This document shows positions 1-64,000 of a stretch of 64,000 bases of DNA, piece after piece (position 1 is the stretch's first letter; each line of letters begins with the position of its first letter). Source of the DNA: Candidatus Endomicrobium neocapritermitis. GTDB lineage: Bacteria > Elusimicrobiota > Endomicrobiia > Endomicrobiales > Endomicrobiaceae. The stretch covers positions 1-64,000 of the forward strand of contig WRJZ01000050.1 in NCBI GenBank assembly GCA_009778325.1. Direction: 5' to 3'. A program made the position numbers and the translations under genes. A model generated the notes under the pieces. It was not told the origin of the DNA, did no database searches, and saw nothing but the letters and a program-made list of their open reading frames with translations.

Positions 1-79
1 CGAAAACCTATTAATAGATTTCGGCTTCGCCGAAATTCAATAACTATTAGTTATTATCTATTAACTATTAACTGCCGTT
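1..79. repeat. Nested-palindrome intergenic element (left part cut off)
   Basis: The window opens inside the GTTTTCGC...GCGAAAAC core hairpin. The second core hairpin (ATTTCGGCTTCGCCGAAAT) lies at 18-36. The right arm of TTAATAG-type units runs to TGCCGTT at 73-79. AAAAGGGG follows at 80-87 and serves as the Shine-Dalgarno of the next gene. Confidence 0.8.
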
Positions 80-92
80 AAAAGGGGTTTAA

Positions 93-848
93 ATGAACAA
101 ACCGAAAGTCATAATAGTTATGCCGGCTTACAATGCCGCTCAAACCGTAAAACAAACTTTGGATGATATTCCGAAAGGGAGTTATGACGAAATTATTCTG
201 GTTGATGATGTATCAAAAGACAATACCGCGCAGGTCGCAAAGGGCCTGGGGCTTAAAGTAATTATACATGAAAAAAATAAAGGCTACGGCGGAAATCAAA
301 AAACGTGTTATACGGCCGCCTTGGAAGACGGAGCCGATATTGTGGTTATGCTTCACCCGGATTATCAGTACGACCCTAAACTTGTGCCGTTTCTTACGGG
401 ATTAATCGAGCAGGATATATGCGACATTATGATGGCAAACCGCATCAGAACCCGCAAAGAAGCTCTTAAAGGCGGAATGCCTTTTTATAAATATTTTTTT
501 AACAGATGTCTTACGATAACGGAAAATATTGTGCTCGGCCTGAATTTAGGCGAGTATCATACGGGATACAGGGCGTTTTCCGCAAAAGCTTTGGAAACGG
601 TAAATTTTGAAATGTGTTCCGATGATTTTGTTTTTGACCAGCATATTCTTGTCCAGGCGGCAGCCTGCAAACTCAGAATCGGCGAAATTCCGGTTCCGGC
701 AAAATACTTTGAAGAAGCTTCGTCAATAAATTTCAGAAGAAGCGTTAAGTACGGCCTTGAAACTTTATGGATACTTTTCAGATATATTATGCACAAGTGG
801 GGAATAGTTAAGTCTGAAATGTTCAGACCTAAAACAAGTAAAAAATAA
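93..848 (+). CDS. Family 2 glycosyltransferase (DPM/DPG-synthase-like)
   Basis: This is a 251-residue soluble GT-A glycosyltransferase, probably moving a sugar from a nucleotide donor to a polyprenyl phosphate or envelope glycan. The N-terminus has the family's nucleotide-binding strand and loop (VIIVMPAYNA), the acidic pair VDD at residues 38-39 and a DxD-like HPDYQYD at about 88-94. No membrane segments are evident, so it lacks the C-terminal membrane domain of some relatives. The start is supported by AAAAGGGG six bases upstream, supplied by the preceding palindromic element. It heads a polysaccharide group with a WecA-like transferase, a FAD oxidoreductase and a GT4 enzyme. Donor and acceptor cannot be told from sequence. 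Confidence 0.88.
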   Translation: MNKPKVIIVMPAYNAAQTVKQTLDDIPKGSYDEIILVDDVSKDNTAQVAKGLGLKVIIHEKNKGYGGNQKTCYTAALEDGADIVVMLHPDYQYDPKLVPFLTGLIEQDICDIMMANRIRTRKEALKGGMPFYKYFFNRCLTITENIVLGLNLGEYHTGYRAFSAKALETVNFEMCSDDFVFDQHILVQAAACKLRIGEIPVPAKYFEEASSINFRRSVKYGLETLWILFRYIMHKWGIVKSEMFRPKTSKK

Positions 849-891
849 AATGTAAAATATAAAAAACGTCTCTCTTTTACATTTTATTTTT
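841..891. repeat. AT-rich inverted repeat overlapping a stop codon
   Basis: Arms AAAAATAAAATGTAAAA (841-857) and TTTTACATTTTATTTTT (875-891) are a 17-bp perfect inverted repeat. The stop codon of the upstream gene (846-848) lies in the left arm. It could act as a terminator or as part of the intergenic palindrome family, without the core hairpins. Confidence 0.75.
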
Positions 892-913
892 TATATTTTA
901 TATGGTGGATAAA

Positions 914-1945
914 ATGAGCAATGAACTTTTATATTTAATTTCGTTTGCGGCAGCGCTTTTAATATCTTTGATTGCAACGCCTCTTTGCAGGTTTTTTGCA
1001 ATTAAGTTTAATGTTATGGACAGTCCGATTACGGCTGTTAAAACTCATAAAGTCAGCACTCCGTATTTGGGCGGCATAGCCATTGCCCTGGGATTCATAG
1101 CCAGTTTATTTTTAATAAGATTTATTACTCACTTTCCGGACGGCACTCTAAGAAGCCTCAGAGGTATTATATACGGAAGCATTATAATCATGCTTTTGGG
1201 ATTTATAGATGATGTTAAGTATAAGGGATTGGGTTTTAAATCCAAACTTTTGATACAGTTTCTTGCCGCCGCGATAGTTGTTTTCGGTTTTGATATAAGA
1301 ATTAATTTTCTTGCGATGTATCCTTTTTCATGCATAGTGAGCATATTATGGATAGTCGGAATAACAAATGCATTTAATATTATAGACATAATGGACGGGC
1401 TTTCAAGCGGTATTGCCGTAATAGCCGCTTTTGCCTTTTTATTCATATCTCTGCCTACGGAAATGATTTACGTTAACTTCTGCGCCGTGGCTCTTGCAGG
1501 CGGTATTTTGGGGTTCATGCCTTATAATTTTTCAAAATCGAAAAAGATTTTCATGGGCGATACGGGCAGTTTGTTTATCGGATTTGTGCTGGCAAGCATC
1601 GCTATGGGAACGTCTTATACAAAAATGAATAATATAGGCCTTTTTGCTCCATTGTTAATCCTTGCCGTTCCTATTTATGAGACGGGATTAGTCAGTATGT
1701 TCAGAATGCAAAAGGGAAAATCTCCGTTTTTAGGCAGTAAAGATCATTACGCTTTAAGACTTGAAAAGATGGGCTTTTCAAGGAAACGGATTTTAATAAT
1801 GACATATATCGCGTGCACAATTCTTGCTTTTTGTGCGTTTCTTTTTACTAAACTTACTCTTTCATACGCAATGATGCTTTTGCTTGTTGTTCTTGCTTGT
1901 TTATGGGCAATAACAGTAAAATTAGCTTCCGTAAAGATTGAATAA
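914..1945 (+). CDS. MraY/WecA/TagO-family undecaprenyl-phosphate sugar-1-phosphate transferase
   Basis: This is an integral membrane enzyme of the glycosyltransferase 4 (PF00953-type) family, which loads a sugar-1-phosphate from a UDP-sugar onto undecaprenyl phosphate to start a surface glycan. Family marks are visible: HKVSTPYLGG near the N-terminus, the Asp pair in GFIDDVKYKG, NAFNIIDIMDGLSSG and FMGDTGSLFIG. There are about ten hydrophobic segments. I chose ATG 914 rather than ATG 902 because GGTGGAT lies at the right distance before 914, while 902 follows an AT palindrome with no Shine-Dalgarno; the product is then 343 residues. It resembles WecA/TagO more than MraY. The C-terminal His cluster is reduced to one His (KDHYALRL). 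Confidence 0.88.
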   Translation: MSNELLYLISFAAALLISLIATPLCRFFAIKFNVMDSPITAVKTHKVSTPYLGGIAIALGFIASLFLIRFITHFPDGTLRSLRGIIYGSIIIMLLGFIDDVKYKGLGFKSKLLIQFLAAAIVVFGFDIRINFLAMYPFSCIVSILWIVGITNAFNIIDIMDGLSSGIAVIAAFAFLFISLPTEMIYVNFCAVALAGGILGFMPYNFSKSKKIFMGDTGSLFIGFVLASIAMGTSYTKMNNIGLFAPLLILAVPIYETGLVSMFRMQKGKSPFLGSKDHYALRLEKMGFSRKRILIMTYIACTILAFCAFLFTKLTLSYAMMLLLVVLACLWAITVKLASVKIE

Positions 1946-2024
1946 CGGCAATTTACGAATTGCCAATAAAGACCTTAATGACTTTAAAGTCCTTAAAGAC
2001 CTTCAATACGAATTAAGATCAACG
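1944..2024. repeat. Intergenic palindrome, subfamily shared with 60030-60112
   Basis: It starts AACGGCAAT overlapping the upstream stop codon. It contains hairpin GGCAATTTACGAATTGCC (1947-1964) and the near-palindrome around GACTTTAAAGTC. The same order of blocks (AATAA.GACCTTAA.GACTTTAAAGTCC, then ATACG and GATCAACG) recurs at 60030-60112, so these are two copies of one element. Confidence 0.8.
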
Positions 2025-2042
2025 ATACAAAAGGCGAAAGTA

Positions 2043-3332
2043 ATGAAAAAGACCGTAATAATAGGCGCTGGCATAAGCGGTTTGTCTGCTGCGTATTTTT
2101 TGAAAAATCCTTGTACGATTTTAGAAGAAAAGCCGTATGCCGGAGGGCTTTGCTGTTCGTTTTACGAAAACGGTTTCACTTTCGACTGCTCAGGGCATTT
2201 TATACATATTAAAGATGAAGAAATTAAATCTCTGGTAAATAAATTGAGCGGCGGGACTGATGAAATTGTAAGAAACGCTTCCATTTACATAAACGATTTG
2301 TTTGTTCCATATCCTTTTCAGGCCAGTCTTGCTTACTTAGATGAAAAAACAAAAAAAGAGTGCGTTGACGGAGTTTTGAAAAGAAAAGATGTCGATATAT
2401 CGGTAAAAATGCCTTTTTTGAGATGGTCTGAAGCAATGTTCGGCAAAGGCATAACGAAATATTTCATGAAGCCTTATAATGAAAAGCTTTGGAGTCATGA
2501 TTTGATGAAGATGACCGCGGAATGGACAGGTCCTTTTGTGCCAAGGCCTGACGCGCAAAGCATAATTAAATCAGCTTACTCCAAAAGCAGGCAAAAGTAC
2601 GGTTATAACAGCACTTTCTATTATCCTAAAAAGAACGGCTGCCAGGCTTTGATAAACGGCTTTGTTAAAAATTGCAAAAACATTGAATTTAACTCGAAAT
2701 CTTCCGCAATAAATATAAAAAATAAAACGGTTGTTACGCGGGAAGGCAAAAAATATAAGTACGATAATTTGATATCTACGCAGCCGTTAACCGAGCTGAT
2801 AAAGCAGATTAAACATGCGCCGGCTTCGGTAAAGGAAGCGGCGCGCAGGCTTAAATGTTCGTCGTTAAGGTGCGTTAATTTAGGCGTAAAGTCATCAAAA
2901 GGAATTCCGAAAATCCTCAAAAACAGGCACTGGATTTATCTTCCGGACAAAAAAATTCCTTTTTACAGAATAGGCATATACTCAAATGTGAATTCTTTTG
3001 CCGCCCCTGATAAGTGTTACGGTTTTTACGTGGAATTTTCAAGCGCCGGCAATGAATATAAAAATTGCGATAATGTGATAAAAGATTTAAAACATGCCGG
3101 ATTTATCGGTAAAGCCGATGATATTATTGCAGCAAATATAGTCGATATGCCGTATGCCTACGTTATTTTTGACAATGAAAGGGAAAAATCGTTAAAGATT
3201 ATAAATGAGTGGCTTAACAAAAACAGTATTTTTACAATAGGACGCTACGGAGCGTGGGAATATTCTTTTATAGAAAAAAATATTATTGACGCGAAACGTC
3301 TGGCAAAACAATTGAGCGGAGCCGGAAAATGA
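2043..3332 (+). CDS. FAD/NAD-binding amine-oxidase-like oxidoreductase of a polysaccharide cluster
   Basis: This is a 429-residue flavoprotein of the protoporphyrinogen-oxidase/amine-oxidase fold. The Rossmann dinucleotide motif GAGISGLSAAYFL begins at residue 8, followed by the acidic residue expected to bind the FAD ribose (LEEKPYAGGLC). The internal stretch KPYNEKLWSHDL is typical of relatives in LPS and exopolysaccharide clusters, whose substrates are mostly unknown. An in-frame ATG at 1938 would add 35 residues translated from the palindromic repeat, so I reject it. ATG 2043 follows AAAAGGCG. The next gene starts in an ATGA overlap, indicating coupled translation. UDP-galactopyranose mutase is a more distant possibility. 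Confidence 0.8.
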   Translation: MKKTVIIGAGISGLSAAYFLKNPCTILEEKPYAGGLCCSFYENGFTFDCSGHFIHIKDEEIKSLVNKLSGGTDEIVRNASIYINDLFVPYPFQASLAYLDEKTKKECVDGVLKRKDVDISVKMPFLRWSEAMFGKGITKYFMKPYNEKLWSHDLMKMTAEWTGPFVPRPDAQSIIKSAYSKSRQKYGYNSTFYYPKKNGCQALINGFVKNCKNIEFNSKSSAINIKNKTVVTREGKKYKYDNLISTQPLTELIKQIKHAPASVKEAARRLKCSSLRCVNLGVKSSKGIPKILKNRHWIYLPDKKIPFYRIGIYSNVNSFAAPDKCYGFYVEFSSAGNEYKNCDNVIKDLKHAGFIGKADDIIAANIVDMPYAYVIFDNEREKSLKIINEWLNKNSIFTIGRYGAWEYSFIEKNIIDAKRLAKQLSGAGK

Positions 3333-4468
3333 TAAAAGTGTGCCATATAATTACGAAACTTGAACTCGGCGGCGCGCAGAGAAATACTTTATTTACCGTC
3401 GCTAATTTAAATCACGATAAATACAATGCTTTTTTGATTTCCGGTTCCGGCGGAATTCTTGACGGCGAAGCCGAAAAAGATTTAAAACTCTACAGCGTGA
3501 AATCTCTTATAAGGCGTATTTCTCCTTTAAATGATTTTAAAGCGTTTATTTCAATTTACAGAATCATTAAACTTGAAAAGCCCGATATAGTGCATACTCA
3601 TTCTTCAAAAGCCGGGATTTTAGGCAGGATTGCAGCAAAGCTTGCCGGGGTTAAAGTAATAATACATACAATACACGGCTTTGGTTTTAACAATACGCAA
3701 TCTATGCCCGTGAAATATTTATATATTTATCTTGAAAAAATTTGCGCGTGGTTTACCGATAAACTTATAGCCGTGGCAAAAGAAGATGTTGTTAAAGGGC
3801 TTAATAACGCAATAGGCAAATCCGTGCAGTATACGGTGATACGCAGCGGAATAGATACACAATATTATAAAAATTATAAACCTGATCCTGAATTTAGGAA
3901 AACTTTGGGTCTGACTCAGTCTATGAAAGCCGTTCTTTCAATAGGGCCTTTCAAACCGCAGAAAAATTTTAAAGATTTTATTATGGCCGCCGAAATAGTT
4001 TGTAAAGAAAGAGATGATGTTTTATTTTTTATTGCCGGAGACGGCGGTATGAGGAAAGAACTCGAAGATTTGATTGCCGGTCTAGGACTTCAAAAAAAAA
4101 CCGTACTTTTAGGATGGCGCAAAGACATAGCGGAACTTCTTTACGCAAGCGATATTTTTGTTTTGACTTCTCTGTGGGAAGGGCTGCCGCGTTCCGGCGT
4201 TGAAGCAATGTGCTGCGCAAAGCCGGTTATAGCAAACGCAGTTGACGGGGTGAAAGAGCTTGTTGTCGACGGCAAAAACGGATATAAAACAGCTCCGTAC
4301 GACTATAAAAATACCGCGGAAAAAATAACCCTTCTTCTAGAAGACGACAACGCAAGAATCTCAATGGGCAAAGCCGCCAAAGAATCCATAGGAAAAGAGT
4401 TTGACATAAATTATATGGTTATACAGCAGGAAGAGCTTTATGAACAGCTAATTACGAATTACGAATGA
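3329..4468 (+). CDS. Family 4 glycosyltransferase (GT-B fold)
   Basis: This 379-residue retaining glycosyltransferase probably adds a sugar to an envelope glycan. The N-terminal half has the GT-B acceptor-domain loop (GGAQRN near residue 15) and VHTHSSKAGILGR. The C-terminal donor domain has WEGLPRSGVEAMCC and KPVIANAVDGVKELV, carrying the E-x7-E catalytic pattern. It overlaps the previous gene by four bases. The last residues (LITNYE) and the stop codon are written inside the left arm of a perfect 31-bp inverted repeat, so the natural C-terminus may have been replaced by repeat sequence. Confidence 0.9.
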   Translation: MIKVCHIITKLELGGAQRNTLFTVANLNHDKYNAFLISGSGGILDGEAEKDLKLYSVKSLIRRISPLNDFKAFISIYRIIKLEKPDIVHTHSSKAGILGRIAAKLAGVKVIIHTIHGFGFNNTQSMPVKYLYIYLEKICAWFTDKLIAVAKEDVVKGLNNAIGKSVQYTVIRSGIDTQYYKNYKPDPEFRKTLGLTQSMKAVLSIGPFKPQKNFKDFIMAAEIVCKERDDVLFFIAGDGGMRKELEDLIAGLGLQKKTVLLGWRKDIAELLYASDIFVLTSLWEGLPRSGVEAMCCAKPVIANAVDGVKELVVDGKNGYKTAPYDYKNTAEKITLLLEDDNARISMGKAAKESIGKEFDINYMVIQQEELYEQLITNYE

Positions 4469-4539
4469 CGAATTACGAATCAACTGCAAACGGCATTTTT
4501 CGTTTTTTATTCGTAATTCGTCATTCGTAATTCGTAATT
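4450..4539. repeat. Perfect 31-bp inverted repeat straddling a stop codon
   Basis: Left arm 4450-4480 and right arm 4509-4539 are exact reverse complements, built of AATTACG/AATGACG units. The 28-nt loop contains CGGCATTTTT. The stop codon of the upstream GT4 gene (4466-4468) is inside the left arm. Confidence 0.95.
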
Positions 4540-4551
4540 GTCGTTATAAGT

Positions 4552-4581
4552 TTGACAAAAAAACTATTTTTTTGATATACT
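4552..4581 (+). promoter_or_regulatory. Sigma-70-type promoter for the tRNA pair
   Basis: TTGACA (4552-4557), an 18-base spacer and TATACT (4576-4581) lie about 68 bases before tRNA-Lys. Both hexamers match or nearly match consensus. Confidence 0.75.
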
Positions 4582-4648
4582 TACCAAGTTGTAAAAATTG
4601 GAAATCTTCCGGTTCTCTGTTTTTATAATAAAATCATTTTAATGCAAT

Positions 4649-4721
4649 GGGCCCGTAGCTCAGCCGGTAGAGCACCTCACTTTTAATGAGGTTGTCGTGT
4701 GTTCGAGCCACACCGGGCTCA
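4649..4721 (+). tRNA. tRNA-Lys (anticodon UUU)
   Basis: A complete cloverleaf can be folded. The acceptor stem is GGGCCCG with CGGGCTC (one G-U pair), the anticodon stem CCTCA/TGAGG encloses loop CTTTTAA (anticodon TTT), and the T arm is GTGTG-TTCGAGC-CACAC. The CCA end is not encoded. Confidence 0.95.
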
Positions 4722-4795
4722 TTTTTGCGGATTTTTCGGATGTTTGACGTTGCCAAGCTTCTTAGCTTCCGAGCTTCTAAACTTCCGTAGTTGAT

Positions 4796-4871
4796 GCCCC
4801 CATCGTCTAGGGGTCTAGGACACATGATTTTCAATCATGCGACCGGGGTTCAAATCCCCGTGGGGGCGCCA
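4796..4871 (+). tRNA. tRNA-Glu (anticodon UUC)
   Basis: The acceptor stem GCCCCCA pairs with TGGGGGC. The anticodon stem CATGA/TCATG encloses loop TTTTCAA (anticodon TTC), and the T arm is CGGGG-TTCAAAT-CCCCG. The CCA end is encoded (4869-4871), unlike the neighbouring tRNA-Lys. Confidence 0.95.
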
Positions 4872-4875
4872 TAAA

Positions 4876-5069
4876 GGCAATGATGTGTCACTACGTGACA
4901 TGGTGTGCGCTGTGCGCATGCTGTTTCCTTCGGAAATGCTGTATGTACTTCGTACACATTAAAGACAAGACACATTACATCATGTTGCCGCAAAGCGGCA
5001 ATACATCATTAGCGAAGCGACATCATGCGCCGAAGGCGTATATCATGGTCTGGAACTTATCATGCCGTT
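4876..5069. repeat. Large multi-hairpin element with branched palindrome
   Basis: Between outer ends GGCAATGATGT and ATCATGCCGTT lie about seven small hairpins: GTCACTACGTGAC, TGCGCTGTGCGCA, TTTCCTTCGGAAA, TGTACTTCGTACA, TTGCCGCAAAGCGGCAA, an imperfect AGCGAAGCGA and CGCCGAAGGCG. Short spacers read ATGNTGT on the left and ACATCAT on the right, so the spacers pair across the element and the hairpins project as side branches. No gene is supported here. Confidence 0.8.
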
Positions 5070-5129
5070 GCGTTGTTTTTTAATATAGAGAATTCTTAAT
5101 CCAAAACTTATAATGCTGTTATAATATAA

Positions 5130-7548
<2,419 letters not shown>

Positions 7549-7556
<8 letters not shown>

Positions 7557-10500
7557 AAGAACAGATATTAAAAAAATACTTATTATAGGTTCCGGTCCTA
7601 TAGTGATAGGTCAGGCCTGCGAGTTTGATTATTCCGGAGTTCAGGCGATAAAATCGCTGAAAAAAGAAGGGTACAAAATCATTCTTGTAAACTCTAATCC
7701 CGCGACTATTATGACAGACCCCGAATTTGCCGACGCGACTTATATTGAGCCGATTGTTCCGGAGATAGTCGAAAAAATTATTGAAAAAGAAAAACCGGAC
7801 GCAATTCTTCCGACGCTCGGAGGGCAGACGGCATTAAATCTTGCCGTCTCTTTGCATGAGAGAGGCATTCTTGAAAAACATAAAGTAGAACTTATCGGCG
7901 CGGATTTTAAAACAATAGAAGCCGCCGAAGACAGAAAAGTATTCCGTAAAGTTATGCAGGATATAGGCATGGATTTGCCGAAAAGCGGGTATGCTTACAA
8001 TATAGCCGAAGCCATTAAAATTTCCGAAGATATCGGTTTCCCGTGCATAGTGAGACCTTCGTTTACTCTCGGCGGCGTAGGTTCGGGCATGGTTTTTACG
8101 AAAGAAGAGTTCATAGAAATCGCTTCAAACGGAATACAGGCAAGCCCTATAAACGAAATATTGATAGAGGAGTCCGTATTGGGCTGGAAAGAACTTGAGA
8201 TGGAAGTTATGCGCGATTTGGCGGATAACTGTATAACTATATGTTCTATTGAAAATTTCGACCCGATGGGCATTCATACGGGAGATTCGATAACCGTTGC
8301 GCCGGCAATGACGATGACGTCCAAAGAATATGCGAAGATGAGAGACGATTCGTTTAAAATTTTAAGAGCCATCGGAATGAAATCCGGCGGCGCGAATATT
8401 CAGTTTGCCATTGACCCGAAAACCGGCAGGCAGGTTGTCATAGAAATGAATCCCCGCGTGAGCCGTTCTTCCGCCCTTGCCTCAAAAGCGACGGGATTTC
8501 CTATTGCCAAAGTTTCCAGTTTGCTTGCTGTCGGATATACTCTTGACGAAATTCAAAATGATATGACTGCTCCAAGACCGGCGTCTTTTGAGCCGACCGT
8601 TGATTATCACGTAGTGAAAGTTCCGAGATTTGCTTTTGAAAAATTCAGCGGCGCCAGTCAAACGCTGGGAACGGCGATGAAATCCGTTGGTGAAACAATG
8701 GCTTTGGGAAGAACTTTTAAAGAAGCTCTTCAAAAAGCGGTAAGGGGTTTGGAAGTCGGCAGGAGCGGTTACGGAGCGGACGGACATTCGGGCGATGCCG
8801 AGCTTGAAGCTTATTATGACGACGGCGGAGCGCTGCAGCAGAAAGCCGTTGAGGAAGTAAAATATAAGCTCGGAACGCCAAACTGCGACAGACTTTATAA
8901 TGTAAGGCTTGCGATGAAGTTCGGTATGAGTATCGATGAGATTTATGATATTTCAAAAATAGACAAATGGTTTTTAAACCAGCTTAAAGAAATTTTGGAA
9001 GTTGAAAACGAACTCTCGGGAGTTTTAAAACATAAAGAAGACAAGCAGAAAGAGCTTATTTATAAGGCAAAGCAGTACGGTTTTTCGGATAAGCAGCTTG
9101 CTTACCTTACAAGAAAATCGCCTGAAGAAATAAGGGAACTGAGGAAAAAGTTAGGCATTCAGCCTTCATATAAACTCGTTGATACCTGCGGCGGAGAGTT
9201 TGACGCAAAGACCGCTTATTATTATTCTACTTATGAAAGCGAAGATGAAGTTGCCGTAAGCAAAAATTCTAAAAAGATTATGATTTTAGGCGCCGGCCCG
9301 AATAGAATAGGGCAGGGCATAGAATTTGATTATTGCTGCGTTCACGGTGTTTTGGCTTTAAAAGAAGAAGGTTACGAAACAATAATGGTTAACTCAAACC
9401 CTGAAACCGTTTCTACGGATTACGATACTTCCGACAGGCTTTATTTTGAACCTTTGACGGTGGAAGACGTTTTAAATATTGCCGAGAAAGAAAAAGTAAT
9501 GGGCGTTGTCGTACAGTTCGGCGGACAAACGCCTTTAAATCTTGCGACTGAACTTCACAAAGCCGGATTGAAAATTTTAGGAACCCCGATAGAATCCATA
9601 GATTTAGCCGAAGACAGAAAACTTTTCAGCAAAGTGCTTGAAAAATTAAATATTCCTCAGGCGCAGTCCGGAACGGCGACAAGTTTTAAAGAGGCCAGAA
9701 AAATTGCGGAAGAAATAGGTTATCCCGTAATGGTAAGGCCTTCTTATGTTTTAGGCGGAAGGGCTATGGAAATAGTTTACGACGAAAAAGCTCTTGAAAA
9801 TTATATTTCTAAGGCCGCGAACGTCAGCCCCGGAAAACCGATTCTTATAGATAAATTTCTCAACCATGCGGTTGAAGTTGACGTTGACGCGCTCTGCGAT
9901 GGAAAAGACGTTTATATTGCCGGCATAATGGAGCATATCGAAGAGGCCGGAATTCATTCCGGAGATTCGGCCTGCGTGCTTCCGGCAAACAGTTTAAGCG
10001 AAAAAGTTTTAAACGATATAAGAAAGCATACGATAAATCTTGCCAAAGAAATAGGCGTGAAAGGCCTTATGAATATACAGTTTGCCGTTAAAGACGGCAT
10101 TGTATATATTCTTGAGGCAAACCCGCGCGCTTCCAGGACAACGCCTTATGTTTCAAAAGCTACGGGAATAGCCCTGGCGAAACTCGCGGCAAAAATAATG
10201 ACAGGCAAAAAGCTCTCCGAGCTTTTGCCTAAAAATCTGCTTAACGGCCCGTCTAAGGAAGTTAAATATTCTACCGTCAAAGAAGTTGTGCTTCCGTGGT
10301 CGAGGTTTGCGAATGTTGATACGGTTTTAGGACCTGAAATGAAGAGTACGGGCGAGGTTATGGGAATTGACGCTGATTTCGGCAGAGCTTTTGCTAAAGC
10401 CGAACTTGCCGCCGGCTCGCTGCTTCCTGACAGTGGAGCTGTTTTGGTAAGTATAGGCCCGAGAGGAAAAGAAGAGGCTCTTTCTATCATAAAGGACTTT

Positions 10501-10836
10501 GTCGCGCTGGGCTTTGAAATTCTGGCGACAAAACATACCGCAGAATTCTTTAATGCCAGTGGCATTCCGGCTAAAGAAGTCGCAAAAATTGCCGAAGGCA
10601 GGCCGAATATCGTTGACGTTATCACAAATAAACAGGTAAGTTTTATTATAAATACTCCTTCGGGAGCAAAAAGCCGTAAAGACGGCTATCAGATAAGAAG
10701 AAATGCTATAATGTATGGCATTCCTATCGTTACGACTCTTGCCGCGGCAAAAGCCAGCGTGCAGGGCATCAAAGCGAAAAGAAAAAGCGATTGGTCTGTC
10801 GCGCCTTTGCAGGAATACTATAAAAAGAACTCTTAA
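7549..10836 (+). CDS. carB: Carbamoyl-phosphate synthase large subunit
   Basis: This makes carbamoyl phosphate from bicarbonate, ammonia and two ATP for pyrimidine and arginine synthesis. At 1095 residues it is full length, with two homologous halves. Each half has a pre-ATP-grasp domain ([33 protein letters not shown]) and an ATP-grasp domain with conserved ends ([39 protein letters not shown]). An oligomerisation region lies between them and an MGS-like allosteric domain is at the C-terminus. It overlaps carA by eight bases. Its synthase motifs look intact, unlike the glutaminase partner. The stop codon is the first part of the next palindromic element (TAACGGC). Confidence 0.97.
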
Positions 10837-10914
10837 CGGCAATTACAAATTACGAATTACGAATTACGAATCAACTGCAAACGGCTTTTTTGTCTTTTAT
10901 TCGTAATTGCCGTT
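10835..10914. repeat. Intergenic palindrome (AATTACG type)
   Basis: It starts AACGGCAATTAC inside the carB stop codon and ends GTAATTGCCGTT. The left arm has extra 7-nt AATTACG units that the right arm lacks. GAAAAGG follows and serves thyX as Shine-Dalgarno. Confidence 0.85.
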
Positions 10915-10928
10915 GAAAAGGCGGGCAT

Positions 10929-11591
10929 TTGAAAGTTAAACTCTTAAAATTTACCCAGGATCCGGAAAAAGTATGCGCTATAGCCGGAAGATTATGCTAT
11001 AGCTTTTCCGGCATTGATGAAATATCGGAAAAGTTTACTAAAGAAAAAATAAAAGAACTTCTTGATAAAATTATTGCTTCCGGACATCATTCTGTTTTGG
11101 AGCACGCGTCTTTTACTTTCGGCGTTGAAGGCGTTTCAAGAGCTTTGCTTGCCCAGCTTACCAGACACAGAATAGCTTCTTTTTCCGTTCAAAGCCAAAG
11201 ATACGTAAAATTTAAAAACGGCGTTGAATTTGTTACGCCCGGAACTATAAAAAAAGATAAAAATCTTCTTAAAAAATATGAAGAATTTCTTAAAAATACC
11301 GAAAAACTTTATAAAGAATATCTTGACGCCGGAATTCCCGCCGAAGACGCCAGATACATTCTGCCGAACGCTTCTTCCACAAAAATAATAATAACCATGA
11401 ATGCCAGAGAATTAAGACATTTTTTTGCTTTGAGATGCTGCAACAGAGCCCAATGGGAAATAAGAGAAATGGCCTGCAGAATGCTTAATCTCGTAAAACA
11501 AGAAGCTTCAATACTTTTTTCGGACGCAGGCCCGGACTGCCTGAGGAATGGCTGCCGGGAAAGCTTCCCTTGCGGAACTCCGTGGAAATGA
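10929..11591 (+). CDS. thyX: Flavin-dependent thymidylate synthase
   Basis: ThyX makes dTMP from dUMP using FAD, NADPH and methylene-tetrahydrofolate. The diagnostic motif RHR-x7-S is present as RHRIASFSVQSQRY, and SGHHSVLEHASFTF and RELRHFFALRCCNRAQWEIR are further family segments. The 220-residue length is normal. The start codon is TTG, preceded by GAAAAGGCGGG from the palindromic element. No thyA is seen in the window. The gene ends just before a one-armed remnant of a repeat. Confidence 0.95.
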   Translation: MKVKLLKFTQDPEKVCAIAGRLCYSFSGIDEISEKFTKEKIKELLDKIIASGHHSVLEHASFTFGVEGVSRALLAQLTRHRIASFSVQSQRYVKFKNGVEFVTPGTIKKDKNLLKKYEEFLKNTEKLYKEYLDAGIPAEDARYILPNASSTKIIITMNARELRHFFALRCCNRAQWEIREMACRMLNLVKQEASILFSDAGPDCLRNGCRESFPCGTPWK

Positions 11592-11633
11592 AGGCAATTA
11601 CAAATTACTAATGACAAATTATAAATCAACGGC
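11592..11633. repeat. One-armed remnant of an AATTACG palindrome
   Basis: GGCAATTACAAATTACT and following units match the left arm of intact elements, then AATCAACGGC, but no right arm follows. It looks like a decayed or half copy. Confidence 0.6.
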
Positions 11634-11639
11634 TATAAT
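11611..11639 (+). promoter_or_regulatory. Candidate promoter built partly from repeat remnant
   Basis: ATGACA (11611-11616), a 17-base spacer and TATAAT (11634-11639) lie just before the GT-C/TPR gene at 11659. The -35 box is written in the repeat arm. Confidence 0.5.
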
Positions 11640-11658
11640 TAGCAAATAAAACAGTTTT

Positions 11659-13758
11659 ATGAAAAAACACCAGATTTTTATCCTTATAGCTTTAATGTTT
11701 GTCACGGTATTCGTTTTTTACCCTGTTTTGAGCGCTGATTTTGTCAATTTAGACGATAAAGGGCTTGTCGTCGACAATTGGAAAATCCGCTCCCTGTCCA
11801 TATCGAATTTAAAACCGCTTCTTTTAGAACCCCATTTGAAGATGTATCATCCGTTAGTGAATCTTTCTTACGCAATTGAATATCGTTTTTTTGGCGTTGA
11901 TCCGTATTTTTATCATGCAGACAATCTGATTATTCATCTTTTAAATACTCTCTTTGTATTTTTTATATTTTTCAGACTGACTAAAAAGAATTTTTATGTT
12001 TCATTTATAACGGCTTTTATTTTCGCGTGTCATCCTCTGCATGTTGAACCTGTGGCGTGGATTTCCGGAAGAAAAGATACTCTTTATGCCTTTTTCTTTC
12101 TCGGTTCGTGGCTTATGTATTTGAAAACATATTCAGAACAAGGCCGTAAATATGTTTTGACGATGGCTGTTTCGCTGTTTTTATTTTTATGCGCCTGCTT
12201 GTCCAAAAGTATGGCGGTTACGCTGCCTGCGGTTTTAATATTATGCGACTGGTTCTACGGAAGAAGATTTGATAAAGACGCGCTTTTAAGATACTTGCCT
12301 TTTTTATTAGTTGCCGTAATTTTTTCTTTAAGCACATATATGCTTTATTACACGCCGACTGAAAAATCATATTTGACGATGTACGCTTTATTCGTAAATT
12401 TTGTATCGGCGCATTTTAATGTATTGTTTTACATGGCGAAATTTATACTTCCTGTGAAATTATCGGCTATATATCCTTATTTTTATGACTTATATTCAAA
12501 TCCTCCGATTTATATTCTTTATTCGCCGGCATTGTTGTATGGTATTTTTGTATTAATAATATACAGTTTGAAAAAAACAAAAGTTATCTTTTTCGGATTT
12601 GCGTTTTTTATTATTACGATTCTGCCCGTTATAAACATTCTTCCGACCGGATTTTTTTCGGTTGCCGACAGATATGCATATGTACCTCTTATAGGTTTCG
12701 GATATATTGCCGCGGCTTTCATATGCTATTTATACGGCATAATAAAGAAAAAATCATTTAAGGTTATATTTGTATCGGCTGTATCGGCCGTTTTGGCAAT
12801 AATGTGTTTTGCCTCGTATTCAAGAGCGGAAAAATGGCTGAATACAAAAGCTTTATTTGACGATATGATCAACAATTATCCCGGACAAGTCTCAAGAGCA
12901 TACGCGACAAGAGCTATTGAATTCATGAACGAGAACAGAGTTAAAGCCGCTGAAAAAGATTTAGAAATGGCTTTGCATTTGGACCCTGCCGACAGTGTAG
13001 CCTTGTATACTTTGGGTACGGTTAAAGCAGCGCAAAAAAAATACAACGCCGCCTTGAAAATTTTTGCGGCGCTTTCCGCCCAAGATTATAATCTCGACAA
13101 AGCGTATATGCATACCGCGAGAATTTATTCCGAAACAAATCAAAAAGAAGAAGCATTTCGGATTATTAATGAAGGCATAGCGCGTTTTCCCAAAGTATTT
13201 TATTTGTATGATATACTTGGCTTGCTTTATGCGCATGACAAAAATTATGATAAAGCCATAGAGGCATTTCAGAAGTCAAAACGATTGCATCCCGGAAACA
13301 AATATACATATATTTATCTCGCTCAAATATATGAAATTTTAGCTGACTATACTCTTGCGGAAAAAGAGTATAGTGACGGAATAAAAAACTCCGGAGAAAA
13401 CAGAGACGTGATGTACGTGCTGGGTGATTTTTATTTTGATTTTAAGGAATACTATAAAGCAAGAGAAATATTTACTCAAATAGTGCAAAAATATCCCGAA
13501 GACTTCGAATCGTTTGATTATCTCGGAAGGATTGAAAGCTTGTACGGAAATTACAAAAAAACGCTCTACTATTACACAATGGCAATTTTAATTAATAATG
13601 CTTATGCGCCGTCGTATTTTAACCGAGCGTCCGCGCATATGAATATGGGCGATTATGCGCTCTCATATAAAGACGCTCGCAAAGCCGTGGATTTGGGTTA
13701 TAATATACCCGAAGATTATATTAAAGAATTAAAAGACAAAAGCGGTCTCGCATTATAG
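11659..13758 (+). CDS. GT-C-type membrane protein with C-terminal TPRs (TMTC-like), copy 1
   Basis: This 699-residue protein has about ten membrane segments in residues 1-400 and tetratricopeptide repeats from about 400 to the end. The N-terminal loop after the first helix has FVNLDDKGLV, an acidic pair placed like the catalytic Asp of GT-C glycosyltransferases. CHPLHVEPVAWISGRKD is a hallmark of the TMTC/O-mannosyltransferase-like group. It may transfer sugars from a lipid carrier at the periplasmic face, with TPRs binding the acceptor; this is inference. No clear Shine-Dalgarno precedes the ATG. A paralogue follows five bases after its stop. Confidence 0.75.
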   Translation: MKKHQIFILIALMFVTVFVFYPVLSADFVNLDDKGLVVDNWKIRSLSISNLKPLLLEPHLKMYHPLVNLSYAIEYRFFGVDPYFYHADNLIIHLLNTLFVFFIFFRLTKKNFYVSFITAFIFACHPLHVEPVAWISGRKDTLYAFFFLGSWLMYLKTYSEQGRKYVLTMAVSLFLFLCACLSKSMAVTLPAVLILCDWFYGRRFDKDALLRYLPFLLVAVIFSLSTYMLYYTPTEKSYLTMYALFVNFVSAHFNVLFYMAKFILPVKLSAIYPYFYDLYSNPPIYILYSPALLYGIFVLIIYSLKKTKVIFFGFAFFIITILPVINILPTGFFSVADRYAYVPLIGFGYIAAAFICYLYGIIKKKSFKVIFVSAVSAVLAIMCFASYSRAEKWLNTKALFDDMINNYPGQVSRAYATRAIEFMNENRVKAAEKDLEMALHLDPADSVALYTLGTVKAAQKKYNAALKIFAALSAQDYNLDKAYMHTARIYSETNQKEEAFRIINEGIARFPKVFYLYDILGLLYAHDKNYDKAIEAFQKSKRLHPGNKYTYIYLAQIYEILADYTLAEKEYSDGIKNSGENRDVMYVLGDFYFDFKEYYKAREIFTQIVQKYPEDFESFDYLGRIESLYGNYKKTLYYYTMAILINNAYAPSYFNRASAHMNMGDYALSYKDARKAVDLGYNIPEDYIKELKDKSGLAL

Positions 13759-13763
13759 CGCAG

Positions 13764-15872
13764 ATGAAAAAACGGCAAATTTTACTTATTATTGCTTTGA
13801 TGTTTATTACGGTACTGACTTTTTATCCGGTACTTAGCGCCAGTTTTGTTAATCTTGACGACAGGGTAATGATAACCGGCAACTGGAAAATACAGTCTTT
13901 ATCTCCGGCAAACCTGAAGATTCTGCTTTTTGAACCGCACTTTAAGCTGTATCATCCGTTAGTAAATCTTTCTTACGCAATCGAATATAATTTTTTCGGC
14001 GCTGACCCGTATTTTTATCACGCAAACAATTTAATCATTCATCTTTTAAACACCCTCTTGGTGTTTTTTATATTTTTCAGGCTTACCGGTAAAAATTTTA
14101 TTATCGCGTATCTGACGGCTTTTATATTCGCCTGCCATCCTCTGCATGTGGAGCCTGTCGCATGGGTTTCGGGAAGAAAAGATACTCTTTATGCTTTTTT
14201 CTTTCTCGCTTCGTGGCTTATGTATTTGAAATCATATTCAAAACAAGGCCGGAAATACGTTTTGACGATAGCGGCTTCTCTGTTGTTGTTTTTATGCGCC
14301 TGTTTGTCCAAAAGCATGGCGGTTACATTGCCGGCTGTTTTGATTTTATGCGATTGGTTTTCCGAAAGAAAGTTTGATAAAAAAGCATTTTTTAAATATT
14401 TGCCGTATTTTGTTATCGCGGTAATTTTTTCATTTGGCACATACGCGCTGTATTATACGGCAGACCAAAAATCCGATTTAACTTTATATACTCTTTTTGT
14501 AAACTTTGCCGCGTCTCATTTTAACATGCTGTTCTATATCGCGAAATTTTTAATACCAGTAAAACTGTCGGCTATATATCCGTATTTTTATGACGTGAAC
14601 GCTAACCCTCCCGATTATATTTTATATTCGCCGGCGCTTTTGTACGGCATTATTGTGCTGATATTATACAGTTTGAAAAAAACAAAAGTTATCTTTTTCG
14701 GCTTTTCGTTTTTTATCGTTACTGTTCTTCCGGTAATCAACATACTGCCTACCGGAATATCATCCGTCGCCGACAGATATACGTATATTCCGCTTATCGG
14801 TTTCGCGTATATTATTGCCGCAGGTTTTGCGTATCTGTACGGAATAGTGAAAAAAGAGTATATGAGAGCAATTTTAACTGCGGTTATTTCGGCGGTTTTT
14901 ATTTTAATGAGTTTCACTGCCCATACAAAAGCTGAAAAGTGGCTTAATACAAAAACTTTATTTGACGATATTATAAAAAATTATCCGGCAGATATTGCCT
15001 ACGCGCACGCATACTCCGTCAGAGGCGACTGGTTTAGAGAAAACGAAATGAACAAAGAGGCGGAAAAAGATTTAAATCTGGCTTTATTTTTTGACGAAGA
15101 CGCGGATCTTGCTAAATTTTCTCTTGCGGCAATAATGCAGGAAAAAGGCAGATATGATGAAGCTTTGGATTTATACGCGTCTCTGCCGGAAGACGATATA
15201 AATATTGCAAAAGCTTATACGCATTTCGCAAATATATACTACAAACACAGACGCGACGCGAAAACCGCACATGAAATAGTTGAGAATGCGTTAAAGCAGT
15301 TTCCAAACGACTTTTTTCTTTATATGACGCTCGGCAATTTTTATAATTTTGAGGAAAGGTTTGACAAAGCGGAAGAAAGTTTTAAAAAAGCGAAAAAGAT
15401 ATATCCAGACAACAGAGAACCATACTTAAATCTTGCGGACGTGTATAATAAGACCGGAAGGGATGATCTTGCGGCAAAAGAGTATGCGGAGTATATCAGT
15501 AAATACGGCGAAGACGGTTTTATTTATAATAAACTCGGCGGATTGCATTTTAAATCAGGTTCTTACGATGCTGCCGAAAAAATATTCGCATATGCCGCCA
15601 AACTGGACCCGAATAATTATGAAGCTTACAATTATCTCGGCAGGATTTATGCCATGAAGGAAGAGTATAAAAAAGCGTCTTACTATTTTACTCTTTCAAT
15701 TTTAACCAATAAAGATTATGTTCCGTCATATTTCCACAGAGCCGCAATTCATCTTATAACGGAAAATTATTTGAAAGCCGAACAGGATGCAATAATGGTG
15801 AAAAAGCTCGGAGGCATAATTCCGGAAGATTTTAAAAACGAAATAAGAGAAAAAAGCGGAATAATTTTATAA
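13764..15872 (+). CDS. GT-C-type membrane protein with C-terminal TPRs (TMTC-like), copy 2
   Basis: This 702-residue paralogue follows copy 1 directly and is collinear with it, plainly a tandem duplication. The membrane half is nearly the same in the two copies (FVNLDDRVMI, CHPLHVEPVAWVSGRKD, SAIYPYFYD, INILPTG), while the TPR halves differ much more. That pattern fits one catalytic chemistry with different acceptors. The start has no strong Shine-Dalgarno, so translation is probably coupled to copy 1. Substrate and role are unknown. Confidence 0.75.
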   Translation: MKKRQILLIIALMFITVLTFYPVLSASFVNLDDRVMITGNWKIQSLSPANLKILLFEPHFKLYHPLVNLSYAIEYNFFGADPYFYHANNLIIHLLNTLLVFFIFFRLTGKNFIIAYLTAFIFACHPLHVEPVAWVSGRKDTLYAFFFLASWLMYLKSYSKQGRKYVLTIAASLLLFLCACLSKSMAVTLPAVLILCDWFSERKFDKKAFFKYLPYFVIAVIFSFGTYALYYTADQKSDLTLYTLFVNFAASHFNMLFYIAKFLIPVKLSAIYPYFYDVNANPPDYILYSPALLYGIIVLILYSLKKTKVIFFGFSFFIVTVLPVINILPTGISSVADRYTYIPLIGFAYIIAAGFAYLYGIVKKEYMRAILTAVISAVFILMSFTAHTKAEKWLNTKTLFDDIIKNYPADIAYAHAYSVRGDWFRENEMNKEAEKDLNLALFFDEDADLAKFSLAAIMQEKGRYDEALDLYASLPEDDINIAKAYTHFANIYYKHRRDAKTAHEIVENALKQFPNDFFLYMTLGNFYNFEERFDKAEESFKKAKKIYPDNREPYLNLADVYNKTGRDDLAAKEYAEYISKYGEDGFIYNKLGGLHFKSGSYDAAEKIFAYAAKLDPNNYEAYNYLGRIYAMKEEYKKASYYFTLSILTNKDYVPSYFHRAAIHLITENYLKAEQDAIMVKKLGGIIPEDFKNEIREKSGIIL

Positions 15873-15884
15873 AATAACAAAAAG

Positions 15885-16033
15885 ACAATTACAAATTACT
15901 AATTACGAATCAAAAGCAAAGACAAAAGACAATTAACAAAAAACAAGTAATAAGAATAAAACATTGCAGTTTATTTATTGCCGTTAATCAGTTGCCGTTG
16001 ATTTGTAATTGGTAATTAGTAATTTGTAATTGT
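15885..16033. repeat. Intergenic palindrome (AATTACA/AATTACT arms)
   Basis: A perfect 22-bp inverted repeat is formed by 15885-15906 and 16012-16033. The loop holds two copies of TTGCCGTT (near 15978 and 15991). Confidence 0.9.
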
Positions 16034-16053
16034 TGTTTTTATGGGGTTTTTAA

Positions 16054-17229
16054 ATGCACGAAATATTCGGTTTTTTAATTTCGCTGGCGGTTATTCTTGT
16101 TTCGGCAAAGATTTTTGGGGAGATTGCCGTAAGGTTTGGCCAAAGCGCCATAATCGGCGAGATTCTTGCCGGAGTAATTATAGGGCCAAGCGTTTTGGCG
16201 CTGGTTACGGAAACGCCTGTTCTGACAAACATATCCGAGCTTGGCGCGATTATTCTTCTTTTTGAAGTCGGCGTTTCTTCCGATATAAAAGAGCTTGCCA
16301 AAGCCGGCGGATGGGCGGCCGCAGTTGCGTTTACAGGCGTTATACTTCCTTATTTTTTAGGATACTTTACATTTTTACATTTCGGACTTTCAAGCACGCA
16401 GGCAATTTTCGCAGGTGCAGTGTTAACCGCCACTTCAGTCGGAATTACCGCAAGAGTTTTTATGGATTTAAAAAAGATTGAAAGCCGTGAAGCAAAAATC
16501 GTTCTGGGCGCGGCGGTTATAGACGATGTAATAGGTCTGACAATATTAGCGGTTGTTTTAAAGCTTGTTACCGGCGGAACTGTTACATTCGCAAGTATAG
16601 TTCATGTCAGCGGTATGGCTGTATTGTTTTTAATTCTTGCCGTTGGCGCCGGTCTTTTGATAGCGCCGTCAATTTTCAGATTTATATCAAAAATGAAGCA
16701 GGAAAATGCTGTTTTGGTTATGGCTTTTGCTTTCTGTATGGTTATTTCAGCGCTTTCGTCTAAAGTCGGTCTTGCAACTATTGTCGGAGCGTTTGCGGCA
16801 GGGCTTGTGCTTTCAAGCACGCCGCAAAGAGATGAGATAAAAAAAGGCATTAAGCCGCTGTACGCTTTTTTCGTTCCGGTATTTTTTGTTTTAATGGGCG
16901 CAAACGTTGATATTTCAACATTTAATCCTTTTATACCGGGCAACGGTCAAATTCTTCTGCTTGCCGGTATTTTGTTTATAGGGGCATTTTTCGGCAAAGT
17001 GGCGGCAGGTTTTGTCGTGTTTAAAAAAGGAATAAATAAGCTGCTTATTGGCGTTTCAATGGTTCCGCGAGGAGAGGTCGGCCTTATTTTTGCCGGAATA
17101 GGTCTGAAAAATAATGTTTTCGGATCGCATGATTACAGCGCTCTGGTTGCTGTTATAATGCTTACGACGTTTGTGACTCCGTTTGTATTAAAATATTTAA
17201 TAACAAACGAACCGAAAAAAGGAGAATAA
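16054..17229 (+). CDS. Cation:proton antiporter (CPA2/Kef-NapA type)
   Basis: This 391-residue inner-membrane protein has about twelve hydrophobic segments and exchanges Na+ or K+ for protons. It opens with FGEIAVRFGQSAIIGEILAGVIIGP, typical of Na_H_Exchanger domains. ATSVGITARVF and AAVIDDVIGL follow, the latter with the Asp pair of the ion-binding site. It lacks the TrkA-N nucleotide-binding tail of full KefB/C proteins. A small secreted protein starts two bases after its stop, so the two are probably cotranscribed. Ion specificity cannot be told from the sequence. Confidence 0.9.
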   Translation: MHEIFGFLISLAVILVSAKIFGEIAVRFGQSAIIGEILAGVIIGPSVLALVTETPVLTNISELGAIILLFEVGVSSDIKELAKAGGWAAAVAFTGVILPYFLGYFTFLHFGLSSTQAIFAGAVLTATSVGITARVFMDLKKIESREAKIVLGAAVIDDVIGLTILAVVLKLVTGGTVTFASIVHVSGMAVLFLILAVGAGLLIAPSIFRFISKMKQENAVLVMAFAFCMVISALSSKVGLATIVGAFAAGLVLSSTPQRDEIKKGIKPLYAFFVPVFFVLMGANVDISTFNPFIPGNGQILLLAGILFIGAFFGKVAAGFVVFKKGINKLLIGVSMVPRGEVGLIFAGIGLKNNVFGSHDYSALVAVIMLTTFVTPFVLKYLITNEPKKGE

Positions 17230-17230
17230 T

Positions 17231-17767
17231 ATGAAAATTAAATCTTTTTTATCTGTTATTTTATCCGGATTGCTTATCTGCGGAGCGTGTTTTGCAAACG
17301 ATTTTGACGTCGTCGGAGACGCAGGCGAAACGACTTTAGATATAAATATGGAAAACATGAATAAGAATGATACTTATCAGGCGCAAAAAGAAGCGGAGTC
17401 AGCTGAAATTAAAAGACTTGAAAGAGAAGCGTCGCGATTGTCGGAAAAGATGAAATCAGGCACAGAAACAAAGAAAGAAGTGAAAAAAGAAACTCCTCCG
17501 AAAAATAAGCTTCATGCCGCATATCTTAAATTTATAAAAGATCCCCGGGTAGTGAGAGTGTGGAATACAATTAAAAGCTTATGGGAAAAATTTAAAAGAT
17601 GGTTTGTTACTCTTCCCGTCATAAGGCACTGGCTAGCGTCGCCGTATTCAATGGATAATTTCAAAAAAGAAATGGGACTAAGCTCCGACGAGCATGCAAA
17701 ACATCTTAAAAAAGATTCCGCCGGCATAAAAATGCTGAAAGACGGAAGCAAGCAATTTTTTAAATAG
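17231..17767 (+). CDS. Exported protein of unknown function
   Basis: I do not recognise this 178-residue protein. It has a signal peptide (residues 1-22, ending ACFAND), an acidic stretch, a charged coiled-coil-like segment (about 45-75, rich in Lys and Glu) and a basic, Trp-rich C-terminal half (WNTIKSLWEKFKRWF). It starts after GGAG, overlapping the end of the antiporter gene, which suggests cotranscription. The Trp/Lys segment could be amphipathic and touch a membrane. Confidence 0.7.
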   Translation: MKIKSFLSVILSGLLICGACFANDFDVVGDAGETTLDINMENMNKNDTYQAQKEAESAEIKRLEREASRLSEKMKSGTETKKEVKKETPPKNKLHAAYLKFIKDPRVVRVWNTIKSLWEKFKRWFVTLPVIRHWLASPYSMDNFKKEMGLSSDEHAKHLKKDSAGIKMLKDGSKQFFK

Positions 17768-17781
17768 ATGCGTATAAACTT

Positions 17782-18291
17782 TTATCTTTTTACGTAGGTG
17801 GGGGCGTTTTTAGCGGTCAGTCCGCCTTTAACTTTATGGTAGTAATCATATGTCATTGTGTTTTTTGAATCGTCAATAATTTTCATGTCGGTAACTTTAC
17901 CTATAAATAATACGTGCGTATCCATATCAAGTTTGTTTGTGATTTCCGCTTCATAAACTGCTGTCGCAAAATCTGAAACCACGGGAATTCCCGCAGCTGA
18001 AATTTCATATTTAACTTTTTCGAATTTGTTTATGTTTCTTCCGCTTTTAAAACCGAGCTTGCCGATAAACTCAAAAGTAGCGTCTTCAGAGATCGCCGTT
18101 ACAGCAAACTTTCCTGATTTTTCCATAAGCTCATAAGTGAAATTTTGTTTGGATATGCTTACTGCGAACTGCACCGGATCTGCAGTCATCTGAAAAACCG
18201 TATTTGCAATCTGCGCGCTCATCTTTCCTTCGGCAGCTGATGAAATTATATACATTCCGTATTGTATTTTTTTCAATGCGTTAATATCCAT
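17782..18291 (-). CDS. Flavin reductase-like FMN-binding protein
   Basis: This 169-residue protein matches the flavin-reductase-like split-barrel family. The N-terminus (ALKKIQYGMYIISS, then ANTVFQMTADPVQFAVSISKQN) is the usual FMN-binding start, as found in flavoredoxins and in the flavin domain of high-molecular-weight rubredoxins. HVLFIGKVTDMK is the conserved late strand. The physiological electron partner is unknown. It converges with the upstream plus-strand gene, 14 bases away. Confidence 0.85.
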   Translation of the reverse strand: MDINALKKIQYGMYIISSAAEGKMSAQIANTVFQMTADPVQFAVSISKQNFTYELMEKSGKFAVTAISEDATFEFIGKLGFKSGRNINKFEKVKYEISAAGIPVVSDFATAVYEAEITNKLDMDTHVLFIGKVTDMKIIDDSKNTMTYDYYHKVKGGLTAKNAPTYVKR

Positions 18292-18339
18292 TTCTTATCC
18301 GTTGTAAATAGATCCTTCGGCAGTTTTATACTGCCTCAG

Positions 18340-18381
18340 GATGATTTTGCCGAATAACTGCTTTTAAGGTTGGCAAAATCA
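18340..18381. terminator. Hairpin overlapping the ogg stop codon
   Basis: ATGATTTTGCC (18340-18350) and GGCAAAATCAT (18371-18381) form an 11-bp stem around a 20-nt loop. The ogg stop codon on the minus strand (18379-18381) lies in the arm. There is no clear U-run, so this may be a palindromic element rather than a true terminator. A second small inverted repeat around CGGCAG...CTGCC lies at 18318-18336. Confidence 0.5.
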
Positions 18382-19077
18382 TTTAAAAATTCCGCCGCTT
18401 TCCTTACACCATAAAAGCATATCCATATGCGCCATGGGAATGCCTGATTTCTCGCAGAAATCCTGCATATTTTTTTCAATTTCAATATAAGTTTTTTTTG
18501 TGAGGGTTTTTGGAATGTCGCCAATGGCGCCAAGCAGTTTAAGATTTTTCAGTATGTGTCTGTCTAAAATTGCCAGTTCTTTTCCTATTCCGATGTTCCT
18601 CAGGAAATGGCCGGCTTCTTTGTAGCCTATGCCTTTAATGTTTTTTATAATCCATTCTCTAAGTTCATAAATATCAGTAAATGACGCAAGCTTTTCCTTA
18701 ATCTTAATTTTTCCGTTAACCGTGAAAATTTTTCTTGCTTCGACAACATATCTTGCTTTATTGTTTCTGAAACGCACCTTGGCTATTTTTTTTGCAATCT
18801 GCTCTGGCGTTGCGCTAAAAATCATATTTTCTTCAGCCAGTTCATTTACCGCAACCCAACACGAAACGGCTTTGCTTTGAGGGGTAAAAAGGCAGAAGAC
18901 AAGCTCGGCAAAAATTTCTTCTTCACTGCCGTTTGTCCAAACATCGTCAAAATGCTTTTCTCTTTTTCTTGTAAGATGTTCCGTGTTTTTCCAAAAGCGC
19001 TTTAATCCGGCGAGGTCTTTGGAATTATCTGTCGGAGTTTCTAAAAAATCAATTTTAATTAAGGAATTTTTTTTCAT
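18379..19077 (-). CDS. ogg: N-glycosylase/DNA lyase (Ogg2-type 8-oxoguanine glycosylase)
   Basis: This base-excision repair enzyme removes 8-oxoguanine and nicks the backbone. The 232-residue protein has a helix-hairpin-helix (about 143-162, IKGIGYKEAGHFLR) with catalytic Lys153, followed by Asp172 in AILDRHILKNL, as in the compact bacterial/archaeal Ogg2 group. The ATG has no Shine-Dalgarno; instead TATAAT on this strand (19089-19084) ends six bases before it, which suggests a leaderless message. It diverges from lexA across about 200 bases that include a LexA-like palindrome. Confidence 0.9.
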   Translation of the reverse strand: MKKNSLIKIDFLETPTDNSKDLAGLKRFWKNTEHLTRKREKHFDDVWTNGSEEEIFAELVFCLFTPQSKAVSCWVAVNELAEENMIFSATPEQIAKKIAKVRFRNNKARYVVEARKIFTVNGKIKIKEKLASFTDIYELREWIIKNIKGIGYKEAGHFLRNIGIGKELAILDRHILKNLKLLGAIGDIPKTLTKKTYIEIEKNMQDFCEKSGIPMAHMDMLLWCKESGGIFK

Positions 19078-19083
19078 AAACGT

Positions 19084-19089
19084 ATTATA
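19084..19089 (-). promoter_or_regulatory. -10 box of ogg, leaderless arrangement
   Basis: On the minus strand TATAAT is followed by six bases and then the ATG of ogg. A weak TCAACA at 19111-19106 sits 16 bases upstream as a possible -35. Transcription would start at or next to the ATG. Confidence 0.5.
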
Positions 19090-19107
19090 GCAAAAAGAGA
19101 ATACATG

Positions 19108-19137
19108 TTGACACGGGATACAAATGTATGCTATAAG
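19108..19137 (+). promoter_or_regulatory. Candidate lexA promoter
   Basis: TTGACA (19108-19113), an 18-base spacer and TATAAG (19132-19137) face lexA. The resulting leader would be about 140 bases and contain a whole nested palindrome. Confidence 0.6.
19118..19129. promoter_or_regulatory. Candidate LexA operator (ATACA-AA-TGTAT)
   Basis: A 12-bp palindrome lies between the -35 and -10 boxes of lexA; a further ATACAT at 19101-19106 pairs with ATGTAT at 19124-19129. Position fits autoregulation, but the sequence is not the E. coli or Gram-positive SOS box, so the call is tentative. Confidence 0.35.
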
Positions 19138-19140
19138 TAA

Positions 19141-19271
19141 GGCAGTTAATAGTTAATAGATAATAGGTAATAGTTATTGAATTTCGGCGAAGCCGAAATC
19201 TATTAACAGGTTTTCGCTTCGCGAAAACACCGAAACTATTCACTATTATCTATTAACTATTAACTGCCGTT
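19141..19271. repeat. Nested-palindrome element with two-hairpin core
   Basis: Arms 19141-19173 and 19236-19268 pair over 33 bases with two mismatches. The core has ATTTCGGCGAAGCCGAAAT (19181-19199) and GTTTTCGCTTCGCGAAAAC (19210-19228), joined by TCTATTAACAG. The core is the reverse complement of the core at 1-36. TGCCGTT ends the element and AAAAAGGGGG follows. Confidence 0.9.
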
Positions 19272-19285
19272 AAAAAGGGGGTAGT

Positions 19286-19879
19286 ATGGAAAAACTTACC
19301 GAAAAACAGAAGGCAGTACTGGATTTTATTGAAGAGTTTTATCTTGAAAACGGCACAATGCCTACAATAAGAGAAATAGCCGCAAAGTTTAATATTACTA
19401 TAGCTCCGGTGCAAAAGTATTTAAAAATTTTAGAGAAGAAAGGATATTTGAATAAAAAAGAATCCAGGGCGCGCGGTATTGAAATGACTGACCGCCAGAA
19501 GTTTACCCCGGTTCCTGTTTTGGGTAATGTTCATGCAGGGACATTTCTTGAGCCGGTTGAAGACGCCCAGGATTATGTTTACATAAATACCGACGTAACA
19601 AGAAGCAGGGAATGTTTTGCGCTTAAAGTTCGCGGAGACAGTATGGAGCCTTCCGGAATAGTTGAGGGCGATACCGTTGTTATATCGAAAAACAGCCAGA
19701 TAGCTAACGGAGATATAGTCGTTGCTTTGGTTGACGGTGAAGCCGCGATAAAAATTTACAGCAAAAACAACGGTAAAGTATGTCTTATGTCTACGAATAT
19801 GGCGTACCCGCCTATTTATCCGAAAAATTATAAAGTGCTTGGGAAACTGATATATCTTTTGAGAGAGTATAGAAATTGA
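19286..19879 (+). CDS. lexA: LexA repressor
   Basis: This SOS repressor cleaves itself when stimulated by RecA filaments. The 197-residue protein has an N-terminal winged helix (TEKQKAVLDFIEEFYLENG, PTIREIAAKF) and a C-terminal peptidase S24 domain. The cleavage site is Ala84-Gly85 (NVHAGTF), the nucleophile is Ser119 (RGDSMEP) and the general base is Lys156 (EAAIKIY), so self-cleavage looks intact. The recognition-helix region (NITIAPVQKYLKIL) differs from E. coli, consistent with a different operator. The start follows AAAAAGGGGG from the palindrome. Confidence 0.95.
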   Translation: MEKLTEKQKAVLDFIEEFYLENGTMPTIREIAAKFNITIAPVQKYLKILEKKGYLNKKESRARGIEMTDRQKFTPVPVLGNVHAGTFLEPVEDAQDYVYINTDVTRSRECFALKVRGDSMEPSGIVEGDTVVISKNSQIANGDIVVALVDGEAAIKIYSKNNGKVCLMSTNMAYPPIYPKNYKVLGKLIYLLREYRN

Positions 19880-19976
19880 CAAAAGCAGGTTTCTATGCCT
19901 CTCTTTTGTCATTGCGAGGAAGGACAAAGTCCTGACGTGGCAATCCAGCAGGTTTTAACTCAACTCTTTTGTCATT
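19877..19976. repeat. Dispersed TCATTGCGAGG...GTGGCAATC palindrome with flanking repeats
   Basis: The core has ATTGC...GCAAT arms (19911-19944) and an inner hairpin AGGACAAAGTCCT. CTCTTTTGTCATT is directly repeated at 19901-19913 and 19964-19976, and TGACAAAAG at 19877-19885 is its inverted partner. Similar palindromes are known as dispersed repeats in unrelated bacteria. Confidence 0.65.
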
Positions 19977-19998
19977 AATAAGCTATTGCGGAGTTAAT

Positions 19999-21057
19999 AT
20001 GCAAAAAGAAAAAATTGAAAATATTATTTTTGATGAAGAAGATGCAAAGCTATTTGCATTAACGGGCGATTTATTACTAAAAGCAAAAAGCATACGTTAT
20101 TCAATAATTCCTAAGTTAAATGTTGTTTTAGAGGAAGCGTTATCAAGAGTAAGAAAAATATATGGCATAGAAGTTTTTTCAGATAAGTCTATACGTGTGC
20201 AATCATCTCCTAATTTCAGAGAAGAACGAAAAGGAGATATGAAAGTAAATTATAAATGGGCTAACACAGGAATAACAGGGACAAGGGCTGATATTTGGAA
20301 AGCATTTAAAAGAAAAGACGACGACCCTGTAAAAATTATTCCGTATACCTTTACCTTTGAAATAGATTCTAAACATATGTATTTGGAGTTTAATTGTAGA
20401 CCTAGTCCAAATATTATTGACTCATCTTATGTTAAATTCCTCAATTTTATTAAAAGTAAAATGGCTGTAATACAATCCATGATGTACAATACAGGATTTT
20501 ATTGTTGGTTTGATATCGACCAAAAAATTATCCCTTTTGATGAAATGATTGATGAAGCAGTAAAATTCAAGAAGTATTGGTTTATTTTTACTAAATTTTA
20601 TTATTTGCCATCTACACACGATAAAATAAACAAGCTTATCAATTCATTTGTTATTCTTTACCCAATGTTTGATTCATTAATTAACATAGCTCAAGGCAAA
20701 AAAGAACGGTTTGATGAGTTGGTATCTTTATTAAATTCAAATCTTAAAGATTTGCCCAGAGTTGATAACGAAATTAAAGATAAATTAACAGAAGAAGAAA
20801 ATTCAGAATTGTTATCAAAAAAAGTTGATAAGGTAAAAATTGTAAGAGCTGGTATCAGGTGGCAAACTTTTGAAAGAGATGATTTCAAGTGTGTAGCTTG
20901 TGGAAAGTCAGCAGATGATGGAGCAATATTGCACGTAGACCATATTCTTCCGCGTTCAAAAGGTGGTAAAGACGAAATAACTAACTATCAAACATTATGC
21001 CATGTTTGCAATATTGGTAAAAGCAATAAAAGTCAATTAAACCTGAGAGATAAGTAG
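19999..21057 (+). CDS. HNH endonuclease-domain protein with uncharacterised N-terminal region
   Basis: This 352-residue protein ends in a compact HNH nuclease domain (about residues 280-345). It has a CVACG zinc knuckle, the catalytic HVDHILPRSKGG and LCHVCNIGKSN with the second knuckle, so the active site is complete. The first 270 residues match nothing I recognise and may bind DNA or a partner. I prefer ATG 19999 (after GGAG) over ATG 19969, which lies in repeat sequence. The gene is visibly more A+T-rich than its neighbours, stands alone and is flanked by repeats, all consistent with horizontal gain. A role in defence against foreign DNA is possible but unproven. Confidence 0.8.
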   Translation: MQKEKIENIIFDEEDAKLFALTGDLLLKAKSIRYSIIPKLNVVLEEALSRVRKIYGIEVFSDKSIRVQSSPNFREERKGDMKVNYKWANTGITGTRADIWKAFKRKDDDPVKIIPYTFTFEIDSKHMYLEFNCRPSPNIIDSSYVKFLNFIKSKMAVIQSMMYNTGFYCWFDIDQKIIPFDEMIDEAVKFKKYWFIFTKFYYLPSTHDKINKLINSFVILYPMFDSLINIAQGKKERFDELVSLLNSNLKDLPRVDNEIKDKLTEEENSELLSKKVDKVKIVRAGIRWQTFERDDFKCVACGKSADDGAILHVDHILPRSKGGKDEITNYQTLCHVCNIGKSNKSQLNLRDK

Positions 21058-21080
21058 TAGTTAAAGTTCTAACTACCGGA

Positions 21081-21124
21081 AAAAAGTTCGAATTTTGCAA
21101 TTTATCAGTTCGAACTTTTTATGA
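21081..21124 (+). terminator. Rho-independent terminator after the HNH gene
   Basis: AAAAAGTTCGAA (21081-21092) and TTCGAACTTTTT (21109-21120) form a perfect 12-bp stem that ends in a T-run. The symmetric A/T flanks would also allow it to work on the other strand. Confidence 0.75.
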
Positions 21125-21224
21125 CAAGCAAAAACACATTCATTTCCCAAATAAAAAAATCTTTTACTTTTTAGTAACAGGGCATGTTGTCCTAGTATAT
21201 TCAGCAGCCTGTACTTGAATGTCT

Positions 21225-21295
21225 TTGTCGGGAGGGGATCCATTTTTTATATTTTATTGATTCTGCGACTTCGCGCAGAATGACAGCTGAAACCG
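21225..21295. repeat. Dispersed repeat with ATTCTGCG/CGCAGAAT hairpin
   Basis: ATTCTGCGACTTCGCGCAGAAT (21260-21281) is a hairpin preceded by TTTGTCGGGAGGGGATCC and an AT stretch. The block resembles a dispersed bacterial repeat. An upstream in-frame ATG of the next gene (21280) falls inside it. I see no gene in 21125-21321. Confidence 0.6.
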
Positions 21296-21321
21296 TACAG
21301 CTTGCCGTACAGAGGTTCATA

Positions 21322-22221
21322 ATGGAAGCAATTAAAGCCAAGAGTATAATTTCTAAAGTCAGCTTCGGGGATAGATGGTTTGGCACTGACTATAACATGA
21401 ATATTTACCGCGGATGCTGCCACGGGTGCATATACTGCGACAGCAGAAGCGAATGTTACCGTATAGAAGATTTTGACAAAGTCAGAATTAAAGAAAACGC
21501 ATTGGAAATAATAAGAGACGAGTTAAGCCGTAAACGCAAAAAGCACAGCGTCATAGCTTCCGGAGCCATGAGCGACCCGTACAATCCGTTCGAAGAAAAA
21601 TTACAACTCACAAGAAAATCGCTGGAAATAATTAATGAATTCAAATTCGGCGCATCAATTACAACTAAAAGTCAGCTTGTTGCAAGGGATGCCGATATTT
21701 TTGATAAGATTCAAAAGCATTCGCCGGTTATAGTTAAAATGACCGTAACATGCGCTGATGATACTCTTTCAAGGAAAATTGAGCCTTTTGCCGCTGTTTC
21801 TTCCGAACGATTTAAAGCGATAAGAGAATTATCCGATAAAGGAATTTTTGTGGGAATACTTATGATGCCGCTCCTTCCTTTTATAAACGATACGCCTGAA
21901 AATATAACATCAATTGTCAGAAAAGCTAAAGAAAGCGGAGCAAAATTTGTATTTCCGTCTTTTGGCCTGACTTTAAGAGCTAATCAAAGGGAATATTTTT
22001 ACGAAAAAATCGATGCTATTTTTCCGGAAATAAAAAGCAAGTATATTAATACTTTCGGAGGCAAATATTCATGCAATTCTCCATATATGAAAGAGCTTTG
22101 GAATTTATTTAAGAATGAATGCGATAAATTAAAAATCATATATAGAATGAATGAAATAATAGATGCCTACAAATCAAAATATAAGCCTGCCGAGCAAAGT
22201 TTTTTAAACATTTGTTTTTGA
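21322..22221 (+). CDS. Radical SAM protein of the spore photoproduct lyase-like group
   Basis: This 299-residue enzyme has the 4Fe-4S cluster motif C-x3-C-x2-C as GCCHGCIYCD, preceded by YNMNIYRG, the arrangement seen in SPL-like radical SAM proteins. GAMSDPYNPFEEKLQLTRK is a second conserved segment of this group, whose members are mostly of unknown function although some act on DNA damage. ATG 21322 is chosen because AGAGG precedes it, whereas ATG 21280 lies in repeat sequence. Its stop codon overlaps the -35 box of the cobalamin operon promoter. A repair role near lexA and ogg is only suggested by position. Confidence 0.85.
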   Translation: MEAIKAKSIISKVSFGDRWFGTDYNMNIYRGCCHGCIYCDSRSECYRIEDFDKVRIKENALEIIRDELSRKRKKHSVIASGAMSDPYNPFEEKLQLTRKSLEIINEFKFGASITTKSQLVARDADIFDKIQKHSPVIVKMTVTCADDTLSRKIEPFAAVSSERFKAIRELSDKGIFVGILMMPLLPFINDTPENITSIVRKAKESGAKFVFPSFGLTLRANQREYFYEKIDAIFPEIKSKYINTFGGKYSCNSPYMKELWNLFKNECDKLKIIYRMNEIIDAYKSKYKPAEQSFLNICF

Positions 22222-22246
22222 TTTTTTGTAAAATTTGATATATAAT
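22218..22246 (+). promoter_or_regulatory. Promoter of the corrinoid operon
   Basis: TTGATT (22218-22223), a 17-base spacer and TATAAT (22241-22246) lie about 30 bases before the cobalamin aptamer. Confidence 0.65.
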
Positions 22247-22278
22247 AAAAACAGTTTTATAATCTGTTCTTTTTTAAT

Positions 22279-22408
22279 ATAACGGTTAAAAGGAAGTTCC
22301 GTAAGAAAAGGCTTAAGCCAAGCTTTTCAATTCGGACGCTGCCCCGCAACGGTAATCGGAAATAAAATTAGAAACGAAGTTTCCGCAGCCCGGTCTATTA
22401 ACCGCTTA
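22279..22408 (+). ncRNA. Cobalamin riboswitch 1
   Basis: The signature GCTGCCCCGCAACGGTAA (starting at 22339) is the conserved central part of cobalamin aptamers, preceded by GGAAGTTCCG. AACGGTTAA near 22281 can pair with TTAACCG near 22398 as closing helix. It lies upstream of cobO, btuF, btuC and btuD, with a strong terminator between, so corrinoid binding should stop transcription. The 3' B12-box is diverged. Confidence 0.88.
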
Positions 22409-22441
22409 ATTTAACTTTCGAGGGAAAGAGGAAAATATAAC

Positions 22442-22476
22442 AAAAGCCTGCTTTCTATATAGAAAGCAGGCTTTTT
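22442..22476 (+). terminator. Riboswitch-controlled intrinsic terminator
   Basis: A perfect 16-bp stem (22442-22457 with 22460-22475, AAAAGCCTGCTTTCTA) ends in TTTTT. It sits between riboswitch 1 and cobO and is the expected off-switch. Confidence 0.9.
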
Positions 22477-22477
22477 C

Positions 22478-22636
22478 AATGACGAATTACGAATCAACGG
22501 CAAACAGCGAAAAGACAATTACAAAATTTAAGAAATTGTTTTTTGTCTTTTTATTCGTAATTGTCATTAAATTGTTTTTGTCGTTTATTGTCTTTGATTC
22601 GTAATTCGTCATTCGTAATTTGTAATTGCCGTTAAA
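22478..22636. repeat. Nested AATTACG-type palindrome between terminator and cobO
   Basis: AATGACGAATTACGAATCAA (22478-22497) is exactly complementary to 22594-22613. Inside, GACAATTAC (22514-22522) pairs with GTAATTGTC (22557-22565). The end TGCCGTTAAAAAGG supplies the cobO Shine-Dalgarno. Confidence 0.9.
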
Positions 22637-22647
22637 AAGGTGGTTTT

Positions 22648-23163
22648 ATGATAATAGTCAACACAGGCAACGGAAAAGGCAAAACAACAGCTTCCATAGG
22701 GCAGATTATACGCTCTTTGGGACAAGGGTTTAAGGTATGCCTTATACAGCTTTTTAAGGGTGAAATATTTTATGGCGAGCAAAATATTCTTACAAAGCTT
22801 GACGGGCTGGATTTTTTTTCTTTTGCAAAAGAGCATCCGTATTGTATAAAAAGTGTTACATTGGAAGAAGCTAAAGAAGAATGCAAAACTGCCATAAAGA
22901 AGCTTGCCGAGCTTGCGAACTCTGCAAAACAATACGATTTAATCGTTTTGGAAGAGTTTAATATTGCCGTAAGGGACGGTTTTATAGATAAAGAAGAATT
23001 TATAGGCTTGGTAAAAAAACTGTCCGAAAAAGCCGATATTGTAATAACGGGAAGGTCAGCACCTGATGAGCTTATTGAAATGGCTGATTTAGTGACTGAA
23101 ATGCGCGAAATTAAGCATCCTTATCAAAAGGGAATACCTGCAAAGAAAGGAATAGAATTTTAG
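22648..23163 (+). CDS. cobO: Cob(I)yrinic acid a,c-diamide adenosyltransferase
   Basis: This CobA/CobO/BtuR-type enzyme transfers the adenosyl group of ATP to reduced corrinoids, giving the coenzyme form of vitamin B12. The 171-residue protein has the family's P-loop at the very N-terminus (TGNGKGKTTASIG), LIQLFKG, the acidic strand DLIVLEEFN and the C-terminal PYQKGIPAKKGIEF. No de novo cobalamin genes are seen, so it probably adenosylates imported corrinoids delivered by the transporter encoded next. It follows cobalamin riboswitch 1. An equally valid symbol is btuR. Confidence 0.93.
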   Translation: MIIVNTGNGKGKTTASIGQIIRSLGQGFKVCLIQLFKGEIFYGEQNILTKLDGLDFFSFAKEHPYCIKSVTLEEAKEECKTAIKKLAELANSAKQYDLIVLEEFNIAVRDGFIDKEEFIGLVKKLSEKADIVITGRSAPDELIEMADLVTEMREIKHPYQKGIPAKKGIEF

Positions 23164-23274
23164 AACGGCAGAAGGTAAGATGATAGGAAGTTAGGAAGAC
23201 AGGCAACAGCAAAGACTAAACGAACCTTGCTTCTCTTATCCTCTTATCCTCCTACCTTCTTATCTTCTGCAGTT
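23164..23274. repeat. Intergenic palindrome (GGTAAGAT/AGGAAG arms)
   Basis: It begins AACGGCAGAAGGTAAGAT directly after the cobO stop and ends ATCTTCTGCAGTT, with long purine-rich left and pyrimidine-rich right arms that pair imperfectly. The loop has AACAGCAAAGACTAAACGA. Confidence 0.75.
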
Positions 23275-23284
23275 TTTTAATATT

Positions 23285-24127
23285 ATGAAAAAAATTTACA
23301 CGGTATTATTATTTTTGGTCGTTATTACAAGTATTGCTTTTGCCGCGGACTATAAGCGTATTGTTTCTCTTGCTCCGTCAATTACCGAAAGTCTTTACGA
23401 GCTTGGGATTGATGAAAAAGTTATAGGCATAACTATGTATTGTTCTCCTGGAAAAAGCAAAAAAGAAATAATCGGCACATTACTGGAGCCTGATTTAGAA
23501 AAAATAGTGATGCTAAAACCGGATTTGATAATTTCGACTAAAGAAGGCAACAACAAAGCTGCCGTTGAAAAAATACAAAGGCTTGGGTTTGACGTTTATA
23601 CAATGGAATCAGCAGGCAGTTTTAAAGATATATGCGAAAACTTTAAAGCCTTGGCCGTAAAAGTCGGCAGAAAGCAAAAAGCCGAAGAGCTTATTGAAAA
23701 AGCCGAAGCCGAGGTGCGTGAGATTTATTCAAATACGCTTTTTTTGCCGAGAGAAAGCGTTTTTTGGGAAGTCGGCGCAAAGCCTTTATATACGGCCGGA
23801 AAACAGAGTTTTGTTAATGATTACAATTTTTATACCGCAACCATGAATATTTATGAAGACATAAATATGCGATATCCTTCGATAAGCAGGGAAGACGTTA
23901 TAGAGAGAAATCCCGACATAATAATCCTTGTGAATATGGGAGACATAAGTAAAGACGAAATTAAAAACTGGGAAAAATATAACACTGTCACCGCGGTTCG
24001 CAACAAAAGAGTTTATATGATAGACGTTAATGATATATTTACGCCGACGCCTTCGACTTTTGCCAAAGCCGTTAAACTTCTTGCAAAAATCATACATCCG
24101 GAGATTTTTAACGGCAAGAATAAATAA
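23285..24127 (+). CDS. btuF: Periplasmic corrinoid-binding protein
   Basis: This substrate-binding protein of an ABC importer delivers corrinoids to BtuC. The 280-residue protein has a signal peptide (residues 1-20, ending AFAADY) and the class III binding-protein fold: KRIVSLAPSITESLYELG at the start, EKIVMLKPDLIIST in lobe one and NPDIIILVNMG in lobe two. Its place between cobO and btuCD, under a cobalamin riboswitch, supports corrinoid over siderophore. No Shine-Dalgarno is visible before the ATG. Confidence 0.9.
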   Translation: MKKIYTVLLFLVVITSIAFAADYKRIVSLAPSITESLYELGIDEKVIGITMYCSPGKSKKEIIGTLLEPDLEKIVMLKPDLIISTKEGNNKAAVEKIQRLGFDVYTMESAGSFKDICENFKALAVKVGRKQKAEELIEKAEAEVREIYSNTLFLPRESVFWEVGAKPLYTAGKQSFVNDYNFYTATMNIYEDINMRYPSISREDVIERNPDIIILVNMGDISKDEIKNWEKYNTVTAVRNKRVYMIDVNDIFTPTPSTFAKAVKLLAKIIHPEIFNGKNK

Positions 24128-24156
24128 TAGGTAAAAAGTATATATACATGCCCTTG

Positions 24157-24263
24157 ATTCCCCTCTATGGAGGGGTGGACGCGAAGCGGACGGGGTGGTG
24201 CTTTCAACGGCGACTACCCCGTCAGAAAACGTTGTTTTCTGCCACCCCTTCAAAAAGGGGAAT
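24157..24263. repeat. ATTCCCC...GGGGAAT nested palindrome
   Basis: Arms 24157-24178 (ATTCCCCTCTATGGAGGGGT start) and 24242-24263 pair. Next level ACGGGGTGGT pairs with ACTACCCCGT, and an inner hairpin CAGAAAACGTTGTTTTCTG follows. An in-frame ATG at 24167 that would extend btuC begins here and is rejected. Confidence 0.85.
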
Positions 24264-24307
24264 TAACGTCAAAAGTATGGCACCAACAGAAAAAGAAAGG
24301 AATAATT

Positions 24308-25306
24308 TTGAATAAAAAAATAAAATTTATCGTATTTTTTATAATGCCTGTTTTGGCTGTTTTAGTTTTTATTTTTTCTTTAAAAGCTGGCGCCAAGCAC
24401 ATAACTCTTTTTGATGCCATACGCGCTTTGTTCGGCATCGGAGAAGAAAGCGTTTTGACGATTATAAGGCAGATAAGATTACCCCGCGTAATAATGGCGG
24501 TGACTGCAGGAGCCGGTCTGGCGGCCAGCGGATGCGTTTTTCAAGGAATACTTAAAAATCCTCTGGCAGATCCTTTTACGCTCGGGATTTCCGGAGGCGC
24601 CGCATTCGGCGCTTCCGCGGGTTTTGTTTTCGGGCTGGCGGCTTTAAGCTGGATTTTCATACCTTTTAGCGCTTTTGCGGGCGCTTTGATTGCTGTTTTA
24701 GCGGTTTACGCTTTGAGCATGCAAAGAGGATTTAACTCAAACTCGATGATACTTTCAGGCGTTATAATAAGTTATATTTTTTCTTCCATGGTAATGCTTC
24801 TTTTTTCCGTTTCAAAAACAAATCATATTTATTCGGCTTTTGTATGGCTGATGGGAAATATGTCTGTTTTTGACGAAAGACTGCTTCCTGCGGTTGTTAC
24901 TATTGTCATAATCGGCACATTAATCCTGTGCCTTAGCGGAAACATAATAAACGCCGTTACTCTTGGCGGGCAAAAAGCAAATACGCTTGGCATAAACATG
25001 GAAAAAACCGTAAAAATTATTTTTCTTTTGACGTCTTTGATTACGGCCGCATGCGTTTCCTGCTGCGGAGTGATCGGTTTTGTGGGATTAATGATGCCGC
25101 ACATAATGCGTAAAATAGTCGGCGGGAACAATTCTGTTCTCATTCCCGCTTCCGCTTTGGCAGGATGTATTTTTCTTCCGCTGTGCGATACTTTAAGCAG
25201 GACATTGTTTGCCCCGATTGAAATTCCCGTCGGCGTGATTACAAGCATAATCGGCGGCGTATTTTTTATAGTTTTGATGATGCGGCAAAACAGGAATAGC
25301 ATATGA
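24308..25306 (+). CDS. btuC: Corrinoid ABC transporter permease
   Basis: This is a FecCD/BtuC-family inner-membrane permease with about ten helices. Conserved segments are RLPRVIMAVTAGAGLAASG, FQGILKNPLADPFTLGISGG and the late CCGVIGFVGLMMPHIMRKI, which contacts the ATPase. The likely start is TTG 24308 after AAAGGA, giving 332 residues, the normal size; a longer frame from 24167 would read through palindromic repeat sequence. It overlaps btuD by four bases. Confidence 0.9.
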   Translation: MNKKIKFIVFFIMPVLAVLVFIFSLKAGAKHITLFDAIRALFGIGEESVLTIIRQIRLPRVIMAVTAGAGLAASGCVFQGILKNPLADPFTLGISGGAAFGASAGFVFGLAALSWIFIPFSAFAGALIAVLAVYALSMQRGFNSNSMILSGVIISYIFSSMVMLLFSVSKTNHIYSAFVWLMGNMSVFDERLLPAVVTIVIIGTLILCLSGNIINAVTLGGQKANTLGINMEKTVKIIFLLTSLITAACVSCCGVIGFVGLMMPHIMRKIVGGNNSVLIPASALAGCIFLPLCDTLSRTLFAPIEIPVGVITSIIGGVFFIVLMMRQNRNSI

Positions 25307-26088
25307 TAGAAATAAAAAATATACATGCCGGATATTCAAAAAAAGAAATACTGAAAAATATAGACTGCAGTATTGCGAAAGGTTCTTTTGCCGGTATTAT
25401 AGGCAGAAACGGGGCAGGCAAAAGCACTTTGCTTAAAGTTTTATGCGGGCTTTTAAAGCCTTTTTCAGGACAGATTTTTATTAACGGGCATGATGTTTAT
25501 GCGTCGTCAAAAAAAATACTGTCGAAGACAGTTTCTTTTATGCCGCAAAATATAGAGACGAATTTTCCGTTTACGGTTGAAGAGTTTGTAATGCTGGGCA
25601 GATATCCGTATATGAATATTTTTAAAATTCCTTCGCAAAAAGATTATGCTGCCGTTAATGAAGTTTTAAAATTTGCCGGAGCGGATGTCTTTGCGAAGAG
25701 ATATATAAACGAGCTTTCAGGAGGGGAAAAACAGAGAGTTTTGATAGCGCAGACAATAGCGCAGGAAACAGACATCATTATTTTCGACGAGCCTACATCC
25801 CATTTGGATATCGGAAGCCAGGCGGATATTCTCAATATTTTACGCGTTTTAAATAAAAAGTACGGTAAAACAATAGTAGTCACGCTTCATGATTTAAATG
25901 CGGCAGGAGAGTTTTGCGATTTTCTTATACTTATGGAAGAAGGAAGCATACGGAACACTGGCCATCCGGAAAAAGTTTTAAATTACAAAGATATAGAACA
26001 AGTTTATAAGACTACGGTTGTTGTAAAAACAAACCCGATGTCAAGTAAACCTTATGTAATAGCAGTGACGAAAGAGAATAGAGTATAG
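25303..26088 (+). CDS. btuD: Corrinoid ABC transporter ATP-binding protein
   Basis: This 261-residue ATPase energises corrinoid import. Walker A is GRNGAGKST, the signature is LSGGEKQR, Walker B is IIIFDEPTSHLD and the switch His is in TLHDLNAA. It starts in an ATGA overlap with btuC. The final residues (KENRV) and the stop are encoded by the left arm of the next palindromic element. The sequence also fits siderophore importers; the riboswitch and cobO make cobalamin the better call. Confidence 0.9.
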   Translation: MIEIKNIHAGYSKKEILKNIDCSIAKGSFAGIIGRNGAGKSTLLKVLCGLLKPFSGQIFINGHDVYASSKKILSKTVSFMPQNIETNFPFTVEEFVMLGRYPYMNIFKIPSQKDYAAVNEVLKFAGADVFAKRYINELSGGEKQRVLIAQTIAQETDIIIFDEPTSHLDIGSQADILNILRVLNKKYGKTIVVTLHDLNAAGEFCDFLILMEEGSIRNTGHPEKVLNYKDIEQVYKTTVVVKTNPMSSKPYVIAVTKENRV

Positions 26089-26208
26089 ATAATAGAGAAT
26101 AGATACGGCGTATTGTGTTTTCGCGAAGCGAAAACCTGTTAACTTGGTTTCGGCTAAGCCGAAACACCACATTTATTATCTATTATCTATACTCTATTAT
26201 CTGCCGTT
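26077..26208. repeat. Nested palindrome with two-hairpin core, abutting a riboswitch
   Basis: GAATAGAG-type arms begin at 26077 inside btuD and end TGCCGTT (26202-26208). The core is GTTTTCGCGAAGCGAAAAC (26117-26135) and GTTTCGGCTAAGCCGAAAC (26147-26165). The closing helix of riboswitch 2 begins three bases later. Confidence 0.88.
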
Positions 26209-26299
26209 TAGCAGGGGAATCCGGTGTAAATCCGGAACAGTCCGGCTACTGTGATTAGATGCTCGCTGAATGAGCGTCTATAAGTCAGAATACCTGCAA
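26209..26299 (+). ncRNA. Cobalamin riboswitch 2 (short form)
   Basis: GGGGAATCCGGTGTAAATCC, then ACAGTCCGGCTACTGTGA, and the B12-box-like AAGTCAGAATACCTGC are classic cobalamin aptamer segments. GCAGG (26211-26215) pairs with CCTGC (26293-26297) as closing helix. At about 90 nt it is the compact type lacking 5' accessory helices. It precedes btuB. No terminator is seen, so control is probably at translation. Confidence 0.9.
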
Positions 26300-26330
26300 A
26301 ATAATTCTATAGTCCCCAAGGAGGACATTT

Positions 26331-26357
26331 ATGATTAAATTTTATCAGACAGAATAG
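26331..26357 (+). CDS. Possible 8-codon leader peptide before btuB
   Basis: An ATG with a very strong AAGGAGG Shine-Dalgarno eight bases upstream opens a frame of only MIKFYQTE followed by TAG. GTCC...GGAC can fold around that Shine-Dalgarno (about 26312-26326). It lies between riboswitch 2 and btuB. It may be a translated leader that couples riboswitch state to btuB, or the remains of an older start. There is no direct proof of translation. Confidence 0.4.
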   Translation: MIKFYQTE

Positions 26358-26408
26358 ACCAATCTTGCCGCATCCAAGTTTAAAAAATCAAAAAAGGATA
26401 AAAAATAA

Positions 26409-28265
26409 ATGAAAAAGATTTTAGTTATAATAGCAGCAGTATTTACTTTTGCGCTCAATGTTTTTGCGCAAGAGTATGATAATGATGATACAGTATTTTT
26501 AACTCTTACAAAATATGAGGAAAAAATAGAAAAACTTCCTGCAAACGTTACCGTTATTACTCGTGAGGAAATTGAAAATAAGCGCGTTCAAAATTTAGGG
26601 GAACTTCTTCAGAATCAGGCAGGGATAAACGTTAGAATAAACGGTTCTATAGGAGCGGTAACCAGCGTTTCCATAAGAGGCGCGTCCTCTTTGCAAACTT
26701 TGCTTTTGATAGACGGAAGAAGAGCAAACGATATCGGGCTTGGCAGCGCGGATTTTACTGCTCTCCCGGTAACTATTATAGAAAGAGTTGAAATCATAAG
26801 AGGAGCGGGCGCCGCCGTTTACGGGACAAGCGCTTTCGGCGGAGTAGTAAACGTAATAACAAAGAAAGCTAAAGACGATTCTCCTTTGGCTGACGCGGGT
26901 TATTCTTACGGCAGTTTTAATACGTGGAATCCTTATCTTACGGGCGCTTATGGATCTGAAAAAGCCGGAATCCTTGCTTCGGGTTATTATATTTCAAGCT
27001 CCGGAGACAGAGAGAATTCCCGTTTTGAGGGCGGCAATAAGTTTTTGAGCCTTCAGGCGAATCCTTTTAAAAATTCAAAAATTTTCATGACGGGAAATAT
27101 ATGGGAGAGCAGATACGGAGTGCCGGGTTCAACATACTACCTTACACCCGAGAATGAACAAAAAGACGATAATAAATATTTAAAACTTGACTACGATTTA
27201 AATATTGACGAATCAATGACAATAAACGCAAGCGCGTATGCCGTCAAAAATATAAGAAATTTTTACGATTATAACGGAGGAAACCCTTACGATCCTACCT
27301 GGACTTTAAATGACGGTTTTTATAAATACACTTCCGAAACTTACGGAGCTCAGACAGACTTTCATTATAAAGAATTGTTGCTTGTAGGAGGCGAGTTTTG
27401 GGAAGATTTTTACAAAGAAAACGAAGCATTGTCCGGATTTTCATCGGATAAAAGCAGGACAAATTTGGCCGCTTACACGCAGCTTAATTTAGCTTTAGGA
27501 AATTTAAGCGTTATTCCTACGGTAAGATATGACAATAACTCCCAGTTCGGAGATGTTGTTACGCCGGCAATTTCGGCGGTTTTTAATTTAAACGACAGCG
27601 TTAAATTTTCGGCAAACAGCGGGAAAGTTTGGCGCGCTCCGGTGTTTACGGAACTTTATTGGTATCAGCCAAGCTATGGAATGTTCGGCGATCCTGATTT
27701 AAAACCCGAAAGCGGAATATCAAGCGATATCGGCGCTGAGTACGTTAAAAATAAAATAAAACTTTCAGGAAATGTATTTTATATCGACAGCGAAGATTTA
27801 ATAGCTTGGGATTTTGATCCTGTCACATTTGAATATCATGTTAAAAATATTGGCAAAGCCCAGCAGTACGGATTTGAATTTAGCGCAGGGTATATAATGT
27901 ATTCGTGGCTTACTCATACAATAAATTATACTTACTTAAAAACCGAAAATAAGCAAACAGACAAAGAGCTGCCATACAAACCTCAAAGTACGATAAATTA
28001 TTCTTTAACCGTAAAACCCATAGAGAATCTGTCTGTTTCGGGTATTCTTTCCTACCAGGACAAAGTTTTTACCAATGCGGCAAATACGGATGAGTTAGAC
28101 GGTTTTGTGACGCTTGACGTAAATGTCAACTATGAAGCGACTAAAAATATAAGTTTTTGGGTTAGAGGCGTAAACGTAGGTAATGCGAAATATGAATTAA
28201 GTGCGGGCTATCCAATGTCTGGAGCGGCAGTATACGGCGGTATTGAGTTTAAATTTTGGAAATAA
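26409..28265 (+). CDS. btuB: TonB-dependent corrinoid receptor
   Basis: This 618-residue outer-membrane receptor takes up corrinoids with TonB energy. It has a signal peptide (1-20, ending VFAQEYD), a plug domain (about 35-150: LPANVTVITREEIENKR, VSIRGASSLQTLLLIDGRR, VEIIRGAGAAVYGTSAFGGVVN) and a C-terminal beta barrel rich in alternating aromatic strands. The size matches BtuB. Riboswitch 2 upstream makes cobalamin the likely ligand. The start follows AAAGGATAAA. The TonB/ExbBD partners are not in the window. Confidence 0.92.
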   Translation: MKKILVIIAAVFTFALNVFAQEYDNDDTVFLTLTKYEEKIEKLPANVTVITREEIENKRVQNLGELLQNQAGINVRINGSIGAVTSVSIRGASSLQTLLLIDGRRANDIGLGSADFTALPVTIIERVEIIRGAGAAVYGTSAFGGVVNVITKKAKDDSPLADAGYSYGSFNTWNPYLTGAYGSEKAGILASGYYISSSGDRENSRFEGGNKFLSLQANPFKNSKIFMTGNIWESRYGVPGSTYYLTPENEQKDDNKYLKLDYDLNIDESMTINASAYAVKNIRNFYDYNGGNPYDPTWTLNDGFYKYTSETYGAQTDFHYKELLLVGGEFWEDFYKENEALSGFSSDKSRTNLAAYTQLNLALGNLSVIPTVRYDNNSQFGDVVTPAISAVFNLNDSVKFSANSGKVWRAPVFTELYWYQPSYGMFGDPDLKPESGISSDIGAEYVKNKIKLSGNVFYIDSEDLIAWDFDPVTFEYHVKNIGKAQQYGFEFSAGYIMYSWLTHTINYTYLKTENKQTDKELPYKPQSTINYSLTVKPIENLSVSGILSYQDKVFTNAANTDELDGFVTLDVNVNYEATKNISFWVRGVNVGNAKYELSAGYPMSGAAVYGGIEFKFWK

Positions 28266-28273
28266 CAGGAACT

Positions 28274-28348
28274 GCAGATAACAGAGAAAAGAGAATAGAG
28301 CTAACAGCTGTTGCCGTATCTATTCTCTTTTCTCTATTCTCTGCCGTT
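28274..28348. repeat. Palindrome between convergent genes
   Basis: GCAGATAACAGAGAAAAGAG and following bases pair with CTATTCTCTTTTCTCTATTC before CTGCCGTT (28341-28348). It lies between convergent btuB and the GT-C/PAP2 gene and may terminate both. Confidence 0.8.
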
Positions 28349-30472
28349 CTAGATTTTCGAGTATTTTTTAAACAGGGTCACCATTATATAAGCAGTCATC
28401 ATACCTATAAAAGCTCCGGCAATGACGTCGGACGGAAAGTGGCTGCCTACGTATATTCTTTCAAAACCCACTCCGAAAGCCATAATCACATACCAGTACC
28501 AGTATTTTCTTACTGAAAGAAACATAAACGTGCATATAGCGAATGCCGCGTTAGTATGTCCTGAAGGGAAAGAGTTCCTGTGGAGTTTTTCATAGAATAT
28601 ATTGACGTTTTCATCCCCGAATACAGTTAAAGGCCGGGGTCTTTCAAAGTATTCTTTCATAAACTGTACTATTAAAGCCGACACTACAATAATGCTTGCA
28701 AGTAAAGCAATATCAGTCCAAAAACGCTTATTGTCCGAGTTCCATAAAATTGTTATGGAAACAGCCAAAATAATAATAAGCGCAAGATTAAAGTGTATAG
28801 AATCGCAGAAAGATATTAAACACATATAGAAATTCAAAACTTTGCAATGCATTGTTGAATTGATAAACCTAAAAGCCGCATGGTCGGCTTTTATGAGCTC
28901 TTCCGGAATATTTTTCTTTGGCCCGATGAGATCCGCAGTGTATTTTTTATCCAGATTTGACGGATTGAACTTTTCACACTTTGTGAAAAAAAAGTTTTTA
29001 ACTTTTTTGCCGTTTCTGTATATGGAAAACTCCTGCGGTTCGGAATAAGACGCAAACGCGTCGCCGTATTCTTCAGGGTTAAAATAGAAAAAATCATTAC
29101 ATATAAAAATCGCGTCTTTATTTCTTAACGGCCTTAAATTTCTTTGCCATAAATCATAAGCGTCAATTTTATCGCTGAAGCAGAAAACCCTTATTTCCGG
29201 AACGGCAAAAGCAATCTGGCTTGCGAGATAGCTTTTATGAGTAAAGATAAACGGCTTTCTTTTAGGCGGATATTCGGCAATGATTTTTCTTATCTCTTCG
29301 CCAAGCTCTTTCCATCCGAACAAATCATTTGAAATGTCTACTCTTTCGGCTTCGGGAATACCGTGTCTTACTTTTTCAGCCTGTTCCTTAGGAAGGAACT
29401 TTTCCACGGGTATAACTTTATACATTAAATGTATAGGGGCAAGTATAAGAATCACAATTGTAAATGCCCAGGCGAAAATCGTGTAATTTCTAAACCATCT
29501 GACTTCCGCGTATTTTAAGGTTATATGCGCGACATATATTGCCAAAACCAAATAGCCCATGGCCGGCCAATGCGGCAGAATTTCATTAAAAGCGGCAACT
29601 GCGTTAAAGAAAATCAGCGTCGGGAATGAAAAGCAGGCGATTATTAAAGCCGTCCTGTCTTTTTTTATCCATGCTTCTTTGAAGCACATATATGCAGCCG
29701 CCAAAAAGATTAAAAATATCGGCGGAGACAAATATCCCGCCTGAGCGCCTAAAGACTGCCCGAAAAGCGATAAAGAAAATCTCGGGAAAGATCTGCCGAA
29801 GCCGTGCCTTAGCTGAAATCCGAACGACGCCCAGTTGTTTTCTATGTTCCACAATATAACCGGCACAAACATAGCGATCATTATGAAGAATCCGAGATAA
29901 GGTTCTTTTTCTTTAAACCAAAACCTGTGTTTTGGGGAAAGTATTAAAAATAAAGTAATTCCTATTGGTATCATCACCGCGTTATATTTTGAAAGCAGCG
30001 CAAAACCGCCTACTACGCCGAGAAGATACCAGTATTTTTTATTGCCGGTTTCTATTATCAGCAGGAATACCAGGAGAGATAAAATCCAAAATAAAGCTAA
30101 AGGCGAATCGGGTATTGATACAACGGAACCTAAAAATGAAAAGACGGGCAGAACGTTCAGCAGCAGCACGCCGGTAAAAGCCGTTCTTTCATTATAAAGT
30201 TTTTTTGCGCATATGAAAAATATCCATGAAGCAATAAAAAATATCATTACTGCCGGAAAGCGCACTCCGAATGCGGTATTTCCGAAAATCAGAGCAGAGA
30301 GTTTGATTATATACGCTATAAGAGGGGGATGATCGTAATAAGAAAGGGATAAAAATTTTGTATAAACCCAGTAATGCGATTCGTCGACCGTAAGACCGAC
30401 TTTTCCTATAAAAAGAAGCCTTAAAACCGCTGTGCCGGCATTAACTATCCAAAACCATAACTTATAATTCAT
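28349..30472 (-). CDS. ArnT-like GT-C glycosyltransferase fused to a PAP2 phosphatase
   Basis: This 707-residue membrane protein joins two enzymes. Residues 1 to about 480 are a PMT_2/ArnT-like lipid-sugar transferase, with GLTVDESHYWVYTKF carrying the catalytic-type Asp-Glu and YYDHPPLIAYI. Residues about 520-707 are a PAP2 phosphatase with all three signatures: KEYFERPRP, PSGHTN and ERIYVGSHFPSD. Such a fusion could move a sugar from undecaprenyl phosphate to an envelope lipid and remove or recycle a phosphate. It is translated with the polyprenyl-phosphate sugar synthase gene, which ends one base inside it. Lipid A is a plausible substrate by inference. Confidence 0.88.
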   Translation of the reverse strand: MNYKLWFWIVNAGTAVLRLLFIGKVGLTVDESHYWVYTKFLSLSYYDHPPLIAYIIKLSALIFGNTAFGVRFPAVMIFFIASWIFFICAKKLYNERTAFTGVLLLNVLPVFSFLGSVVSIPDSPLALFWILSLLVFLLIIETGNKKYWYLLGVVGGFALLSKYNAVMIPIGITLFLILSPKHRFWFKEKEPYLGFFIMIAMFVPVILWNIENNWASFGFQLRHGFGRSFPRFSLSLFGQSLGAQAGYLSPPIFLIFLAAAYMCFKEAWIKKDRTALIIACFSFPTLIFFNAVAAFNEILPHWPAMGYLVLAIYVAHITLKYAEVRWFRNYTIFAWAFTIVILILAPIHLMYKVIPVEKFLPKEQAEKVRHGIPEAERVDISNDLFGWKELGEEIRKIIAEYPPKRKPFIFTHKSYLASQIAFAVPEIRVFCFSDKIDAYDLWQRNLRPLRNKDAIFICNDFFYFNPEEYGDAFASYSEPQEFSIYRNGKKVKNFFFTKCEKFNPSNLDKKYTADLIGPKKNIPEELIKADHAAFRFINSTMHCKVLNFYMCLISFCDSIHFNLALIIILAVSITILWNSDNKRFWTDIALLASIIVVSALIVQFMKEYFERPRPLTVFGDENVNIFYEKLHRNSFPSGHTNAAFAICTFMFLSVRKYWYWYVIMAFGVGFERIYVGSHFPSDVIAGAFIGMMTAYIMVTLFKKYSKI

Positions 30473-31176
30473 TAAACTCTGCCTGTAAGTTTTAATTTAA
30501 GCACTTTAAATAAATACTTTATAAGCGTCCACGGACGCAGTTTTGACTCGCCGGACATTCTTGAAAGAAATTCTATAGGATATTCTTTAATTTTAAAGTT
30601 ATATTTTTTTAAATAGTAAATTACTTCCGTAACAATGAAAGGGTCATCGGCTTTCAAACTGTCCGCGAACTTTGCCAAAACTTCGCTTTTAAACATTCTG
30701 TAACCCGAAGTAGGATCTTTTATTTTGACGCCAAGCACCGTTGAAAGATATAATTTTGAAAGATTGCTGACAACCTGCCTGAGAAAAGTTCTGTTTTCAT
30801 CTTTCCCGCCGTTAACATAGCGCGAACCTATAACAACATCGCAGTCATTTATCATTTCCCGAAATCCCGGAATATATTTTGGCGCGTGCGAACCGTCACC
30901 GTCCATTTCAACAACATATTTCGCGCCCATTTCGATCGCTTTTTTAAAGCCGTCTTTTCCGGCAAAACCTCTGCCTTTTTTTTCTTTTCTCAGGAGCAGA
31001 TGCACTTTAGGGTTTGTTTTTGATATTTCTTCAACTATTTTATATGTGCCGTCAGGCGACATGTCATCGACTATCAGAACTTCAATATCCGAAACGCCGC
31101 AATTTAAAACATCGTCAATCATCTGTTTTATATTTGAAGCTTCATTATATGTAGGAATCATTGCCATTATTTCCAT
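30472..31176 (-). CDS. Polyprenyl-phosphate mannosyltransferase-like (DPM1-type) GT2
   Basis: This 234-residue cytosolic glycosyltransferase resembles bacterial DPM1-type enzymes that make polyprenyl-phosphate sugars. The N-terminus AMIPTYNEASNIKQMI, the acidic pair in VDDMSPDGT, the DxD of VEMDGDGSHAP and DPTSGYRMF are conserved. It lacks C-terminal membrane helices. Overlapping the GT-C/PAP2 gene by one base, it probably makes the lipid-linked sugar that the GT-C domain uses. Confidence 0.9.
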   Translation of the reverse strand: MEIMAMIPTYNEASNIKQMIDDVLNCGVSDIEVLIVDDMSPDGTYKIVEEISKTNPKVHLLLRKEKKGRGFAGKDGFKKAIEMGAKYVVEMDGDGSHAPKYIPGFREMINDCDVVIGSRYVNGGKDENRTFLRQVVSNLSKLYLSTVLGVKIKDPTSGYRMFKSEVLAKFADSLKADDPFIVTEVIYYLKKYNFKIKEYPIEFLSRMSGESKLRPWTLIKYLFKVLKLKLTGRV

Positions 31177-31187
31177 CGTTTCATCCT

Positions 31188-32324
31188 CTATATGTATTCT
31201 TCAACGGCTTTAATGACTTCTTCGTTTGAAATCGAATCCATGCAATTTTCATTTACCGCGCATTCCTGTTTGTAACAGCATATGCATTCTTTGTTTGATT
31301 GAAGTTTAATCCCTCTGCCGTACACTTCTATTTCGGCAAGCGATGTCGGGCCGAATAAAGCGACTATATTCTTTTTAAGCCCGGCAGCCGCATGCAAAGC
31401 CATTGTATCGCCGCAAACCACAATATCGCATAAGTTTATCATCGCAAAAAAGTCAGGTATACTGTTGTTTGTGCCGGTAGAATAAACGTTTTTAATTTTT
31501 TCACCCATTATCGAATTTATTTCTTCAATATCATCATTTCCGCCAAGCAGCAAAACAGCATGCCCATTTGATGAAAAATGTTTGGCAAGCGCGATAAAAC
31601 CGTCAGTGCGCCATTTTTTCATTTTCCATCTTTTGCCGGCGCCGGGATTTATGCCTATAATTTTTTTATCGGCGGAAATATTATTTTCTTGAAGAAATAA
31701 ATCCGCTTTTTTTACAGACTCATCTTTGAGGGGAACAACAATTTCATAATTATCTCTGCGGATTTCCGTAATTTCTGCCATCCAATGTTGGTATGTATGA
31801 ACGTTCGCTTTTTTAAGTTCGTCATAAGCGCTCATTGAAAGCCACTGTTTTGCGGCATCGTTTGAAGACATTATGTTTCTGTTATCATCCAGCGTATATC
31901 CGGCGAGTTTTTCGCGGCATGACAGCTTTGCCAGAGCAAGACTTTCAGGGGCTAAATCTAAATTTATTACGAGGTTAAAATAATTTTTTGCAAGAAAATC
32001 AAATATTTTTTCATCGTTTATTATTATATTATCGATAAATTTATTGTTTCCCAGCACCTGCGCATTGTTTTTACTCACAATCCATGAAATTTCGCTTACA
32101 GGATGAAGCTCTTTGAGCCCTTCCAAAATGAAAGTGGTTCTTAAAACATCACCCATAGCGCCGAGTTTAATAATAAGAATTTTAAATATTTTATTTTGCG
32201 ATAATTTGGAATATTCCTCGCATTCGGGGCAATGCATATTATTATTTTTTTGATAGACACACGGCCTGTCAAGAGGAAAATGCGCGCAGTCCGTATATAC
32301 TGAAAATTTTTCTTTATTACCCAT
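31188..32324 (-). CDS. Family 9 glycosyltransferase (heptosyltransferase-like)
   Basis: This 378-residue GT-B enzyme belongs to the ADP-heptose:LPS heptosyltransferase family. It has ILIIKLGAMGDVLRTTFILEGLK with the family's N-terminal glycine loop, the GINPGAGKRWKMKKW central motif and VVCGDTMALHAAAGLKKNIVALFGPT. An N-terminal Cys-rich extension (CVYQ, CPECEEY) and a C-terminal CICCYKQEC could bind metal, which is uncommon in the family. No Shine-Dalgarno is evident. Weak TTTACA and TATTTT boxes close to the ATG allow a very short leader. Confidence 0.88.
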   Translation of the reverse strand: MGNKEKFSVYTDCAHFPLDRPCVYQKNNNMHCPECEEYSKLSQNKIFKILIIKLGAMGDVLRTTFILEGLKELHPVSEISWIVSKNNAQVLGNNKFIDNIIINDEKIFDFLAKNYFNLVINLDLAPESLALAKLSCREKLAGYTLDDNRNIMSSNDAAKQWLSMSAYDELKKANVHTYQHWMAEITEIRRDNYEIVVPLKDESVKKADLFLQENNISADKKIIGINPGAGKRWKMKKWRTDGFIALAKHFSSNGHAVLLLGGNDDIEEINSIMGEKIKNVYSTGTNNSIPDFFAMINLCDIVVCGDTMALHAAAGLKKNIVALFGPTSLAEIEVYGRGIKLQSNKECICCYKQECAVNENCMDSISNEEVIKAVEEYI

Positions 32325-32375
32325 AGTGCAATAAAAATAGCAAATTTTGGAAAGATTGTAAAAGATAGATGAATA

Positions 32376-32466
32376 GAAGCTGGGAAGTTGGGAAGCTGAG
32401 CAACGGCAAGAACTTTAACGACCACAGCTTCTCTCAGCTTCTCAACTTCCAAACTTCTCAGCTTCC
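32376..32466. repeat. Palindrome with GAAGCTGGGAAG-type arms
   Basis: GAAGCTGGGAAGTTGGGAAG (32376 on) pairs imperfectly with CTTCTCAACTTCCAAACTTC and following GCTTCC (to 32466). The loop has CAACGGCAAGAACTTTAACG. It lies between a minus-strand gene and the tRNA promoter. A sister copy is at 60950-61054. Confidence 0.75.
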
Positions 32467-32469
32467 AAT

Positions 32470-32498
32470 TTGACAAATAAAATAATTGTTTATATAAT
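32470..32498 (+). promoter_or_regulatory. Consensus promoter for the initiator tRNA
   Basis: TTGACA (32470-32475), exactly 17 bases, then TATAAT (32493-32498): a full consensus promoter 21 bases before the tRNA. Confidence 0.9.
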
Positions 32499-32519
32499 CA
32501 TTAAACTAATAAAACAAAT

Positions 32520-32593
<74 letters not shown>

Positions 32594-32606
32594 TTAAATA
32601 AAATCG

Positions 32607-32631
32607 ACGACCTTTTAAAGGTCGTTTTTTT
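32607..32631 (+). terminator. Rho-independent terminator of the initiator tRNA
   Basis: ACGACCTTTTAAAGGTCGT (32607-32624 region) is a stem-loop followed directly by a run of T. Confidence 0.9.
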
Positions 32632-32675
32632 ATTTAGTCTAATTGTTATAAATTTTGTATAATGGCAGAACAAAA

Positions 32676-33128
32676 ATGATAACCGATAAAATAAATAATT
32701 CAGAGTTTTATATAAAACATTTTCCGTCATTATCCGAAGCTTTCGGATTTATCAGCAGCAATGAAGGTAAATTCCGGGAAGGAAAGCATATTATAAACGA
32801 TGACATGTATGCCGTCGTGGAAAAATCTTTTCCAAAACCTAGAGAAGAACAAAAACTTGAAGTGCATAAAAAATATGTTGATTTGCAGTATATAATTGAA
32901 GGTTCCGATATTATCGGCTGGAAAAGTTTGTCGGAATGTGCCGACATATTTAAGAAGTATGAAGATTCAAAAGATATTGCTTTTTTTAATGAAGCTCCTG
33001 ATTTTAACATCGTTCTTACCGCGGGAAGTTTTGCCTTATTTTTTCCGGATGACGCGCATTCGCCTTTAAGCGGAAGCGAAAGTGTTTTAAAATGCATTAT
33101 AAAAATTAAAACGGAGCTGTTTTTTTAA
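32676..33128 (+). CDS. YhcH/YjgK/YiaL family protein
   Basis: This 150-residue cupin-like protein belongs to the YhcH/EbgC group, linked to sialic acid and other sugar-acid handling; the exact reaction is uncertain. Conserved features are EVHKKYVDLQYIIEGSDIIGW with the metal-type His and Glu, and LTAGSFALFFPDDAHSP with the second His. I chose ATG 32676 (normal length) over TTG 32655. No Shine-Dalgarno is seen and a TATAAT at 32658-32663 lies just upstream, so the leader may be very short. Its stop overlaps the next start (TAATG). Confidence 0.85.
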   Translation: MITDKINNSEFYIKHFPSLSEAFGFISSNEGKFREGKHIINDDMYAVVEKSFPKPREEQKLEVHKKYVDLQYIIEGSDIIGWKSLSECADIFKKYEDSKDIAFFNEAPDFNIVLTAGSFALFFPDDAHSPLSGSESVLKCIIKIKTELFF

Positions 33129-34621
33129 TGACGATAAAAAAATTTATTGTTCTATTTATTTTTGTCACGCTTCCTGCGTCTTCTTATGCGTCGTCATCAG
33201 CAGGCACTACGCCTGTGCCGTTTCTAAAATACGGAGCCGGCGCCAGAGCTGCAGGTATGGGAAATGCCTTTTCCGCAGTTGCAGGCGGCGGAGCCGATAT
33301 GGTTTACTGGAATCCCGCAGGTATCGCGTCGAGTACAAGAAAGGAAGCCTCATTAATGTACTTATCTGGACTTGAGGGCATATCTTACGGCTGGGCTTCA
33401 TATATAATGCCTACTTTGTACGGGAATTTCGGAGCGGCAATACAATATATGTCTTCCGGAGATATTCCCGGCACCGGAATTAACGGAGAATCATTGTCGG
33501 ATTTTTCAACGTATGATTTTGCGCTTGCTTTGTCTTATGCGAGATATTATGACTTCGGAAAAGCCGGAGTGCTGGATTACGGCGCGAACTTAAAATATAT
33601 TTATTCCAAAATAGACGCATCCGCAAGCGCTTTTGCCGTTGACGCAGGAGTGATATTCACGTTAAGCGATAATGTGACATCCTTTGGCGCCATGATGCAA
33701 AATGCGGGAACAAGCATTAAATATAATGAAGAAAGCGAAGTTTTGCCGTTTGTGGTAAGAACCGGAGTTTCAAGAGTATTTTTTGAAAAACTGCTTGTCG
33801 CGTTTGACGTAAATTTCCCTAATGACAATGACGTATTTCCTTCTTTCGGGGCGGAATATTCTCTGAACGTTATGCCGGACGCGGATATCGCGATAAGAGC
33901 CGGGTATGACGGCAGGCAAAAAGATATTGACGGATTTTCAAGGATGAATGCCGGGTTTGGCTTTAAATATACGGATTATATGTTTGACTATGCGTTTTCT
34001 CCTCACGGCGAACTTGGCAATGTGCACCGCGTTTCTTTGGGCATATTATTCGGTAAAGAATTCGACAGAGAAGACGCCTTGAAAGAGAAAATCGTAAAAA
34101 AACAGGAAAGAGAAGACGCGAAAAAGGCGCAAAAAGCCGCAGAACTTGAAAAGCAAAAATATGAACAGGCAGACAACAGACCTGAAGGTTTAGATGAAAA
34201 CTACAACAGAACGGATTATGCGGAAGAGTATGAAAATCCGTCATCAATGTCTGTAAGAAACAGCGTTAAATCCATCGCCGTTGTTAATTTTGTTTCTGAA
34301 AACGTTCCGAAAAACGAGCTTGCCGTTTATTCCGAAATGCTGAGAAAAAATCTTTATTCTACCGGCGCGTTTTCTTCCATAGCCGCTCCAAAAGAAATGC
34401 CTGAAGCCGACGGCATTCAAAATATCTTCAAATCTGCGGCGGTAAAAAATGTTATTGTCGGAAACGTTTCTAGAAAAGCAGGCAATTTAAATTTTGATTT
34501 AACCGTTTATGACGGAAAGCTTAACGCTAAAAAATATAATGTGACAAGCGAAGATTCTTTCAGGGCGGCAAACGAAGCTTTAAGACAATTTGCGGAAAAA
34601 ACCGCGGAGGACATAAAATAA
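33128..34621 (+). CDS. PorV/PorQ-like outer-membrane barrel with C-terminal periplasmic domain
   Basis: This 497-residue protein has a signal peptide (1-22) and then the PorV/UPF0164-type start (FLKYGAGARAAGMGNAFSAV, YWNPAGIA), followed by barrel strands to about residue 310. A charged, Lys/Glu/Arg-rich linker (about 315-370) leads to a C-terminal domain beginning SIAVVNFVSENVP, like the opening strand of TolB/CsgG-type domains that sense or build periplasmic complexes. The linkage of a PorV-like barrel to such a domain is unusual. It is coupled to its neighbours on both sides by TAATG overlaps. Confidence 0.75.
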   Translation: MTIKKFIVLFIFVTLPASSYASSSAGTTPVPFLKYGAGARAAGMGNAFSAVAGGGADMVYWNPAGIASSTRKEASLMYLSGLEGISYGWASYIMPTLYGNFGAAIQYMSSGDIPGTGINGESLSDFSTYDFALALSYARYYDFGKAGVLDYGANLKYIYSKIDASASAFAVDAGVIFTLSDNVTSFGAMMQNAGTSIKYNEESEVLPFVVRTGVSRVFFEKLLVAFDVNFPNDNDVFPSFGAEYSLNVMPDADIAIRAGYDGRQKDIDGFSRMNAGFGFKYTDYMFDYAFSPHGELGNVHRVSLGILFGKEFDREDALKEKIVKKQEREDAKKAQKAAELEKQKYEQADNRPEGLDENYNRTDYAEEYENPSSMSVRNSVKSIAVVNFVSENVPKNELAVYSEMLRKNLYSTGAFSSIAAPKEMPEADGIQNIFKSAAVKNVIVGNVSRKAGNLNFDLTVYDGKLNAKKYNVTSEDSFRAANEALRQFAEKTAEDIK

Positions 34622-35187
34622 TGATAATAGGCTTAACAGGTTCATATTGTTCCGGGAAAGACACGGTAGCGGATTATATAACTGCAAAGCACGGTTTTTC
34701 GCACTATTCGCTGTCTGACGTAATAAGGGAATGCATGAAAGATGAAGGCGTTGAGCCTACAAGAGAAAATTTAATAGTTTTCGGCACGAATCTGCGCGTT
34801 CAAAACGGCAACGGGATTCTTGCAAAAAAAGTAATGTCTAAAATACAGGACGGTAAAAATTACTGTATAACTTCAATAAGGCATCCTGATGAGATAAACG
34901 AGCTGAGAAAAAGAAAAGATTTTATTTTAATTAACGTTGACGCTCCGCAAAGCATACGTTTTGAAAGAATGCAGAAAAGAAAAAGAGCGGGAGATCCGGA
35001 AACTTTGGAAAAGTTTATAGAATTTGAAAAAAGAGAATCTCAAAGCGAAGGCCCCGGGCAGCAGCTTGCAAAGAGCGCGGAAATGGCTGACATTGTCTTT
35101 ATAAATGACGTAAATAATTTGGAAGCATTAAACATAAAAATAGAAAGCCTTTTGAACAGCTTAAAGACAATGGTTAATGATAAATGA
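34621..35187 (+). CDS. P-loop nucleotide kinase-like protein (dephospho-CoA/dNMP kinase-like)
   Basis: This 188-residue protein has a Walker A motif at the N-terminus (GLTGSYCSGKDT) and a lid-like basic segment (RFERMQKRKRAGDPET). It resembles the dephospho-CoA kinase and deoxynucleotide kinase group, but I cannot fix the substrate. Its ATG overlaps the upstream stop. The last residues (KTMVNDK) and stop are written in the arm of a palindromic repeat. Confidence 0.7.
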   Translation: MIIGLTGSYCSGKDTVADYITAKHGFSHYSLSDVIRECMKDEGVEPTRENLIVFGTNLRVQNGNGILAKKVMSKIQDGKNYCITSIRHPDEINELRKRKDFILINVDAPQSIRFERMQKRKRAGDPETLEKFIEFEKRESQSEGPGQQLAKSAEMADIVFINDVNNLEALNIKIESLLNSLKTMVNDK

Positions 35188-35282
35188 TTAATTGAGGAGC
35201 GCGCGCAGCGCGCCTATTTTATAGGTGCGGCGAAGCCGCACACAACAATTTACCATTTATCATTAACCATTAACCATTAATT
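35169..35282. repeat. Nested palindrome with GC-rich core hairpins
   Basis: Arms AATGGTTAATGATAAATG (from 35169) and CATTTATCATTAACCATT (from about 35254) pair. The core uses different hairpins, GCGCGCGCAGCGCGC and GTGCGGCGAAGCCGCAC (35225-35241). The architecture is that of the other elements with different sequence. Confidence 0.88.
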
Positions 35283-35293
35283 GTGAGATATCA

Positions 35294-36526
35294 ATGTCTG
35301 AAATATACGATGTCGCCATCATAGGAGCCGGCGCTTCCGGCATGATTGCCGCAGGAAAAGCCGGCGAAAACGGATTTAAAACAATCCTTTTAGAAAAAAA
35401 ATCCCGTCCCGGAATAAAACTTTCAATTACAGGCAAAGGAAGATGCAACTTAACAAACAGCGCGGATATCAAAGAGTTTGTTAAGCTTTTCAGAAATGGG
35501 GAATTCCTTTATTCAGCGTTCAATGCTTTTTCAAATTCGGATACAATCGCTTTTTTTGAGAATCTCGGCGTTCCGTGCAAGCTGGAAAGAGGCGGAAGAT
35601 ACTTTCCGCAAAGCGATAAAGCTTCCGACGTTGTTAATGCTTTGACAAAATACGCAAAGAAAAGCTCGTCAATAATCACATCGTTTGACGTACGGGATAT
35701 CCGCAAAAACCAAGAAAATCTTTTCATTATTAATGACAATATTGCGGCAAAGAATATTATTATTGCCTGCGGAGGAATTACTTATCCTTCAACCGGTTCA
35801 ACCGGAGACGGATATAAAATAGCGCGGTATTTCGGACATGAAATTGCAGAACCTCTGCCGGCTTTGGTTCCCGTGAATTTAAAATGCGGCGATTTAAAAG
35901 AACTCAAAGGTCTGAAATTGAAAAATGTTGAAGTTTCTCTTTTTAACGAAAACAATATTGAAGCAAAAGAGTTTGGAGAAATGGAGTTTACGGTTTATGG
36001 CGCCGACGGACCTGTGATACTTACTTTAAGCGGCCTTATAAGCGAAAAGGTAAATAACTCAAAATTGTTTTTATCATTAAATTTGAAACCCGCGCTAAGC
36101 AAAGAGCAGTTGAATCAAAGGCTTCTCAGAGAGCTTGATAAATTCGGACAATACCAGCTTAAAGATATGCTTAAAGAATTGCTTCCGGTTCAGCTGATAA
36201 GACCATTTATCAATTATTGCAGGCTTACCATGACTAAGAAATGTTCGCAAATTAATAAAGTTGAAAGAACTAAAATGTCTGACGCTTTTTCAGATTTCAG
36301 GTTTGAAATATCCGGGATAAGAGACGCGAGAGAAGCCGTTATAACCAGAGGCGGCGTTTTAACAAATGAAATTGACCAAAAAACAATGCAGTCTAAAATC
36401 GTTCCCGGACTTTATTTTTGCGGAGAAATCATAGATATTGACGCGCCTACAGGCGGATTTAACCTGCAGGCGGCTTTTTCAACCGGATATTTGGCGGGAA
36501 ATTCTATAACGGCAGAGAAGAGATAA
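35294..36526 (+). CDS. HI0933/YhiN-family FAD-dependent flavoprotein
   Basis: This 410-residue flavoprotein has the dinucleotide motif GAGASGMIAAGKAG and the family's SITGKGRCNLTN, a marker for HI0933/YhiN proteins. FSTGYLAGNS closes the FAD domain near the C-terminus. The family is widespread, with no agreed reaction. The last residues (TAEKR) and stop codon lie in the left arm of a perfect 28-bp inverted repeat. It starts after TGAGATATCA with a weak Shine-Dalgarno. Confidence 0.9.
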   Translation: MSEIYDVAIIGAGASGMIAAGKAGENGFKTILLEKKSRPGIKLSITGKGRCNLTNSADIKEFVKLFRNGEFLYSAFNAFSNSDTIAFFENLGVPCKLERGGRYFPQSDKASDVVNALTKYAKKSSSIITSFDVRDIRKNQENLFIINDNIAAKNIIIACGGITYPSTGSTGDGYKIARYFGHEIAEPLPALVPVNLKCGDLKELKGLKLKNVEVSLFNENNIEAKEFGEMEFTVYGADGPVILTLSGLISEKVNNSKLFLSLNLKPALSKEQLNQRLLRELDKFGQYQLKDMLKELLPVQLIRPFINYCRLTMTKKCSQINKVERTKMSDAFSDFRFEISGIRDAREAVITRGGVLTNEIDQKTMQSKIVPGLYFCGEIIDIDAPTGGFNLQAAFSTGYLAGNSITAEKR

Positions 36527-36605
36527 TAGAGAATAGATAACAGATACGGCAAAGACAGTTAAAGTCAAGTTTTTCTCTATTCTCTATTATCTCTTCTCTG
36601 CCGTT
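36508..36605. repeat. Perfect 28-bp inverted repeat enclosing intergenic space
   Basis: AACGGCAGAGAAGAGATAAT and following (36508-36535) is exactly complementary to 36578-36605. It starts inside the upstream coding region, ends TGCCGTT and is followed by AAAAGGGG, the next Shine-Dalgarno. Confidence 0.95.
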
Positions 36606-36619
36606 AAAAGGGGATTAAA

Positions 36620-36889
36620 ATGAGCGTATTTGAAGCAGTCATGATGTTATGTTTCGGCAGCGCGTGGCCTTTTTCCATATATAAATCATATACATCGCGC
36701 AGTAATAAGGGGAAAAGCTTATGGTTTTTAATTATTGTTTTAATCGGTTATACGAGCGGAGTACTGCATAAAATATTATTTAATTTTGATTTTGTAATTA
36801 CTTTTTATATATTCAACCTCACTTTGGTGCTTATTGATACGGCTCTTTATTTCAGGAACTATCGTATTCTGCAGTCATCCAGCAAATAG
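36620..36889 (+). CDS. Small PQ-loop/SemiSWEET-like membrane protein
   Basis: This 89-residue protein has three hydrophobic helices and the pattern LCFGSAWPFSIYKSYTSRSNKGKSLWF, like PQ-loop and SemiSWEET half-transporters that work as dimers. The substrate is unknown; sugars are typical for the family. The start follows AAAAGGGGATT. It stands alone before a well-formed promoter for the OmpA-like lipoprotein. Confidence 0.7.
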   Translation: MSVFEAVMMLCFGSAWPFSIYKSYTSRSNKGKSLWFLIIVLIGYTSGVLHKILFNFDFVITFYIFNLTLVLIDTALYFRNYRILQSSSK

Positions 36890-36912
36890 TCGGAATCGTA
36901 TGGCATTTTATC

Positions 36913-36941
36913 TTGAAAATACAATGCAAAAGTTATATAAT
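36913..36941 (+). promoter_or_regulatory. Promoter of the OmpA-like lipoprotein gene
   Basis: TTGAAA (36913-36918), 17 bases, TATAAT (36936-36941), 28 bases before the ATG. Confidence 0.75.
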
Positions 36942-36969
36942 TCGTTAACCTTTCGTATTGAGGAAAATA

Positions 36970-37470
36970 ATGTATAAAATTTTACCGTTAATAATGCTGC
37001 TGGTTTTTTTTTCGGCATGCTATTCAAAACGCCACAATGCCGGAATTTATTCTTATGACATCAGTGAGCAAAATATTATAGAAAGCAGGGAAATTCTGCT
37101 GACTTCTTTGTTTGTCGCGACCAGCCATGTTCCAGAAGGAGTTAAAATTTATATCGGCGGGTTTGATAAAGAAAAGAGTTATCTTTCCAAAGAGGCCAGA
37201 AAAAAAATATCGGATTTTGCGGCAGACACTCTTATATATGAAGATTATTCAATAATTATTGAAGGACATGCCGACATTTCAGAGATTAATCCCGACGAAT
37301 TGTCTGAAAAGAGAGCTGATGCGGTTAAAAAAGCATTAATAAAAAGCGGGCTTGATAAAGACAGAATAGAAAGCATCGGGGTAGGAGCGTCACGCCCTGC
37401 CGCGGAAGGCGTAACTGAAAAAGAAAAAAGAAAAAACCGAAGAGCAGTAATAGAAGCTGAACTTTGGTAA
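36970..37470 (+). CDS. OmpA-family peptidoglycan-associated lipoprotein
   Basis: This 166-residue lipoprotein has a short signal sequence ending in a lipobox (FFSAC, Cys17 as the lipidated residue) and a C-terminal OmpA-like domain (about 75-166). Peptidoglycan contacts are suggested by IIEGHADIS, LSEKRADAVKKAL and NRRAVIEAEL. It resembles Pal but has no tol genes beside it. ATG 36970 with GAGGAAA upstream is preferred over TTG 36958. Confidence 0.85.
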   Translation: MYKILPLIMLLVFFSACYSKRHNAGIYSYDISEQNIIESREILLTSLFVATSHVPEGVKIYIGGFDKEKSYLSKEARKKISDFAADTLIYEDYSIIIEGHADISEINPDELSEKRADAVKKALIKSGLDKDRIESIGVGASRPAAEGVTEKEKRKNRRAVIEAELW

Positions 37471-37535
37471 AAACGGCGCGAAGTGCCGCCCTAAGCAATA
37501 TAAGAGTTTTAAAAATATATCCAGGAGCTTTTAAA

Positions 37536-40205
37536 ATGTCAAAAATTTGGAGTTTTAACGATTCCGGGGAGTTAGCCGCAGCAGATTCAAGAAAGCTGCC
37601 TCAGCCGCTTATTCACATGCTTGCAAACAGTCCGCAGTATTTTTCAATCAGCGATAATTTTTTAAGAGGCTTCAGCGGCTTTGACTATACAAGGATGTTC
37701 GGCGAATTTGACAGCCCGAATTTTCCTAAAGGGCAGGCAAGATTTTTGTGGGTGAGGCCGGAAGGCAAAAAACCGTGGCTTGTCAACAATTACGATTTAA
37801 CGGTTAATGAAACATCGGAACCTAAATATGAAATGGGTTTGGGCTATGTGCGGTTTAGCGGTAAGTCTAAAAAGCATCAGCTTTCCGTATCTGCTGCCGT
37901 GTTTGTGCCCAATGATGATATGGCTGAAATATGGATGGTAGAAATTAAAAACGATTCAAATAAAGCGCAGACTCTTGATTTTATACCGGCAGTTCCGATT
38001 TTCGGCGGAAACAGGGCATATGTCGAGTATCACAGAGACGTTGTAAGGCTTTATAATAAAAGCAGAATTACGAATCATATAGAAATACTTCCGGGTCTTG
38101 AGTGGATAGAAGGTTCGACCGATTCAAGCAATATCTGTTATTTCATGGGAGCCCAAACGCAGAAAGGCAGAAAAGGAAACAGATTTTATTCCGACAGAGA
38201 AACATTTCTAGGCGCAAACAATATGTGGCTTAAACCTCAGGCGATAATGAATAATGAAGCGCCGAAAGCACAGTGCTGCGGAAAAGAAGCCGTAGGTGCA
38301 ATCGAATTCAAAAATATAACAATTCCCGCAGGAAAATCGGAAAAGTTTGTTATCGTTAACGGAATAACGTTTGGCGGAAGCATTGGCGCTGAAAAAGCGG
38401 TTAAAAAATATTCTTATGCGAACGCTGAAAAAGCATTTAAAAAACTCGGAGATTTTTGGAAAGAAAGAACTTCAAGAGTAGTTATCACCACCGGCAACAA
38501 AGATTTTAATGTTTCATGGAATACCTGGTGGTGCTACCAACTGTCTATGAGATATTGGTTCGGAAATACGGGGCATCCGCAGACGGATTACGGCACTGAC
38601 TTTTCCGGCTGGAGAGATTTTTGGCAGGATATGATGGCGGCAACAGTTATAGACCCTAAAGGTCTCGAAGAAAGAACGATGAAAACGCTTGAAGGAATAC
38701 GCGTTGACGGAACAAACGCCACAAGATTTTTCGCCAGAACAAAAGAGTTCGGAAGCGATGAAATACACGGCTTATGGTGCGATCATCCTTACTGGACAGC
38801 GCAGACTGTAATGATTCTTGTAAACTTTCTCGGCGATTATGATTTCTTATTCAGGCAGGGAGTCGCCTATTTTAAAGACGCTTACAGAAACAGAGGCGAA
38901 ATAAAAGATTTGGACTGGAAAGCGGGAACCATAGGAAATCATAAAACCGTAAACGGAAACGTATACAAGGGAACCGTTATAGAGCATCTTCTGGTGCAAA
39001 TTTTAACGATGTTCTATGATGTCGGCGATAATAATCTTCTTAAACAAAAAAGAGCGGACTGGAATGACGCCGTTGATCAGGTAAAGGGTGAAAATGTAAC
39101 TTTCACGTTTGGAACTGCTTTTGACTGCAACGAAGTTGCCGATATCCTAGAAAAAACCGCGAAACATAAAAATATTACGGAAATAGAAGTGTTTGAAGAG
39201 CTTACAATACTTATGGATAAGTGGAAAACTCCCGCGGACATTCCGGCGAAAGAGCGTCAGAAAAGGCTTAACGCTTATTTAAATAAAGTAAATAATAAGC
39301 TCAGCGGTAAAAAAGTAAAAGTAAAAGTTGCCGATATATTAAATGATTTAAGAAATAAAGCGAGAGTTTCTATCGCAAACGCTAATAAAAAAGCATGGAA
39401 CGGCAGCTATTACAGCAGCTATATATTTGACAACGGCAAACCGGTTGATACAATATTTAAAAATAACGCACTTTCAAAAAAGAACCCTACTTCGGACGAT
39501 TTTGAAATGATGCTTATGCCTCAGACATGGTCTTTGGTTTCCGGAGGAGCCGACAAAGCAAAAACGGTCGACAAAGTAATAGATTCGGTTTTCAAATATC
39601 TTTATGATAAGAAAGTAAAAGCTTTGAAGCTTAACTATCCGCCTTATCTTAAATTTGATAAAACCATCGGCAGAATCACAGGCTTTGCGGCCGGAACAAA
39701 AGAAAATAACGCTTTGTTCTGCCATGCGAATCTGTTTTTCGTATGGGCTATGCTTAAGAGAGACAGAGCCGATGACGCGTATAAAATTTTCTCCGGCGTC
39801 AATCCGCTAAATCACGAACATGAAACGTTTAGAAGCGGCCCGTGGATACCGGAATATTATGTTTCTTCGGACAATCCTAACATAGCCGGAAGGGGAGAAT
39901 ATCCGATTCTTACCGGCTCGGCCGCGTGGACAAGATATTTATTCCAGAATTTTTTCTTCGGAGTAAAAGGCGAACTTGACGGATTAAGAGTTGACCCTAG
40001 GCTTCCAGCTCACAAAGATTTTGCCGAATCTTCGCTAAGTATTAATTTCAGGGGAGCGCATTACAATATAAAGTTTTTTAACAAAGCCCTTAAGAAAAAC
40101 ACTAAAGCAAAAAAGATTATTGTTGACGGAAAAGAGATAAAAGGTACGCTTATACAGGCTTTCGGAAAGGGCGTACATAATGTGGAAGTGTATTTAGATA
40201 AGTAA
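37536..40205 (+). CDS. GH94-family glycoside phosphorylase
   Basis: This 889-residue cytosolic enzyme resembles cellobiose/chitobiose phosphorylases, which cleave beta-linked disaccharides with phosphate to save ATP. The N-terminal beta-sandwich (FSISDNFLRGFSGFDYTRMFG, PWLVNNYDLTV) is followed by an (alpha/alpha)6 barrel. GWRDFWQDMMAATVIDP carries the catalytic-acid Asp in the RDxxQD context of GH94. An insertion of about 150 residues (roughly 510-660) interrupts the barrel region. There is no signal peptide. ATG 37536 follows CAGGAG. The sugar specificity cannot be read from sequence, and no disaccharide transporter is adjacent. Confidence 0.82.
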   Translation: MSKIWSFNDSGELAAADSRKLPQPLIHMLANSPQYFSISDNFLRGFSGFDYTRMFGEFDSPNFPKGQARFLWVRPEGKKPWLVNNYDLTVNETSEPKYEMGLGYVRFSGKSKKHQLSVSAAVFVPNDDMAEIWMVEIKNDSNKAQTLDFIPAVPIFGGNRAYVEYHRDVVRLYNKSRITNHIEILPGLEWIEGSTDSSNICYFMGAQTQKGRKGNRFYSDRETFLGANNMWLKPQAIMNNEAPKAQCCGKEAVGAIEFKNITIPAGKSEKFVIVNGITFGGSIGAEKAVKKYSYANAEKAFKKLGDFWKERTSRVVITTGNKDFNVSWNTWWCYQLSMRYWFGNTGHPQTDYGTDFSGWRDFWQDMMAATVIDPKGLEERTMKTLEGIRVDGTNATRFFARTKEFGSDEIHGLWCDHPYWTAQTVMILVNFLGDYDFLFRQGVAYFKDAYRNRGEIKDLDWKAGTIGNHKTVNGNVYKGTVIEHLLVQILTMFYDVGDNNLLKQKRADWNDAVDQVKGENVTFTFGTAFDCNEVADILEKTAKHKNITEIEVFEELTILMDKWKTPADIPAKERQKRLNAYLNKVNNKLSGKKVKVKVADILNDLRNKARVSIANANKKAWNGSYYSSYIFDNGKPVDTIFKNNALSKKNPTSDDFEMMLMPQTWSLVSGGADKAKTVDKVIDSVFKYLYDKKVKALKLNYPPYLKFDKTIGRITGFAAGTKENNALFCHANLFFVWAMLKRDRADDAYKIFSGVNPLNHEHETFRSGPWIPEYYVSSDNPNIAGRGEYPILTGSAAWTRYLFQNFFFGVKGELDGLRVDPRLPAHKDFAESSLSINFRGAHYNIKFFNKALKKNTKAKKIIVDGKEIKGTLIQAFGKGVHNVEVYLDK

Positions 40206-40339
40206 AAGACAGTTAATAGTTAGTAGTGAGTAGTTAATAGTTGTTGAATTTCGGCGAAGCCGAAATCGATTAATAGGTTTTCGCTGCGCGAAAACACCAA
40301 TAACTACTCACTACTAACTACTAACTATTAACTGCCGTT
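40206..40339. repeat. Nested palindrome with two-hairpin core
   Basis: Arms of TAGTTAGTAG units pair across 40209-40234 and about 40301-40336; the right arm has one extra unit. The core is ATTTCGGCGAAGCCGAAAT and GTTTTCGCTGCGCGAAAAC (40277-40295), in the same orientation as at 19181. It ends TGCCGTT and AAAGGGG follows. Confidence 0.9.
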
Positions 40340-40351
40340 AAAGGGGTATTA

Positions 40352-40879
40352 GTGAAAAAGATTCTTTTTATTTTGTTAGTCTTAATTTTCGCGTCATGCA
40401 ATGTTTTCGCGTCAAAGTTTGTGAATATTACGAGAATCACAAATTCCGTACAGATAAAGACGCCTGACGGAGAAATTAATACGTATAAAAATATAAGCGA
40501 CATACCGGCGTTTATTTACGGCTCGCAGATATTTGCTTCCGGCGGAACAGCGGAAATAAAAATATTCAATACGGCTTACATCACGCTTGAGAAAAATCAG
40601 GGAGTTTTCATTACTAAAGATCCCGCAACAAGAGAAATTGTGGCTGTAAAAGCAGATCCGAAAAGCAAGGTTACGCAAAATACGAAGATTCAAGTCTGGC
40701 TTGCCGATTCCGTGCCGGCTTCTTTTGGCAGCGATACGAAAGTTTCTTTTTTTGAAAGATTTCCCAGTATAAATTTTAAAGTGCTGAAAGGAAAAGCCGA
40801 GGTAAGCGGTTTAGGCGGAAAGGTTTATACTTTAAGTATCGGCGAATATTATGAAGCGAAACAAAATATAATACGCTAA
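40352..40879 (+). CDS. Exported FecR-like domain protein
   Basis: This 175-residue protein has a signal peptide (1-20) and a beta-rich body resembling FecR-type domains: ASGGTAEIKIFNTAYITLEKNQGVFI and INFKVLKGKAEVSGLGGKVYTLS. Such domains sit in the periplasm and sometimes sense or shape surface assembly. The start codon is GTG after AAAGGGG from the repeat. Its function is unknown. Confidence 0.65.
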   Translation: MKKILFILLVLIFASCNVFASKFVNITRITNSVQIKTPDGEINTYKNISDIPAFIYGSQIFASGGTAEIKIFNTAYITLEKNQGVFITKDPATREIVAVKADPKSKVTQNTKIQVWLADSVPASFGSDTKVSFFERFPSINFKVLKGKAEVSGLGGKVYTLSIGEYYEAKQNIIR

Positions 40880-40887
40880 AAAAGCGC

Positions 40888-41012
40888 AGAGTTCGAAGTT
40901 TGGAGGGCGGAGTTAATGTGTTTTCACAAAGCGAAAACTTATAAATAGGTTTCGAAAAATCCGAAACGCAATAATTTCACACTTCACACTCCTCGCTCCA
41001 AACTTTAAACAT
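40888..41012. repeat. Degenerate nested palindrome
   Basis: AGTTCGAAGTTTGGAG pairs imperfectly with CTCCAAACTTTAAAC. Both core hairpins are present but damaged: GTTTTCACAAAGCGAAAAC and GTTTCGAAAAATCCGAAAC. It looks like an old copy. Confidence 0.7.
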
Positions 41013-41033
41013 CAATCTTTCAAAGGGTTTTTT

Positions 41034-42026
41034 ATGAAATTAAAAAAAATTACCGCAGTTTTTATCATGTTGCTTTTATTATCGTCCCAAAATGTTTTTG
41101 CCAGAAGAGCTCCCACTCAGCCTAACAGCTATGACGGCGCTGCTCCGACGGCAAGAACTATGGCCATGGGCGAAGCCGGAACCGGCCTTTTAGGTCTTAT
41201 TGACGCGTATTATTACAATTCTGCGATGTACGGATTTTCAAGCGGCGCTACAATGGCTGCGGTAAGCGGCGTTGTTTTACGCCAAAGCGACGCTTCGCCG
41301 AGTCTGGTTGCGATAGCGGACCCTTCGGGGCAGGGGTTGACTTCTTTTATAATGATAAAAGATACGGGCGGTTTGATATGGCAGGCTTTGTCGGATAACT
41401 CCATTAAACAAAGTAACGGCAGCGACTGGATAAATACGCAAACAAATATTAACTCCATTATCATAGCCGCCGGACAGAAAAATGAAAAAGGATATTCCGT
41501 AGGATTAAATTTGGCCTATCTTTACGGCAAAATAGGAGAATCCTCTCTTATCGGAGGAGAGCCGTACGCAAATGTAGCTTCAGGCAACGGCGTTGCTTTA
41601 GGGTTATCTTTCGCAATTCCCGCCGGAAGGAATGTATTTTTCGGGCTTGATCTTAAAAATATAGCGGGATTTATGTTTTGGGATGATTATAATACGGAAC
41701 AGCTTCCTTTTACCGTAAGGGCGGGAACGGGCTATCATTTCAAAGGTTTCCTGTTCGCGACAGACTGGGAAAGAAGATTTTACAGATTCGGCGATTTGCA
41801 GGATAACTATTTGAGATTCGGCATGGAACAATATATAAACGCCGTCGCCTGCGTGCGTTTAGGCCTTATCAGCAATGAGAATTTTAATAATGATACTTTT
41901 CAATACACTTACGGATTCGGTTTTAAAATAAGAGGCTATGAGCTTGCCGCAGCGGCGCATCAGTATAAAATAGACGGTAAAGATTTTAATAAATATATGA
42001 TTTCGCTGAGCGCGCTGGTGCAATAG
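41034..42026 (+). CDS. Outer-membrane beta-barrel protein, PorV-like
   Basis: This 330-residue protein has a signal peptide (1-23, ending VFARRA). It opens with ARTMAMGEAGTGLLGLIDAYYYNSAMYGF, the small-residue and Asn pattern typical of PorV/FadL-like outer-membrane proteins, and goes on with amphipathic strands to the C-terminus. It is shorter than the PorV-like protein at 33128 and lacks its C-terminal domain. Its role is unknown. The start follows AAAGGG. Confidence 0.65.
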   Translation: MKLKKITAVFIMLLLLSSQNVFARRAPTQPNSYDGAAPTARTMAMGEAGTGLLGLIDAYYYNSAMYGFSSGATMAAVSGVVLRQSDASPSLVAIADPSGQGLTSFIMIKDTGGLIWQALSDNSIKQSNGSDWINTQTNINSIIIAAGQKNEKGYSVGLNLAYLYGKIGESSLIGGEPYANVASGNGVALGLSFAIPAGRNVFFGLDLKNIAGFMFWDDYNTEQLPFTVRAGTGYHFKGFLFATDWERRFYRFGDLQDNYLRFGMEQYINAVACVRLGLISNENFNNDTFQYTYGFGFKIRGYELAAAAHQYKIDGKDFNKYMISLSALVQ

Positions 42027-42027
42027 C

Positions 42028-42211
42028 AGAAGTTCAGAAGCTCGGAAGCTTAGAAGTTTGGCAACAGAAATGGCATCTTTTCCCTCGCCCCTTGCGGGGC
42101 GAGTGTGCGACGAATAAGGAGCACGTGCCACGAGCGGGCGCGAGATGTGAGCGCCCCGGAAGTAGCTTGACTACTTGGGACTTGCGAAGCAAGAGGGTGA
42201 GGGGTTGCCGT
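42028..42211. repeat. Composite palindromic region before relA/spoT
   Basis: It starts with AGAAGTTCAGAAGCTCGGAAG-type arm sequence without a matching right arm. It then has CCTCGCCCCTTGCGGGGCGAG and several small hairpins (AAGTAGCTTGACTACTT, CTTGCGAAGCAAG) up to GAGGGTGAGGGGTTGCCGTT. It looks like nested insertions of two element types. Confidence 0.65.
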
Positions 42212-42216
42212 TTAAG

Positions 42217-43731
42217 ATGACGGTTAATAACAAAATGGAAGATTTAATTGAATCATTGCGAAAAGATTTAAAACAGTCATTGGCTTATCTTAGCCGAGAA
42301 GATTACTCTTTGATTGAAAAAGCTTATGAGTATGCTTCCTACGCTCATTCTTACCAGATAAGAGCGTCTGGCGAACCTTACCTTGTACATTGCGTTTCCG
42401 TTGCAAAAAACCTTGCGGAATTGAAAATTGATACGGCTACGGTAGCCGCGGCGCTTTTGCATGATATTTTGGAAGATACCCTTGTTACCGAACAGGAACT
42501 TATAAAAGAGTTCGGCGAGGAAGTCGTATCGCTTGTCAAAGGCGTAACAAAGCTCAATAAATACCAGTTCCAGGATAATATTACAGAACAGGCCGAAAAC
42601 TGGCGTAAAATGCTTTTGGCCGTCGTTAAAGACATCCGCGTTATTATTATAAAACTTGCCGACAGGCTGCACAATATGCGCACTATAAAATTTTTGCCTC
42701 CCGATAAACAAAAAAGCATATCGCAGGAATCGCTGACGCTTTACGCTCCTTTTGCCCACCGCCTCGGCATTTACAAATGGAAAAGCGAACTTGAAGACTG
42801 GGCTTTTGAAGTTATGCATCCGTCGGAGTATAATACGATTAAAACGCAGTGGCAGAAGCGCGCTGAAAGCAATACTCAGAATCTTCAGGACGTTGAAGAG
42901 CAGCTTAGAGAAAAGCTCGCCGCCGCTGATATTATGAATTTCAGAATTGCCGCAAGACCTAAAAATCTTTACGGGATATATAAAAAGATGGAAAGGCAGA
43001 ATAAACCTTTCTCCGCGATTGAAGATTTATTCGGGCTTCGCATTATTACCGATACCGTGGAGAACTGTTATTCCATTTTGAGCATAATAAATTCAAGCTT
43101 TAAACTTGTCGAAGGTTCTTTTACAGATTATATTAACGTGCCGAAATCAAATATGTACCAGTCTTTGCACATGACGATAGTTTCCGATAAAGGCGTTATA
43201 GTTGAAACGCAGGTAAGAACCGAAGATATGCATCAGCGCGCCGAATACGGCGTGGCAGCGCACTGGCGGTACAAGAAAAGAGTGGAAGGCGGCGCAAAAA
43301 ACGAAAAAGAAGATAATAAAAATACTTTGGCTGAAGACCGTCTTGACTGGCTTAAAAAGTTTCTTGAGTGGCAGAGGGAAATGACCGATTCCGGCGAGTT
43401 TCTGACTTCTTTAAAAACAGAATGCGATTTTGAACAGATATTCGTTTTTACGCCGAAAAAGAAAGTTATAAAACTTCCTTACGGAGCAACGGCTCTTGAT
43501 TTTGCTTACGCGGTGCATTCGGATATAGGCGATACGTGTATGGGAGCAAAAGTTAACGATAAGATGGTGCCGATAGACACAAAACTCAAAACAGGCGATA
43601 TATGCGAGATTTTGGTAAGAAAAAATATTAAACCGAGCAAAAACTGGCTTGAATTCGCGATAACCGCCAGCGCCCGTTCAAGAATACGAAGATATCTGAG
43701 AGAACACGAAAAAAAGGCAGAGAATAGATAA
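42217..43731 (+). CDS. Short RelA/SpoT-family (p)ppGpp synthetase/hydrolase
   Basis: This alarmone enzyme has an HD hydrolase domain (HDILEDT and ADRLHNMRT present), a synthetase domain (RPKNLYGIYKKM, DLFGLRIITD, YQSLHM, VRTEDMHQRAEYGVAAHWRYK) and a TGS domain (FVFTPKKKVIKLPYGATALDFAY). It stops about 60 residues after TGS at 504 residues, so the helical, zinc-finger and ACT regulatory domains of the usual 700-plus-residue forms are missing. The stop lies in repeat-like sequence (GGCAGAGAATAGATAATAAA). ATG 42217 is preferred over 42175, which lies in the palindrome. Both catalytic domains look intact. Confidence 0.9.
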   Translation: MTVNNKMEDLIESLRKDLKQSLAYLSREDYSLIEKAYEYASYAHSYQIRASGEPYLVHCVSVAKNLAELKIDTATVAAALLHDILEDTLVTEQELIKEFGEEVVSLVKGVTKLNKYQFQDNITEQAENWRKMLLAVVKDIRVIIIKLADRLHNMRTIKFLPPDKQKSISQESLTLYAPFAHRLGIYKWKSELEDWAFEVMHPSEYNTIKTQWQKRAESNTQNLQDVEEQLREKLAAADIMNFRIAARPKNLYGIYKKMERQNKPFSAIEDLFGLRIITDTVENCYSILSIINSSFKLVEGSFTDYINVPKSNMYQSLHMTIVSDKGVIVETQVRTEDMHQRAEYGVAAHWRYKKRVEGGAKNEKEDNKNTLAEDRLDWLKKFLEWQREMTDSGEFLTSLKTECDFEQIFVFTPKKKVIKLPYGATALDFAYAVHSDIGDTCMGAKVNDKMVPIDTKLKTGDICEILVRKNIKPSKNWLEFAITASARSRIRRYLREHEKKAENR

Positions 43732-43739
43732 TAAACGGC

Positions 43740-43837
43740 AAAGTTCAGAGTTCAAATTAGGTGTTTTCGTAAAACGAAAACCTATTAGTAAGTTTCGCCA
43801 AAGGCGAAACACATTATTTGAACTCTGAACTTTTTTT
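43740..43837. repeat. Nested palindrome acting as terminator
   Basis: AAAGTTCAGAGTTCAAAT (43740-43757) pairs perfectly with 43816-43833, followed by TTTT. The core is GTTTTCGTAAAACGAAAAC (43763-43781) and GTTTCGCCAAAGGCGAAAC (43792-43810). It sits between convergent genes and has a T-run, so it may end relA/spoT transcription. Confidence 0.88.
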
Positions 43838-43843
43838 GAAGTC

Positions 43844-44830
43844 TTACCTTATTATAATATATGAGTTTTTATCTATAACTTTTATGTTTTTTGCCTGTTT
43901 TTTGATTGCTTCTATTTCTTGCGGCGTATTAAGAATATCCAGATTTCCCGTCAATATATTTATGTTAAATTTCAGCGGCTGCGCAATATTAAGCAGATTT
44001 GATTCTGTACGCACTATGTGTCCGCCGTTTTTTACGTTAAACTGAAGCTGGGGATAAAAAGGGAGCATTTTGAACATGTTTTCATCTATGCCGAAAGTTT
44101 TGCGTATTTTATTTTCATTGTTTAAAAAAATCTTTGCCGCGTCGGCCATTTTTATATAATTTTTGCGCATATCCGTAAAATACTCTTCAAACATCCGTAT
44201 TGATTTATAAAAATCCCGGATAGGAATTATTTCATCCGCTTCGGCTTCGCTCATATTTAAAAAGTATTCCAGAGTTTTTTCAGACCTTTTATAAGCTTTC
44301 AATTCGCTTAAAACAAAAGAATCCGCGTCGCGTATTTCGGTAGCCGATGCAAAATCTTCATAATGCATAAGTTCATGGCTCAATATTGACGCAAATGCTA
44401 CAAAATCTATGGCGTCCTGCATATGCTTAGGCATTTTATTTTGTTCTGCGCTGTTAGCCATAAGCATGTTGGCATTCAAAAGTATTATGTTTTTATTATC
44501 GGAATACATTCCGCCGTTGTAAGCAAGAATGCCGTTATTATCCGAGTAAATCATGAATATGGGAGGAAGTTTTTTTGTCTGTTTTATAAGATTTTTATAC
44601 TGCAAAAACGCAAGTATATTATTAATGATGTCAATATTTTCCTGTTCTCTTGCAAGCTTAATTGATTTTTCCATATCTTTATCGGAAAAATTCGGAAATA
44701 TTTCTTTAAGCTCCCTGAATTGCTTTTCGGAAGGCGGCGCATAAAGCGTCCGTTTTTGCAGCCCGGCAAAAGCCGCGCCGCAGCAAATTATTGATAAAAC
44801 AAGTAATACGGCAGCTATTTTTTTAACCAT
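43844..44830 (-). CDS. Exported protein with HExxH metallopeptidase-like motif
   Basis: This 328-residue protein has a signal peptide (1-22) and HELMHYEDF at residues 152-156, the zinc-binding and catalytic motif of gluzincin-type peptidases, with acidic residues downstream (e.g. E176 or the SEAEADE run) as possible third ligand. It has no further family match that I recognise. The minus-strand TATAAT (44842-44837) ends six bases before the ATG and no Shine-Dalgarno is present, which suggests a leaderless message. Peptidase activity is inferred from one motif only. Confidence 0.6.
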   Translation of the reverse strand: MVKKIAAVLLVLSIICCGAAFAGLQKRTLYAPPSEKQFRELKEIFPNFSDKDMEKSIKLAREQENIDIINNILAFLQYKNLIKQTKKLPPIFMIYSDNNGILAYNGGMYSDNKNIILLNANMLMANSAEQNKMPKHMQDAIDFVAFASILSHELMHYEDFASATEIRDADSFVLSELKAYKRSEKTLEYFLNMSEAEADEIIPIRDFYKSIRMFEEYFTDMRKNYIKMADAAKIFLNNENKIRKTFGIDENMFKMLPFYPQLQFNVKNGGHIVRTESNLLNIAQPLKFNINILTGNLDILNTPQEIEAIKKQAKNIKVIDKNSYIIIR

Positions 44831-44836
44831 TTAATA

Positions 44837-44865
44837 ATTATAATTAAAAATCAGCAAAACAGCAA
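44837..44865 (-). promoter_or_regulatory. Promoter with TATAAT six bases before ATG (minus strand)
   Basis: On the minus strand TTGCTG (44865-44860), 17 bases, TATAAT (44842-44837), six bases, then the ATG at 44830. This implies a transcript that starts at or near the start codon. Confidence 0.5.
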
Positions 44866-45031
44866 TTACGAATTGGGTCTTGAAAAACCCTCTCTTTGTG
44901 TCATCAACCCTGAACTTGTTTCAGGGTCTAGTCTTTGGTCTTTAACGACAAGATGCTGAAACAAGTTCAGCATGACACACTGTGGGTGATACCGTATTAA
45001 TTAGGTTTTTCAAGAGACCCAATTCGTAATT
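44864..45031. repeat. Four-level nested palindrome with interchangeable hairpins
   Basis: The outer arms AATTACGAATTGGGTCTTGA and onward (44864-44889) pair with 45004-45031. Next TGTGTCAT (44897-44904) pairs with ATGACACA (44972-44979). Inside are hairpins CCCTGAACTTGTTTCAGGG and GCTGAAACAAGTTCAGC. These two are complementary to each other as well as to themselves. Confidence 0.9.
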
Positions 45032-45111
45032 CACGGCTTATATTGTATTGATAACTATTAAAATATTTTATAAAATAAACGAGTAGTTTAAAAACTTATT
45101 GATACTTTTTT

Positions 45112-45289
45112 GGTGTTGGGGTATTAACCTTGACCTTATTTGTAGAAATACAAATATAGCATCACCCAAAAAAAGTGTCGCTTTATTTAGAGCTCTATGC
45201 CCTTTTGGGCATAGACGCTCGTGGCGGCCTTTTAATTTGGTTGGTGATGCTACTAAATTAGAGGTCGCCTTTTTTTGTCTATCAACACC
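45112..45289. repeat. MITE-like nested inverted repeat
   Basis: GGTGTTG (45112-45118) and CAACACC (45283-45289) form the ends. Next TAGCATCACC (45157-45166) pairs with GGTGATGCTA (45243-45252). At the centre is CTATGCCCTTTTGGGCATAG (45195-45214), and a small hairpin TTTGTAGAAATACAAA lies near 45139. No protein-coding gene is supported in 45032-45346. Confidence 0.6.
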
Positions 45290-45346
45290 TGAAAATACAA
45301 ATTTCAAAACGAGGGGGAGGGGGAAATGTAATAAAAACACATCTAG

Positions 45347-45442
45347 ATGGTTGAAGCCCTGCCTAAAATTGTTACCGAAGGCAAAAAAGAAGTTCAACGC
45401 ATTTTAGAACGCCTTGAATTATGTGAGCCCTTCTCACAGTAA
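45347..45442 (+). pseudogene. Possible gene remnant or 31-codon ORF
   Basis: The frame reads MVEALPKIVTEGKKEVQRIL and 11 more residues (ending EPFSQ) before TAA. The composition looks protein-like but an in-frame TAG stands right before the ATG and there is no Shine-Dalgarno, so it may be the tail of a lost gene. The end contains a hairpin TGTGAG-CCCTT-CTCACA. I do not recognise the parent gene. 45443-45516 has only the leader of the next gene, with AAGGAG. Confidence 0.3.
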
Positions 45443-45516
45443 TAAAAAAGGCAATAGGTATTGATGGTAAGCTAAACAACTATTTATTAAATTCTTATAT
45501 AAAATAAGGAGCTTTT

Positions 45517-48500
45517 ATGGAAACGCCGGAAAAAGAAACGAAAAAATCATCTGTTGCGTCGAAATTTTTTAAGGTACATCTACGTTTTAGCATATCTTTA
45601 ATTTTTATAGCAGTCATGCTTTTTGTGGGTTTGATTTTTTATAATTCTAAAAAAGTGCCGTTATCCCCGGACGCTGCGCAGGACACTTATTCCTTTAACG
45701 CTGGTGTTACCGCGCCGCCTATTTCAAACGTGTCTGTGGATAAAGACGGCAATACATCCGTTGAAAAGCCGGGTAATGTGACGATTCAGTTTAACAGTTC
45801 GAGTTATGGAGCTCCCTCTCCGCTAAATAAAGAATATGTTGCCGACCAGGATAAACTGAACACCCTTATCACCATTACGCCTGAACTGAGAGGTAAATGG
45901 AGCGTTAGCGAGTTTGCTTTATATTTTACTCCTGAGAAAGAATGGACGGCTGCTCAAAAATATAAAGTAAAATTGGATAAAGCGCTATTTAATTCAAATA
46001 TAAAAGTAGATAAAGATGAGCTTGAATTTACAACCGCGCCTAATGACGTTTTTATAGAAAACCTTACGGTTGCCCCGTCAAAACAAAAAGGTCAGTTAAC
46101 ACTTAATACGCTCGCGCAATTTAACTATCCCGTTGACCGCGAGGCAGCAAAAAAAGGCGTTAAACTTACCATAGACAAAAAAAGTATTTCCCCGAAGATC
46201 AGTTTTGACCAATACAACAGAATAATGTTCCTAAATTTTGAGCCTGTTACACCTAAGTCGAAGCCACAGAATGTGAATCTTGGCATAAAGTTTGATTCCA
46301 TGAGCGCTCAAAAATCCATGCAGATAGATTCTTCCGAGAAATTTTTTAATATAAAAAGAGTTGAGATCATACCTCCGTCTAAAATAGGCGCAAACTACTG
46401 CTTAAGCGTTGAATCCACTGACATTATTAATCCGGAAAATCTTTTAAGTAACAGTAAAATTAAAGCATGGGCTTTACCATATGAAGGCGGCAAGAACTGG
46501 CAAAATGTAAGCATGAAAGATGTGCGCGTTGCGCTTAAAGACGCTAAGGCGCTTAACCTTGCAGCAATACCCGGCAATAGTATCAACCCTTTCTTTGAAA
46601 TAACTAACGATATAGATAGTACTGACTATGAGTATGATATATATGTTTTATTCGATCAAGGTGCGGAGTCTGAAGGCGGTTTTTCAACAAATGAGAAAAA
46701 AGAATTTGTAGTACATATGGAAAAACTGCCTAAAAGGCTGCAGATACTCGGTTCAGGCTCTATAATACCTTTAAGTTCCGAACATATACTTAATTTTGCT
46801 TCGCAGGGTTTGCATTCTGTTGAAATAAAAGTATCAAGGATTTTGCCCGAAAGAGTTAATCATCTTGTGTCGCAGATCAGCGATCCGTATTTCGGCTCAA
46901 AAAGCAGACCGAGAAGTTATGATGATGGCGAAGATGAAGATATTTATAAGTATGTCACCTCAGACCAGCTTAATGAAAGTGAGACCGTGACTATTTTCAA
47001 TAGAATGATCCATCTTGCCGATACGGGTATTAAGCCTAACTTTTTTACGCTTGATCTGAAAGGATATTTTAAACGCGGCGAATTAGGTATATTTTTGGTA
47101 GACGCAACTTCTTATGGCGTAAGCCAAAAAAGATTAATTACAATCACAGACATCGGGCTGATATATAAAAAAGAAGCGGACGGAAAACTTAAACTGTTTG
47201 CGCTTTCCATAGTTGACCAGCTGCCTCTTTCCGGCGCAAAAGTCGAACTTTTATCGCGCAACGGCACAGTGCTTAAAACCGAATATACGGGCAGCGACGG
47301 TATTGCGGCCTTTGAAGTGCCTTCGTCTTTAGGCGCTGAAAGAAAACCTGTAGCGTTTGTGGTAAGTAAAGGCTCTGACTATGCGTTCATGCCTTTTGAT
47401 AAAAGAGAGAGAGAGGTAAGTTTCTCGCGTTTTGACACAGCCGGCGCGGGCTACCTCCAAAATAGCAGCCTTGACGCTTTTATTTTTACCGATCGCGGCA
47501 TATACCGCCCCGGCGATACGGTTAATTTCGCAATTATCTCAAAGAACATGAATTGGACGTCCACGGCCGGCCTGCCTGTAAAAGTCAGTGTAACGGACGC
47601 GCGCGACAAGAACATATTCGAAAAAACGGTTTCTTTAACCGCGGAAGGATTTAAAGATTTCAGCTTACAGACAACGGCTTCTTCGCCTACAGGCGAATAC
47701 AAAATCAGCGTTTACGACGAAAGCGGTAAGTATATTTCAGGCGGGACGTTTAATGTGGCAGAGTTTAAAGAGGATAAACTTAAAATAAACACAAGCATAG
47801 AAGGCGCTTCAAGAAAAGGCTGGCAGCCGGTTACTGGTCTTACCGGTAAAGTAACGGTTAAAAACATGTTCGGTACGCCTGCCGTCGGGAATACGGTAAG
47901 TATGAAAATGCAGCTGCGTCCGGAAAAGTTTAAGTTCGCGCAATACAAAGATTATTCGTTTTCTGATGTTATAAGCAGTAAAGCGAACCTGCGTTTTGAA
48001 GAGCTTACATTTGGCGATAACACTACATCCAAAGAGGGTTTGGTCACAACGGAATTAGACTTGAGCAGTTTTGAAAAGGGAACATATAGCCTTACTTTCT
48101 GGGCGGAAGCTTTTGAACAGGAAAGCGGGCACAGCGTTACGGCGATGTCCACAAGGCTTGTTTCACCCAACAAATATATCGTGGGATATCAAACGGATGC
48201 CGACTTAAGCTATATGCAGCATAATTCCAAAAAAACTATAAACTTCATAGCCATAGACCCTGACCTTAATCAAATAGAACCCGGTCCTTTCAAAATAAGA
48301 ATTCTTAACCAACAGTATGTGTCGGTGCCTGTCAGGAACAGAAACTCTTTCCGTTACCAGTCCGTATTGAACGAGTCTCTTTTTAGCATTGAAGATTTTA
48401 ATATCAAAAAAGACGGCTCGGCTTTTACCATGCCCACTAAAAATCCCGGGAACTACGCGCTTGAAATGGTAAATAAAGAAGGCGAAATTGTTATGCGTCT

Positions 48501-51237
48501 TGAATTTTTCGTTTCGGGCAGTGCGAATGTAGCCTACGACCTTGAGCGCAATATTGAGCTTAGGCTTAATCTTGAAAAAGACACCATTGAGCAGGGCGGC
48601 GTATTGAACCTTAACATAACCGCGCCTTTTACCGGCACCGGGCTTATAACTATAGAAAAAGATAAAGTATATGCGCACAAATGGTTTAAAACAACAACTA
48701 ACAGCTCCGAGCAAAGTATAAAAATTCCGGAAGAACTTACCAGCGGCGCGTATGTCAATGTTTCGTTCTTAAGAAGCATGGATTCCAAAGAACTTTTCGC
48801 AAGCCCTTACAGTTATGCAGTGACTCACTTTAATATAAAGCCCGTGAAACATATGTCAGAAATCACGCTTGGAACCCCGGAACTTGTCAAGCCCGGCGAC
48901 AGGATTGATATTTCTTACAAAACGTCAGCGCCGTCAAAAATTATAATCTACGGCGTTAACGAAGGCATTTTACAGGTGGCAAAATATAAAGTTCCCGACC
49001 CCATAGCCTATTTTTTCAGAAAAAGCGCCTTAGGCGTAATAACATACCAGATGTGGGACCTCATTATGCCCGATAACAAACTTATAAAAGAAGTTTACGG
49101 AATAGGCGGCGACTACGAAGCCGCCAGCGCTCTTCTGGAAGCCGGCTTAAATCCATTTGCAAGAAAAACGGAAAAACCCGTGGTCTTTTGGTCAGGCATT
49201 TTGGAGGCTTCGCCCAACGCAAACGTTTACTCTTATGACGTGCCTGATTATTTTAACGGGCAAATCCGTATTATGGCGGTCGCCGCGTCGCAAAATACGG
49301 TTTCAAGCGCAGACAAAGAAGTATTGGTGCGTGCGCCTTTAATGCTGTCTGCGGGAGGGCCTGTGGCAGCCGCGCCCGGAGACACGTTTAACATCGGTGT
49401 AAGGGTATCAAATAATAAAGAAGGCACTAAAGACGGCAAAGTCATAGTTAATATAAACGTATCCGACAATCTTTCGGTAATAGGCGCAAAAAATCAAAGC
49501 GTGAACGTGCCTTATGGTCAGGAAAAAACCGTTTATTTTAAAGTGCAGGCCGGAAACACTCTTGGCAACGCGACAATATCTTTTGACGCCGAACTTGCAA
49601 ACCCTAAAGAAACCGCTTCCCGTAAGATCACTCTAAGCGTGCGTCCCGCAAGCGCGATGCGCGTGACGATAAATAACGGTATAATAAGGGGCAGCACAAA
49701 AATAAAAGATTTTGACTCAAGAGAACTCTATGACCAGTTTTCAAAAAACACAATAGCTCTCTCCGTCAACCCGCTTGTGGTGGCCGGAGGGCTGGGAGCG
49801 TTCCTTGAAAAATTCCCGCACGGCTGCACGGAACAGATCACAAGCCAGATATTTCCGACTATAGTTTTCTATAAAGCCTCGGGTAATGAAGGCGGCGCGA
49901 AAGAATCTCTTGCGCGCGTGATCGAAATGCTTAAAGTCAGACAATTGTCAAACGGCGGGTTTTCATTATGGGACGGCGGAAGTTATGTCAGCGAATATCC
50001 TTCTTTATACGCTTTCCATATGCTTACCGAAGCAAGCGAAATGGGCTACAATGTTCCCAAAGACATAAAGGATAAAGCTTTGTCATGGGTTAAAGAATAT
50101 GCGGAACGTAATTCTTTCAATGGGGGCGACATAAGCAACACGGCTTACGCGCATTACCTTATAGCCAAAAACGGCGTTGTTATGACTAATGCTCTTATGA
50201 ACTTTGAAGAGTGGCTAAACAAAAATAATCCCAACTGGAAAGAAACTGTTACCGGAGTTTACGTTGCTGCGGCTTACAAACTTCTTAAAAATGACGCAAA
50301 GGCTTTAAGCATAATAAAAGAATACAAAGCCGAAACTTCCGCTTACAGATATTATTATGATTATGACTCCAGTTTCTCAAGAAACGCCAAGTACATTTAT
50401 ATTGTGGGTCTCTACTTTCCGGAACTTATGAAAGAAAAAAAAGCATCTGAAATAATAAAGAGCCTTCTGGATGACATTAATGCCAAGCGTTATAATACGA
50501 TGACATCGGCGACAGGGATGCTGGCTCTTTACTCTTATTCAAAAATCAACACCGTTAAAGACAGTGATATTGAAGTAAGAGCTAACGGACAAAAGTTAAC
50601 CTTTGCCAAAAACAGCCTCGGAATGCTTGAGGCTTCGTTCGGACATGGCGTTAAAGAGTTTGACGTTAAAGTAAAAGATGATTCCGCAAACATCTATTAT
50701 GTCATTACGCAGCAGGGCTTTGACAAAGGCGAAGTAAAACCAGCTGCAAACGGTATGCGTATAGAGCGCAGTTATTCAAATATAGGGAGCATAGAGTACG
50801 ACGGGAGCATGGGAGACGACCTGGCGGTAGCCCTAGGGCGTACTTCTTTGCCAAACAACAAAGATAACAAAAGAAAAGATAAAGATAAAAACAAAGGCAT
50901 ATTGGGCGATGAGATGGACGTTACCATAGAAACGCGTTCTTTAGGCGGAACAATAACCAACGTTGCTATTACGGATATTCTGCCCGGCGGTTTTACCGTA
51001 GTGCCCGGTTCAATAAATTCCTCCGGCGGATTTACGCTCGATTATTTTGACATAAGGGAAGACAGGCTTCTGTTATACGGCACCGTGAATTCTTATGACG
51101 GAAAGATTAACTATAAAGTTAAATTCACCTCTGAGGGGACATTCAAAGTGCCTGCCATAACTGCCGCGCCGTTATATGACACGTCGATAAGCGCAGCCGG
51201 CGCAGAATCTACCTTCGTGATAGAAAGTAGAAATTAA
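45517..51237 (+). CDS. Bacterial alpha-2-macroglobulin with intact thioester
   Basis: This 1906-residue protein is a bacterial alpha-2-macroglobulin (YfhM-like), a periplasmic protease trap. A single N-terminal membrane anchor (about residues 26-46) replaces the more common lipobox. MG-type beta domains follow, with the A2M segments DRGIYRPGDTVNFAII and NEGILQVAKYK. The thioester motif is Cys1437-Thr-Glu-Gln (PHGCTEQ), so covalent trapping should work. The alpha-helical thioester domain continues with MLKVRQLSNGGFSLWDGG, and a receptor-like C-terminal domain ends it. pbpC starts two bases after the stop, the usual pairing. The start follows AAGGAG. Confidence 0.95.
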   Translation: METPEKETKKSSVASKFFKVHLRFSISLIFIAVMLFVGLIFYNSKKVPLSPDAAQDTYSFNAGVTAPPISNVSVDKDGNTSVEKPGNVTIQFNSSSYGAPSPLNKEYVADQDKLNTLITITPELRGKWSVSEFALYFTPEKEWTAAQKYKVKLDKALFNSNIKVDKDELEFTTAPNDVFIENLTVAPSKQKGQLTLNTLAQFNYPVDREAAKKGVKLTIDKKSISPKISFDQYNRIMFLNFEPVTPKSKPQNVNLGIKFDSMSAQKSMQIDSSEKFFNIKRVEIIPPSKIGANYCLSVESTDIINPENLLSNSKIKAWALPYEGGKNWQNVSMKDVRVALKDAKALNLAAIPGNSINPFFEITNDIDSTDYEYDIYVLFDQGAESEGGFSTNEKKEFVVHMEKLPKRLQILGSGSIIPLSSEHILNFASQGLHSVEIKVSRILPERVNHLVSQISDPYFGSKSRPRSYDDGEDEDIYKYVTSDQLNESETVTIFNRMIHLADTGIKPNFFTLDLKGYFKRGELGIFLVDATSYGVSQKRLITITDIGLIYKKEADGKLKLFALSIVDQLPLSGAKVELLSRNGTVLKTEYTGSDGIAAFEVPSSLGAERKPVAFVVSKGSDYAFMPFDKREREVSFSRFDTAGAGYLQNSSLDAFIFTDRGIYRPGDTVNFAIISKNMNWTSTAGLPVKVSVTDARDKNIFEKTVSLTAEGFKDFSLQTTASSPTGEYKISVYDESGKYISGGTFNVAEFKEDKLKINTSIEGASRKGWQPVTGLTGKVTVKNMFGTPAVGNTVSMKMQLRPEKFKFAQYKDYSFSDVISSKANLRFEELTFGDNTTSKEGLVTTELDLSSFEKGTYSLTFWAEAFEQESGHSVTAMSTRLVSPNKYIVGYQTDADLSYMQHNSKKTINFIAIDPDLNQIEPGPFKIRILNQQYVSVPVRNRNSFRYQSVLNESLFSIEDFNIKKDGSAFTMPTKNPGNYALEMVNKEGEIVMRLEFFVSGSANVAYDLERNIELRLNLEKDTIEQGGVLNLNITAPFTGTGLITIEKDKVYAHKWFKTTTNSSEQSIKIPEELTSGAYVNVSFLRSMDSKELFASPYSYAVTHFNIKPVKHMSEITLGTPELVKPGDRIDISYKTSAPSKIIIYGVNEGILQVAKYKVPDPIAYFFRKSALGVITYQMWDLIMPDNKLIKEVYGIGGDYEAASALLEAGLNPFARKTEKPVVFWSGILEASPNANVYSYDVPDYFNGQIRIMAVAASQNTVSSADKEVLVRAPLMLSAGGPVAAAPGDTFNIGVRVSNNKEGTKDGKVIVNINVSDNLSVIGAKNQSVNVPYGQEKTVYFKVQAGNTLGNATISFDAELANPKETASRKITLSVRPASAMRVTINNGIIRGSTKIKDFDSRELYDQFSKNTIALSVNPLVVAGGLGAFLEKFPHGCTEQITSQIFPTIVFYKASGNEGGAKESLARVIEMLKVRQLSNGGFSLWDGGSYVSEYPSLYAFHMLTEASEMGYNVPKDIKDKALSWVKEYAERNSFNGGDISNTAYAHYLIAKNGVVMTNALMNFEEWLNKNNPNWKETVTGVYVAAAYKLLKNDAKALSIIKEYKAETSAYRYYYDYDSSFSRNAKYIYIVGLYFPELMKEKKASEIIKSLLDDINAKRYNTMTSATGMLALYSYSKINTVKDSDIEVRANGQKLTFAKNSLGMLEASFGHGVKEFDVKVKDDSANIYYVITQQGFDKGEVKPAANGMRIERSYSNIGSIEYDGSMGDDLAVALGRTSLPNNKDNKRKDKDKNKGILGDEMDVTIETRSLGGTITNVAITDILPGGFTVVPGSINSSGGFTLDYFDIREDRLLLYGTVNSYDGKINYKVKFTSEGTFKVPAITAAPLYDTSISAAGAESTFVIESRN

Positions 51238-51239
51238 AA

Positions 51240-53576
51240 ATGAAACCTTCGGACAAAAAATATTTAAGGCTCGCCGCCATACTTTTGGCGGTGTGCCTTA
51301 TTTTTGCTGCGGTTCGTTTTTGGCCGAGAGAGAGCCTGCTTCATAAATATTCTTTTTCAAGATCTTTCTTTTCAAGCGGCGGAGAGCTGTTGCGCTTTAA
51401 CGTTTCGCACGACGATAAGTACAGAACATTTATCGCGCTTAAAGAAATACCGCAGAATCTTCAAGAAGCGGTTCTGCTTTACGAAGACAGATATTTTTAT
51501 TACCACCCGGGCATAAATCCCGTCTCGCTTATTAAAGGCTTTAACGAAACATTCATAAAAAAAGGCCGGCGGCAGGGTGCGTCCACAATCACAATGCAGA
51601 CGGCGCGTATCATTTATAATTTAAACACCAAAACTTTAGCCGGCAAACTTAAACAGATTTTTTTAAGCCTGTGGCTTGAAATGCGCTACTCTAAAAAAGA
51701 TATTTTAGAAGCCTATCTAAACCTCGCGCCTTACGGCTACAATATAGAAGGCGCGCCTGCGGCCGCGCTTACTTATTTTAAAAAACGCATAGCCGATATA
51801 AATCTTATACAGGCTTTAACGCTGGCTGTGATACCGCAAAATCCTAATCAAAGGCGCCCTGACACGCAAGACGGTTACGAAAATATGAAAGATCCGCGCG
51901 ACGCGCTTTATAAAGAATGGATAAAAAAACATCCCGAAGATAAAGATAAGGAACATTTTATAACTATGCCGCTTGAAGTGTACGGCCCTGGGCACAGGCC
52001 ATTTTACGCGCCGCACCTTGTAAATTATCTTGATTTCAGAAGCAACACAAGCGAAGTGTTTTCTTCCATAGACCTGCCGCTGCAAAAACTTTATGAAGAA
52101 AAAATAGCCGAATATTTAAACCGCAACGCCTCAAAAGGCTTAAATAACGCTTCCGTCGTGCTGCTTGATATAAAAACTATGCAGGCGCGCGTTTTAGTGG
52201 GCTCTGCCGATTTTAATAATGATGATATTTCAGGGCAGATCAACGGCGTTACGTCTAAAAGAATGGCAGGTTCCGTGCTTAAAAGCTTTATATATGCCAT
52301 AGCTCTTGATAAAGGGATTATACACCCGAGGACGCTTATGAAAGATACGCCGCAATATTTCGGAATTTTTGCGCCCGAAAATTCCGACAGGCAGTTCTCA
52401 GGTCCTGTTTTTGCAAAAGATGCTCTTATACATAGCCGCAATATTCCGGCTATGGAACTTGCGCTTAAAATAGGCATTGATGAGTTTTTGGAATTTTTGC
52501 GCCGCGGCGGCGTAAGCAGGCTAAAAACAGCCGACTACTACGGCATAAGCGCTGCCGTCGGCAGCCTTGATATAACTCCGCTTGAATGCGCGCGTTTATA
52601 TGCTGCCGTTGCAAACTATGGAACTCTCAGAGAAATAAGTTTTACAAGAGATTCTTCCGAGTCTTCCGGCATCCGGCTTCTTACGCCTGAAGCGTCTTTT
52701 ATACTTTTTGATATGCTTTCTTCAAATCCGCCGCCAAAACCTTCTCTCAAAATATATGACAGTTACAAAACCTTAGTAAAGGTAGCATGGAAGACCGGCA
52801 CTTCATATTCTTTCAAAGATGCGTGGGCTGCCGGAATTTTCGGCGATTACGCGCTTGTGGTGTGGGTGGGAAATTTTTCAGGCCAGGGCAATCCGTATTT
52901 CTGGGGAAGGACAGCCGCGGGAGAATTGTTTTTTGAGCTTGCCGCCCTTACGGTCAGAAATAAGCCTGAAGAGATTTTTTTGGAGATGTCTTCGGAAGGG
53001 CTTAACGTAAAAGAGGTGGAGGTATGCGCAACCTCGGGCGATTTGCCGTCCAGGTTCAGCCCTAAAACGGTTAAGGATTTTTTTATTCCGGGCGTGTCTC
53101 CGATAAAAACGTCTGACGTGTACAGGCAGGTGATTATAGATAAAAAAACAGGTCTTCGCGCAAGCAGGTATAAAGAGGGCGAAACATATTATAAAGTATA
53201 TGAGTTCTGGCCTAAAGAAATTTTGCTGTTATTTGAACAGGCCGGCATTAAAAAACAATCCATTCCGCGTTACATGCCCGGCTGCGACATTGAAGAAACG
53301 GCTCTCAGCGGTTTTGCGCCGGAGATAGTTTTACCAGTAAAAGACGTAATTTATTACGCGGACGCCGTCAACCCTTCGCGCAAAATAGCGCTTAAAGCAA
53401 GCGCCGATGCGGATGCGCGCAGCCTCTATTGGTTTATAGACGGTATTTTTGTCGGCAGCTCGAAAAACGGCGAGAGTTTATTTGTTCAAATGCAGCAGGG
53501 AAACCACAAGATCCAAGTGTCAGACGACTTGGGCCGCCACTCATATTCATATATCACTGTAACGCTTGAAAATTAG
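51240..53576 (+). CDS. pbpC: Penicillin-binding protein 1C
   Basis: This bifunctional peptidoglycan enzyme has 778 residues. It has an N-terminal membrane anchor (about 9-25) and a GT51 transglycosylase (EDRYFYYHPGINPVSL with catalytic Glu, then QGASTITMQTARI). The transpeptidase has all three motifs: SVLK (GSVLKSF), SRN (HSRNIPA) and KTGTS. A BiPBP_C domain (about 690-778) closes it. Paired with the alpha-2-macroglobulin gene, it may repair cell wall where foreign proteases or envelope attack breach the outer membrane. The codon use looks richer in GCG/CGC than in neighbours. Confidence 0.95.
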   Translation: MKPSDKKYLRLAAILLAVCLIFAAVRFWPRESLLHKYSFSRSFFSSGGELLRFNVSHDDKYRTFIALKEIPQNLQEAVLLYEDRYFYYHPGINPVSLIKGFNETFIKKGRRQGASTITMQTARIIYNLNTKTLAGKLKQIFLSLWLEMRYSKKDILEAYLNLAPYGYNIEGAPAAALTYFKKRIADINLIQALTLAVIPQNPNQRRPDTQDGYENMKDPRDALYKEWIKKHPEDKDKEHFITMPLEVYGPGHRPFYAPHLVNYLDFRSNTSEVFSSIDLPLQKLYEEKIAEYLNRNASKGLNNASVVLLDIKTMQARVLVGSADFNNDDISGQINGVTSKRMAGSVLKSFIYAIALDKGIIHPRTLMKDTPQYFGIFAPENSDRQFSGPVFAKDALIHSRNIPAMELALKIGIDEFLEFLRRGGVSRLKTADYYGISAAVGSLDITPLECARLYAAVANYGTLREISFTRDSSESSGIRLLTPEASFILFDMLSSNPPPKPSLKIYDSYKTLVKVAWKTGTSYSFKDAWAAGIFGDYALVVWVGNFSGQGNPYFWGRTAAGELFFELAALTVRNKPEEIFLEMSSEGLNVKEVEVCATSGDLPSRFSPKTVKDFFIPGVSPIKTSDVYRQVIIDKKTGLRASRYKEGETYYKVYEFWPKEILLLFEQAGIKKQSIPRYMPGCDIEETALSGFAPEIVLPVKDVIYYADAVNPSRKIALKASADADARSLYWFIDGIFVGSSKNGESLFVQMQQGNHKIQVSDDLGRHSYSYITVTLEN

Positions 53577-53690
53577 CAAAAAATTATAGCGTATAATAAA
53601 TGGGGTTTCTCTAAAAACCATATTACGGTCGTGTCCACGGCAAACGCATGAAAGCCATTGCAGTTTTAGTTTGTCGTCGTGGCAGTTACC

Positions 53691-53820
53691 CTCGCCCCTT
53701 GCGGGAGAGGGCAGGGTGAGTGTTTGCCGTTAGTATGAATTAACGGCAAATGAAAATATCTTCTACGACAACGGCAACCCCTCACCCGTCCTTCGGGCAC
53801 CCTCTCCCGCAAGGGGCGAG
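53691..53820. repeat. CTCGCCCC...GGGGCGAG nested palindrome
   Basis: Perfect 21-bp arms at 53691-53711 and 53800-53820. Next GGGTGAG (53714-53720) pairs with CTCACCC (53781-53787), and TTTGCCGTTA pairs with TAACGGCAAA inside. In 53577-53690 I see no gene, only AT-rich sequence and repeat-like fragments. Confidence 0.9.
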
Positions 53821-53867
53821 AGAACAGTCCGCTTTTAATTTTGAAATGACATTTAGAGATTGTCATA

Positions 53868-53896
53868 TTGTGAAAACTCTTTGGTTTTTGTATAAT
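53868..53896 (+). promoter_or_regulatory. hisD promoter, leaderless arrangement
   Basis: TTGTGA (53868-53873), 17 bases, TATAAT (53891-53896), then only seven bases to the hisD ATG. No Shine-Dalgarno is present. Confidence 0.7.
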
Positions 53897-53903
53897 TTTA
53901 CGA

Positions 53904-55130
53904 ATGAACGGCAATGAAATTTCTTCATCTGTTTTTAATATAATCCAAGACATAAGGAAAAACGGGGATAAAGCTGTTTTTAAATACCTTAAAATGTTTG
54001 ACGGTATTGATTTGTCAAAAGAAGGGTATAAGACAGCGCAAAAAACAATCGGCGATGCGGCAAAAAATGTTTCTCCTGAGCTGAAAAGGGCGGTAAAGGC
54101 TTCATATAAGAATATTCTTGCCTTTCATAAGAGGGAAAATCTCCAAATAAAAAAAATCTGGAAAATCGGCAGAAAAGGATTTATAACGGGACAGTTTTAC
54201 AATCCTGTTGAATCCGCAGGAGTATATGTCCCTGGCGGGCGTTTTTCTTACCCTTCTAGCGTGCTGATGTCTGTTTTGCCTGCGATTGCGGCCGGGGTGA
54301 AGAGAATAATTATAACGACTCCGCCAAAAAAAATGAGCAATGAAGTTCTTTTCGCGGCGCAGTTGTGCGGAGTAAAGGAAATATATTGCATAGGCGGAGC
54401 ATCGGCAATAGCGGCAATGGCGTACGGTACGGAAAAATTAAAAAAAGTCGATATAATTGTAGGACCAGGAAACGCATATGTTAATGAAGCAAAAAGACAG
54501 GTTTTCGGGCAGGTAGGGATAGATTCTCTTGCAGGGCCAAGCGAAGTCGCAATAGTGGCGGATAAAGATGTTCCCGTTGATTATGCCGTAAATGATATAA
54601 TGGCTCAGGTTGAGCATGATCCTATGGCCAAGGCATATTTGTTTTGCGAAAGCAGAGAAAAAACCGAAAAAATAAAAAAAGCTTTGCCGAAAGAAGCTTT
54701 TAAACAGCTTAAAATAGAAGTTTGTACTTTGGAAAAGGCTATGGAAAAGGTAAACGGCATAGCCCCGGAGCATTTGGAGCTCCTTGTTAAAAATCCTGGA
54801 GCTTTGGTAAAAAAAGTAAAAAATGCCGGCGCTGTTTTCGCAGGATACCAGACGCCTACGGCGTCAGGGGATTATTGGGCGGGTCCGTCGCATGTTTTAC
54901 CTACGGCAGGTTCGGCAAAATTTGCAAGCGGTTTGTCCGTGATGTCGTTTTTGAAAAGAACAAGTTATATTGAAATGAATAAAAATAATAAAAAAGCTTA
55001 TAAAGAGATAATGGATTTTGCCGCGGCAGAGGGATTAGAGTTTCATAAAAAGTCGGCAGAGATAAGACAGAGTTCAAAGTGCAAAGTTCAGAGTTCAAAT
55101 CAGGAGTTTTCGCAAAGCGAAAACCTATAA
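53904..55130 (+). CDS. hisD: Histidinol dehydrogenase
   Basis: This zinc enzyme oxidises histidinol to histidine in two NAD-dependent steps. At 408 residues it keeps the conserved AGVYVPGGRFSYPSSVLM, IVGPGNAYVNEAKRQV, DSLAGPSEVAI, AQVEHDPMAKA (zinc-ligand region), IAPEHLELL and SGDYWAGPSHVLPT. The natural C-terminus is about residue 387. The last 20 or so residues (from QSSKCKVQSS) are translated from a palindromic repeat arm. The ATG lies seven bases after a good -10 box and has no Shine-Dalgarno, so the operon's first message may be leaderless. hisG and hisC are not in the window. Confidence 0.95.
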   Translation: MNGNEISSSVFNIIQDIRKNGDKAVFKYLKMFDGIDLSKEGYKTAQKTIGDAAKNVSPELKRAVKASYKNILAFHKRENLQIKKIWKIGRKGFITGQFYNPVESAGVYVPGGRFSYPSSVLMSVLPAIAAGVKRIIITTPPKKMSNEVLFAAQLCGVKEIYCIGGASAIAAMAYGTEKLKKVDIIVGPGNAYVNEAKRQVFGQVGIDSLAGPSEVAIVADKDVPVDYAVNDIMAQVEHDPMAKAYLFCESREKTEKIKKALPKEAFKQLKIEVCTLEKAMEKVNGIAPEHLELLVKNPGALVKKVKNAGAVFAGYQTPTASGDYWAGPSHVLPTAGSAKFASGLSVMSFLKRTSYIEMNKNNKKAYKEIMDFAAAEGLEFHKKSAEIRQSSKCKVQSSNQEFSQSENL

Positions 55131-55188
55131 TAAGTTTCGCCGGTGGCGAAACACCATATTTGAACTCTGAACTCTGAACTTTGTCGTT
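55074..55188. repeat. Nested palindrome read into the hisD C-terminus
   Basis: AGTTCAGAGTTCAAAT-type arms lie on both sides, the right arm with one more unit. The core is GTTTTCGCAAAGCGAAAAC (55106-55124) and GTTTCGCCGGTGGCGAAAC (55134-55152). It starts about 57 bases before the hisD stop and ends TTGTCGTT, followed by AGAAAGGGG. Confidence 0.9.
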
Positions 55189-55205
55189 AGAAAGGGGTGA
55201 AAAAA

Positions 55206-55412
55206 ATGAAAGTTGATTTAACGCAGAAAGAAATGGAATATATACTTTTTTTAATAAGCGAGCCGTCCGGCGATTCTGACGGCGGCAGAGAATCCGACGA
55301 GTATACTATTGACGAGCTTGCGCTGATGGACAAACTCGAAAACGCGTTAAGGCTTTTGGAAATAAAAGAGCTCGGGCTTGGAGCAGCCGTAAAAAATAAG
55401 CAGCTTAATTAA
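55206..55412 (+). CDS. Small protein of unknown function in the his cluster
   Basis: I do not recognise this 68-residue acidic protein (MKVDLTQKEMEYILFLISEP start). It is predicted mostly helical, with an acidic Ser/Gly/Asp segment in the middle (residues 21-33). It has a good Shine-Dalgarno (AAAGGGG, eight bases before ATG) and lies between hisD and hisB, 19 bases before the latter, so it is likely expressed. It could be a regulatory or scaffold partner of the pathway, but nothing shows this. Confidence 0.65.
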   Translation: MKVDLTQKEMEYILFLISEPSGDSDGGRESDEYTIDELALMDKLENALRLLEIKELGLGAAVKNKQLN

Positions 55413-55431
55413 AAACAGGATAAATTGAAAA

Positions 55432-56016
55432 ATGAAGCATAGAAAATCAAAAATCATCAGAAAAACAAATGAAACGAATGTTGAGGTTGAGATAAATCTT
55501 GATAAATCCTCAAAACCTCAAATTTCAACTTCTATAGGTTTTATGGACCATATGCTTGATTTGTTCGCGGCGCATGCCGGGATTTTTCTTAAAATCAAAG
55601 CTTCGGGAGACACTCATATTGACGATCATCATTTGGTTGAAGATATAGGGATTACTACGGGAAAAGCTTTGAAAGAAGCATTGGGCGACAAAAAGGGAAT
55701 TACGCGTTACGGACATTTTCTTTTGCCTATGGATGAAGCTTTAGCTTATGTTGCTTTGGATTTGTCCGGAAGGTTTCTTCTCAGCTATGAAGCTGAAATT
55801 CAGTTTCAAAAAACCGGTTTCAATTATGATTTAATACAGGAGTTTTTTTACGCTCTGGCTTACAACGCGGGCATAACGCTGCATATTAAAATGATAAAAG
55901 GCAGAAATAATCATCATATAGCGGAATCGATGTTTAAAGGTTTAGGAAGAGCTTTGGGGCAGGCAGTTTCATATTCAAAAAGCAAACGGATTCCTTCTAC
56001 GAAAGGCGTTCTTTAA
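55432..56016 (+). CDS. hisB: Imidazoleglycerol-phosphate dehydratase
   Basis: This enzyme dehydrates imidazoleglycerol phosphate to imidazoleacetol phosphate, in the middle of histidine synthesis. The 194-residue form is the monofunctional type. The metal-binding His motifs are all present: GFMDHMLDLFAAHAG, HIDDHHLVEDIGI and NHHIAESMFKGLGRAL. It follows the small gene closely with a modest Shine-Dalgarno (CAGGATAAA). The space after it, where hisH usually lies, has a palindromic element instead. Confidence 0.96.
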   Translation: MKHRKSKIIRKTNETNVEVEINLDKSSKPQISTSIGFMDHMLDLFAAHAGIFLKIKASGDTHIDDHHLVEDIGITTGKALKEALGDKKGITRYGHFLLPMDEALAYVALDLSGRFLLSYEAEIQFQKTGFNYDLIQEFFYALAYNAGITLHIKMIKGRNNHHIAESMFKGLGRALGQAVSYSKSKRIPSTKGVL

Positions 56017-56033
56017 AACGGCAATTAGACGGC

Positions 56034-56121
56034 AATTACAAATTACGAATTACGAATTACGAATCAAAGACAAAAGCAGTTCTGCCGTTGATTCGTAATT
56101 CGTAATTCGTAATTCGTAATT
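56034..56121. repeat. 34-bp inverted repeat (AATTACG units) between hisB and hisA
   Basis: 56034-56067 pairs with 56088-56121 with one mismatch around a 20-nt loop containing TTCTGCCG. A short direct duplication CGGCAATTA precedes it. Confidence 0.95.
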
Positions 56122-56142
56122 GTATTTATATAGGGGTAAAAA

Positions 56143-56886
56143 ATGATTGTAATTCCGGCGGTTGACATCAGGCAGGGCAATTCTGTCATGCTTAAACAGG
56201 GGAAACTTGAGGACGAAACCGTGCACTCAACAGACCCGGTATTTATGGCTAAACTTTGGAAAGCCAAAGGAGCCGAAAGAATTCACGTTATAGATTTGGA
56301 CGGTTCGTTTAACGGGACGACCCAAAACCAAGAAATAATTAAAAAAATATGCGAATCGGTTGATATTCCCGTGCAGGTCGGCGGCGGGATAAGAGACATG
56401 AAAAGAGTTGACGAGATTTTTAAAATGGGCGCTTCATACGTGATTTTGGGCACGGTGGCAGTATATAATCCGGAAATTGTCAGGCAGGCGGTTGAAAAAT
56501 ACGGCTCAAAGAAAATAATAGTCGCTGTTGACGCGAAAGACGGAAAAGTGGCGATAGGCGGATGGAAAGACGTAACGCCGGTTTCCGCTTTGGATTTAAT
56601 AGAAAAACTTAAGACTTTCGGCGTGGAAGAGATAATTTATACCGATATAGCTAGAGACGGCATGCTTTCAGGCCCTGATTTTGAAGGATTAAAAAAAATA
56701 TCAAAAAGCGGAATGAGAATAATAGTTTCAGGCGGAATTACTACAGTTGAAGATATTATAAAGCTTAAAGAGTATGAAAAAGACGGGGTTTTCGGCGCAA
56801 TCGTAGGAAGCGCTTTATATACTGACAATTTCAAGCTTGAAGATGCAATAAGAACGCTTGAATCCATGGAAAATAAAGGAAAATAA
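56143..56886 (+). CDS. hisA: ProFAR isomerase (HisA)
   Basis: This TIM-barrel enzyme opens the ring of ProFAR to PRFAR. Catalytic Asp8 is in [12 protein letters not shown] and the second Asp is in [10 protein letters not shown]. Phosphate loops QVGGGIRD and IVSGGIT are intact. The 247-residue length is normal. The start follows TAGGGG. hisF begins one base after its stop. Confidence 0.95.
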
Positions 56887-56887
56887 T

Positions 56888-57640
56888 ATGCCGATAATAA
56901 GAGTTATACCTTGTTTGGACGTAAATAAAGGAAGAGTGGTAAAAGGCACGAATTTTGTTAATCTCAAAGACGCCGGCGATCCGGTTGAAATTGCAGAAAG
57001 ATATAATGCGGAAGGCGCCGACGAGCTTGTGTTTTTAGATATAACAGCTACAACCGAAGAAAGAAATACGACTGTGGATTTAGTTAAAAGAACGGCTGAA
57101 AAAGTTTTCATACCGCTGACTGTCGGCGGCGGGATAAGAACCGTGGAAGACATAAGAAATCTTTTAAATGCCGGTGCGGACAAAGTGTCGCTGAATACAT
57201 CGGCTGTTAAAAATCCCGAAATTATAAAAGAAGCCTCTGAAAAATTCGGTAAGGAGCGCATAATAAGCGCGATTGACGCAAAAAAGACGGGCGAAAATAA
57301 ATGGAATGTTTTGATTAACGGCGGGCAAGTTGATGCCGGGCTTGATGTTGTGGAATGGGCAAAAAAAGTGACGGAGCTCGGCGCAGGGGAAATTCTTCTT
57401 ACAAGCTTGGATAAGGACGGTACAAAAGACGGGTATGATCTGGAACTTATTAAGGCCGTGTCAGACGCCGTAAGCGTGCCTGTAATAGCTTCCGGCGGAG
57501 CAGGAAAAGTAGAGCATTTTGCCGATGCCTGCACATGTGGCGCTTCGGCTGTTTTAGCCGCGTCATTGTTTCATTACAAAGAATTGACAATAAAAGACGT
57601 AAAAAAACATTTAAAATCTAAAAATATACCGGTAAAGTAA
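56888..57640 (+). CDS. hisF: Imidazole glycerol phosphate synthase cyclase subunit
   Basis: This TIM-barrel cyclase joins PRFAR with ammonia to give imidazoleglycerol phosphate and AICAR. Catalytic Asp are in [17 protein letters not shown] (Asp11) and [14 protein letters not shown]. The 250-residue length is normal. ATG 56888 after AAAGGA is preferred over 56858. Its glutaminase partner HisH is not encoded anywhere in this cluster; HisF of other bacteria can use free ammonia in vitro. Confidence 0.95.
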
Positions 57641-57642
57641 AA

Positions 57643-57766
57643 AGGCAGATAATAGAGTATAGAGAATAGAGTTTAAATAAAGTGTTTTCGCGAAGCGAAA
57701 ACTTATAAACAGGTTTCGGCAAAGCCGAAACACAATAACTATTCTCTATTATCTATTCTCTGCCGT
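57643..57766. repeat. Nested palindrome with two-hairpin core
   Basis: GGCAGATAATAGAG-type arms (57643-57668 and 57738-57763, a few mismatches). The core is GTTTTCGCGAAGCGAAAAC (57683-57701) and GTTTCGGCAAAGCCGAAAC (57712-57730). It ends TGCCGTT and AAAAAGGGG follows. Confidence 0.88.
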
Positions 57767-57782
57767 TAAAAAGGGGTTTATA

Positions 57783-58172
57783 GTGGAAAAAGTGATTAAA
57801 GCTTTGAAATTTGACGACAAAGGGTTGATTCCCGTTGTGGTACAGGACTGGAAAGATAATGCTGTTTTAATGGTTGCTTATATGAATAAAGAAGCGGTCA
57901 AAAGAACTTTAAAGACAAAAAAAGCTACGTTCTGGAGCCGTTCAAGGCAGTCTTTTTGGGTTAAAGGCGAAAGCTCGGGAAATATACAAAAAGTTAAAGA
58001 ATTTTATTATGACTGCGACGGCGACTGCATTGTTATAAAAGTACAGCAGATTGGCGGAGCAGCATGCCATACCGGGCACAGAAGCTGTTTTTTTACAAAG
58101 GTGACATCCTCGGGAAATACGAAAACCGTAGGAAAGAAGCTGTTTGATCCGGAAAAAGTTTATAAAAAATAG
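57783..58172 (+). CDS. hisI: Phosphoribosyl-AMP cyclohydrolase
   Basis: This enzyme opens the purine ring of PR-AMP, the third step of histidine synthesis. The 129-residue protein is HisI only, without the HisE pyrophosphohydrolase domain. The metal-binding YYDCDGDC and the Cys/His set of [13 protein letters not shown] are present, as is [16 protein letters not shown]. The start codon is GTG after AAAAAGGGG from the repeat. Its stop codon lies in the first bases of the next palindrome. Confidence 0.95.
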
Positions 58173-58287
58173 TTAGTAGTTAGCAGTGAGTAGTTAGTAG
58201 TTGTCGTGCGGGACTTTGTCCCGCTTGTTGATAGGCGCGCAAAGCGCGTTCAATAATTACTCACTACTCACTATTCACTACTAACTG
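58171..58287. repeat. Nested palindrome with alternative core hairpins
   Basis: AGTTAGTAG-type arms on both sides. Core hairpins are GCGGGACTTTGTCCCGC (58208-58224) and GCGCGCAAAGCGCG (58234 on) instead of the common pair. Confidence 0.88.
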
Positions 58288-58296
58288 GAGTTTGAT

Positions 58297-58926
58297 ATGG
58301 CAAAAGTTAAAATATGCGGGCTTGCGAATTATAATGATGCTCTTGACGCGACAAATTTGGGAGCTGATTTTTTGGGATTTCATTTTATAAAAGAGTCTCC
58401 GAAAAAGGTGTCTGAAAAACTTGTTATAGACATAGTTTCAAAGCTTCCTCCGTTCGTGACTCCGGTTGGGGTTTTCGCAAATGAAGATCAAAAAGCAATT
58501 GCTAAAATCGTAAAAAAATGCGGATTAAAAAATGTCCAGTTTAACGGAGATGAAGCTCCTGAATTTTGTAAAGCCGCTCAGGAAGGGCTCAGGGTCAAAG
58601 TGTTCAAATACTTTAAGCTTGAAGGCGATGAGTCTTCTTTGTTAAAAATGCAGCCGTATATCGGACATGTCGATTATTTTATTATTGATGTTTCTTATAT
58701 TGACGGTGAAACGGTAAAGTATAATTTTGCGCTTGCTTCAAAAGCGGCGGAGCTTAAAGTTCCTGTTTTTATATCGGGAAGTCTTACTCCTGAAGATGTT
58801 GAAAATGCGTTGGAAATCGCTGCTCCTTTCGGTTTAGACGCCGATACGGGAATAGAGCGCCTTCCAAAAAGAAAAGATTATGACAAAATGAATGCATTTA
58901 TAAGATATACTCACGGACTTAAATAA
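58297..58926 (+). CDS. TrpF-like phosphoribosylanthranilate isomerase family protein, divergent
   Basis: This 209-residue TIM-barrel protein has the TrpF start (KVKICGLANYNDALDATN, with Cys7 as the usual base) and an Asp near the expected acid position (Asp131). Several signatures are changed. The QLHG motif is QFNG, the GGTG-containing loop after the Asp is absent (YIDGETVKYNF) and the late SSG motif is DADTG. No other trp gene is nearby. It could be a diverged TrpF or a relative with a new substrate. It follows the his genes with its own palindrome upstream and a GGAG Shine-Dalgarno. Confidence 0.7.
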   Translation: MAKVKICGLANYNDALDATNLGADFLGFHFIKESPKKVSEKLVIDIVSKLPPFVTPVGVFANEDQKAIAKIVKKCGLKNVQFNGDEAPEFCKAAQEGLRVKVFKYFKLEGDESSLLKMQPYIGHVDYFIIDVSYIDGETVKYNFALASKAAELKVPVFISGSLTPEDVENALEIAAPFGLDADTGIERLPKRKDYDKMNAFIRYTHGLK

Positions 58927-58929
58927 AGG

Positions 58930-59052
58930 CAATTAATAAGTAATAATTAACAAGTAACAATTTTTGTGTTTTTGCAAAGCAAAAACTTATAAATAGGTTT
59001 CGCCTGCGGCGAAACTCCATAATTGTTAACTGTTATTTGTTAATTGTTAATT
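58930..59052. repeat. Nested palindrome with two-hairpin core
   Basis: AATTAATAAGTAATAATTAA-type left arm pairs with AATTGTTAACTGTTATTTG-type right arm. The core is GTTTTTGCAAAGCAAAAAC (58968-58986) and GTTTCGCCTGCGGCGAAAC (58997-59015). In the first hairpin both stem strands carry matching changes (CGC to TGC on one side, GCG to GCA on the other), so pairing is kept. Confidence 0.9.
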
Positions 59053-59068
59053 ATTTAAGAGGGATAAA

Positions 59069-60031
59069 ATGCAGAAACGCAAAATAGCGCAGGAAACTTT
59101 GGAAATAGAGGCAAAAGCGGTTCAGGAACAAATTAATCATTTGGATTTGAACTTTGATAACGCGGTAAGCCTTATAGAGAACTGTAAAGGCAGAGTTGTT
59201 GTCATGGGGCTCGGGAAATCCGGGCTTATAGGAAGAAAAATATCGGCTACGATGTCTTCCGTAGGCATTCCTTCGGCGTTTTTACATCCTTCCGAAGGTT
59301 TGCACGGCGATATCGGCATGGTAATGAAAAACGATGTCGTTATAATGCTTTCTTACTCCGGCGAAACAGAAGAAATAAAGAAAGTTCTTCCGGTTCTTCA
59401 GGCTATGAAAATAAAAGTGGTTATTATGACCGGAAAAATTAACGCTTTGGTTTGGCGCAACTGCGACTGCGTAATTGACTGCAGCGTAAATAAAGAGGCG
59501 TGCCCTTATAATCTGGCTCCTACTTCATCGACTACGGCAATGCTGGCAATGGGCGATGCTCTGGCGCTTACGGTTTCAAATTTGAAAGGTTTTAACAGAG
59601 AAAATCTTGCCATGCTTCATCCTTTGGGCGCAATAGGAAAAAGGCTTACGATGAAAGTCAGCGATATTATGAGAAAAGGCAGGCAAAATCCTGTAATTAA
59701 GCAAAACGCGACTGTTGAAGAAGCACTTTTTGTAATGACCGGAACAAGAATGGGCGCTACCAGCATAGTTGATTCAAAAGGGCTGCTTTCGGGTTTTTTT
59801 ACCGACGGGGATTTGAGAAGGCATCTTCAAAAAGACCGGAAAATCCTTAATAAAAAAATTACTGAAGTTATGACAAAATCGCCCAGGACTGTTACTTCCG
59901 ATATGATGGCATTGGAAGCGGCGAAAATTTTGCAGCAGCACAGCATAGACAATATTCCGGTTGTAGATGAAAGCGGCAAACCGGTAGGCATTTTGGATCT
60001 GGGAGATTTGCTGGCGGAAGGAATATCTTAA
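59069..60031 (+). CDS. kdsD: Arabinose-5-phosphate isomerase (KdsD/KpsF)
   Basis: This enzyme interconverts ribulose-5-phosphate and arabinose-5-phosphate, the first step to KDO of LPS. The 320-residue protein has a SIS domain (about 30-170: VVVMGLGKSGLIGRKISATM, HPSEGLHGDIGM, APTSSTTAMLAMGDAL) and two CBS domains (about 205-320). It supports the diderm reading of the window. The Shine-Dalgarno is AAGAGGG after a palindromic element. Confidence 0.93.
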   Translation: MQKRKIAQETLEIEAKAVQEQINHLDLNFDNAVSLIENCKGRVVVMGLGKSGLIGRKISATMSSVGIPSAFLHPSEGLHGDIGMVMKNDVVIMLSYSGETEEIKKVLPVLQAMKIKVVIMTGKINALVWRNCDCVIDCSVNKEACPYNLAPTSSTTAMLAMGDALALTVSNLKGFNRENLAMLHPLGAIGKRLTMKVSDIMRKGRQNPVIKQNATVEEALFVMTGTRMGATSIVDSKGLLSGFFTDGDLRRHLQKDRKILNKKITEVMTKSPRTVTSDMMALEAAKILQQHSIDNIPVVDESGKPVGILDLGDLLAEGIS

Positions 60032-60112
60032 CGGCAATTACGAATTACTAATAAGGACCTTAAGGACTTTAAAGTCCTTAAAGACATTAGATACGGATTA
60101 CGATCAACGGTA
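60030..60112. repeat. Intergenic palindrome, sister of 1944-2024
   Basis: It starts AACGGCAATTACGAATTACT overlapping the kdsD stop. It contains the perfect 20-bp palindrome TAAGGACTTTAAAGTCCTTA (60061-60080) and ends GATCAACGGTA. Confidence 0.85.
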
Positions 60113-60132
60113 AAACAGCTTGTGGAGGAAAA

Positions 60133-60939
60133 ATGGGTACAACAACAGAGGAAACATCTACGAAAAAAGGTCTTCCGGCGGGTATTTGGACAAATTGTAA
60201 AAAATGCGAACAGATATTTTTGCATAAAGATTATGAAGAAAACATGATGGTTTGTCCGAAATGCGGATATTACGCAAGGCTGAACGCGCGTAAGAGAATA
60301 GAGTTTACGGTTGATAAAGGAAGCTTTGTTGAAATTGACAAGGATATAAAGCCTGTCGATTTTCTGGGTTTTCCCGGATACTGCGACAAAATAAGCAAAT
60401 CGGAAATTAACGATGCCGTTGTAACCGGCCAAGCGAAAATAGGCGGATACCCCGTTATGATTGCCGTTATGGATTTTGAGTTCATGGGCGGGAGCATGGG
60501 TTCCGTCGTAGGCGAAAAAATAGTGAGAGCGGTTGAAACCGCCATTAAGAAAAAATATCCCGTAATTATTTTTTCAGCTTCCGGCGGAGCGAGAATGCAG
60601 GAAGGGATTTTATCGCTTATGCAGATGGGAAAAACAAGCGCTGCTTTGGCAAGGCTGGCTGACGCGGGACTTCCGTTTATATCCGTTTTAACCGACCCTA
60701 CAACCGGCGGAGTCGCGGCAAGTTTTGCCATGCTCGGCGACATAAATATAGCGGAACCCAAAGCCTTAATCGGCTTTGCCGGCCCGAGAGTTATCGAGCA
60801 GACGATAAGGCAGCAGCTTCCCGAAGGTTTCCAATTGTCGGAATTTTTGGTAAAACACGGAATGGTTGATATTGTTGCTGAAAGAAAAGATCTCAAAGGC
60901 ACTTTAATAAAAACTTTAAAGTTTTTTGTGCAAAAATGA
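60133..60939 (+). CDS. accD: Acetyl-CoA carboxylase carboxyltransferase subunit beta
   Basis: This subunit, with AccA, moves carboxyl from biotin to acetyl-CoA to make malonyl-CoA. The 268-residue protein has the N-terminal four-Cys zinc ribbon (CKKCEQIF, then CPKCGYY) and the carboxyltransferase crotonase core with [12 protein letters not shown] and [16 protein letters not shown]. The start follows GGAGG. accA is not in the window. folC follows, a gene order seen in many bacteria. Confidence 0.96.
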
Positions 60940-60949
60940 TTTAACGGCT

Positions 60950-61054
60950 GAAGTTTGGAAGTTAGGAAGCTGAGAAGTTGAGCAACAGCAAAGACTTTAA
61001 CGACTACAGCTCCTCTCATCTTCTCAGCTTCCCAGCTCTCTAAGCTTCTTATAG
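60950..61054. repeat. Palindrome with GAAGTTAGGAAG-type arms
   Basis: GAAGTTTGGAAGTTAGGAAG (from 60950) pairs imperfectly with CTTCTCAGCTTCCCAGCTC and onward. The loop AGCAACAGCAAAGACTTTAA matches the loop of the copy at 32376-32466. Confidence 0.75.
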
Positions 61055-61062
61055 AGGTTTTT

Positions 61063-62322
61063 ATGTTTTTTGGCTCTTTAAAAGAATATGAGGGAATGAA
61101 GCCCGGGCTTTCCAGAATTAAAAAGTTTTTGGATGCCGCCGGAAATCCTCAGGATAAATTTAAATGCGTTCACATTGCCGGAACAAACGGAAAAGGGTCT
61201 GTTGCCGTTTTAATCGCGAACGCGCTTAAAGAAAGCGGTTATAAGACGGCTTTATATACTTCGCCGCATTTGATTGATATTACCGAAAGAATAAATGTTG
61301 ACGGCAAAAATATATCAAAAAAAAGGTTTAACGGCATTTGCGAAAAATATTTGGCTTTGGCGCAAAAGCATAAGCTGAGTTATTTTGAATATTTAACGGC
61401 GGTCGCTTTTATATATTTTGCTCAAAAAAAAGTTAAAATTGCCGTAATTGAGACCGGCCTCGGCGGAAGATTTGACGCCACTAACGTAATTAAGAATCCG
61501 CTTGTATGCGTTATAACGTCAATCTCGTCGGATCATAAAGAAGTGCTTGGAAATACCGTCGCGAAAATAGCTTTTGAAAAAGCAGGAATTATTAAAAGCG
61601 GAGCGGATACGGTTTGCGGAAATCTTCCCGGAGCGGCTCTTGAGACAGTAAAGAAAAAATCAAAACCGTTTGTTTTGGGAAAAGATTTTAAAGCGGAAAA
61701 TACAAAGATTAACCGTTTAAAAAAATCGCAAAGTTTTGATTATTGCGGCATTGAAAAGAAAATAAAAAATATTAATCTTTCTCTCTTGGGAGAGTATCAG
61801 TTTCAAAACGCGGCAGTCGCTGCCTGCTGTATCGAACTTTTAAATAATAAAAACTTTGTTGTGCCTGATAAAATTTTAAAACAAAGTTTTTTTAAAACCA
61901 GGTGGCCTGCAAGATTTGATTTAAGAAAGGCGGCGTTAAAAGATAAGCGGATTAATCTTATAATAGACGGCTCGCACAATGAGCAGGGAATAAACGCTTT
62001 TACGGACGCGCTTGGCGCGTTTTACAATAAAAAACTTTGCTTTTTGTTTGCAGTGATGAAAGAAAAAGATTATAAAAAAATTATCAAAAAAATTATCCCT
62101 TACGCTTCTAAGGTGATTTTGGTTAAAATTCAAAATGACAGAGCTGTTGACGCTGATAAACTTGAAAAAGAGTTTCTTAAATATAAATTCGATAAAAAAA
62201 TTTTAAAAGCCGGTTCAACGGCTGCGGCTCTTGATATGCTTTCGAACGGCGAAACTGCCGCTGTGGTCGGCTCTCTTTATTTAGCGGGCGAAATTTTAAA
62301 AAATATTTATAATGAGGTCTAG
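61063..62322 (+). CDS. folC: Dihydrofolate synthase/folylpolyglutamate synthase
   Basis: This Mur-ligase-fold enzyme adds glutamate to dihydropteroate and folates. The 419-residue protein has the P-loop IAGTNGKGSVAVLI, SPHLIDITERI, ETGLGGRFDATNV and the C-terminal DGSHNEQGINAF. The Shine-Dalgarno is AGAGG after a palindromic element. It overlaps an upstream in-frame ATG of the ROK gene, and the stop lies five bases before the likely ROK start. Confidence 0.94.
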   Translation: MFFGSLKEYEGMKPGLSRIKKFLDAAGNPQDKFKCVHIAGTNGKGSVAVLIANALKESGYKTALYTSPHLIDITERINVDGKNISKKRFNGICEKYLALAQKHKLSYFEYLTAVAFIYFAQKKVKIAVIETGLGGRFDATNVIKNPLVCVITSISSDHKEVLGNTVAKIAFEKAGIIKSGADTVCGNLPGAALETVKKKSKPFVLGKDFKAENTKINRLKKSQSFDYCGIEKKIKNINLSLLGEYQFQNAAVAACCIELLNNKNFVVPDKILKQSFFKTRWPARFDLRKAALKDKRINLIIDGSHNEQGINAFTDALGAFYNKKLCFLFAVMKEKDYKKIIKKIIPYASKVILVKIQNDRAVDADKLEKEFLKYKFDKKILKAGSTAAALDMLSNGETAAVVGSLYLAGEILKNIYNEV

Positions 62323-62326
62323 TAAA

Positions 62327-63271
62327 ATGTCAACACAACTCTATCTGGGCATAGATATGGGCGGAACGAACATCAAAATCGCCGTTGTAAACCACAAAGG
62401 CGAAATTATTGAAGAAACTTCCATAAAAACCGAGATCAAACAATCTCCGATGAACGTAATACAATCCGTAATAAAGCGGGCTTCGGCTTTAAAAAATTAT
62501 GCAAAAACAAAAAATACAGGAATCGGCGTTGCCGGCGACATAAATTGTGATAACGGTGTGGTCCGTTTTTCTCCTAATCTTCCTAAATGGAAAAACGTTA
62601 AACTTAAAGAGATTATGGAAAAGCTTACCGGGAAGAAAGTAATTGTGGATAATGACGCCAATACCGCGGCAATAGGAGCTTTTTGGCTTGATGCCAAAGG
62701 AAAACCGGATAACTTAATATGCGTAACTTTAGGAACGGGAGTAGGCGGCGGTCTTATATTCAATAAAAAGCTTTACAGAGGAGCTTCGTGTACTGCCGGC
62801 GAAATAGGGCATATAACGATTGATTATAACGGACGTAAGTGCAAATGCGGAAATTCGGGCTGCTCCGAAACTTATATAGGCGCGAAATATGTTTCGGAAT
62901 ATGCCAAAAATTATTTAAATAAACACAGGTCAGCAATAATAGACCGTATGACCGGCAAAAATTACTCTTTGATTACGCCGGAAATACTTCACGATGCCGC
63001 TGTAAAAGGAGATAACTCCGCGATTGAAATATGGAGATACGTCGGAGAGAAGCTCGGCATAATTCTTGCGGGCGTGCTGAATTTTGCCAATCCAGACATG
63101 ATTATATTATGCGGCGGAATAAGCCATGCCGGAAAATTTTTGACCGGTCCCGCGAAAAAAGAAATAAAGGAAAGAGCGTTTAAATCCGCTGTTAAGGCGT
63201 GCAAAATAAAGATTTCCCGCTATACAAGTAAACTTGGCGTAGTAGGAGCGGCTATGCTTGCCAATCAATAG
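62327..63271 (+). CDS. ROK-family glucokinase-like sugar kinase
   Basis: This 314-residue kinase phosphorylates glucose or a related sugar. It has the ATP loop GIDMGGTNIKIAV, the sugar-binding DNDANTAAIGAF, the catalytic-region GTGVGGGLIF, GEIGH and the ROK zinc motif CKCGNSGCSE. ATG 62327 (after GAGG) is preferred over 62312, which overlaps folC. It has no DNA-binding domain, so it is an enzyme rather than a NagC-type repressor. Specificity is inferred from family only. Confidence 0.92.
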   Translation: MSTQLYLGIDMGGTNIKIAVVNHKGEIIEETSIKTEIKQSPMNVIQSVIKRASALKNYAKTKNTGIGVAGDINCDNGVVRFSPNLPKWKNVKLKEIMEKLTGKKVIVDNDANTAAIGAFWLDAKGKPDNLICVTLGTGVGGGLIFNKKLYRGASCTAGEIGHITIDYNGRKCKCGNSGCSETYIGAKYVSEYAKNYLNKHRSAIIDRMTGKNYSLITPEILHDAAVKGDNSAIEIWRYVGEKLGIILAGVLNFANPDMIILCGGISHAGKFLTGPAKKEIKERAFKSAVKACKIKISRYTSKLGVVGAAMLANQ

Positions 63272-63275
63272 CTTC

Positions 63276-64000
63276 ATGAAGACTGCCATTAAAAAAATCA
63301 TTTTTTTAATAACGGTTATTTTACTTTCAGCTGCTTGCGCTTATGCTTATCAGGTGGACATTTCCGCCGATAATCTTGAATATGATCAAAACTGCGGTAA
63401 GATTATAGCGCAAGGCAATGTCGTTTTGGTTTGGCAGGGAAAGACGGTAAGAGCTGATTTCGTAGAGTTTTTCATTGAAGAAAAACTTATGAACGCGATG
63501 GGAAATGTGCGCGTAGAAGAGGCAGGCAACTCTTTTTTTGCCGAAAGCATAACGTATAGATATGACGATGAAACAGGAGAGATAATACAATCCATGATCT
63601 ATTCGTCTATGATTTTTATGCGCTCGGAAAGAATGGAAAGGCATCAAAATACTTTCGCCGTAAATAATATAAAAATATCCAACTGCGATTTTGACGAACC
63701 GCACGTATGTTTCAAATCAAGAAAAGGCAAAATAACGTTAAATGAAAGAGTTACGATTTATAATGCCGTTTTATATATCGGTAAAATACCTGTTTTTTAT
63801 CTTCCTGTAGTGACAAAATCTTTAAAAGGCGGAAAAGGTTTTTCTTCCAGGCTCACATACGGCATTGAACTGGGCTATACAAGCGAAGGCGGAGCGTCGG
63901 TTAAAAATTTCCTGCAATATCAGTTTACAGATGAACTCAGAGGCAGATTAATGCTTGATTATTTCGGAACAAGAGGATGGGGATACGGCACGGAGTTTGA
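63276..64000 (+). CDS. lptD: LptD/OstA-like LPS assembly protein (3' part beyond window)
   Basis: The frame is open to the window end (241 codons seen). A signal peptide (1-24, with ACAYAYQ) is followed by an OstA/LptA-like N-terminal domain (VDISADNLEYDQNCGKIIAQ, GNVVLVWQGKTVRAD, MNAMGNVRVEE). GKIPVFYLPVVTKSLKGGKGF is a typical LptD junction before the barrel. It probably places LPS in the outer leaflet. There is no clear Shine-Dalgarno; the ATG is four bases after the ROK stop, so translation is likely coupled. Confidence 0.82.
   Translation, partial: MKTAIKKIIFLITVILLSAACAYAYQVDISADNLEYDQNCGKIIAQGNVVLVWQGKTVRADFVEFFIEEKLMNAMGNVRVEEAGNSFFAESITYRYDDETGEIIQSMIYSSMIFMRSERMERHQNTFAVNNIKISNCDFDEPHVCFKSRKGKITLNERVTIYNAVLYIGKIPVFYLPVVTKSLKGGKGFSSRLTYGIELGYTSEGGASVKNFLQYQFTDELRGRLMLDYFGTRGWGYGTEF

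Follow-up and report, generated by a model that had tools for sequence, protein, structure and literature searches.

Immediately 3' of the tRNA-Glu gene, the window (the whole stretch of 64,000 nucleotides analyzed here) carries an element at positions 4873-5069 that consists of an inverted pair of arrays capped by end heptads, AAAGGCA on the left and TGCCGTT on the right (Table 1). In the left arm, four heptads of the type ATGNTGT (ATGATGT, ATGGTGT, ATGCTGT and ATGCTGT) alternate with four hairpins; in the right arm, three hairpins alternate with three ACATCAT heptads and a last heptad, ATATCAT. All parts of the palindrome described in the initial annotation, about seven side hairpins spaced by ATGNTGT and ACATCAT heptads, are present, and the end heptads AAMGRCA/TGYCKTT are indeed common to this element and the two-hairpin elements. 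The encoded CCA of the tRNA-Glu gene (window 4868-4871) sits precisely where gene and element meet and is absent in genomes G001, G004 and G005. The possibility that the encoded CCA betrays an RNA intermediate was rejected because that of tRNA-Ser is ancestral, occurring in both G002 and G036.

Table 1. Components of the branched element and coordinates of the AGAGTGTGTTCACACATATTACGC-ended repeat.
Feature	Position	Strand	Remark
tRNA-Glu gene	4796..4871	+	3' end adjoins element, which starts 0-3 nt beyond
left end heptad AAAGGCA	4873..4879	+	motif AAMGRCA, common to other palindromes of the genome
trunk heptad 1 ATGATGT	4880..4886	+	sequence, aligned copies
hairpin H1 GTCAC-TAC-GTGAC	4887..4899	+	compensatory change among copies
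trunk heptad 2 ATGGTGT	4900..4906	+	sequence, aligned copies
hairpin H2 GCGC-TGT-GCGC	4907..4917	+	compensatory changes among copies
trunk heptad 3 ATGCTGT	4918..4924	+	sequence, aligned copies
hairpin H3 TTCC-TTC-GGAA	4925..4935	+	pairs invariant among copies
trunk heptad 4 ATGCTGT	4936..4942	+	sequence, aligned copies
hairpin H4 TGTAC-TTC-GTACA	4944..4956	+	stem swapped as block in other copies (TGCGC, ATATCC)
apex linker	4957..4976	+	contains AAAGACA (end-heptad-like word) and GACACATT
trunk heptad 4' ACATCAT	4977..4983	+	sequence
hairpin R1 TTGCCGC-AAA-GCGGCAA	4985..5001	+	sequence, aligned copies
trunk heptad 3' ACATCAT	5003..5009	+	sequence
weak hairpin R2 TAGC-GAA-GCG	5010..5019	+	sequence, aligned copies
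trunk heptad 2' ACATCAT	5020..5026	+	sequence
hairpin R3 CGCC-GAA-GGCG	5028..5038	+	sequence, aligned copies
trunk heptad 1' ATATCAT	5040..5046	+	sequence
extra segment GGTCTGGAACTTATCA	5047..5062	+	otherwise only in L018 and L023 (subfamily)
right end heptad TGCCGTT	5063..5069	+	sequence, other copies
AGAGTGTGTTCACACATATTACGC-ended repeat	L166:11167-11436
AGAGTGTGTTCACACATATTACGC-ended repeat	L168:14729-14999
AGAGTGTGTTCACACATATTACGC-ended repeat	L169:8065-8335
AGAGTGTGTTCACACATATTACGC-ended repeat	L172:12439-12656
AGAGTGTGTTCACACATATTACGC-ended repeat	L176:9693-9963
AGAGTGTGTTCACACATATTACGC-ended repeat	L180:10778-10913

A search of the window genome (G000; 2.38 Mb in 54 contigs) for further copies, as proposed in the initial annotation, revealed ∼30 dispersed related places, several of them 85-93% identical over long stretches; the notion that no second copy exists is thereby refuted. 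Seventeen of these places coincide with contig ends, the assembly having been interrupted by the repeat, and the actual number of elements is therefore about 21-29. Exact three-heptad arrays numbered 56 in G000, 9 in G001, 2 in G002 and 2 in G003; the exact motif occurred in four of the five genus genomes and was absent from the 290 other genomes of the phylum that were searched. Species differ in the word (ATGATGT, ATGATAC), which is altered in both arms together: G003 mainly carries ATGATAC, with GTATCAT in the opposite arm. Plasmid and phage collections yielded no match. At L031:1-345 in G001, two branched elements are arranged in tandem, one hairpin being swollen by an inner hairpin (GGGTCAAAGACCC); L039 is one unit shorter than L031.

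A scanner for a repeated 7-mer plus hairpin followed by its complement plus hairpin recovered the genuine copies and gave no hits in block-shuffled sequence (1.23 Mb and 0.39 Mb). In an alignment of 18 copies, 97.8% of the cells pair. Both sides of the pair had changed in 27 cells (7.7 by shuffling), and none of 500 shuffles attained the observed covariation score. The excess arises because the H1, H2 and H4 stems are swapped as blocks (TGTAC/GTACA, TGCGC/GCGCA, ATATCC/GGATAT). Neither RNA nor DNA parameters give the fully branched fold as the energy minimum (as RNA, -37.8 kcal/mol for the window copy versus a minimum of -71.1 kcal/mol); the energy models favour rods in which left hairpin strands pair with right hairpin strands. 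The proposed trunk with side branches is thus supported by comparison of copies, not by computed energies.

The repeating unit is polar: a 7-nt word comes first, then a mini-hairpin tipped C-TNC-G. In the orientation of the word, 95 of 144 unique hairpins have a TNC triloop and none has GNA, and the closing pair is C-G in 177 of 199 hairpins. Loop type goes with the strand that carries the word, so that the two arms bear opposite loop types on any one strand; loop polarity relative to the word is retained even in the few divergent elements with the opposite arm order. Such mirrored loops are not expected from selection on a single RNA. Nor is there wobble tolerance: 3 G.T pairs were counted against 12 A.C mismatches among 1062 pairs (6 against 9 in the 18-copy alignment), and with G.U rarer than A.C there is therefore no sign of selection as RNA. 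Inverted pairing is nearly obligatory, since 13 of 16 G000 arrays of at least three units have an inverted partner and the remaining three sit at contig ends; in Clostridia, a partner was found for 37 of ∼40 genuine arrays of at least three units. The mini-hairpin d(CGCGAAGCG) is reportedly of extraordinary stability as DNA (PMC10527192); its relevance to these elements is conjectural.

Insertion is biased towards gene borders. The left end of eight copies lies 0-4 nt from the 3' end of a tRNA or tmRNA gene (Glu, Tyr, Ser, Leu-TAG, Met, Leu-TAA, Ala and tmRNA), and one further copy (L019) adjoins the 5' end of tRNA-Pro-CGG; across 460 kb that contain just 10 tRNA genes, three of five branched copies abut one of these genes. 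Other copies precede ribosome-binding sites or follow protein genes. A hairpin was present at 60% of left flanks in G000 compared with 29% of random positions, but the excess is accounted for by the tRNAs, and hairpin-targeted insertion was rejected. In Clostridia, ∼20 of 26 unique elements, as judged by eye, lie beside an intrinsic terminator, usually past it or beside a bidirectional one. In G036, which belongs to the same order but another family, heptads of the TAACTGA/TAACTGG type were observed 5' of tRNA-Leu (L247, L253), one array being capped by TGTCGTTA.

Orthologous sites differ both in presence and in content. The tRNA-Glu/purA interval is devoid of the branched element in G001 and G004, and tRNA-Leu sites are empty in G001 or G002. 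The tRNA-Tyr/Gly spacer contains a different capped palindrome in each of three species; the tRNA-Met site has an ATGATGT element in G000 and an ATGATAC element in G003; and the site of the branched element L010 is occupied by a two-hairpin element in G001 and is empty in G002 and G004. Copies therefore move or are exchanged in place. At these polymorphic sites no target-site duplication was resolvable, the empty sites being too diverged.

Many plain-arm palindromes of the genome carry the AAMGRCA/TGYCKTT ends, often together with the same two-hairpin apex, and three elements (L026, L028 and L029) are hybrids in which branched arms are joined to a two-hairpin apex. Together, hybrids and common ends place the branched element within a wider family of capped palindromes, of which it forms one branch.

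When one genome per species was scanned for three spaced ACATCAT words, most matches were due to chance or to coding repeats; among the matches listed, the full two-arm architecture was found at at least 10 loci of gut or rumen Clostridia. Elements of Clostridia also use other words, namely GTGAAAT, ATGAAAT, ATGAAGC, GTGATAT, GTTATAT and ATGATAT. One arm of the Clostridia elements is matched by Gut-1 RNA (Rfam RF01706; 66.9 bits in L148). RF01706 was present in all 10 Clostridia genomes picked by the ATGATGT/ACATCAT pattern, in nine of them above the gathering cutoff, and 27 of 50 above-cutoff matches have a convergent partner match on the opposite strand, mostly at a distance of 17-22 nt (3 of 50 have a divergent one). 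The window element gave no RF01706 score above the gathering cutoff. Both share a 7-nt word (GTGAAAT in Gut-1) alternating with mini-hairpins with CUUCG-type tips, but Gut-1 is defined as a 77-nt RNA of one arm only, whereas the Clostridia elements have two arms. Weinberg et al. (2010), who described Gut-1 from human gut sequences, do not mention a second arm in the main-text passages on this RNA (PMC2864571). The sequence comparison suggests that 'Gut-1 RNA' may be one arm of a mobile DNA element. GTGAAAT branched palindromes also occur on four IMG/VR viral contigs (L389:5024-5177, L430:13093-13257, L454:638-1001 and L480:1019-1200), possibly a route of transfer.

The branched element is real, dispersed and structured, and its architecture is a variant of the REPIN/MITE kind. 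Like REPINs or REP-BIMEs (PMC3116915), it is built of polar hairpin units in inverted pairs and is intergenic, dispersed and non-autonomous; unlike them, it has 2-4 units per arm, unusually short hairpins, no constant Y1 transposase partner, and units that start with a heptad (ATGATGT or another word) rather than a GTAG-type tetranucleotide tag. Y1 transposase genes are present in G000 and G001; none (PF01797) was found in the carriers G002, G003, G060, G067, G068 and G069, several of which are incomplete, and at the one of three G000 Y1 genes inspected (L180), the ∼2 kb covered contain no heptad palindrome. A RAYT partner was rejected, as the Y1 distribution is inconsistent with the carriers, some of them incomplete genomes. 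With MITEs the element shares short non-coding copies, common terminal heptads (AAMGRCA/TGYCKTT) and insertion polymorphism, but inverted arrays fill nearly its whole length, and no autonomous partner came up in a non-systematic search. Intergenic 7-nt words are also typical of heptanucleotide tandem repeats such as those of cyanobacteria; TAACTGA, the heptad of the G036 arrays, is reported from Beggiatoaceae and cyanobacteria (PMC4679880). The plain-arm palindromes of the window genome are of this kind, whereas the branched element has hairpins of ∼9-19 nt between its words, which are thus not directly adjacent, and a complementary array. The element may also resemble the small dispersed repeats of cyanobacteria, reportedly described by Elhai and colleagues (2008) as very small mobile hairpin-like sequences lodged within other repeats.

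We favour, with moderate confidence, the interpretation that the element is non-autonomous mobile DNA made of two inverted arrays of a polar module of word and mini-hairpin. The arms would fold while the DNA is single-stranded, and a host or transposon enzyme might recognise the ends or the units and then insert or swap copies. Replication slippage and quasipalindrome template switching would keep the words alike and, in part, the stems perfect; an RNA fold, if formed, would be incidental. According to published studies, template switching creates and maintains hairpins with compensatory changes (PMC8794818), causes quasipalindrome mutations in E. coli (PMC7202029) and homogenises inverted repeats (PMC8604942); stems can hence stay perfect without selection. 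The alternative of the initial annotation, a compound of repeated insertions, came close, in that the element is modular, dispersed, polymorphic at orthologous sites and sometimes tandem or hybrid.

The same mutational processes could in principle suffice by themselves. Heptamer repeats, for which a link with polymerase slippage has been drawn, are more frequent than expected in bacteria (PMC4692102), a unit has been lost between L031 and L039, and template switching can produce compensatory changes with no need for selection. That heptad slippage and palindrome correction at the fork built and spread these structures without a dedicated enzyme is nonetheless unlikely, if worth entertaining, since it leaves unexplained the ∼90%-identical copies at many unlinked sites, the insertion flush with tRNA ends, the identical end heptads on unrelated arms and a loop polarity common across phyla.

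We consider it improbable that the element encodes a structured, Gut-1-like sRNA, produced together with the tRNA or next to it and selected for its fold, although Rfam classes Gut-1 as an sRNA, Weinberg et al. judged it most likely a non-coding RNA (PMC2864571), and the stems covary. In the window copy, the only one so analyzed, the + strand also folds better than shuffles (z-score -2.97) and the - strand does not (-0.39). Eight of nine copies next to tRNA or tmRNA genes have one orientation, which a transcript-based function would predict likewise and which counts against mobile DNA. Against the sRNA reading stand the lack of a G.U excess, the mirrored arms with loop types set by the strand of the word, divergent elements included, and the replacement of content between sister species; with L019 on the 5' side of its tRNA and the Clostridia copies mostly past a terminator or beside a bidirectional one, the structured RNA from the tRNA promoter envisaged in the initial annotation is not supported. 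The location of G000 copies at tRNA and tmRNA 3' ends and of Clostridia copies at terminators could point to a terminator, attenuator or 3'-end stabiliser of tRNA operons. This is highly improbable: no intrinsic terminator was found at the end of the window copy, the Clostridia sites already possess terminators, and some copies are found ahead of ribosome-binding sites, downstream of protein genes or 5' of a tRNA.

Extended beyond the genus, the mobile-DNA interpretation becomes more tentative. It would comprise a cross-phylum class of inverted polar heptad-minihairpin arrays. Gut-1 would be one arm of such an element, and an enzyme that may read DNA hairpins would exchange copies at fixed slots beside tRNA genes and terminators. 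The connection with Gut-1 carries the greatest consequences. If correct, a family that Rfam lists as a gut-specific RNA would be half of a mobile DNA element, and covariation-based RNA calls would need rereading because the pairing of stems can originate in the DNA itself; G.U content and mirrored loop polarity provide simple tests of such calls. It would also point to an enzyme acting on arrays of tiny hairpins, and to tRNA-side slots in which palindromes are exchanged between species.

Plain-arm intergenic palindromes of heptads or octads, with various words, were observed elsewhere in the window at 15885-16033, 19141-19268, 26068-26207, 35169-35278, 36507-36606, 40205-40339, 43740-43833, 55068-55183, 56041-56121, 57641-57767, 58171-58286 and 58935-59055. 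At its 5' edge, a cobalamin riboswitch (26168-26315) shares sequence with the heptad palindrome starting at 26068, which may disturb or delimit it. A further palindromic repeat, as long as ∼270 nt and with ends like AGAGTGTGTTCACACATATTACGC, is also scattered through the genome (Table 1).
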